In this document: positions 1-38,346 of the stretch, piece after piece | How the letters are laid out: every line of letters starts with the position of its first letter | Numbering within the stretch: position 1 is the first letter of the stretch | Assembly (NCBI GenBank): GCA_001798165.1 | Contig: MGRL01000081.1 | Coordinates: forward strand, 1-38,346 | Length of the DNA: 38,346 nt | Origin: Deltaproteobacteria bacterium RIFCSPHIGHO2_02_FULL_43_33 | GTDB lineage: Bacteria > Desulfobacterota > GWC2-55-46 > UBA9637 | Direction: 5' to 3' | Position numbers and translations under genes: made by a program | The notes under the pieces: model-generated | Databases searched by the model: none | Told to the model about the DNA's origin: nothing | Seen by the model: the letters and a program-made list of their open reading frames with translations, nothing else

Positions 1-113
1 TCTTTGCCATATTCAACAGGCAGAATAGGATTTGGGAGAATTGATCCTATGGAGAGTATAGCCCTAAATAAAATTACACATAAAGATTGACATTACCTGG
101 CCTTTAGCATCGT

Positions 114-142
114 TTGACAAACATTTTAAAAAGGTTTATAGT
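114..142 (+). promoter_or_regulatory. sigma70-like promoter of dnaK
   Basis: TTGACA (114-119), 17-nt spacer, TATAGT (137-142), followed by AAGGAGG Shine-Dalgarno and ATG at 166. No CIRCE element seen. Confidence 0.7.
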
Positions 143-165
143 AAAAAACAATTAAGGAGGAAGTT

Positions 166-2085
166 ATGGGAAAGATTATTGGCATTGACCTGGGAACAAC
201 AAACTCTGTTGTTGCAGTTATGGAGGGCGGCGAGCCGAAGGTTATCGTAAATGAGGAGGGAAGCAGAATTACGCCGTCAGTTGTTGCTTTTACGAGAGAA
301 GGCGAGGTCCTGGTAGGTCAGGTGGCAAAAAGGCAGGCTGTCACCAATCCTGAAAATACTATTTTTTCTATAAAGAGATTTATGGGAAGAAATTATGACG
401 AAGTTAATGAAGAGATGAAGATGGTGCCTTATAAGGTGATAAAGGATGAGTACGGCAGGGCAGTGGTTGATGTTCCTAATATGAAGAAAAGGTATACGCC
501 GCCGGAAATTTCCGCCTTTATATTGCAGAAGTTAAAAAAGGCTGCTGAGGCATATCTTGGCGAGCCTGTTACAGAGGCTGTTATAACCGTGCCTGCATAT
601 TTTAATGACAGCCAAAGGCAGGCAACAAAGGATGCCGGTAAGATTGCAGGCCTTGATGTAAAGAGGATTATAAACGAGCCGACAGCATCTTCACTTGCCT
701 ATGGCCTGGATAAAAAGAAGGATGAGACTATTGTTGTGTATGACTTTGGCGGCGGTACATTTGATATATCTGTGCTTGATGTCGGTGAGGGTGTTTTTGA
801 GGTTAAGGCCACAAACGGAGATACCCATCTTGGAGGCGACAATTTTGACCAGAAGGTCATTGACTGGCTTATTGCAGAGTTCAAAAGGGATCAGGGGATA
901 GACCTTTCAAAGGACAGGATGGCTCTCCAACGTTTGAAAGAGGCTTCTGAAAAGGCAAAGATAGAGCTTTCATCTGTGATGGAGACAGAGCTAAACCTTC
1001 CCTTTATCACAGCAGATGCAACAGGGCCGAAACATCTTGTTATGAGGCTTTCCAGGGCAAAGCTTGAACAGCTTACAGAAGACCTTGTAGAGAGAAGCCA
1101 CAGACCATGCGAGCAGGCATTAAAGGACGCAGGCGTTAAATCTGCTGATATAGATGAGGTGGTGCTTGTCGGCGGTATGATAAGGATGCCAAAGATACAC
1201 GGCTTTGTTAAAACCTTTTTTGGCAAAGAGCCTCATAAAGGAGTAAACCCTGATGAGGTTGTTGCAGTTGGCGCAGCTATCCAGGCAGGTGTTCTCGCAG
1301 GCGAAGTTAAAGAGGTTGTGCTTTTAGATGTTACGCCACTCTCCCTTGGCGTTGAAACCCTCGGCGGCGTGATGACAAAACTTATAAATCGTAATACTAC
1401 CATCCCTACAAAAAAGAAAGAGACATTTACAACTGCGGCAGATAACCAAACTCAGGTTGAAATACATGTGCTTCAGGGTGAGCGCGAGATGGCAAGGGAT
1501 AACAGGACCCTCGGCAGGTTTCACCTGATAGGCATCCCGTCTGCGCCGAGGGGTATTCCACAGGTTGAAGTTACCTTTGATATAGATGCAAACGGCATTC
1601 TCAATGTCTCTGCAAAGGATATGGCAACAAACAAGGAGCAGAAGATTACTATTACCGCCAGCAGCGGGCTTGTAAAAGATGAGGTAGAGAAGATGGTTAA
1701 GGATGCTGAAGCCCATGCAGAAGAGGATAGGAAGCGGAAAGAGGTAATTGAATTAAGAAACCAGCTTGACTCTATCATATATGCAACAGAAAAGACTCTC
1801 AATGAACACAAGGCAAAAATTCCTGCATCAGATGTAAAGGCCATTGAGGATGCGCTATCAGAGGGGAAGAAGGCCCTTGAGAAAGAAAATGTTGATGATA
1901 TGAAAAGGGCTCTTGATAATATCAATAAAGCCTCACACAAGATGGCCGAAGTTATGTATCAGACAGCAGCCCAGGCAGGCGCACAGCCTGGTCCCGCAGG
2001 GGCAGGAGCTGGCGCCAAAAAAGAAGGTGAAGTGGTTGAGGCAGAATTTGTGGATGAAGAGAATAGAAGGGAAGATAGACGATAA
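166..2085 (+). CDS. dnaK: Molecular chaperone DnaK (Hsp70)
   Basis: [27 protein letters not shown]..., [27 protein letters not shown]; full length with acidic C-terminus [11 protein letters not shown]. Confidence 0.98.
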
Positions 2086-2102
2086 GAGCAGGTAGAGGCA
2101 AG

Positions 2103-2146
2103 GGCAATAGGTAATGGGTAAAGCCCATGACCCATTGCCCATAGCC
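2103..2146. repeat. Heptamer-period dyad between dnaK and dnaJ
   Basis: GGCAATAGGTAATGGGT ... ACCCATTGCCCATAGCC; arms pair at 14 of 17 positions and units run at 7-bp period. Confidence 0.7.
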
Positions 2147-2155
2147 TGTATGTAT

Positions 2156-3055
2156 ATGGTTAAAAAAGACTACTATGAAATATTGGGTATTGGACGCAGC
2201 GCCACAGAAGAGGAGATAAAAAAGGCTTACAGAAATCTTGCCAGAAAATATCACCCTGACCTGCACCCAGGCAATAAAGAGATGGAGGCAAGGTTTAAGG
2301 AGATAAACGAGGCTTATGAGGTTTTAAAGGACACTAAAAAAAGGGAGCAGTATGACAGATTTGGAAGCAGCGCGTTTGAGCCGGGCTTTGAAGGCGCAAG
2401 GACATATACTTATCCGGGCGGCACAGTTAATATAGAGGATTTGGGCTTTGACATCGGCGGTATAGAAGATATATTCGGCGATATATTTGACAAGAGGGCA
2501 AGGACAAGAAAAGGGCCGCTGCGCGGGGAGGATGTTGAATATATACTGGATATAGGTTTTGAACAGGCAATACATGGCACAGAAGTAAGACTGACAATCA
2601 ATGGTGAAAAAATAACAGTTAAAATACCGGCCGGCGTTAAAGATGGTTCAAGGGTTAGGGTGGCTGAAAAGGGCAAACATGGAACCCTTGGTGGTCCGTA
2701 CGGAGATTTATATATTATAACGAAAGTGAAACCCCACCCATATTTCAGAAGAGAAGATGACGATATATATCTTGATGTCCCGATAACCATAACAGAGGCA
2801 GCATTAGGCGCAAAGGTGCACATACCAACAATAGATGGAAAGGCAGTGCTGGTAATCCCGCCCGGCACACACAGCGGACAGAAGTTGAGATTAAAAGGTA
2901 AGGGGGCTCCTCATATAAAAGATAAAACAAGAGGCGACCAATATGTTATAATAAAAATAATTGCTCCAAAGGGGTTAGATCAAAAATCAAAAAATCTTTT
3001 AGAAGAAATTGAGAAGCTGAATCCATATGACCCGCGGAAAGATACAGGCTGGTAG
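2156..3055 (+). CDS. DnaJ-family co-chaperone, CbpA-like (no zinc finger)
   Basis: J domain [37 protein letters not shown] with HPD, G/F region, DnaJ_C domains; no CxxCxGxG motifs. ATG at 2156 preferred because the upstream in-frame start (2114) lies in the repeat. Confidence 0.92.
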
Positions 3056-3084
3056 ACAACATTCGCAAGGATGTTGAATAGGAA

Positions 3085-3171
3085 GTTGCAAATTAGAGAT
3101 TGGGAATTGAAAATTTTAAAATGGTTGACATGAAACTTACAATTTAATATTTTCAATTTGCATTTTACAAC
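3085..3171. repeat. AT-rich heptamer-period dyad upstream of the clp gene
   Basis: GTTGCAA ATTAGAG ATTGGGA ATTGAAA ATTTTAA ... AACTTAC AATTTAA TATTTTC AATTTGC ATTTTAC AAC. Confidence 0.55.
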
Positions 3172-3185
3172 GGAGCAAAGCGACC

Positions 3186-5462
3186 ATGTTAGAACTCGAA
3201 GGCTTTAAAGAAAAACTTACGCCGAGAGGACTCAGGGTTTTAGAGACTGCTGTTGAAGAAAGCAAAAGGCGGCAGCACTATTACCTTGGTGTGGAGCATA
3301 TATTCATTTCTTTTGCTATCGTGGAAGAGGTTTTTTTTAGAGATGTAATGTCAGACCTTAACCTGGATGCCAATCAGGTCATTACCTTTTTGAACGACCA
3401 CCTGAATATTGCCCGCCAGTATATAGGCGTAGGCGTTAAAATCCCTCCTACAACAAAGACCATATTTAAACTCGCATGGGAAGAGGCGCAGAGATGGGGC
3501 AGAGATGAAATAGATTCTACTGACCTCCTCATTGCTATCTTTCAGGAAAGTCACAGCCTTCCGGTTAAGGTCTTCAGAAGCTTTGGCCTTGACCCTGATT
3601 ATGTTATGCGGAGGATAACGGCAAAGGTCAGAAACAAAGAGGAGTTTGAGGAAGAGTTAAAAAAGAAGTATGACCTGCCGCCCAACCTGAAACATTTTGC
3701 TGTTAATCTTAATAAGCTTGCCCATTACGACAAGCTTCCGCCGATTATTGGAAGAGATGCTGAGATAAATCAGGTAATGGAGGTCCTATGCCATATTGAG
3801 CGGAGCAACTCTGTTATGATAGTCGGCGAGCCTGGGGTGGGGAAAACGGCAGTAGTGGAAGGGCTTGCGCGAAAAATAGAGTTTGAGCCGCATAAGATTC
3901 CCAAGAGGCTTCGCGATAAGCAGATTGTCAATCTTCAGATGAACTCTGTTGTTGCAGGAACGATATTCAGAGGGATGTTTGAGGATAGAATTGAGAAGAT
4001 AATTAAAGAACTTAAGGATAAGAAAAACATCATCCTCTTTGTAGATGAGGCCCATACCTTAATTGGCGCAGGCTCTGCTATGGGTGTGCCGTCAGATGCA
4101 GCCAATATCTTTAAGTCAACCCTTGCAAGGGGAGAGATTCAAATAATCGGCGCAACGACTTTGGCAGAATATAAAGAATATATAGCAGAAGACGAAGCCC
4201 TTGCGAGGAGATTCAGGATAGTAAATGTAGAAGAGCCTTCCGTAGATGACACCAAGAAAATATTGTACGGTATAAGACCCAGGCTGGCAAAGAATTATGC
4301 AGTGAATATAACCGATAATGCTATAGATACTGCGATAGATATGTCTCAGAGATATATGCGCGGCCTGAGGCTGCCTGATAAGGCAATAGGGTGGCTTGAC
4401 ACGGCCTGCGTAAAGGTTGAGATCAATAAACCACAGGAACCTGTTTCTGGCAATGATGTGATAGACGTAATATCGCAAGAGACAAAGATTCCGAGGGATA
4501 TGATATTCAGAGATACCACGGCAAGGTTTAAGGATATGGAAGCCGGCTTGTCTAAGAGGGTTGTCGGCCAGAGAGAGGCCATAGATGCCCTGGCAAAGAG
4601 ACTACGGTTGAACAAAGGGCCGTTAAAAGAAAACTATGCCAGACCTGATGGAGTGCTGCTTTTCCTTGGCCCAACCGGAGTTGGCAAAACAGAATTGGCC
4701 AGGGTTTTGGCAGATTTTTTATTTGGCGACGAAAAAAAGATGGTAAGGCTTGACATGAGCGAGTATAAAGATTCTTCTATCGCAGTTGATAAACTCATCG
4801 GCATGCCAAGAGGGATTGTCGGCAGCGAAAGAGGCGGCATACTCACCAATCAGGTTAGAGAAAATCCTTATTCCGTTGTATTGCTGGATGAGGTGGAAAA
4901 GGCAAACCCATATGTTTTAAATCTGTTTCTGCAGGTCTTTGACGAGGGCTGGCTTACCGACGGCAGAGGCAAGAGGGTGTATTTCAGCGACACTGTGATT
5001 ATTATGACCAGCAACCTCGGAAGCGATGAATTTAGAAAATTCACAAAACCGCTCGGCTTTTTACCTGAGGGACGGGCGTTGGGAGATTTGAAAAAGACCA
5101 TTATGAAAGAGGTTGAGAATACCTTCTCTCCTGAATTCATTAACAGGATAGACGACATCATCATCTTCTCACCGCTTACAAGGGAAGAGGTAAAGAAGAT
5201 TGCCATGATATATCTGAATAATATAAAACGGCATATGGAGGAAAACGGCAAGGTCCTTGAGGTTTCCGACGCAGCGCTGGATATGATAGTTGATACAGGC
5301 TACAGCTCAAAGTATGGCGCAAGATTTTTAAAGAGAAGTATAGACGAAAAGGTAAAGGTTCCAATAACCCTGCAGTGGAAAGAAGGCTCGGCCTTCAAGG
5401 TGAATGCGCTTGGCGATGATATTGTGGTTGAGAGTGTGTCTCATGATTTGGTTACTATTTGA
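3186..5462 (+). CDS. ClpA/ClpC-type AAA+ ATPase (Clp protease ATP-binding subunit)
   Basis: Clp N-domain, two Walker A motifs (GEPGVGKTA, GPTGVGKTE), Walker B ILFVDEAH / VLLDEVEKA, C-terminal D2-small domain; LGF tripeptide in the region of the ClpP-binding loop; no long middle domain. Confidence 0.9.
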   Translation: MLELEGFKEKLTPRGLRVLETAVEESKRRQHYYLGVEHIFISFAIVEEVFFRDVMSDLNLDANQVITFLNDHLNIARQYIGVGVKIPPTTKTIFKLAWEEAQRWGRDEIDSTDLLIAIFQESHSLPVKVFRSFGLDPDYVMRRITAKVRNKEEFEEELKKKYDLPPNLKHFAVNLNKLAHYDKLPPIIGRDAEINQVMEVLCHIERSNSVMIVGEPGVGKTAVVEGLARKIEFEPHKIPKRLRDKQIVNLQMNSVVAGTIFRGMFEDRIEKIIKELKDKKNIILFVDEAHTLIGAGSAMGVPSDAANIFKSTLARGEIQIIGATTLAEYKEYIAEDEALARRFRIVNVEEPSVDDTKKILYGIRPRLAKNYAVNITDNAIDTAIDMSQRYMRGLRLPDKAIGWLDTACVKVEINKPQEPVSGNDVIDVISQETKIPRDMIFRDTTARFKDMEAGLSKRVVGQREAIDALAKRLRLNKGPLKENYARPDGVLLFLGPTGVGKTELARVLADFLFGDEKKMVRLDMSEYKDSSIAVDKLIGMPRGIVGSERGGILTNQVRENPYSVVLLDEVEKANPYVLNLFLQVFDEGWLTDGRGKRVYFSDTVIIMTSNLGSDEFRKFTKPLGFLPEGRALGDLKKTIMKEVENTFSPEFINRIDDIIIFSPLTREEVKKIAMIYLNNIKRHMEENGKVLEVSDAALDMIVDTGYSSKYGARFLKRSIDEKVKVPITLQWKEGSAFKVNALGDDIVVESVSHDLVTI

Positions 5463-5487
5463 AAATATTTAACTGTTAGGAGAAAGC

Positions 5488-6321
5488 ATGTTTAAAAATA
5501 TCCTCATTCCTCAAGATGGTTCAAAGCACAGCAGGTCAGCCCTTGCATATGGAATATGGCTTGCCAGGAAATTTGACGCCAAGATTATGGGTCTTTATGT
5601 AGTTGATGTGGTTGCAATGGAAGGGCCTTTCCTCCATGACCTTTCAGGGTCTCTCGGTTTTGAGCCTTTTTTAAATTTCTCAACAAAGATGAGAGAGATT
5701 TTAGAAACCAAGGGCCAGGGTATTTTGAATGAGTTCAAAGACACCTGCGAGAGGGAGAATGTATCATATGACAGCGTCCATGATTTTGGAATAGTTGCCA
5801 ATACGATTTGCGAAAGGGCAAAGCTTGCAGATATGATAATCATGGGCCGCAGGGGCATCAATATACAGTTTGAATATGGGCTTCTCGGCTCTACTACAGA
5901 AGGTGTTATACGAAAGTCTTCGAAACCTGTTATTATTGTTCCTGATGAATATAACGAACTATCAAAACCGCTCCTTGCGTATGATGGAAGTTTTACCGCG
6001 AGCAAGGCTATGCGCTCTGTAGCTGAGTTTGTAAAGATATTAAAGCTCCCGTTGACAGTGTTAACAGTTTCAAGAGACAAGAATGGCGAGACGCTTTTAA
6101 AAGAGGCGCAGGACTACTTTAAACCCTATAACATCCAGACGCAGTTTGTTTTGCTTAAAGGTGATGTGCCGCAGGAAATTGTTAGATATTATAAAGAAAA
6201 AAAACACGATATTTTATTTATGGGCGTAACCAGCCATTCAAGGATTGTAGAGATGGTACTTGGAAGCACCACAGAATATGTGATGAGAAGTGTAAACGGT
6301 CCGGTATTTTTAGAGAGATAA
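5488..6321 (+). CDS. Tandem-domain universal stress protein (UspA family)
   Basis: Two Usp repeats: MFKNILIPQDGSKHSRSALAYGIWLA...; second half ends GVTSHSRIVEMVLGSTTEYVMRSVNGPVFL. Confidence 0.9.
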   Translation: MFKNILIPQDGSKHSRSALAYGIWLARKFDAKIMGLYVVDVVAMEGPFLHDLSGSLGFEPFLNFSTKMREILETKGQGILNEFKDTCERENVSYDSVHDFGIVANTICERAKLADMIIMGRRGINIQFEYGLLGSTTEGVIRKSSKPVIIVPDEYNELSKPLLAYDGSFTASKAMRSVAEFVKILKLPLTVLTVSRDKNGETLLKEAQDYFKPYNIQTQFVLLKGDVPQEIVRYYKEKKHDILFMGVTSHSRIVEMVLGSTTEYVMRSVNGPVFLER

Positions 6322-6501
6322 GATTTTAGATTCTATCCCTTTTCAACACGTTGTCTTTCTCACCATCAACTTATCCTGTAAGCAACATCAGCCAAACAAA
6401 AAAAGAAACTTTTTTCGCCGTTATCCTGCCAAATTTATTGACTTGCCCTTTTAGTGTGTGCTAACTTCAAAAACAATTACATTTTTTACAAGGCTCAAGA
6501 A

Positions 6502-7863
6502 ATGACAGATGCTGTCAAGGAAAATAATATTGAGGGATTAAAAGACCTCATTCAGAAAAAAGATGATGTAGCTATCATCGGCCTTCTCACCCCATTACAT
6601 CCCTCAGATATCGCAAAGCTTTTTGCAAACCTTGAAGAAGAAGAAAAGATATATATCTTTAGCCTTCTTGACCCTACCGTAGCATCGAATGTTCTCTTGG
6701 AGGTAGACGAACCGACAAGAGAAAAGCTTATTGCATCCATATCCAAGGCAGAGCTTACCGAGATAGTAGATGAGATGGCAACTGACGATGCTGCCGATGT
6801 TATCGCAGAACTTCCCCATGAAGAGGCAAAGACTGTTCTTGAAGGCATAGGCTGGGAGGAATCAGCAGAGGTTCAAAAGCTCCTTAAATATCCTGAAGAT
6901 ACTGCCGGCGGCATCATGCAGACCGAGTTGGTGATGATAAATGAGGATGCTACCATTCAGGAGACCATAGAGCAGGTAAGGACAAAGAGCGAAGAAATAT
7001 CAAATATCCATAATGTCTTTATCGTGACGGAGGATACAAGGCTGGTAGGGATTGTTCCGCTGGAAAAACTAATCCTTGCGCGGCCTCATTTGCCTGTCAA
7101 AGATATCATGAACCCAGAACCTATTAAGGTATTGGTTGATACTGACCAGGAAGAGGTGGCCAGGATATTTCAAAAGTACGATATTGTTACTGTCCCTGTT
7201 GTTGACGCAGGCGGAAGGCTTTTGGGCAGGATTACCATAGATGATGTCATGGATGTTATAGAAGAAGAAATCTTTGAGGACTTTTACAAGATGGCAAGCC
7301 TGAATACCGATGAGCGGGTATTGGATCCGGCTGCCAGGTCTTTAAAGCTGAGATTCCCGTGGCTTCTGGTAAATCTTGCAACAGCATTTCTTGCAGCAAG
7401 CGTTGTAAAGGTATTTGAAAACACAATTCAGACAGTTGTTACCTTGGCGGTTTTTATGCCTGTTGTAGCCGGAATGGGAGGCAATGCAGCCACCCAAACC
7501 ATAACCGTAGTTGTGAGAGGGCTTGCGCTTGGAGAACTGGAATTAAAATATGCAAAGAAGGTGCTTATAAAAGAGGTTATGGTTGGCTTTGCCAATGGCG
7601 CATTGAATGGCATTGTAGCTGCAATAGCTGCCTATCTCCTGGGCGTAAATTATATGATAGGGGTGCTGCTGTTTCTGGCTATGATAGCCAATCTTGTGAT
7701 AGCAGGCTTTAGCGGGACAATTATTCCGCTGATACTTAAATGGTATAAATCAGACCCTGCCCTTTCTGCAACGGTTTTTGTTACCACCTGCACTGATGTA
7801 GGAGGTTTTTTCTCATTCCTGGGTCTTGCAGCGCTGTTCCTTAAATATGGGTTGCTATCATGA
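6502..7863 (+). CDS. mgtE: Magnesium transporter MgtE
   Basis: MgtE N domain (HPSDIAKLFANLEEEEK), CBS pair, transmembrane domain PVVAGMGGNAATQTITVVVRGLALG. A GTG start at 6454 is also possible. Confidence 0.95.
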   Translation: MTDAVKENNIEGLKDLIQKKDDVAIIGLLTPLHPSDIAKLFANLEEEEKIYIFSLLDPTVASNVLLEVDEPTREKLIASISKAELTEIVDEMATDDAADVIAELPHEEAKTVLEGIGWEESAEVQKLLKYPEDTAGGIMQTELVMINEDATIQETIEQVRTKSEEISNIHNVFIVTEDTRLVGIVPLEKLILARPHLPVKDIMNPEPIKVLVDTDQEEVARIFQKYDIVTVPVVDAGGRLLGRITIDDVMDVIEEEIFEDFYKMASLNTDERVLDPAARSLKLRFPWLLVNLATAFLAASVVKVFENTIQTVVTLAVFMPVVAGMGGNAATQTITVVVRGLALGELELKYAKKVLIKEVMVGFANGALNGIVAAIAAYLLGVNYMIGVLLFLAMIANLVIAGFSGTIIPLILKWYKSDPALSATVFVTTCTDVGGFFSFLGLAALFLKYGLLS

Positions 7864-8642
7864 CAGGCCATTTTACAACAGAGGCTATTGTATTAAATTC
7901 AATAGACTATGGAGAGTCTGACAGAATAGTAACATTCTATACGCTTGGATTCGGAAAGGTAAAGGGCATAGCAAAGGGCGCCAAGAATAGCAGGAAAAGG
8001 TTCGTAAATAACCTTGAACCATTTTCATATATAAAGCTGCTTATATTCCAAAAAGAAAACAGAGACCTTTCCATCATAGAACAGGCTGATATTATAAGAA
8101 GGTTTGACAAGCTGGTATTTGATATAGAACGGCTTGCCTTTGGGAGCTACTGCCTTGAGCTCTTAAATGAGATGACGCTGGAAGGGCAGAGAAACCAGAA
8201 GGTTTTTGAATTGCTTGTTAAATTTCTTGTTATGCTCAATGAGGGGGCTAATCTCAAAACGATTATAATGTTTTTTAAAATGAAGTTATTATCCTTGCTC
8301 GGCTACCACCCTCATCTTGATACCTGTGTTTCATGTAAGAATATTCCCATAGGCAGCAGGGTATTTTTTTCATCCGCGAAAAGCGGTATCGTATGTTCTG
8401 CTTGTAAAGGGAATGAGAAATCTCTGATTTCTGTTTCTCCGGGAACAATAAAATTTCTTGTTCTGGCAGCAAGGACTGATATTGAAAAGGTAAATAATAT
8501 AGATATGGCAGATTGGGCAGCAAAAGAATGTGAAGAGGTTATGGGAGATTTTTTAACATACCAATTAGGCAAAGAGTTAAAGAGCAAAAGGTTTTTGGAT
8601 AAAATACAGGCATCCGCCTTAGGCGGAGGCAATGGGCTATAG
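7860..8642 (+). CDS. recO: DNA repair protein RecO
   Basis: TEAIVLNSIDYGESDRIVTFYTLGFGKVKGIAKGAKNSRKRF..., CxxC...CxxC zinc site (CVSCKN / CSACKG); ATGA overlap with mgtE. Confidence 0.93.
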   Translation: MTGHFTTEAIVLNSIDYGESDRIVTFYTLGFGKVKGIAKGAKNSRKRFVNNLEPFSYIKLLIFQKENRDLSIIEQADIIRRFDKLVFDIERLAFGSYCLELLNEMTLEGQRNQKVFELLVKFLVMLNEGANLKTIIMFFKMKLLSLLGYHPHLDTCVSCKNIPIGSRVFFSSAKSGIVCSACKGNEKSLISVSPGTIKFLVLAARTDIEKVNNIDMADWAAKECEEVMGDFLTYQLGKELKSKRFLDKIQASALGGGNGL

Positions 8643-8684
8643 GTTATAGGTTTTTTCCCATTGCCTATAGCCCATGACCTATAG
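8612..8684. repeat. Repeat block at recO 3' end (CCGCCTTAGGCGG palindrome plus heptamer dyad)
   Basis: CCGCCTTAGGCGG then GGCAATG GGCTATA GGTTATA GG ... CCCATTG CCTATAG CCCATGA CCTATAG. Confidence 0.65.
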
Positions 8685-8704
8685 TCTGTTTTTAGGAGGT
8701 AAAT

Positions 8705-9544
8705 ATGTATTTTCAAGACATCATAATAACTCTACAAACCTATTGGGCAAAGCAGGGCTGTATAATCTGTCAGCCGTATGACATGGAAAAAGGCGCCGGC
8801 ACCTTCAACCCCGCAACCTTTTTAAGGGTACTCGGGCCGGAGCCGTGGAAGGCTGCGTATGTAGAGCCTTCAAGGCGGCCTACGGATGGCCGTTATGGCG
8901 AGAATCCAAACAGACTCCAGCATTATTATCAATTTCAGGTTATCTTGAAACCGTCGCCTGATGATATTCAGGATATATATCTCAATAGCTTAAAAAAACT
9001 TGGCATAGACCCGTTAAAACATGACATACGATTTGTTGAAGACGATTGGGAGTCGCCCACATTAGGCGCATGGGGTCTTGGCTGGGAAGTGTGGCTTGAC
9101 GGCATGGAGATAACACAATTTACCTATTTTCAGCAGGCAGGAGGCATAGAGCTTAAACCTGTCTCAGGCGAACTTACCTACGGCCTTGAAAGGATTGCTA
9201 TGTATCTCCAGGGCGTGGATAATGTCTTTGATATAGAATGGGCAAAAGGGATTAGATATGGTTATGTCCACCGCAGGGGCGAGGTTGAGTATTCATTTTA
9301 TAATTTTGAGGTTGCTGATACAGAAATGCTTTTTAAGCTGTTTGATATGTATGAAAAAGAGGCAAAAAGGCTTCTTGAAAAAGATTTAGTGCTTCCTGCC
9401 TACGACTATTGCCTAAAGAGTTCTCACGCCTTTAATCTCCTTGACGCAAGAGGGGCTATCAGTGTGGCTGAGAGGACAAGATTTATAGGGAGGGTAAGGG
9501 ATATTTCGCGAAAATGCGCTGAAGGATATTTAAAGAAAGGTTGA
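8705..9544 (+). CDS. glyQ: Glycyl-tRNA synthetase alpha subunit
   Basis: [48 protein letters not shown]...[34 protein letters not shown]. Confidence 0.98.
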
Positions 9545-9574
9545 GGTTAAGGCCAAGGTTAAGGTTGAGATTGA
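9539..9574. repeat. Hexamer-period array (GGTTRA)n
   Basis: GGTTGA GGTTAA GGCCAA GGTTAA GGTTGA GATTGA; first unit contains the glyQ stop codon; CTTAACCTT follows as an inverted partner. Confidence 0.7.
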
Positions 9575-9594
9575 CATTATCTTAACCTTTTCCT

Positions 9595-9624
9595 TTGACA
9601 ACCCATAGAAATGTGGGATAGCAT
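9595..9624 (+). promoter_or_regulatory. Possible sigma70 promoter for polyprenyl synthase gene
   Basis: TTGACA (9595-9600), 18-nt spacer, TAGCAT (9619-9624), 20 nt before ATG 9645. Confidence 0.4.
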
Positions 9625-9644
9625 TTTACCTATAGAGGATTGAT

Positions 9645-10619
9645 ATGCGTATCCAAGAGGCCTATGACATAATAAGAGAAGACCTCAAGCATGTAGAGCT
9701 TGAATTCAAGAAGAACCTTGATTCAGATGTCTACCTTATAAGAAAAGTCGGCGAATATATCTTAAACAACGGGGGCAAACGGCTTAGGCCGTCGCTCCTG
9801 CTCTTGTCTGCCAAGCTTTGCGGTTATAAAGGTAACCGCCATATACCGCTTGCTGCGGTTGTAGAATTTATACACACTGCAACTTTGCTTCATGACGATG
9901 TTGTTGATAATGCCAATATGCGAAGAGGTAAGGCCTCTGCAAATACCCTTTGGGGGAATGGCACCAGCATACTGATAGGCGATTTCCTTTTTTCAAAATC
10001 ATTTCACCTAACGGTTGCTGATGGAGATTTAAGTATCCTTAAGCTTTTGTCCGGAACTACAACACAAATGGCGGAAGGAGAGGTTTTACAGCTCCTCAAA
10101 GGCAGCGATGTGGGAAAAAACGAAAAGGATTATCTGTCTGTTGTAACCAATAAGACTGCATCGCTTATAGCTGCCGCATGTCAGATAGGGGCGATATTAG
10201 GAAAGGTTTCAATAGATAAGGAGAAGGTCATTGCCAAATATGGTATGGCTTTGGGAATTGCCTTTCAGCTTGTAGATGATTGTCTGGACTATACCTCGAA
10301 CAATGAAGAACTGGGCAAGGCCATTGGAAATGATTTAAAGGAGGGAAAGATAACCCTGCCTCTCATTTGTACCATTAAGAATGCAACTTCGGCAGAGAAA
10401 GAAGAAATTTTAGCGGCAATAGAAAGTGATGATCTGAAAGGCGCCCAGCTTTCATCAGTTATCGGTTTAATTAATAAATATAAGGGAATAGATTATACCT
10501 TAAGCATGGCAAGACAATATGTAGAGAATGCAAAGGCCTGCCTTAATATATTTGAGCCTAATATTGAAAGGGCTGCGCTTATTGCTCTGGCGGATTATGT
10601 GGTGGAAAGAACGTATTAA
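9645..10619 (+). CDS. Polyprenyl (octaprenyl-type) diphosphate synthase
   Basis: LLHDDVVDNANMRRGKASAN (first Asp-rich motif) and FQLVDDCLDYTSN (second). Confidence 0.93.
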   Translation: MRIQEAYDIIREDLKHVELEFKKNLDSDVYLIRKVGEYILNNGGKRLRPSLLLLSAKLCGYKGNRHIPLAAVVEFIHTATLLHDDVVDNANMRRGKASANTLWGNGTSILIGDFLFSKSFHLTVADGDLSILKLLSGTTTQMAEGEVLQLLKGSDVGKNEKDYLSVVTNKTASLIAAACQIGAILGKVSIDKEKVIAKYGMALGIAFQLVDDCLDYTSNNEELGKAIGNDLKEGKITLPLICTIKNATSAEKEEILAAIESDDLKGAQLSSVIGLINKYKGIDYTLSMARQYVENAKACLNIFEPNIERAALIALADYVVERTY

Positions 10620-10620
10620 A

Positions 10621-10655
10621 GGCAGGCGATAGGCAAGAGGCAGTAGGCAATAGGA
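10621..10655. repeat. Heptamer array between polyprenyl synthase and nth
   Basis: GGCAGGC GATAGGC AAGAGGC AGTAGGC AATAGGA: five consecutive 7-mers, then AAAAACCCATAGCC. Confidence 0.75.
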
Positions 10656-10690
10656 AAAACCCATAGCCCCGTGTCTGTTTCTTACAGTTT

Positions 10691-11332
10691 ATGACTCTTT
10701 TTGAAAAGGCAAAAAAGGTTTTAGATATTCTTAGGAAAAAATATCCAAATGCAAAAACTGCGTTAAATTTTAAGACCCCCCTTGAACTCCTCATTGCAAC
10801 AATCCTCTCTGCCCAATGCACAGACGAAAGGGTAAACAAGACAACCCTCTCCCTATTTAAAAGGTACAGAAAGGCTCAAGACTATGCTGGCGCAGACCTC
10901 AAGGAGCTTGAAGGCTGCATAAGTTCTATAAATTTCTTTAGAAATAAGGCAAAGAATATCCATGCCTGCTGTAAAAAGATTGTTGACGAATTTGGAGGAA
11001 AAGTTCCTGATACACTGGAACAACTGGTTACGCTTCCTGGCGTTGGCAGAAAAACAGCAAATATTGTCTTGGGCTACGCCTTTGGCAAGGATGCCATTGC
11101 AGTTGATACCCACGTAAAGAGGGTTTCCAACCGCATCGGCCTTGCTGCCTATGACAACCCTGACAAGATAGAAGAAGATCTCTGTGAGATTATTCCACAG
11201 AAAAGATGGACAAAGGCAACAAATCTTTTAATCATGCACGGAAGGAACACCTGTGTTGCAAAAAGGCCAAAGTGCGGGATTTGTGGGGTAAAAAAGTATT
11301 GTGACTACTTCAACAATCTGGCGAATACATAG
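10691..11332 (+). CDS. nth: Endonuclease III
   Basis: HhH LPGVGRKTANIVLGYAFGKDAIAVDTHVKRVSNRIGL and C-x6-C-x2-C-x5-C FeS cluster (CVAKRPKCGICGVKKYC). Confidence 0.96.
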   Translation: MTLFEKAKKVLDILRKKYPNAKTALNFKTPLELLIATILSAQCTDERVNKTTLSLFKRYRKAQDYAGADLKELEGCISSINFFRNKAKNIHACCKKIVDEFGGKVPDTLEQLVTLPGVGRKTANIVLGYAFGKDAIAVDTHVKRVSNRIGLAAYDNPDKIEEDLCEIIPQKRWTKATNLLIMHGRNTCVAKRPKCGICGVKKYCDYFNNLANT

Positions 11333-11337
11333 ATTAC

Positions 11338-11544
11338 AGAGCGTCATAACTTTGCATACCTGCGTTGCTCCTCGGCTCGTCGTTGCGGCGTCCTCCCCCT
11401 GTCCCCCTTTTCTGGGGACAGATTTGAAATCTGTCCCCACAGGGGGGATAAAGGGGGAGGACGCCGCACTCCTCGCTTTCGTCGCGCCTTGGTCTGCTGT
11501 ATTCTGATACTCTGTATGCTGCTCTATTTATGTCTTTGTGTATA
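11338..11544. repeat. Interspersed repeat, copy 1, with nested palindrome
   Basis: Starts AGAGCGTCATAACTTTGCATACCTGCGTTGCTCCTCGGCTCGTCGTTGCGGCG, ends CACTCCTCGCTTTCGTCGCGCCTTGGTCTGCT...CTCTGTATGCTGCTCTATTTATGTCTTTGTGTATA; near-identical to 29990-30138 apart from the central segment. Confidence 0.92.
11385..11467. repeat. Nested C/G-run palindrome inside copy 1
   Basis: GCGGCGTCCTCCCCCTGTCCCCC...GGGGGGATAAAGGGGGAGGACGCCGC enclosing perfect palindrome GGGGACAGATTT-G-AAATCTGTCCCC (11414-11438). Confidence 0.9.
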
Positions 11545-11552
11545 GTAAGCAG

Positions 11553-12281
11553 CTATATAGTTATTTTGTAATAACCTTTTATGTCATAAAGCTTTATTGT
11601 AAGGAGTTCCCGAAGCATAGAAAGAGGACCTTTAAAAAGATTAACCTTTGAATCAGGAGAGTTTATCCATTTAACGGGCTGTTCCTTTATCGTCAGACCA
11701 AACTTTTTAGCAATATATAGTATCTCCACATCAAAGGCAAATCCATTGAGCCTCTGAAGGTTGAATATCTTGAACGTGGTCTCACTTTTAAAGCACTTAA
11801 AACCGCACTGAGTGTCCTTAATCTCGCTCAATACAAACATCCGAACTATGAGGTTAAATATCTTGCCCATAGTTTGCCGATGCCACGGTTGAGACAATTT
11901 AATGACAGATTCCGGCAGCGCCCTTGAGCCTATAACAATATCACAACCCCTCTCTATCCAACTGAGCATATTATCCAATTCTTCAATGGGCGTGGAAAGG
12001 TCTGCGTCTGAGAAAAGGATTATCTGCCCCTTCGAGGCCAGTATTCCTTTTTTTACAGAATATCCTTTGCCATGGTTAATAGGGTTTTTTAAAACCTTTA
12101 ATCTTTCATCCTTTATAATCTCTTTCGCCTTCTCTATTGTCCTGTCTGCAGAACCGTCGTCAACAAGTATTATCTCCCATGAATAGTTTTTGGCAGACAG
12201 ATAATTCAGCATTTTGATAAGAGTGCCGCCAATTCTTTTTTCTTCATTATATGCAGGGATAATTATGCTAAGATAAATCAT
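11553..12281 (-). CDS. Family 2 glycosyltransferase (dolichyl-phosphate glucosyltransferase-like)
   Basis: MIYLSIIIPAYNEEKRIGGTLIKML...WEIILVDDGSADRTIEKAKE...LFSDADLSTPIEEL...GSRALPES. Confidence 0.9.
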   Translation of the reverse strand: MIYLSIIIPAYNEEKRIGGTLIKMLNYLSAKNYSWEIILVDDGSADRTIEKAKEIIKDERLKVLKNPINHGKGYSVKKGILASKGQIILFSDADLSTPIEELDNMLSWIERGCDIVIGSRALPESVIKLSQPWHRQTMGKIFNLIVRMFVLSEIKDTQCGFKCFKSETTFKIFNLQRLNGFAFDVEILYIAKKFGLTIKEQPVKWINSPDSKVNLFKGPLSMLRELLTIKLYDIKGYYKITI

Positions 12282-12323
12282 TTGCTTAAAGGATGGCATA
12301 GGGTTAACAACAAATGCAAGCGC

Positions 12324-12358
12324 AAAATTTACAGTTGAAATTTGTAATTGACTACAAA
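12324..12358. repeat. AT-rich heptamer-period tract
   Basis: AAATTTA CAGTTGA AATTTGT AATTGAC TACAAAG. Confidence 0.4.
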
Positions 12359-12383
12359 GTAAATCAAGTTTGAATGGTAAAGA

Positions 12384-12412
12384 TTGACAGGAAGTTCTTT
12401 TTTTGAATAAAT
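12384..12412 (+). promoter_or_regulatory. Possible sigma70 promoter
   Basis: TTGACA (12384-12389), 17 nt, ATAAAT/AATATA region; upstream of 12424 gene. Confidence 0.35.
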
Positions 12413-12423
12413 AATATAAAAAT

Positions 12424-13145
12424 ATGGATTACAGAGACATTGAGGCTGGGGCAACAGAGGATTTCTGCTGGTTTAAGGCCAAATTAGAGCTTATAGATAT
12501 TCTTTTGGCGAAGGCGGGTATAAAAAATAGTGCAAAGATATTAAGCGCAGGTTGTGGCATTGGCAGGGAGATGGAAATAATAAAAGAATATGGTGATATT
12601 TATGCAATAGATGTTGATCCAGGGATAATAGCCTCGCTTCCCGATGGATTGTGTATTGAAAAAAGGGTTTGTGATGTTTGTGACACAAGCCTCTATCCCG
12701 ATAATTTTTTTGATGCAGTTGTAGCCTTCGATTTATTGGAGCATTGCAAGGATGATACTCCTGCGATTAAAGAGATTCACAGGGCGCTTAAGCCTAATGG
12801 TCTTTTCGTATTTACTGTCTCCCCGCGTTTCAATCCCTTTTCAGCGGGCATGATAGGGCTCTTAGTCATTACAGGCGATACAATAGAAGGATGCTCAAGG
12901 AATCACTTTTCCAATTTAAGTGTATAGAATTAGGTTTCTGGGTATGTTCCTTATTTTTACCTATTGCAGTTGAGAGATTATTAAAGCGTAATAAAACTGC
13001 TGTTCATTATAGTCCATTACCTGCATTTATTAATAACCTCTTCTACAAACTATTAAGGGTAGAGAACTGGCTTATAAGACATAGAATCCCGCTGCCGATA
13101 AGGACAACAATCTATGGAATCTATCAGGCTAAGAAGAATACCTGA
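12424..13145 (+). pseudogene. SAM-dependent class I methyltransferase split by a frameshift
   Basis: ORF 12424-12927 (ILSAGCGIGREMEIIKEYG..., VVAFDLLEHCKDDTPAIKEIHRALKPNGLFVFTV) loses frame at about 12848; the other frame reads HDRALSHYRRYNRRMLKESLFQFKCIELGFWVCSLFLPIAVERLLKR, typical C-terminus of this family, to 13145. Confidence 0.8.
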
Positions 13146-13162
13146 GTCTTAAATGCAGGTAA

Positions 13163-13190
13163 AAGTTAAAGTTTACAATTACAGTTGACA
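13163..13190. repeat. AT-rich heptamer-period tract
   Basis: AAGTTAA AGTTTAC AATTACA GTTGACA. Confidence 0.4.
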
Positions 13191-13288
13191 AAGGTATATT
13201 CGTCTGATAGGAATTACTTTAGTTTAAAATGGCTGATTTCATAAAAACAACAGTCCTTACCTGAGGCCCAAAAAAACGTAGGTGCTCT

Positions 13289-14133
13289 ATGAAATTAAAA
13301 AATCTTGTTTTTCTTATAGCCGTTTTGGCTATGCTTGCGCCTTACTTTGTCTCGGCTCAAGAGCCCACAGAGGAGTGGGTGAAAAGGTATGTCAATGGTC
13401 AGGCTACGGCTATGGCTGTAGATTCAGCGGGTAATGTCTATGTGACGGGAGGTAGTGCTTCTGGCAGGCAAAGCTACGTCACAATAAAATATGATACAAA
13501 TGGAAACGAATTATGGATTAAGGAATACAATAGCGGCCTTTATGCCTATCCTGTGGCCCTCGCTATTGATTCATCTGGTAATGCTTATGTAACTGGAATA
13601 CAGTATTTTGAAGGAGGCTCATACGGAGGGTCCATACAAACTATAGCACAACAATAACTTTTACAGCCGTATCTGATGTTGATTCAATCTTTGAAGGTTG
13701 GAGCGGAGGTGGTTGTTCAGGTACAGGGCCATGCACAGTAGTGATGAATGCCGATACAGTCGTAATAGCCACATTTACAACGAGAGTTATTACAGTCCAG
13801 ATTGACATCAAGCCAGGGAGTTTTCCAAATGCCATTAAACTGCAAGATACAGGCAACATACCGGTGGCAATATTCAGCACAGCCGCCTTTGACGCCAGGA
13901 CTATTGATATAGCCGGTCTTGAACTCAATGGGGCCGGAGTGCGGATTGTAAAGGGTAAAGGGTATCAAGCCTCATACGAAGATATAAATGGTGATGGCAT
14001 ACTTGACCTGTTGGTTCACTTTGACCGCGGAGACGTGCAGTTAATCCTTGGCGATTCTACAGCCACGGTAACAGGTAAGACCATTGACGGAGTGATCATT
14101 CAAGGGACGGACTCAGTTAAAGTAATTGAATAA
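13289..14133 (+). pseudogene. Secreted SBBP-type beta-propeller protein remnant joined out of frame to an InlB-B-like repeat and C-terminal domain
   Basis: N-part: signal peptide + WVKRYVNGQATAMAVDSAGNVYVTGGSASG...YVTIKYDTNGNELW; C-part in another frame: ITFTAVSDVDSIFEGWSGGGCSGTGPCTVVMNADTVVIATFTTRVITVQIDIKPGSFPNAIKL...YEDINGDGILDLLVHFD. Confidence 0.7.
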
Positions 14134-14255
14134 ATATTATTTCTACTAAGACCTGAAATTTCAAATGTTTCGGCCCTTTTTTATTCATCAAAACGGTTTC
14201 CACTGTGGGAAAGTTCTAAATAAAATATCTATTTTGCAGGATAGAAAGAAAAGCT

Positions 14256-16148
14256 ATGATTCATGAAAAGTATTCTACGGTCATTTTGTTTGTCATTACA
14301 TTCATATTTATTTTCTTTATGGGGATTTCCAAGAATGCTGATTACGATATCTTCTTTCATCTTGCCACAGGCAAACATATACTTGAGACAGGTCAAATAA
14401 GTCATTCTCAAGACCCCTTTTCCTTTACATCCGCCAATCCTATGTCAACCACCTCATGGTTGGCTGAAATCATATTTTATGAGATTCATAGTCTTTCTGG
14501 AATAGAAGGTTTGATTGTATTTAAGGCCATTATGTTCACACTCGTCTTTTTTGTCCTTTATCTTACCATGAAGATTGTTGTGCTGGAGAGCCCGTGGAAC
14601 AAATATGTATTTTTTGCGGTCTTGTTGATAACCGCATTTGCCATCAGGATGCGCATGTTTATAAGGCCGTTTATTTTTGAGTTTTTGCTTCTTGCGCTCT
14701 ATATTTATATCTTTAATTTATACAGGTTTAAGAATAAAAACTATCTCTTTCTACTCCCTCTACTCCAAATTATATGGGTAAATGTCCATCCAAGCAATAT
14801 TATTGGTATAGTGATATCCGCGGCCTTTTTGATAGGGGAGAGAATAAAATACCTTTTGCGATGGGATTCTTCTCTAAAAAAAGAGCAGCTCCTACCCTTG
14901 GTTTTTGTGACAGCGCTGATAATAGCTGCCTCTCTTATAAACCCAATGGGTTATAAAGCCTTCTCCTTCCCATTTATGTTGACCGGGCAAGAGGTTCTTA
15001 TGGCAAATATAGATGAGTGGCAGCCTTTAACATTCTCCAGCCTTGTTGGATACAGTTTCAGATACACGTGGGGGTTCTCCCTGCTTTTGCTTTTAGCCAT
15101 TCTTGTTTTGTTATATAGAGTAAAAAAACTTGACTTAACAGAGTTAATCATCTTTTTTCTATTTGTTTTTATGGCTGTCAAGAGGATGAGGTTCACCGCA
15201 GAGTGCGCTATTGTTATTGCGCCAATAGTAACGAGAGGATTATCATATATTTTCTTTCAGTTCAATTTTCAACGTATAAAAAATTACGAACGAGTTTTAA
15301 ACATTGCCCCGATTGCAGCCCTGTCTGTTATACTTTATATGGGCATCTTCAACAGCGAAATATATGCCTTTGGCCTGGGCCTTAAAAAAAGGGTATTCCC
15401 GGTAAAGGCAGTGGATTTTCTTATTGAGAACAAGATTCAGGGGAATATGTACAACTCCATTGGTTACGGGGGTTATCTCATGTGGAGGCTATTCCCGGGA
15501 CATAAGGTTTTTATTGATGGAAGAGGAGAGAATTATAATGTAGAATTTTACAGAGACTATCTGGAGGCGCATACTAATCCTGATGTGTGGAAAAAAATAA
15601 CAAGTAAATATAATATTGATTGGGTAATATTGGAGTATTCCAGGGATTATGCAAGAAAGGAAAGGGTAGACTACCTTATAGATAACCCTGAATGGGCGCT
15701 GGTCTATTGGGACAGGGAGGCCATAATCTATGCCAAAAGAGGCTCAAAGAATGATGACCTTATTAAAAAATTTGAATACAGATATGCAAAACCGAATGAC
15801 CTTAACCCAACTTATATAAAGAGATATCTATTCCAGGAGGGAACGGTGCAAGAGGTAGAAAATGAGCTTAAAAGAAATCTATCTCTTAATCCGGATAACG
15901 AGGAAATCCATCTCGCCCTTGCCTATGTTTACTATAACTTTGGGATGATAGATAAAGAAATAGAAGAGATGAAGAAGGCCGTAGATATTAACCCGATGCT
16001 TTCTTTTGCCCATGCAGCCCTCGGCGAACTATATATCCAGAAGGGAGACAAGAAGGCAGCTGAGGCTGAATTCATAAAGGCATTAGATATTGACCCTTAT
16101 AATAAATTAGCCGTTGTTGGCTTAGAAAGATTGGGCAGCCTGCGCTGA
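14256..16148 (+). CDS. Polytopic membrane protein (GT-C-like) with C-terminal TPR repeats, paralog 1
   Basis: Multiple hydrophobic helices, DYDIFFHLATGKHILETGQISHSQDPFSFTS; C-terminal TPR NPDNEEIHLALAYVYYNFGMIDKEIEEMKKAVDINP. Confidence 0.8.
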   Translation: MIHEKYSTVILFVITFIFIFFMGISKNADYDIFFHLATGKHILETGQISHSQDPFSFTSANPMSTTSWLAEIIFYEIHSLSGIEGLIVFKAIMFTLVFFVLYLTMKIVVLESPWNKYVFFAVLLITAFAIRMRMFIRPFIFEFLLLALYIYIFNLYRFKNKNYLFLLPLLQIIWVNVHPSNIIGIVISAAFLIGERIKYLLRWDSSLKKEQLLPLVFVTALIIAASLINPMGYKAFSFPFMLTGQEVLMANIDEWQPLTFSSLVGYSFRYTWGFSLLLLLAILVLLYRVKKLDLTELIIFFLFVFMAVKRMRFTAECAIVIAPIVTRGLSYIFFQFNFQRIKNYERVLNIAPIAALSVILYMGIFNSEIYAFGLGLKKRVFPVKAVDFLIENKIQGNMYNSIGYGGYLMWRLFPGHKVFIDGRGENYNVEFYRDYLEAHTNPDVWKKITSKYNIDWVILEYSRDYARKERVDYLIDNPEWALVYWDREAIIYAKRGSKNDDLIKKFEYRYAKPNDLNPTYIKRYLFQEGTVQEVENELKRNLSLNPDNEEIHLALAYVYYNFGMIDKEIEEMKKAVDINPMLSFAHAALGELYIQKGDKKAAEAEFIKALDIDPYNKLAVVGLERLGSLR

Positions 16149-16188
16149 AAATACCTATTTATAAAAGCATGTTCAGCTATATTGCCGA

Positions 16189-16227
16189 GTGAAAGGGGTT
16201 GGATTATTTCTCCCCTTTCACTGTTTT
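16189..16227 (+). terminator. Rho-independent terminator between paralogs
   Basis: GTGAAAGGGG-ttggattatttct-CCCCTTTCAC followed by TGTTTT. Confidence 0.75.
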
Positions 16228-16247
16228 GTCGGGAGTGATTATAAAAA

Positions 16248-18137
16248 ATGACTAAAAAAGAGACAGAGCCAATTATCTTATTGTCAGCAGCCTTATTGTT
16301 TATTTTCCTTATGGGGATTCTCAAGGTTGCGGATTATGATGTATTCTTTCATCTTGCTACAGGGAAACATATACTTGAGACAGGCCAGATAATCCATTCT
16401 CCGGATCCATTTTCTTATACATCCGCTAATCCTATGTCTGTTGCCACATGGTTAACAGGCGTCGTTTTTTATGAAGTTCAGAACCTTTCCGGGATTGATG
16501 GGCTTATTATATTTAATGCCGCCATAATAACCCTTATGTTTCTTGTCCTGTATCTTAATATGAGGGCTATCTCTTCTGAAAGCTCATGGAATAAATATCT
16601 TTTTCCTTTGATGTTGTTGATAACAGCGTTTGCCCTGAGGATGTGGTTCTTTATCAGGCCGTTTATTTTTGAGTTTTTGCTGCTGTCCCTGTATTTTTAT
16701 ATCCTCAATCAATACAGGTTTAAGGGTAAAAATTACCTCTTTACTCTTCCCTTACTAAATATCATATGGGTCAATATTCATGCAAGCAGTATCATAGGTG
16801 TAGCGGTAGCTTTGATATTTTTGACAGGCGAAGGGGCAAAATATCTTCTGGGGTGGAATCCTCTTCTCAATAAAAAACAACTCGCAATTCTATCATTTTT
16901 TATATTGTTGACAATAGCTGCTTCTATCGTGAATCCAATTGGCGCAAAGGTCTTTATGTCTCCCTTTGAGGTGCTGCGCCAAAGGGTTTACATGGCAAAC
17001 ATAGGCGAGTGGCAGCCTTTAGCCATACCATACCTTATTGGCTACGGTTTCAGATATACATGGGGATTTTCCCTGCTTCTGATATCCGCCATCTTTGTCT
17101 TTTTATATCAAAGGAAGAAAGCGGATTTAACAGAGTTGATAGTTTTCTGCCTTTTCTTGCTTATGGCTGTTAGAAGCATACGGTTTACCGCAGAATTTGT
17201 TATAGTTGCTGCGCCTGTAATAGGCAGAGGGTTTTCGGATATCCTCCCGCACGCAAATTTTAATCTCAGAAGAAAGTACCGGTATGCTATAAACATTATT
17301 TTTATTGCGGCGCTGTTTCTCATTTTTTATACGAGTGTTTTTAACAGTAAGATTTATGGTTTTGGCCTTGGCCTTAAGCATAGGGTGTTTCCTGTAAAGG
17401 CAGTGGATTTTCTTATGGAGAACAAGATTCAGGGGAATATGTACAACTCTATTGGGTATGGCGGTTATCTCATCTGGAGACTCTTTCCTGAGCAAAAGGT
17501 TTTTATAGACGGGAGAGGCTGGGTTTATAATGAAACACTTTATAAAGACTATCTGGATGCCCATGTTAACCCAAATATATGGGAAGGGTTGGTTAATAAA
17601 TATGATATAGATTGGGTTATACTTGAATATTCCAGAGACTATGGAAAAAAGGAGAGAATGGCGCATCTCATAGACAACCCTGAATGGGCGCTGGTCTATT
17701 GGGATAGAGAGGCCATAGTCTATGCCAAAAGAGGCTCAAAGAATAATGATATTATTAAAAAATTTGAATATAAATATATACGGCCTAACAACCTTGCCCC
17801 AGCATATTTGAGCAAATATTTATTGGAAAATAAAATAGCAGAGGATATCGTAGGGGAGCTCAAAAGAAATTTGTCTCTTAATCCAGACAATGAGGAATCT
17901 CATCTGAGCCTTGCTTATGTTTATTTTAATCTCAGGATGCGGAACGAAGAATTTGAGGAGATGAAAAAGGTGGTTGCAATAAATCCTGGCCTTGGTTTTG
18001 CCCATGCAGCCATTGGCGAGATATATATGCAAACCGGCGATTTCAAAACCGCTGAGGAAGAATTCAGAAAGGCATTAGAGATTGATCCTGACGATAAAGC
18101 GGCTACTGCCGGCTTAAAGAGATTAGCTAAAAAATAA
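16248..18137 (+). CDS. Polytopic membrane protein (GT-C-like) with C-terminal TPR repeats, paralog 2
   Basis: Co-linear with 14256-16148 over its full length (DYDVFFHLATGKHILETGQIIHSPDPFSYTSANPMS...). Confidence 0.8.
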   Translation: MTKKETEPIILLSAALLFIFLMGILKVADYDVFFHLATGKHILETGQIIHSPDPFSYTSANPMSVATWLTGVVFYEVQNLSGIDGLIIFNAAIITLMFLVLYLNMRAISSESSWNKYLFPLMLLITAFALRMWFFIRPFIFEFLLLSLYFYILNQYRFKGKNYLFTLPLLNIIWVNIHASSIIGVAVALIFLTGEGAKYLLGWNPLLNKKQLAILSFFILLTIAASIVNPIGAKVFMSPFEVLRQRVYMANIGEWQPLAIPYLIGYGFRYTWGFSLLLISAIFVFLYQRKKADLTELIVFCLFLLMAVRSIRFTAEFVIVAAPVIGRGFSDILPHANFNLRRKYRYAINIIFIAALFLIFYTSVFNSKIYGFGLGLKHRVFPVKAVDFLMENKIQGNMYNSIGYGGYLIWRLFPEQKVFIDGRGWVYNETLYKDYLDAHVNPNIWEGLVNKYDIDWVILEYSRDYGKKERMAHLIDNPEWALVYWDREAIVYAKRGSKNNDIIKKFEYKYIRPNNLAPAYLSKYLLENKIAEDIVGELKRNLSLNPDNEESHLSLAYVYFNLRMRNEEFEEMKKVVAINPGLGFAHAAIGEIYMQTGDFKTAEEEFRKALEIDPDDKAATAGLKRLAKK

Positions 18138-18144
18138 TTGACGC

Positions 18145-20139
18145 TTATCCAATTCTAACCTCCATCTCTTCCAACTCCTTTATCCTGTCCCTTAATTCCG
18201 CCGCCTTTTCAAAATTTTGCTTTTTTGCAGCCTCCTGCATCTCCTTGCGCAAAGCCTTTATGATAGCAGGCAGTTCATGCGGCGGTATATATTCTTCTTT
18301 TTTCTCTGCAACAACAGGCACGGTATAATAGTCCGCCTCGTAGATAGAACTCAATACATCCTTGATTGAACTCTTTATGGTTTCTGGCGTAATGCCATTC
18401 TTTTTATTGTATTCAGCCTGAAGTTTTCTCCTGCGGTTTGTTTCATCAATGGCTTTTTGCATGGAGCCGGTCACTGTATCTGCATACATAATGACATTGC
18501 CGTTTACATTCCTCGCAGCCCTGCCGCATGTTTGGATAAGCGACCTCTCAGAGCGCAAAAAACCCTCTTTGTCTGCATCTAAAATAGCCACCAGCGATAC
18601 CTCCGGCAGATCAAGCCCTTCTCTCAAAAGATTTATGCCAATCAATACATCAAACTCGCCGAGTCTTAATGCCCGCAATATCTCAACCCGCTCAAGGGTC
18701 TCAATATCCGAGTGCAGGTATTTTACCTGCAATCCCAAATCAGCGTAATAGCGCGTCAAATCCTCTGACATTCTTTTTGTAAGTGTTGTTACAAGCACTC
18801 TTTCCTTTTTATCAACCCTCTTTCTTATCTCGCCGAGCAGATCGTCAACCTGTGTTTTCGCAGGCCTTACCTCTATCGCAGGGTCCATAAGGCCGGTAGG
18901 CCGTATAATCTGCTCCACAATATGACCTTTTGACTTTTCCATTTCATAATTCGCAGGCGTTGCAGAAACATAAATTGCCTGTTTTACCCTCTTTTCAAAT
19001 TCTTCAAACTTCAATGGCCTGTTGTCAAGCGCAGACGGCAATCTAAATCCATATCCCACCAGCGTCTCTTTGCGCGACCTGTCTCCAAAATACATGCCTC
19101 CAATCTGCGGGATAGATATATGGCTTTCATCAATCACAAGGATAAAGTCCTCGGGAAAATAATCAATCAAAGTATAAGGCGGCTCGCCTGGCAGCCTGCC
19201 GGAGAGATGCCTTGAATAATTCTCTATGCCGGAGCAGTATCCCATCTCTTCTATCATCTCCAAGTCAAACATCGTCCTCTGCTCAAGCCTCTGCGCCTCA
19301 AGCAGTTTGTTTTCAGCCTTTAATAGATTGAGCCTTCCCCGTAATTCTTCCCGTATGCTGCCCATCGCCCTTTTTAGATTATCTCTTGTTGTTACATAGT
19401 GGCTTGCAGGGTGAATCAGCGCCTTATTCATCTTCTGAATAATCTTGCCTCTGAGCGGGTCTATCTCTGATATGGCCTCTATCGTATCGCCAAAAAATTC
19501 AAGCCTAATTGCCCGCTCTGCCTCATACGCAGGGAATATTTCAACCACATCTCCCCGGACCCTGAATGTGCCCCGGTAAAAATCATAATCGTTTCTCTTA
19601 TACTGAATCTCCACAAGCCTTTTCAAAACTTCATCACGTTGGGTCTCCATCCCTTTTTCTGCATACACATGCATGCTTCCATAATCCTCTGGCGAGCCTA
19701 TGCCGTAGATGCACGATACAGATGCGACAATAATCACGTCACTTCGCGTAAGCAGCGCATGGGTTGCAGAATGGCGGAGCTTGTCTATCTCATCATTGAT
19801 TGACGCATCCTTCTCTATATAAGTATCGGTTGTGGGCACATACGCCTCTGGCTGATAATAGTCATAGTAAGACACAAAATATTCAACCGCATTCTCTGGA
19901 AATAATTCTCTGAACTCTGAAAAAAGCTGCGCCGCAAGCGTCTTGTTCGGGGCCAATACAAGGATTGGCTTATTCACATTTGCGACAACATTGGCGATGG
20001 TGAATGTCTTGCCTGAGCCGGTAACCCCAAGAAGCGCCTGATGCTTAAGCCCCTTGTTTATTCCGTTTGTAAGTTCCTCAATAGCCTTTGGCTGGTCGCC
20101 TTTTGGAGTGAATTGGGTTGTGAGTTTGAATTTATCCAT
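18145..20139 (-). CDS. uvrB: Excinuclease ABC subunit B
   Basis: [49 protein letters not shown]..., [37 protein letters not shown]-terminal UVR motif; start set at MDKFKL. Confidence 0.97.
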
Positions 20140-20450
20140 AATACACCAAACGCAATCTTTGGCCAAATACTGTGTCAAATCTGTCTGTCCAAATACTCAC
20201 ATACATAAAAGAGTATGCTCCGTCTTGTCCAGCCAGCTTTTCCTTGTCTTTGGCTCAAATCTTGCGTTTGCACCTGAAAAATTATGCTAAAGGTATAAAT
20301 CTGCGTGGAAAGCAATTCTTTTCTTCAGCCTCCGCCTTAGACGGAAACCTTAAGCCTTCAATAATAATAGCATACACAGCATATTTCTCAAATACAACTT
20401 CTCTGTTGACCTCATGCTTCAATATAGGTATAAGATTATTCATACTAACC

Positions 20451-23400
20451 ATGTTGAAATCATATCTCAAAAGGATATTTGAGATTTCAAAGCGGGGGGA
20501 CGCAAGAGAAGAAAGCTATTATTCCTGCCTTGAAGAACTCTTAAAAAGCTACGCTGATTCCATCAATAAGAAGCAGATTCAGATTACAACCCTTCCTAAA
20601 AAGACTGACGCAGGCAACCCTGATTTTAGAATATGGGACGGAAAACAGAGTATCGTTGGTTATATTGAAGCCAAGCAGCCCCTTGAGGAAAACCTAAATC
20701 AGATTGAAGATACAGACCAGCTTAAAAGATACCTAAAAACTTTCCCAAACCTCATCCTCACAAATTTCTTTGAATTCCGTCTCTATCGTGAAGGGCATTT
20801 AATGGATAAAGCTCAGATTGCGCGGCCGTATGTCATACATAAGCTCAGCACAGTCCCGCCTGTTGAAAAAGAAAAGGAGTTTTTAAGTCTTCTTGAGAAA
20901 TTTTTCTCATTCTCTTTGCCAAAAACATATACTGCAAAGACCCTTGCAGTAGAGCTTGCAAAAAGGACAAGGTTTTTAAAAGAGGAGGTTATACTTCAAG
21001 AACTCAGAGAAGAGGAGAAAGAGGGGAAAGGAAATATCTTCGGGTTTTATAATGCATTTCAGAAATTTCTCATCCACGGGCTGGCAAAAGAGGATTTTGC
21101 AGATCTCTACAGCCAGACAATAACCTACGGCCTTTTTGCCGCAAGAACCCGTTTTAATCCCCCCATCCCCCATTTTAAAAAGGGGGGTGAGGGGGGATTT
21201 GACGGCTTTAACAGAAAACTCGCTTATGACAGGATTCCCAGGACAATTGGAATCTTAAGAGATGTCTTCAAATTTATCTCGCTCGGCGACCTGCCCCGGC
21301 AGATGGAGTGGATTATTGACGATATTGCAGAAGTCCTTGCTGTTACTGATGTCTATAAGCTCCTTGATGAGTATTTTCACAAACACAAGGGCAAAGACCC
21401 GGTTGTCCATTTCTATGAAACATTTCTTTCTGAATACGACCCGAAGACGAGGGAGAAAAGAGGGGTATATTACACGCCTGAGCCTGTAGTCTCTTACATT
21501 GTCCGTTCTCTTCATCATATCCTCAAGGAGCGTTTCGATAAAAAGGACGGCCTTGCAAACGATGGGGTAACAGTCTTAGACCCTGCAGCAGGAACGCTTA
21601 CCTTTCTATCAGAGGCTGCAAAATTAGCAGTAGAGGAATTCATTTCAAAATACGGCGAAGGCGCAAAGGAAAAATTCATCAAGGAGCATATTTTAAATAA
21701 CTTCTATGCCTTTGAACTTATGATGGCTCCTTATGCAGTAGGGCATTTAAAGATGAGTTTTCTCTTGGAAGAACTTGGTTATAAACTCCATGAGGACGAC
21801 AGATTTAAACTCTATCTTACCAATACTCTTGAGATGGAAGAACTTGAGCAGACCGAACTTCCTGGCATGGTATCACTGTCAGAAGAATCACATCTGGCAG
21901 GAAAAGTCAAAAAGGAAAAACCAATTCTTGCGATACTTGGCAATCCACCGTATTCAGGCCATTCAACAAATATAGGAGATTGGATAACAAAAGAGATTAA
22001 GGCTTACTATCAGGTTGACGGAAAACCTCTTGGCGAGAAAAATCCCAATGGCTTCAGGACGATTATGTGAAGTTTATCCGTTTCGCACAGTGGAAGATTG
22101 ACACAGCAGGCGAAGGGGTTTTAGGCTTTATCACTAACCACAGCTATCTTGATAACCCCACATTCAGGGGGATGCGCCAATCTCTTATGCAAAGCTTTGA
22201 TGAGATTTATCTCCTTGACCTGCATGGCAATAGTCTTAAAAAAGAAAAATGTCCTGATGGCTCAAAAGATGAAAATGTCTTTGATATTCAGCAGGGTGTT
22301 GCAATTGTCCTGTTCATCAAGAAAAAAGACTTAAAGAAAAAGATTTCTCACGCTGACCTCTGGGGTTTAAGAGAAGATAAATACAACTGGCTCAACAAGC
22401 ATGACATAAAGACAACAAAATGGAAGAAAATAACCCCCAAATCAGAATTTTACCTATTTATTCCAAGAGACGAAGGGCTTTTAAAACAATATGAGAGCTA
22501 TCCTAAAATCACGGATATTTTTCCGACAAACAGCGTGGGGATTGTCACAGCAAGAGACAATTTCGTAATAGATTTTGACAGGAATGCCTTGAAAAGAAGG
22601 ATTGCGCAATTCAGGGATAAAAAAATGCCTGATGAGATTATTCAGCAGACTTATGGTCTTAAGGATAAGGCAAACTGGAAACTCAAGGATGCAAGAGAAG
22701 CTGTAATGAAAGATGATAATTGGGAGCAGGCAATTACGAAAATTTTTTATCGACCTTTTGGTGAACAATGGATTTTTTATCATGATGCTGTTATCGAACG
22801 CTCCAGAAAAGAGGTCATGCAGCATATGTTGCATGAAAATTTAGGATTAATTACTAACAGACAAGTGAATAGTGAATTTAGGCACGTACTTTGTTCAAGT
22901 ATGATTATAAATGATTGTACTGTTTCATTAGAAACAAGGGAACGTTCCTACCTTTTCCCTCTTTACCTCTATCAAGAAAAAGAGAAACCTAAAAAGCGGT
23001 CTTTAGGCAGTACCATGATGCTCTTTGAACCAAAGGAAGAATACGGAGTAAAAAAGCCAAACATATCTCAAGCATTAGTTGAACAATTGGCAAAAGAGTT
23101 CAAGAAACAACCAACTCCCGAACAAATCTTCCATTACATCTATGCCGTCCTTTATTCAAACACCTATCGCACAAAATACGCTGAGTTTTTAAAAATAGAT
23201 TTTCCGAGAGTCCCTTTTACCAGTGATTACAAGCTATTTGTTAAGATGGGTCAATATGGGGAAAGGCTTATAGAGCTTCACCTTCTTAAATCGTCAGAAC
23301 TTGATAAGCCTATTGCAAGATTTCAAGGCAAGGGAAACAACAAAGTTGAAAAGCTGAGATATGAAAAAGAAAAACTCTACATCAACAGCGACCAGTATTT

Positions 23401-23623
23401 TGAAGGCATAGCGCCAGAGCTTTGGGAATACCAGATAGGTGGTTATCAGGTTTTGGAAAAATGGCTCAAAGATAGAAAAGACCGTACATTATCTCTGGAG
23501 GAAACTAAACATTACTGCCAAATTGTAACCGTCTTAAAGAAAACGATAGAGCTACAAGAGGATGTAGATGATATATATCCAGAGGTTGAAAAAGAGATAA
23601 TAGAGTTTTCTTCCGCATCCTGA
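20451..23623 (+). pseudogene. Type IIG / Type ISP-like restriction-modification enzyme (nuclease-methylase-specificity), split by one frameshift
   Basis: PD-(D/E)xK-like NPDFRIWDGKQSIVGYIEAKQ; methylase motif I region VLDPAAGTLTFLSEA; NPPYSGHS motif IV; continuation in second ORF KFIRFAQWKIDTAGEGVLGFITNHSYLDNPTFRGMR. Frame lost at about 22048 (expected GEKNP-K-WLQDDYVKFIRFAQ). Confidence 0.88.
21156..21200. repeat. 45-bp C/G-run palindrome inserted in frame in the RM coding sequence
   Basis: AATCCCCCCATCCCCCATTTT-AAAAAGGGGGGTGAGGGGGGATTT, translated NPPIPHFKKGGEGGF. Confidence 0.85.
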
Positions 23624-23820
23624 CGCTTAAAAAAGCTAAAAAGTCGCCAAAGCATATCCTCTTGCCTCGCCATTCACACGCTTAGCGTGCCGTTGCCGGG
23701 TAAATGTTGTTACATACGCAGTAATCGCAGAAGATGTTCTGGTTTTGTAGTATACTCCCTCAGCCCTTGCTTTTCGTGGTAATGACATGTAAGATTTGAT
23801 ATACGAGCAGGAGGTAAAAA

Positions 23821-24105
23821 ATGAAGGTATTTGAGATGTTAAAAAAGCATGATAATGCCATTAAGCAGAAATATGGCGTCAAAAAAATAGGTGTCTTTGG
23901 TTCTTTTGCACGGGGCGAGGGAAGAAAAGACAGCGATATTGATGTGCTCGTCGAGTTTAAAGATGGCTTTGAGACTTTTGATAATTACATGGAACTTAAA
24001 TTTTTTCTTGAAGACCTGTTTGGCCGGAAAGTGGATTTGGTGACTATTGAAGCGCTCAGGCCGCAATTGAAAGAGGATATTTTAAAACAAGTTAGCTATG
24101 CGTAG
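23821..24105 (+). CDS. mntA: MntA-type minimal nucleotidyltransferase (antitoxin)
   Basis: GSFARGEGRKDSDIDVLVEF matches GSX10DXD; short MNT fold; overlaps a HepT-like reading frame. Confidence 0.88.
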   Translation: MKVFEMLKKHDNAIKQKYGVKKIGVFGSFARGEGRKDSDIDVLVEFKDGFETFDNYMELKFFLEDLFGRKVDLVTIEALRPQLKEDILKQVSYA

Positions 24106-24404
24106 AAATTATATACTCTATCTTGAGGATATTCTGACATCTGCAAATAAAAGTTATTAAAGATGAATTAAAGATAGATGCTATTGTTAGAAACTTTGAG
24201 ATAATTGGAGAGGCTTCAAACAATGTCCCGCAGGAAATAAGCGCTAAATATCCCTTTGTTGAATGGAGAAAGATAGCTGATTTTAGAAATGTTCTCGCCC
24301 ACGAATACTTTGGAATAAATTATAAGATTATCTGGGATATTATCAAAAATAAACTTCCAGCCCTGCAAAAAGATATCCAGACTATACTCAAAAAGGAAAA
24401 ATGA
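24098..24404 (+). pseudogene. hepT: HepT-like (DUF86) toxin, frameshifted with apparent internal deletion
   Basis: MRRNYILYLEDILTSANKSY* (24098-24160), then another frame VIKDELKIDAIVRNFEIIGEASNNVPQEISAKYPFVEWRKIADFRNVLAHEYFGINYKIIWDIIKNKLPALQKDIQTILKKEK* with RX4HXY (RNVLAHEY). Confidence 0.85.
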
Positions 24405-24744
24405 GCAACTACTAATAGGGTTGGGTCTTGAATTATAAGACTATAATCTTGCAGAAAACTAAAGCCGCATCGCCTTTTTCTACCCCAATAAATATCAGTT
24501 AATAAAGCTCTATTCTGTAATGCAGTGCATTTTGGATTATTTTAAAAAGTGAGGACATGCCTCGTTCTGTAGCTATTTATCCAGAAGTAGGAAGCAATGA
24601 AATATAAATTATTGGATTGTGTAGTTTTGACGCATTATAAATCCAAAAGACTTGCAGCTTTAGCTTTCAATAAAAAAGATTAGGTCATTAGCCCACCAGC
24701 CATGCCAGCATTAAACAGCTTTTATATCCTCTATTTGCTTTGCG

Positions 24745-26553
24745 CTATTTTTCCTTCTTAGGCCTCTTGTTTGCCTCAAGGACCTTTTTGCGAATCCTGA
24801 TGTTTTTTGGCGTAACCTCAACAAACTCATCCTCATTTATCCACTCTATTGCCTGTTCAAGGCTCATTGCCCTTGGAGGGGCAAGACGGAGGGATTCATC
24901 AGAGCCAGACGCCCTCATGTTAGTCAATTTTTTTTCCTTTATTACATTTACATCAAGGTCATTCTCCCTTGAGTTTTCACCAATCACCATGCCTTCATAC
25001 ACCGGCGTGGTTTCGCTTATAAATAACTCCCCTCTCGGTTGGATATGAAACAAGGCATAAATGGTTGTAACTCCTGCCCTGTCTGAAACCAGCGCGCCTG
25101 TGGCGCGTTTTAAAATCATACCCTGCCACGGTTCATAGCCGTCAAAGATGTGGTTTAAGAGGCCGGTGCCTTTTGTGTCTGTAAGAAACTCTGTCCTGAA
25201 TCCTATAAGCCCTCTGGACGGCAGGCGAAATTCCATCCTTACCCTTCCGTGGCCGTTGTTCTGCATCTTCTGCATCTTGCCCCTTCTCATGCCAACCTTC
25301 TGCGTTACAACGCCGATAAATTCTTCCGGGCAGTCTATGATTAATTGTTCCATTGGCTCATGGATAACACCGTCAATCTTTTTTGTAATCGTTTCAGGCA
25401 TTCCGACGGTAAGTTCATAACCTTCACGCCTCATCATCTCTATGAGGATTGCCAGCTGAAGCTCGCCCCGCCCCATGATTTTAAATGAATCCTTTGAGTC
25501 CATCGGCTCCATGCGAATTGCCACATTATAAAGAAGCTCTTTTTCAAGCCGTTCTTTAAGATGCCTTGATGTTACAAACTTCCCTTCTTTTCCGGCCAAT
25601 GGCGATGAGTTGATAGAAAAAACCATTGAGATGGTCGGCTCGTCAACAATGATTCTCGGCAGAGGCTTTGGGTTTTCAGGGTCTGTAATTGTGTCGCCGA
25701 TACTTGCCCCTTCTATTCCTGCCATTGCAACGATATCGCCCATACGGGCATCTTGCAGATCAGCCCTTTTAAGGCCCTGAAAGCCGTAAAGCGCGGTAAT
25801 CTTCGCCTTTACTATTTCGCCTTTTTGATTTGCAACGCCAACCACCTGGCCTGCCTTGATAACGCCGTTAAATATGCGGCCTATGGCAAGCCTGCCCACA
25901 TAATCATTATAGTCTATGTTTGTCACAAGGATTTGGAGTTTCTCATTTTCATTGCCTTCCGGCGCAGGGATTGTTTTCAGTATCAACTCAAACAGATGGC
26001 GAAGGTCTTTGGTGTCTTCATCAGGGGTGAGCCTTGCAAGACCCTCTCTTGCAATGGTATAGACAACGGGGAAATCAATCTGCTCTTCAGTTGCATCCAA
26101 ATCTATGAACAGGTCATAAACCTCATTCAAGACCTCTTTTATCCTTGCATCAGGCCTGTCAATTTTATTTATTACGACAATTGGCGGAAGTTTTAGCTCA
26201 AGGGCCTTTTTCAGGACAAAACGTGTTTGAGGCAAGGGGCCTTCTGACGCATCCACAAGCAAAAGCACGCCGTCCACCATCTTTAAAGTTCTTTCCACCT
26301 CGCCGCCAAAGTCTGCATGGCCTGGCGTATCCACAATATTTATCTTTACGCCGTTATATAAAACAGCGGTATTCTTTGCCATGATGGTTATGCCGCGCTC
26401 ACGTTCCAAATCAATAGAGTCCATTACGCGCTCTTCAACCCGCTCATTTTGTCTGAATATGCCTGCCTGTTTAAGCATAAAGTCAACCAAGGTGGTCTTG
26501 CCATGGTCAACATGGGCAATGATTGCAATATTTCTTACCTGTTCGTTTTTCAT
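24745..26553 (-). CDS. typA: Translational GTPase TypA/BipA
   Basis: [59 protein letters not shown]; BipA-specific C-terminal domain. Confidence 0.97.
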
Positions 26554-26580
26554 CTTTCTCTCCGTGTGTAAATTTTGTAT

Positions 26581-27963
26581 TTATTTGCCAATGCAAAACT
26601 GGCTGAATATCCTGTCAAGGACATCCTCTGTTGTTATTGCCCCGGTTATCTCGCCGAGCCTTTCTATTGCCTCTTTAAGCTCCACTGCAATAAATTCTCC
26701 GGACAGCCTATCTTTTAAGGCCTCTTCTGCCTTTGCAACAGCTTTGTCTGCCTGCTCCAAAATATTTTTGTGGCGCACATTAGATATAATGATATCCGGC
26801 AGTTCATAGACTTTTTGCCCCATTGCCTCAGTGTATATGGTTTGTCTCAACTCCTCAGCGCCGCGGTCCAGCAGCGCAGAAATCTCTACTTTAGTCATTC
26901 TTTTAAATATCTTACGAAATGAGTCTTGGGCCTTCTTATCGGCAATATCAATTTTATTTCCAATAACAATTATTTTTTTATTAAATATCTTTTCTAAAAT
27001 TTTAATATCTTCTTCAAAATTATTGCTTGAGATATCTACTACAAAGAGAACCATCTGGCTTGCTTCAAGCCTCTTCATGGTAAACCGTATGCCTATGCTC
27101 TCAACCTCATCTTGTGTTTCTCTCAGGCCTGCGGTATCCATAAGCCTGAGCGGAATGCCTTTTATATTAACAATCTCTTCTATAATATCCCTCGTTGTTC
27201 CGGGGATTGGCGTAACAATGGCACGCTCTTCTTTTAAGAGCAGATTCAAAAGGCTTGATTTCCCTACATTAGGCCTTCCGAGAATAACACAGCTTATTCC
27301 TTCTTTTAAAATCCGCCCTTCTTCGTATGTAGAAAGGAGTTTTTGTGTTTCATTTTTTATTCCGTTTAAACGTTTCTCAATTTCTAAGTCTGAAATGCCT
27401 GTCACATCTTCTTCGTCTGAAAAATCCAGTTCTGCCTCTATATGTACAAGCAGGTCTACAATATCTTCTTTTATCAGATTTATCTTTTGAGAGAGCTGCC
27501 CCTCCATTTGTATACGGGCAGCCCTTAAACTTAAATCTGTCTTTGCCCTGATTAAATCAATTACCGACTCTGCCTGCGCCAAATCTATCTTGCTATTTAA
27601 GAACGCCCTTTTTGTAAATTCGCCTGGTTCTGCCAAGCGCGCCCCATGCCTTAAGATAAGTTCTATTACCCTTTGCAGGACAAGCTGTCCGCCATGACAC
27701 TGAAATTCCACAACATCTTCACCGGTGAATGATTTAGGCCTCTCCATTACTGCCATGAGAACATCATCCAGTGAGGTGTTATAAGCAGGGTTTAAAATTG
27801 TTCCATAGTAGAGGCGGCGGCTTTCAAATCTTTTGTATTGCCTTTTCGGCCTGAACACAGCGTAAGCAATCTTCTTCGCATCACTGCCGCTTATCCTTAT
27901 AATTCCAATCCCGCCTTCTCCAAAAGGGGTTGCTATGGCGCATATAGTATCTGAAAGAATCAT
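26581..27963 (-). CDS. mnmE: tRNA modification GTPase MnmE (TrmE)
   Basis: DTICAIATPFGEGGIGIIRISG..., GRPNVGKSSLLN, C-terminal FCIGK. Start set at MILSDT (27963). Confidence 0.97.
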   Translation of the reverse strand: MILSDTICAIATPFGEGGIGIIRISGSDAKKIAYAVFRPKRQYKRFESRRLYYGTILNPAYNTSLDDVLMAVMERPKSFTGEDVVEFQCHGGQLVLQRVIELILRHGARLAEPGEFTKRAFLNSKIDLAQAESVIDLIRAKTDLSLRAARIQMEGQLSQKINLIKEDIVDLLVHIEAELDFSDEEDVTGISDLEIEKRLNGIKNETQKLLSTYEEGRILKEGISCVILGRPNVGKSSLLNLLLKEERAIVTPIPGTTRDIIEEIVNIKGIPLRLMDTAGLRETQDEVESIGIRFTMKRLEASQMVLFVVDISSNNFEEDIKILEKIFNKKIIVIGNKIDIADKKAQDSFRKIFKRMTKVEISALLDRGAEELRQTIYTEAMGQKVYELPDIIISNVRHKNILEQADKAVAKAEEALKDRLSGEFIAVELKEAIERLGEITGAITTEDVLDRIFSQFCIGK

Positions 27964-27970
27964 AAATAAA

Positions 27971-28034
27971 GTTGCAAGTTGCAAGATGCAAGTTTCAGGT
28001 TTTTTACTTGCAACAGGTAGCTTGCGTCTTGCAA
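27971..28034. repeat. Heptamer dyad between mnmE and yidC
   Basis: GTTGCAA GTTGCAA GATGCAA GTTTCAG ... CTTGCAA CAGGTAG CTTGCGT CTTGCAA. Confidence 0.85.
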
Positions 28035-28036
28035 TT

Positions 28037-29677
28037 CTATTTTGTGGTTTTTTGGATATAATACTGCTGAGCTATGGAGAGCACATTATTTATAAGCCAG
28101 TACAGGACAAGGCCTGATGGAAAGTTTAAAAACATAAATGTAAATATTACCGGCATTATAAGCATCATCTTTGCCTGTGCGGGGTCCATCGTAGAAGGCG
28201 TCATCTTCTGTTGGATAAACATTGTTGCGCCCATGAGCAAAGGGAGCGGGCCAAGCGCAGAGCCGCCTACTAAAGGAAGAGCAGCAGGGATTTGGAGCAA
28301 TTTGTCCGGAGCCGATAAATCAGTTACCCATAGCATAAACGGCGCATGGCGCAGCTCTATTGAGGTGCCAAGCACATTATAGAGCGCAATAAAAACCGGC
28401 ACCTGCAAAACCATTGGCAGGCATCCGCCCAGAGGGTTAATCTTATACCTCTTGTAAAGGTCCATAAGCTCGCGGTTCATCTTTTCCTTATCATCTTTAT
28501 ACCGCTCTCTTAAAGCTGCTATCTGAGGCTGAACCTTCTGCATCTCCTTCATAGAATCAAGCCCCTTTTTTGTCAACGGGTGAAAAAGTATCTTGATAAT
28601 GACCGTAATGAGGATTATTACAAGACCGTAGTTGGGAATGTATTCATAAAGAAAATTCATGGATATGAGCATGGGTTTTGCCAGGAAAGTGAACCAGCCA
28701 AGATTTATAGAATCATCCAGATGAACCTTTTGCGATGCCAGTATAGCCATTTCCTTTGGCCCGATGTATGCAGTATAGGCAATACTTGTATGAGAGCTGG
28801 GACTAAGGCTTATTGGCACAGCTAACTGAGTTTTTATCAAATCTTTGGTTGTCGTTGTTGAAAATATGGCATTTTCTGTTTTCTTAGGGATGATGGCAGA
28901 CATGAAATACATTTCCTCTAAGCCAATCCACGATATCTTGCCTTTCAATGCCTCCTCTCCCTCCTTAATATCTTTTCTCAAAATCTTTCCATCCGCATAT
29001 ACAACTGCGCCGTTATGAGAGGAATAACCTGTCTTCTTTTTTAGGGATTGCGTAGGTGATACGAGGGAGGTGCCCAATGTGCCTTCAAATCTGCCTGCAG
29101 AGGTGTTAGAAATGGTTGTTTCTGCCTGGATATTGTAATTGTTTGCTGAGAGAGTATATCTCTTCTCAATCTTGATTCCATCCTTAGATACCCCTATGAA
29201 TGTAATCTCTCCTGTTTGGCCTGTAGTCAAGGATATATTGGCCGAGGATGGTTTAAAGTAAACAGCCTCTGATAGTGCGCCTTTTATGATGTTATCCTGA
29301 AGCGGGTATTCCTCTAATCCGGATGCAATCATATCCACATTGCTGGAAGCCGGCTCCAGTGACTCTCTATAGTTCTTCAGCTGCCAGATCTTTATGCCGC
29401 CTCCTTTGCTGGAAAAGGAGGCCTTATACAATGGGGTCTCAACAGTTACTATTTCTTCAGTATATTTTGAAATAGAGACAGGCTTTTCTTTTTTTACTAA
29501 AGAAGCAGCAACTGTGTTTTCTGTCTTCTCTTTTATCTCGCCAGATTGCGCAGATGTTTGATTCTCTACAGCAGCCTTCTTGACAGGCGGAGGAGCTATC
29601 CACTTTTCAAGAAATGTCTGGTAAAGAAAAAGAACAGCCAACGATAATACAAGCGCTAATATAACTCTTTTTTCCAT
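28037..29677 (-). CDS. yidC: Membrane protein insertase YidC
   Basis: MEKRVILALVLSLAVLFLYQTF...; YGLVIILITVIIKILFHPLTKKGLDSMKEMQKVQPQIAALRERYKDDKEKMNRELMDLYKRYKINPLGGCLPMVLQVPVFIALYNVL. Confidence 0.97.
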   Translation of the reverse strand: MEKRVILALVLSLAVLFLYQTFLEKWIAPPPVKKAAVENQTSAQSGEIKEKTENTVAASLVKKEKPVSISKYTEEIVTVETPLYKASFSSKGGGIKIWQLKNYRESLEPASSNVDMIASGLEEYPLQDNIIKGALSEAVYFKPSSANISLTTGQTGEITFIGVSKDGIKIEKRYTLSANNYNIQAETTISNTSAGRFEGTLGTSLVSPTQSLKKKTGYSSHNGAVVYADGKILRKDIKEGEEALKGKISWIGLEEMYFMSAIIPKKTENAIFSTTTTKDLIKTQLAVPISLSPSSHTSIAYTAYIGPKEMAILASQKVHLDDSINLGWFTFLAKPMLISMNFLYEYIPNYGLVIILITVIIKILFHPLTKKGLDSMKEMQKVQPQIAALRERYKDDKEKMNRELMDLYKRYKINPLGGCLPMVLQVPVFIALYNVLGTSIELRHAPFMLWVTDLSAPDKLLQIPAALPLVGGSALGPLPLLMGATMFIQQKMTPSTMDPAQAKMMLIMPVIFTFMFLNFPSGLVLYWLINNVLSIAQQYYIQKTTK

Positions 29678-29697
29678 ATAAGTTTTCCGTTTAGTTG

Positions 29698-29910
29698 TTA
29701 TGGTACAGGGTCATACCCACCTGGATGGAATGGATGGCATTTAAATATCCGATACACTGCAATGCCAATCCCCTTACCAGGTCCATGTTTCTCTATTGCT
29801 TGATGGGCATAAGAAGAACAGCTTGGATAAAAGCGGCAAGATGGGGCTATCAAGGGAGAGAAGCAATATTTATAAAATCGGATAATGCCTATCAAAAACC
29901 TTTTTATCAT
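29698..29910 (-). CDS. yidD: Membrane protein insertion efficiency factor YidD
   Basis: [66 protein letters not shown]. Confidence 0.96.
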
Positions 29911-29989
29911 AATCTCTTGCTTATTCCTGAGCTGTGTTTAGTATAAAATATAACTTGTTGAATTCAATTTGTGGATTTAGATACTATGC

Positions 29990-30138
29990 AGAGCGTCATA
30001 ACTTCGCATACCTGCGTTGCTCCTCGGCTCGTCGTTGCGGCGTATGCTTAAAATACGTCTCACTCCTCGCTTTCGTCGCGCCTTGGTCTGCTTTGTTCCG
30101 ACGCTCTGTATGCGGCTCTATTTATGTCGCTGTGTATA
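29990..30138. repeat. Interspersed repeat, copy 2
   Basis: AGAGCGTC ... GACGCTCT perfect ends (29990-29997 / 30100-30107) plus conserved tail GTATGCGGCTCTATTTATGTCGCTGTGTATA; homologous to 11338-11544. Confidence 0.92.
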
Positions 30139-30472
30139 AACCCGAAATTACAGACTTAATTTCTGCCTCAACATCTTTGTAGCCAACAGGATTGAATCCC
30201 TGCTTGACAGATATAAAGATATCCATAGAGGGAGGAAGAGCTTCCTTATTCAGTCTGAAACATTCCCTCAAAAGCCGTTTAATTCTGTTTCGTTTTACAG
30301 CCCCGCCAACCTTTGTGCTGACAGCAAGTCCCAACCTTCTTATACCAAGACTATTTACTTTCAAAAAAGTAACAAAATTTTTACTGGCAACCCTTTTCCC
30401 CTCTTTTCGTATGAGGGCAAAATCTTTGCTTTTGAGAATCCTCTCAGCACGGGTAAAGGAGTACCGACCCAT
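30122..30472 (-). CDS. rnpA: Ribonuclease P protein component
   Basis: FTRAERILKSKDFALIRKEGKRVASKNFVTFLK...RLGLAVSTKVGGAVKRNRIKRLLRECFRLN. Confidence 0.95.
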   Translation of the reverse strand: MGRYSFTRAERILKSKDFALIRKEGKRVASKNFVTFLKVNSLGIRRLGLAVSTKVGGAVKRNRIKRLLRECFRLNKEALPPSMDIFISVKQGFNPVGYKDVEAEIKSVISGLYTAT

Positions 30473-30480
30473 TCGTTTGG

Positions 30481-30636
30481 CTATTTATTTGTGCTTATTG
30501 TCGGAGATAAATTTTTCCTGCCCTTAGCCCTTCTCCGTTTTATTACACGTCTTCCGCCAGGTGTTGCCATCCTGCCCAGAAATCCGTGGGTTCTTTTCCT
30601 GCTTAGGTTGCTTGGTTGATAAGTTCTCTTTGGCAT
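30481..30636 (-). CDS. rpmH: 50S ribosomal protein L34 (absent from the ORF track)
   Basis: Reverse-strand translation [51 protein letters not shown], 51 aa, directly upstream of rnpA. Confidence 0.97.
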
Positions 30637-30662
30637 AAATACCTCTTTGCTAAAATTAGCCT

Positions 30663-30695
30663 ATATTTAAACCACATCTTGCCTTGCTTTGTCAA
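30663..30695 (-). promoter_or_regulatory. Promoter of the rpmH operon
   Basis: Reverse strand TTGACA (30695-30690), then TTAAATAT -10-like region about 18-19 nt downstream. Confidence 0.55.
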
Positions 30696-30808
30696 GACTG
30701 AAATTTAATTTAATTTTTGTAAACCTTAACTGTTGTGTCATAGCGATTAAAATTTTAAATTGTTTTTGCAGTTGATTTTTAGAGGGGTTTTGTTACTGTA
30801 TCCACATT

Positions 30809-31591
30809 ATGAAGAACATATTTAAGAAGACAGCAATTACCGCAGCGACAAAAGCAGGCCTGCTTCTGAAGAAAAATTTGGGTAAGGTGCGTTCTATTGA
30901 GTTTAAGGGTGCGATAGATATAGTAACAGAGATGGATAAAAATGCAGAAGTTTTGATAATGCGAACAATAAAAAAGGACTTTCCGGGGCATGGGATTTTG
31001 ACAGAAGAAAGTAAGGAGCAGAAATCCAGTTCAGAATATCGCTGGATTATTGATCCTCTTGATGGCACTACAAATTACTCCCACGGTTATCCTGTTTTCT
31101 GCGTTTCCATTGCATTGGAAAAGGCAGGTGAGATAGTATTGGGTGTTGTCTACGACCCGATGTTAGATGAATTGTTTACAGCAGAAAAGGACAAAGGCTC
31201 ATATGTCAACAAGAAAAGGATAAAGGTGTCTAAAACGAATGAGCTTACCAGAAGCCTGCTTGCAACGGGCTTTCCATACGATGTCAGGACATCATCACAA
31301 AATAATCTTACTCACTTTGCAAATTTTGCTGTAAAGGTCCAGGCCATACGGAGGGCAGGATCGGCTGCGCTGGATATGTGTTATGTTGCCTGCGGAAGGT
31401 TCGACGGTTTTTGGGAATTGAAGCTAAAACCATGGGATACAGCAGCAGCAATGCTTATCATTAAAGAGGCAGGCGGCATGGTAACAGATTTTAAAGGTGG
31501 ACCATTTTCACTCTATTCTAGCGAAACCCTTGCAAACAATGGCTTGATTCATGAAGAGATGGTGAGAGTGTTGCAAGGTATATCAGGTTAA
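30809..31591 (+). CDS. suhB: Inositol-1-monophosphatase (SuhB family)
   Basis: DIVTEMDKNAE, GILTEES, WIIDPLDGTTNYSHGYPVFCVSIAL, KPWDTAAAMLIIKEAGG. Confidence 0.95.
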   Translation: MKNIFKKTAITAATKAGLLLKKNLGKVRSIEFKGAIDIVTEMDKNAEVLIMRTIKKDFPGHGILTEESKEQKSSSEYRWIIDPLDGTTNYSHGYPVFCVSIALEKAGEIVLGVVYDPMLDELFTAEKDKGSYVNKKRIKVSKTNELTRSLLATGFPYDVRTSSQNNLTHFANFAVKVQAIRRAGSAALDMCYVACGRFDGFWELKLKPWDTAAAMLIIKEAGGMVTDFKGGPFSLYSSETLANNGLIHEEMVRVLQGISG

Positions 31592-31618
31592 GGATTGCAA
31601 ATTACGTAAAAAAACGAG

Positions 31619-31939
31619 GTGGCGCTGTTGGGTGTAGATGTATATTTACAAACAGGGGATGGAATGAAAATAGAATCAATCCCTGACCCTAAAGGAATAG
31701 TTAGCCGTATCATGCCATTAGGGGATACGACATTTCATCTCTTGAGATATGTTGACCCTTCTGGAGATACTATTTTTAATGGTTTGCAAATGGAGCAGAT
31801 TTTTATAGAATTAAAACAGTTGAAGCAAAGATTTGTTCATGGTTCTCAGGAAGAAATAGATTATATTTGTAGAATAGAAAATATGGCCCGCCGCTGCAAG
31901 AGTGCGCCCCACCTCTATCTAAAATTTATTGGTGATTAA
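31619..31939 (+). CDS. Hypothetical protein
   Basis: 106-aa ORF with charged C-terminal helix; no family recognised; start codon uncertain (GTG/TTG). Confidence 0.55.
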   Translation: MALLGVDVYLQTGDGMKIESIPDPKGIVSRIMPLGDTTFHLLRYVDPSGDTIFNGLQMEQIFIELKQLKQRFVHGSQEEIDYICRIENMARRCKSAPHLYLKFIGD

Positions 31940-32069
31940 CATTGGAGCATTCAAACAGAAAGCATTCAAACAGAAAGTTGACTGCCAAAAAAATCTGTGG
32001 TATGCCTTTTTTATAAGTGAATAATAAAGGTATAGATAAGCAAAACGAAATAAACAGCTTGCCAACAAT

Positions 32070-32078
32070 TTATCCACA
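32070..32078 (+). promoter_or_regulatory. Consensus DnaA-box sequence
   Basis: TTATCCACA in AT-rich intergenic DNA; a near-match GTATCCACA lies at 30798-30806. Confidence 0.45.
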
Positions 32079-32102
32079 AACTTTCCACATCTTAAAATAA
32101 TC

Positions 32103-32130
32103 TTGACAGATTTTTTGATTCTGGTATCAT
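32103..32130 (+). promoter_or_regulatory. sigma70-like promoter for merR-kamA
   Basis: TTGACA (32103-32108), 16 nt, TATCAT (32125-32130). Confidence 0.55.
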
Positions 32131-32218
32131 CAGCTCAGTTTAAGAATAAATTTAAACTTGATGATGCTTAGAAAACAGCAAGTTATGAATGTTATTAATA
32201 GAGGGGGTATGCAGGGAC

Positions 32219-32518
32219 ATGAGAACCCCGGAATTGCTCAAGAAAATAGATATCCCCCGCCAGAAGCTATATTATCTGGAGCAGAAGGGATATATAAAAC
32301 CGCACAAGATTATAAAAGGGGAAAAGGTTTTTCGCGAGTATAGCGCCGAGGATGTAATAAAGATAGAGTGCATATGGAAGTATCTGAAAAAGGGTTTCAA
32401 ATACAGAGTTGCACATGAAAAGGCTTTAGAAGAATTAGGCAGTCCGCAGCAGAATCTTACAAAAAATATCCCGGCTGCTTCTGATGCACGGGATGAGATA
32501 AAAAAGGAGGAAAGATAA
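32219..32518 (+). CDS. MerR-family transcriptional regulator
   Basis: MRTPELLKKIDIPRQKLYYLEQKGYIKPHKIIKGEKVFREYSAEDVIKIECIWKYLKKGFKYRVAHEKA; stop overlaps kamA start (TAATG). Confidence 0.82.
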   Translation: MRTPELLKKIDIPRQKLYYLEQKGYIKPHKIIKGEKVFREYSAEDVIKIECIWKYLKKGFKYRVAHEKALEELGSPQQNLTKNIPAASDARDEIKKEER

Positions 32519-33678
32519 TGGAGCTCTCTATTAGCTCTGAACCCCCCAGTAGTAATTTAGCAAGGAATTGCGCATTAGAATTTGAAGACAGCAGGTATTT
32601 GCAGGAATGGAAAGACTGGAAGTGGCAGCTTAAAAATAGAATAACCACATTAGAAGAGCTTAAAAAACTTATTTCATTAACACCCTCTGAAGAAGAAGGC
32701 ATTAAGAGATCAAAAGGGCGGTTGGCAATGGCCATTACGCCCTATTTTTTTTCCTTGATAGACAAAGCAAATCCAAACTGTCCAATCCGAAAACAGGCAA
32801 TCCCGAGAATTGAAGAATTCAGCATATCAACCCATGATCTGGTAGACCCCTGCGGTGAAGATAATCATTCACCTGTGCCGGGCCTCGTGCATCGCTACCC
32901 TGACAGGGTATTGCTTTTGGTTACTGATTCCTGCGCAATGTATTGCCGTTACTGCACAAGGAGGCGCATGGTTGGTGAAGAAATGCCTCCAATGTCTATA
33001 GAGCAGTTTGATGCAGCATACAAATATATTAAATCTAAAAGGGCAATCCGCGATGTGCTGATTTCAGGCGGCGATCCATTGATGCTCAAGACAGAGCATC
33101 TTGAATATTATCTTAAGAAACTTCGCTCTATATCTCACCTTGATATTATAAGACTTGGCACACGCGTTCCTGTAACACTGCCAATGCGGATGGATAAAGA
33201 GTTGGTTGATATGCTAAAAAAATATCACCCTGTTTACATGAGCATTCACTTCTCACATCCAAGAGAGATAACGCAGGATGTAAAAGATGCCTGCGCAATG
33301 TCGGCAGATGCAGGCATTCCTCTTGGAAGCCAGACTGTTCTTTTAAAAGGCATTAATGACAAGCCTTCTGTTATGAAAAGACTTATGCAAGAACTTCTGC
33401 GAATCAGGGTCAGACCATATTACATATACCAGTGTGATATGGTTACTGGCACAGGCCATTTCAGGACACCGGTATCTGTCGGCATAAACATCATAGAAAA
33501 ACTCAGAGGCCATACATCAGGCTATGCAGTGCCTACCTTTGTAGTAGATGCGCCGGGCGGCGGCGGCAAGATACCCGTTGGCCCGACCTATCTTATTTCT
33601 CAGGCAAAGGATAGAGTTACCTTAAGGAATTATCAGGGGAATATATTTGAGTATTTTGAGGATTGCGGTGAAAGGTAA
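32518..33678 (+). CDS. kamA: KamA-family radical SAM aminomutase (lysine 2,3-aminomutase-like)
   Basis: CAMYCRYCTRRRMVG (CxxxCxxC), ALISGGDPL-like VLISGGDPLMLKTEHLEYYLKKLRSISHLDIIRLGTRVPVTLPMR, VDAPGGGGKIPVGPTY. Confidence 0.93.
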   Translation: MELSISSEPPSSNLARNCALEFEDSRYLQEWKDWKWQLKNRITTLEELKKLISLTPSEEEGIKRSKGRLAMAITPYFFSLIDKANPNCPIRKQAIPRIEEFSISTHDLVDPCGEDNHSPVPGLVHRYPDRVLLLVTDSCAMYCRYCTRRRMVGEEMPPMSIEQFDAAYKYIKSKRAIRDVLISGGDPLMLKTEHLEYYLKKLRSISHLDIIRLGTRVPVTLPMRMDKELVDMLKKYHPVYMSIHFSHPREITQDVKDACAMSADAGIPLGSQTVLLKGINDKPSVMKRLMQELLRIRVRPYYIYQCDMVTGTGHFRTPVSVGINIIEKLRGHTSGYAVPTFVVDAPGGGGKIPVGPTYLISQAKDRVTLRNYQGNIFEYFEDCGER

Positions 33679-33825
33679 TAGAGAAAAAATAGAGGAGGTA
33701 TCCATCCTCACAAAAAATGCTGAACAGAATGCTCACCGCAATCCCACACCGAGGAGAATCTTCGCCATTTATGGTCCAGCAAAGATATCCTAAAAACTGT
33801 CTTGAGATATAGAAAGGAGAGGCAA

Positions 33826-34263
33826 ATGAATAAGAAGGTAAATATGTTCGCAATTTTTGTTGTTTTAGCATGTGTAATTTGTTCGCAATCAGGTATTGCA
33901 TATGCAGATATTTCCGGAAAATGGATTTATGTTTCAAACTACACCAATCCGGACGGCAGCACAGGAACCGGAGTTAGTGAAGTAACTGTCTTCCAAAACG
34001 GCACAGAATTTGTTGCCGATAATGTAGCCACAACATGGTATAACAGGCAAGGAAGATTATATGGTAAAATTATTGATACAAATCCCGGAGCTGATACCCT
34101 TGCTCATACAAGAAGACTGATTCAATTCACAAGAGTGGATATAGATGGCGGTAATTATGTAGGGATTAGAATAGGATTTGTATCGGAAAATGACGATAAA
34201 ATTACAGGCTATTTTATTGATGTTAATGGGGTTGAGGGCTCATTTGTTATGACGAAACAGTAA
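33826..34263 (+). CDS. Secreted hypothetical protein
   Basis: Signal peptide MNKKVNMFAIFVVLACVICSQSGIAYA; small beta-rich mature domain; good SD upstream of ATG 33826. Confidence 0.65.
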   Translation: MNKKVNMFAIFVVLACVICSQSGIAYADISGKWIYVSNYTNPDGSTGTGVSEVTVFQNGTEFVADNVATTWYNRQGRLYGKIIDTNPGADTLAHTRRLIQFTRVDIDGGNYVGIRIGFVSENDDKITGYFIDVNGVEGSFVMTKQ

Positions 34264-34281
34264 ACCCTGTTTCGTTTAACA
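34252..34281 (+). terminator. Hairpin overlapping stop codon
   Basis: ACGAAACAG-taaacc-CTGTTTCGT perfect 9-bp stem; stop codon TAA lies in the loop; short T-stretch further downstream. Confidence 0.5.
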
Positions 34282-34463
34282 AATTTGTTTTTTGCGCCGG
34301 GGAAAAGACTGAAGGTGCTTCGCTTACTTCTGATTTGCAATTACTCCTTTATAAACAATAAACAAGATTCAGTGCGTCGTTTAATCGCAGCAATAATCCT
34401 TATTCTTATCTTCTTTCTTATTCAAAACAACATTCCCAATTTCAATAACTGTTCAACAGCAAT

Positions 34464-35786
34464 CTATTCCTTCTTCCTATCCTTACGAAGCCTCTCCTTT
34501 ATCTCCTTGTCATAGCCTCTGTCAGTTGGATGGTAGTATGTCTTGCCCTTCAAGGTATCAGGCAGATAATCCTGCTCTACCTTTGCGCCTGCATAATTAT
34601 GGGGATATTTATATCCCTTTCCATATCCGAGTTTTTTCATAAGTCCTGTCGGCGCATTTCTTATGTGCAGTGGAACCGGCAATGCGCCTTTTTTCTTTAC
34701 ATCCTCCAGCGCTTCCAAGTAGGCAAGATATGATGCATTACTCTTTGGCGCTGTGGCAAGATATGCAACTCCCTGCGCAAGAGGAATCCATCCTTCCGGC
34801 ATACCTACAAAATCTACTGCATCCTTAACTGCAATGGCAACTCGTAAGGCATTTGGGTCTGCATTGCCAACATCTTCTGAGGCAAATATAACCATCCTTC
34901 TGGCAATAAAAAGCGGGTCTTCTCCTGCCTCAAGCATTCTGGCAAGCCAGTAAATGGCTGCATCAGGGTCGCTTCCTCGCATGGATTTTATAAATGCAGA
35001 GATTACATTGTAATGTTCCTCTCCTCCCTTGTCATATAAAATGGCCATCTTTTGCACAGCTTCCTGCATTGCCTCCAGTGTAATCCTGCGGGCGCCGTCT
35101 TTATCAGGCTGGGGTATAATAACAGATGCCTCTAATCCATTGAGCGCTGTCCTTGCATCGCCTTGAGAATACGAAGCTAAAAAGTCTAAGGCATTTTCCT
35201 CAAACGAGACATTCAGGTTTCCCAAACCCCTTTCCTTATCTTCAATAGCCCGTTTTATTATGGTTTTTAACTCTTCATCCGTGAGCTGTTCAAGAACCAG
35301 AACTTTGCATCTTGAGAGAAGCGGTGCATTGACTTCAAAGGAAGGGTTTTCTGTTGTTGCGCCGATTAAGGTGATTGTGCCGTCTTCCACATAATGGAGA
35401 AATGCATCCTGTTGCGCCTTGTTAAACCTGTGTATCTCATCTACGAAAAGGATTGTCCTGCGATTTCGCAGCCTAAGCTCATCCTGCGCCTCTTTTACCA
35501 CCTCACGAATCTCCTTTACACCGGAAAGAACTGCTGAAAACGACACAAAGTTTACTCCGATTGCGTTAGCAATGATATTAGCCAAGGTTGTCTTGCCTGT
35601 GCCAGGAGGCCCCCAGAGGATTATAGAGATGAGTTCCTTTTTTTCTGTCAGCCTTCTTATAAACCTTCCCGGGCCTAACAGATGTGCTTGGCCAACCGCC
35701 TCTTCTATATTTCTCGGCCTCATCCTGTCTGCTAACGGGCATAATTTGTTAATCTGTGTTTTAATCTTTTTATCAAAAAGCTCCAT
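34464..35786 (-). CDS. rarA: Replication-associated recombination protein A (MgsA/RarA AAA ATPase)
   Basis: LADRMRPRNIEEAVGQAHLLGPGRFIRR...ILWGPPGTGKTTLANIIAN...FVDEIHRFNKAQQDAFLHYVEDGTITLIGATTENPSFEVNAPLLSRCKV. Confidence 0.96.
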   Translation of the reverse strand: MELFDKKIKTQINKLCPLADRMRPRNIEEAVGQAHLLGPGRFIRRLTEKKELISIILWGPPGTGKTTLANIIANAIGVNFVSFSAVLSGVKEIREVVKEAQDELRLRNRRTILFVDEIHRFNKAQQDAFLHYVEDGTITLIGATTENPSFEVNAPLLSRCKVLVLEQLTDEELKTIIKRAIEDKERGLGNLNVSFEENALDFLASYSQGDARTALNGLEASVIIPQPDKDGARRITLEAMQEAVQKMAILYDKGGEEHYNVISAFIKSMRGSDPDAAIYWLARMLEAGEDPLFIARRMVIFASEDVGNADPNALRVAIAVKDAVDFVGMPEGWIPLAQGVAYLATAPKSNASYLAYLEALEDVKKKGALPVPLHIRNAPTGLMKKLGYGKGYKYPHNYAGAKVEQDYLPDTLKGKTYYHPTDRGYDKEIKERLRKDRKKE

Positions 35787-35851
35787 GTCTTAAATATACT
35801 ATAGAATGAGTCAATAGGGCAAATGGCTATTTTAACGGTGAGCAAAAGCAA

Positions 35852-35881
35852 TTGACATTACCATCGCCTTTAGGATATATA
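35852..35881 (+). promoter_or_regulatory. sigma70-like promoter of a long leader
   Basis: TTGACA (35852-35857), 18-nt spacer, TATATA (35876-35881). Confidence 0.55.
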
Positions 35882-35930
35882 AGGAGCGCTTCTTTGATGC
35901 GAGTTGTATAATATGGCACATATCATGCAC

Positions 35931-35962
35931 AACCAACCAACCAACCAACCAACCAACCAACC
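35931..35962. repeat. Tetranucleotide microsatellite (AACC)8
   Basis: Eight perfect AACC units. Confidence 0.97.
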
Positions 35963-36000
35963 AGTTTCTACCCTGTAAATACTCGCTTTTTATTAAGAGG

Positions 36001-36020
36001 GGAAGGCATCTATGCCTTCC
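36001..36020 (+). other. Perfect hairpin in leader
   Basis: GGAAGGCAT-ct-ATGCCTTCC. Confidence 0.7.
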
Positions 36021-36060
36021 TGATAGCCGCATATTTACCCTGCCTTTTGGCTCGTGCATT

Positions 36061-36114
36061 AAAACCTTGGTTTGTCCCTGTACTACATCGGGACAGGCCA
36101 GGGTTTTTGTTTTA
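36061..36114 (+). terminator. Terminator/attenuator-like hairpin in leader
   Basis: AAAACCtTGGtttGTCCC-tgtactacatc-GGGACaggCCAgGGTTTTT followed by GTTTT. Confidence 0.6.
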
Positions 36115-36229
36115 AAGGTCAGGCGGAGGCAAGGGCTATTTAAAAGGGAAAGGAGGTGAAGAGGTCAAGATTCGCAGTGCAAGAGTTTGTTTCAAAAAAT
36201 CTTTTTAAAAAACAAAGGAGGAAGGTATC

Positions 36230-37351
36230 ATGAAAAACAAGATTCTTATTCTATTGGGAGCATTCATCTTCTGTATGACTCTGGGATTAAAGGACGCAAT
36301 GGCTGCCGCTGCTGCATCAGATGTGAATTGCACAAACCCGTGCATAAGCTCGTATGAAATTCAGGATGGCCAGGTTGCAGCAACTGATATAGCCAACAAT
36401 GCAGTTACAAATGCCAAGATTGCTGACGGCGCTGTAGCCAATACAAAGATTTTAGACGGGGCAGTAACAACACCAAAGATTGCAGATGGCGCTGTTACAG
36501 ATGCAAAAATCACAGGGCAGATATCAACCTCAAAACTTAATGTTGGAACAACCCCAGGCACAGTAGCAGCAGGCGACCATAACCACGATGCTGTGTATCA
36601 GAAAAAATATGCAAATGTTATTGTAGTGGCAAAAAGCGGTGGGGATTTTACATCTATACAGGCAGCTATTGACTCCATCACTTCTACCGATGACAATCCA
36701 TATCTGATCAAGGTAATGCCCGGGACTTATACTGAAAATATAACCATGAAAAGCTATATTCATCTTCAATGGGCGGGGAGGGATGTGGCGACAATACAGT
36801 CTCCATCTACCTCCAATGATGTCATAACTTTAAATAATCTCACAAATGTAACTATATCTGGTTTTACTCTTAAAGGTGGTAGCCATGTAATTTACAACTC
36901 CTACTCCTCTTTTACCCTTGCAGAAAATACTATTTCAGAGAATGACTGGGGAATTAGCAATGTATTTTCCTCGCCTGTGATTACAAAGAACATAATCACA
37001 GGAAGTAGCCAACACGGGATTTACAACTATGCCTCATCACCTGTGATTAGAGACAACACAATTGCGGAAAATGGTGGTTATGGGGTTGTTAATAACTCTT
37101 CCGCACCAATAATTACAGGAAATATAATCACAGGGAGCAATTATTACGGAGTTTTCAACGTCCTTTCTTCCACTCCTGTGATAAGCAATAACAGGATTAC
37201 TGGCAATGGCGGGACGAGTTATGGAGATATTTATGTGGACTCTACCAGCACCCCAAATATCAGTTTTAATGTTTATGACACTATTAATGGCACAACAGGG
37301 GTGGGGCAGTTTAATGTGAAGTCAGATGGTTCGTTGGCTCCAGCGCCATAA
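36230..37351 (+). CDS. Secreted right-handed beta-helix (NosD/PbH1-like) protein with N-terminal stalk repeats
   Basis: Signal peptide; repeats NAKIADGAVANTKILDGAVTTPKIADGAVTDAKI; then FTSIQAAIDSITSTDDNPYLIKVMPGTYTENITMKSYIHL and PVITKNIITGSSQHGIYNYASSPVIRDNTIAENGGYGVVNNSSAPIITGNIITGS repeats. Confidence 0.88.
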   Translation: MKNKILILLGAFIFCMTLGLKDAMAAAAASDVNCTNPCISSYEIQDGQVAATDIANNAVTNAKIADGAVANTKILDGAVTTPKIADGAVTDAKITGQISTSKLNVGTTPGTVAAGDHNHDAVYQKKYANVIVVAKSGGDFTSIQAAIDSITSTDDNPYLIKVMPGTYTENITMKSYIHLQWAGRDVATIQSPSTSNDVITLNNLTNVTISGFTLKGGSHVIYNSYSSFTLAENTISENDWGISNVFSSPVITKNIITGSSQHGIYNYASSPVIRDNTIAENGGYGVVNNSSAPIITGNIITGSNYYGVFNVLSSTPVISNNRITGNGGTSYGDIYVDSTSTPNISFNVYDTINGTTGVGQFNVKSDGSLAPAP

Positions 37352-37371
37352 GAAAAGGATGTAAATTTAAT

Positions 37372-37411
37372 AAAGAGACAGGCAGGGCAAAGAATATATG
37401 TCTGTCTCTTT
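37372..37411 (+). terminator. Rho-independent terminator of the beta-helix gene
   Basis: AAAGAGACAG ... CTGTCTCTTT. Confidence 0.7.
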
Positions 37412-37469
37412 ATCTAAATTGCCACATGCCTAAACAATCAGTGTCTATTACATATTATCTTCTTTAACT

Positions 37470-38333
37470 TTATTGTTTGGAAAGCGATTCAATGATTTTT
37501 TGAACTTCTATATAGTCTGGTTGTATTTTTAATACCTCTTTAAATTCCATTATTGCCTCATTTTTTAATGCCTTTCTTTGATAGGTTAGCCCCAAGTTAA
37601 AATGGGCATTTAAATAGTCGGATTTTAAACTTAATGCTGCTTTTAATTCTTCAATAGCCATATCAAGTAAGCCTTTTTTTGCATAGGCAACCCCAAGGTT
37701 ACTATGGGCCTCCGGATAGTCAGGTTTCTGTCTTAGGGCCTCTCTGTATTCTTGTATTGCTTCATCTGTTTGCCCCTGATTATTGTATGCATTTCCAAGA
37801 TTATTATGTGCTTCAGGATAGTTTAAATTAAGTTCTATGGCTTCTTGTAACGGCATTATAGATTCACCAAAACGTCCTCTATCTTGTAAGAACTTTCCTA
37901 TATTACTATACCCCCTCGCCTTACTTGGGCTCTTCCCCACCACACCCTCCCAAAGTGTTATCTCATCCCTCCAGACAAAGTTTCTTTTATAAGTGATAAT
38001 AGCTAATGGAAGAGCGGTAACAAGTAGCAAGATGCAGGTTGCAAGTAAAAGAGAGACTTTAATATCTAATCTTTCCCTTGCATAGCTAATCCCATAAAGC
38101 ACACCTGAGCTGAATGCAATTACAACTCCTACACTCGGCAGGTATAATCTATGCTCAAATATCACATCCCGTATAGGGATTATAGATGACTCAACAGAAA
38201 GGGTTATGAAGAACCAGAGGATGCCAAAAGAAATGATACGGGATGCGGGATGCGAGTTGCGAGATAAAGAGATAAACTGCAAATGCAAATATGGCTGAAA
38301 GAAAAAGAAACGAAAAAAATGTCTGAGGTTCAA
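37470..38333 (-). CDS. Membrane-TPR protein (TMTC/O-GlcNAc-transferase-like TPR), 5' end frameshifted and beyond the window
   Basis: WFFITLSVESSIIPIRDVIFEHRLYLPSVGVV, VWRDEITLWEGVVGKSPSKARGYSNIGKFL, multiple TPRs (YPEAHNNLGNAYNNQGQTDEAIQEYREAL). Upstream frame reads SHSLFEPQTFFSFLFLSAIFAFAVYLFI to the window edge. Confidence 0.8.
   Translation of the reverse strand: MNLRHFFRFFFFQPYLHLQFISLSRNSHPASRIISFGILWFFITLSVESSIIPIRDVIFEHRLYLPSVGVVIAFSSGVLYGISYARERLDIKVSLLLATCILLLVTALPLAIITYKRNFVWRDEITLWEGVVGKSPSKARGYSNIGKFLQDRGRFGESIMPLQEAIELNLNYPEAHNNLGNAYNNQGQTDEAIQEYREALRQKPDYPEAHSNLGVAYAKKGLLDMAIEELKAALSLKSDYLNAHFNLGLTYQRKALKNEAIMEFKEVLKIQPDYIEVQKIIESLSKQ
38017..38044. repeat. Four-unit heptamer array inside TPR gene (in frame)
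   Basis: GTAACAA GTAGCAA GATGCAG GTTGCAA. Confidence 0.75.
38235..38262. repeat. Four-unit heptamer array at the frameshift in the TPR gene
   Basis: GATACGG GATGCGG GATGCGA GTTGCGA. Confidence 0.8.
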
Positions 38334-38346
38334 ATAATGAATGAGA

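Follow-up and report, generated by a model that had tools for sequence, protein, structure and literature searches.

A degenerate heptamer array at a frame break in a membrane-TPR gene, and its relation to dispersed period-7 arrays of the same genome

The array and the gene at the contig end

The window, i.e., the whole stretch of DNA analyzed here, is the complete contig C81 (38,346 bp) of a draft genome (G000) of 2.19 Mb in 126 contigs. At its right edge lies, on the minus strand, a gene for a protein with a multi-pass membrane domain followed by TPRs, which is interrupted 84 nt from the contig end by four degenerate heptamers (Table 1). The array, first noticed in a sequence-only reading of the window, is indeed present. 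When the minus strand is read, the frame at the edge gives SHSLFEPQTFFSFLFLSAIFAFAVYLFI before the array. The conserved ISFGILWFFITLSVESSIIPI segment belongs to the +1 frame, and ISFGILWFFITLSVESSIIPIRDVIFEHRLYLPSVG follows the array in a frame other than that of the edge. The I codon (ATC) of the 5′ fragment SHSLFEPQTFFSFLFLSAIFAFAVYLF continues into the array. A dicodon coding model trained on the G000 genome was used to score the frames on either side. Over the upstream 84 nt, frame 0 is best (+2.5 versus −10 and −24), and over the downstream 120 nt, frame 1 is best (+7.4 versus −54 and −72), which bears out the frame switch proposed at the array from the letters alone.

Table 1. Features of the window discussed in the text
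Feature	Position	Strand	Remarks
Second heptamer array of the window, AAGTTGC-type	27969..28002	+	just 5′ of the likely mnmE start
Convergent right-handed beta-helix protein, partner of the membrane-TPR gene	36230..37351	+	
Membrane-TPR gene, 3′ part (+1 frame, ISFGILWFF...)	37470..38234	-	last membrane helices and TPR repeats
TGA stop of the upstream frame	38191..38193	-	14 codons past the array; read from sequence
Degenerate heptamer array, 28 bp, four units (GATACGG-GATGCGG-GATGCGA-GTTGCGA)	38235..38262	+	period-7 score 13-14.5
Membrane-TPR gene, 5′ fragment (frame 0, SHSLFEPQTFFSFLFLSAIFAFAVYLF)	38264..38346	-	runs off the contig end

A period-7 array of equal score did not occur in any of 100 second-order Markov copies of the window; the array is therefore not due to chance. 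Its longest exact period-7 run is 16 nt (~2.3 units), and adjacent units are never identical. No boundary of a transposon or other element was seen at the array site, and a search for structured RNA gave no Rfam match in 36000-38346. Elsewhere in the same gene, a degenerate heptamer-like stretch (ACTTGCA ACCTGCA TCTTGCT ACTTGTT, 38016-38046) codes for part of a membrane helix.

The membrane-TPR gene belongs to a multi-copy family. Two intact paralogs are found in G000, on contigs C34 (628 aa) and C110 (an open frame of 725 codons), and two copies in G002, a genome of the same family, are also intact across the site. G001, the only other genome of the genus, gave TPR-only matches and no copy of the gene. 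A convergent beta-helix gene follows the membrane-TPR gene on C34, C110, and C81 and on contig C80 of G002 (matching record MGQA01000080.1, GWF2_42_12), and its presence at all four loci indicates that the gene pair was duplicated as a unit. Contig C97 stops within the 5′ end of another such gene (C97 17157-17418, L079 3157-3417). Being the only unmatched close 5′ end seen, it is probably where the C81 gene begins. A further copy, on C59 (L078 2204-4218), is cut off after ~147 codons beside a DUF772 transposase, itself split over two ORFs; broken copies of this family thus occur in G000.

The membrane part has no Pfam, NCBIfam, or PDB sequence match, named families matching the TPRs only, and a named GT family for this part was discarded for want of such support. 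We take the combination of membrane part and TPRs to resemble TMTC/GT-C type membrane glycosyltransferases with TPRs, which have the same layout of a multi-pass membrane part followed by TPRs. However, no Pfam or PDB sequence match places the membrane half in this group, and the hits listed by Foldseek are TPR proteins.

A loop replaced by heptamers

Alignment of the protein to homologs, a check suggested by the sequence-only reading, showed C34 and C110 to be continuous across the site, which is occupied by an in-frame inter-helix loop in these two paralogs (RSRRTDNAHGLL in C34, RSRRTAKSPSRLAGEKTKSPSPHRGEGRGEGKCYGLL in C110) and in all readable homologs. In most close homologs this loop has 12 residues (RSRxTxNxHGLL). 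In an AlphaFold model of C34 (37 homologs; pLDDT 88, pTM 0.88), the array site corresponds to residues 363-374, where the chain turns from helix 341-367 into helix 370-391. The flanking matches are separated by 37 nt in C34 (1 nt plus the 36-nt loop) versus 29 nt in the window (38235-38263), a net length change of −8 nt relative to C34. Among the 77 loops read, that of the window is the only one whose upstream helix lies in a different frame.

Loop length varies widely among the homologs, and ~15 of them carry in-frame heptamer arrays with differing units in the same loop. Long heptamer arrays of different units lie in this membrane-protein loop in other genomes (L105, L106, L118, L135, L138, and L162), which makes the loop a recurrent site. 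The C110 copy and that on C111 of G002 have longer inserts here, in frame and made of a repeat type other than heptamers (LAGE/RGEG). In-frame non-heptamer repeats (SPSRLAGEKTKSPSPHRGEGRGEG) are found in the loop at L010 898-1330 and, on the reverse strand, at L082 ~1039-1450.

The native 12-residue loop is absent from the window, which rules out a clean insertion into an intact gene. Of the fixed disabling insertion considered in the sequence-only reading, the disabling change fits our data, but the insertion does not, since the array replaces the loop. Its arithmetic was also correct: 28 equals 1 mod 3, and one unit fewer or two more would give an in-frame length. Deleting the array would likewise restore the frame, but because the array took the place of the native loop (29 versus 37 nt), such a deletion would fuse the two helices without a loop and would not recreate the ancestral protein. 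Among 56 G000 arrays, the window array is the best match to the DNA of a RITHHA loop (G030, L112), with an alignment score of 40 against a shuffle maximum of 39, a weak hint at its origin. Judging from this match, a heptamer-type loop, e.g., RSRITHHAHGLL, may have occupied the site in the parent copy.

The upstream part of the C81 gene is 86% identical to C34 and C110, with differences mostly at third positions, and the downstream part (118 codons) shows DNA identities of 81% to C34 and 79% to C110, with dN/dS values of ~0.16 and ~0.12, respectively. Changes unique to C81 comprise 10 synonymous and 5 non-synonymous substitutions (2 and 0 in the upstream part, 8 and 5 in the downstream part), which does not exceed what the intact copies show. 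Both halves are thus under purifying selection, the gene having been constrained until recently. As regards the usual marks of a pseudogene, the frame is disrupted relative to intact homologs, but selection is not relaxed; a very recent break would leave no such signal. Constraint on both halves fits a recent break, an indel error near the contig end, or a switch.

Period-7 mini-arrays across the genome

An unbiased 274-kb sample of G000, with crude ORF calls, contained 35 period-7 mini-arrays (census loci L236-L255), compared with 0-1 arrays for control periods 5 and 9-12, 4-5 for periods 6, 8, and 13, and none in shuffles. Scaled to the whole genome, this corresponds to ~280 arrays. They measure ~20-57 nt (median ~32 nt) and comprise more than 40 different units, in a set that includes loci fetched because they held arrays. 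With its 28 bp, period of 7, degenerate units, and score of 13, the window array fits this class. In the census, 25 of the 35 arrays (~70%) fall within ORFs, compared with a coding fraction of 0.84; genes are thus only mildly avoided. Similar arrays were found in G003 (13 in 94 kb, L270-L275) and in G002 (5 in 66 kb), and none in 160 kb of G018, a genome from the same class that consists of one contig. Patterns of the type (YCGYAWY)3, the unit type of the window array, occur in all eight family genomes and never in the reversed control.

Host genes, recognized by inspection or PDB match, include those for MurF (NAECGMRNAE), a BioF/KBL-like enzyme (HISHLTPHTS), PriA (two arrays), and a family-9 glycosyltransferase. 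In MurF and the BioF-like enzyme, the array segments are just 2-3 residues longer than in the PDB homologs, indicating that the repeats largely replace an existing loop. On contig C7, 20 kb (L240 1-20000) hold 12 heptamer arrays, all in ORFs or at their edges; the hosts include prepilin-like genes, and one 453-codon ORF contains two arrays.

Frame behavior was assessed on 56 G000 arrays, part of which had been fetched because they held arrays. Nineteen lie inside one gene and in frame, and one more was called in frame but with a stop, at a gene end. Five differ in frame: four are located between two genes (one at a fabD-fabG-like boundary), and the fifth is the window array, the only mid-gene frame break among the 56. 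In the unbiased part, 11 are in frame and 2 differ, both at gene boundaries. Under random frames, 19 of 20 arrays in frame would have a chance probability of ~1e-8. The other intragenic arrays tested hence keep the frame, and the window array departs from this behavior.

Heptameric repeats are reported to be over-represented in several bacteria, chiefly in intergenic regions and with one dominant unit (PMC4692102, PMC4679880). Examples are the GGGAATC and GGGGATT heptamers of Xanthomonas and Nostoc (PMC4692102), 89-93% intergenic in Xanthomonas, and the TAACTGA repeats of Beggiatoaceae (PMC4679880). The G000 arrays are like these in their 7-bp period, their dispersal over the genome, and the small number of units in each, but with more than 40 units and ~70% of arrays in ORFs they show neither one dominant unit nor a mostly intergenic location. 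They are thus unlike the described intergenic heptamers, having many units and lying inside genes and in frame. They are also reminiscent of the Rickettsia palindromic elements, in-frame repeat DNA inside genes (PMC10969869), in that both are frame-keeping repeats in genes of unrelated function. However, the Rickettsia elements are palindromic, ~150 bp long, and encode a conserved peptide, whereas the G000 arrays are ~30-nt heptamer runs without shared sequence. A limited literature search turned up no account of heptamer arrays that have many different units and lie in frame within genes.

We tentatively suggest, as a reading that is possible rather than probable, that a hitherto unrecognized mutational process lays down ~30-nt period-7 arrays with locally varying units, genome-wide, in certain uncultured groundwater lineages, whose MAGs are labelled Deltaproteobacteria, Nitrospirae, and Geobacteraceae. 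Such a process would overwrite surface loops and termini of ordinary proteins in frame and would occasionally kill a gene, as here. The local frameshift is minor, and the dispersed heptamer phenomenon is the more interesting lead. A 7-bp period, expected to wreck reading frames, is common inside ordinary genes of this lineage, passing selection only with the right net length. These arrays would constitute a natural experiment in which short tandem repeats make new protein loops, and they bear on the unexplained heptamer excess in bacterial genomes. In addition, frameshift callers will flag such sites, and loops of predicted proteins such as ITNYELRITN, NAECGMRNAE, and HISHLTPHTS are translated repeat DNA.

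Fate of the C81 copy

In the explanation that we favor, the array is one of the ~280 dispersed degenerate period-7 mini-arrays of G000. Its site in the multi-copy membrane-TPR protein is a turn that joins two transmembrane helices and tolerates change. In the C81 copy, heptamer sequence stands in place of the native 12-residue loop, and the net difference of −8 nt breaks the frame; translation would end 14 codons later, so that the TPR domain and the final membrane helices would be lost. The frame break and this loss make a non-functional allele the most likely outcome. We consider it probable that the C81 copy is a non-functional allele of a redundant family, due either to a real mutation of recent date or to an indel error near the contig end, rather than a reversible switch. 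Both the loss of function and the recency of the break are what we infer from sequence, and to a real recent break, taken separately, we would give an even chance or marginally better. Two points temper the reading of C81 as a dead allele: a switchable or mis-assembled gene would show purifying selection too, and the 5′ part of the gene lies off the contig.

An assembly or consensus indel, which the sequence-only reading had listed as an option, fits the data in several respects, and we regard it as a serious possibility with clearly less than an even chance. The true sequence would then be in frame, the error lying in the array near the contig end, where reads from paralogs were perhaps mixed. 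Isolated BLAST-validated frameshifts are expected to be mostly sequencing errors or indels (PMC3711429). Moreover, the contig ends 84 nt from the array, family paralogs share ~80-86% DNA identity, contigs C97 and C110 also break at or beside such genes, and the purifying selection in both halves is what an error would leave. However, the match to the paralogs continues undisturbed right up to the array on either side. Furthermore, common short reads are longer than the 28-nt array, so a collapse is not expected.

The ON/OFF phase-variable switch raised in the sequence-only reading, in which slippage by one heptamer would toggle the gene, is poorly supported: we judge it improbable and the least likely of recent break, assembly error, and switch. 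The window array has its period of 7 in common with phase-variable heptamer loci such as Haemophilus influenzae hmw1A and the Neisseria CATTTCT repeats (PMC8262952, PMC5953494). Its frame would indeed toggle by unit gain or loss, minus one unit or plus two restoring it, and the conservation of both coding halves and the wide loop-length variation among homologs would also suit a switch. However, such loci consist of many identical units at promoters or surface genes, as in hmw1A, where 13-24 copies of ATCTTTC are found and unit number changes expression (PMC8262952), whereas the window array has four degenerate units. Its ~2.3 perfect units fall short of the cut-off for phase-variable 6-9 nt units, at least 3 uninterrupted units (PMC5953494). 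In addition, hundreds of similar arrays occur in all kinds of genes, including housekeeping genes, and in spacers, which is not the distribution of contingency loci, and no other intragenic array in the sample breaks the frame of its gene.

Finally, one protein made by ribosomal +1 frameshifting, or two pieces made by re-initiation, would suit a downstream frame that is open and overlaps the upstream one, but it is very improbable given that inspection revealed neither a recognized +1 signal nor, directly past the array, an evident start codon preceded by a ribosome-binding site, that no Rfam element was found, that no other homolog needs such a mechanism, and that two pieces of a multi-pass membrane protein severed at this turn are unlikely to function. 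Elsewhere in the window, a perfect (CAAC)8.5 tetranucleotide repeat (35930-35963), inside a short minus-strand ORF reading VGWLVGWLVGWLV, is a better candidate for slippage than the heptamer array.
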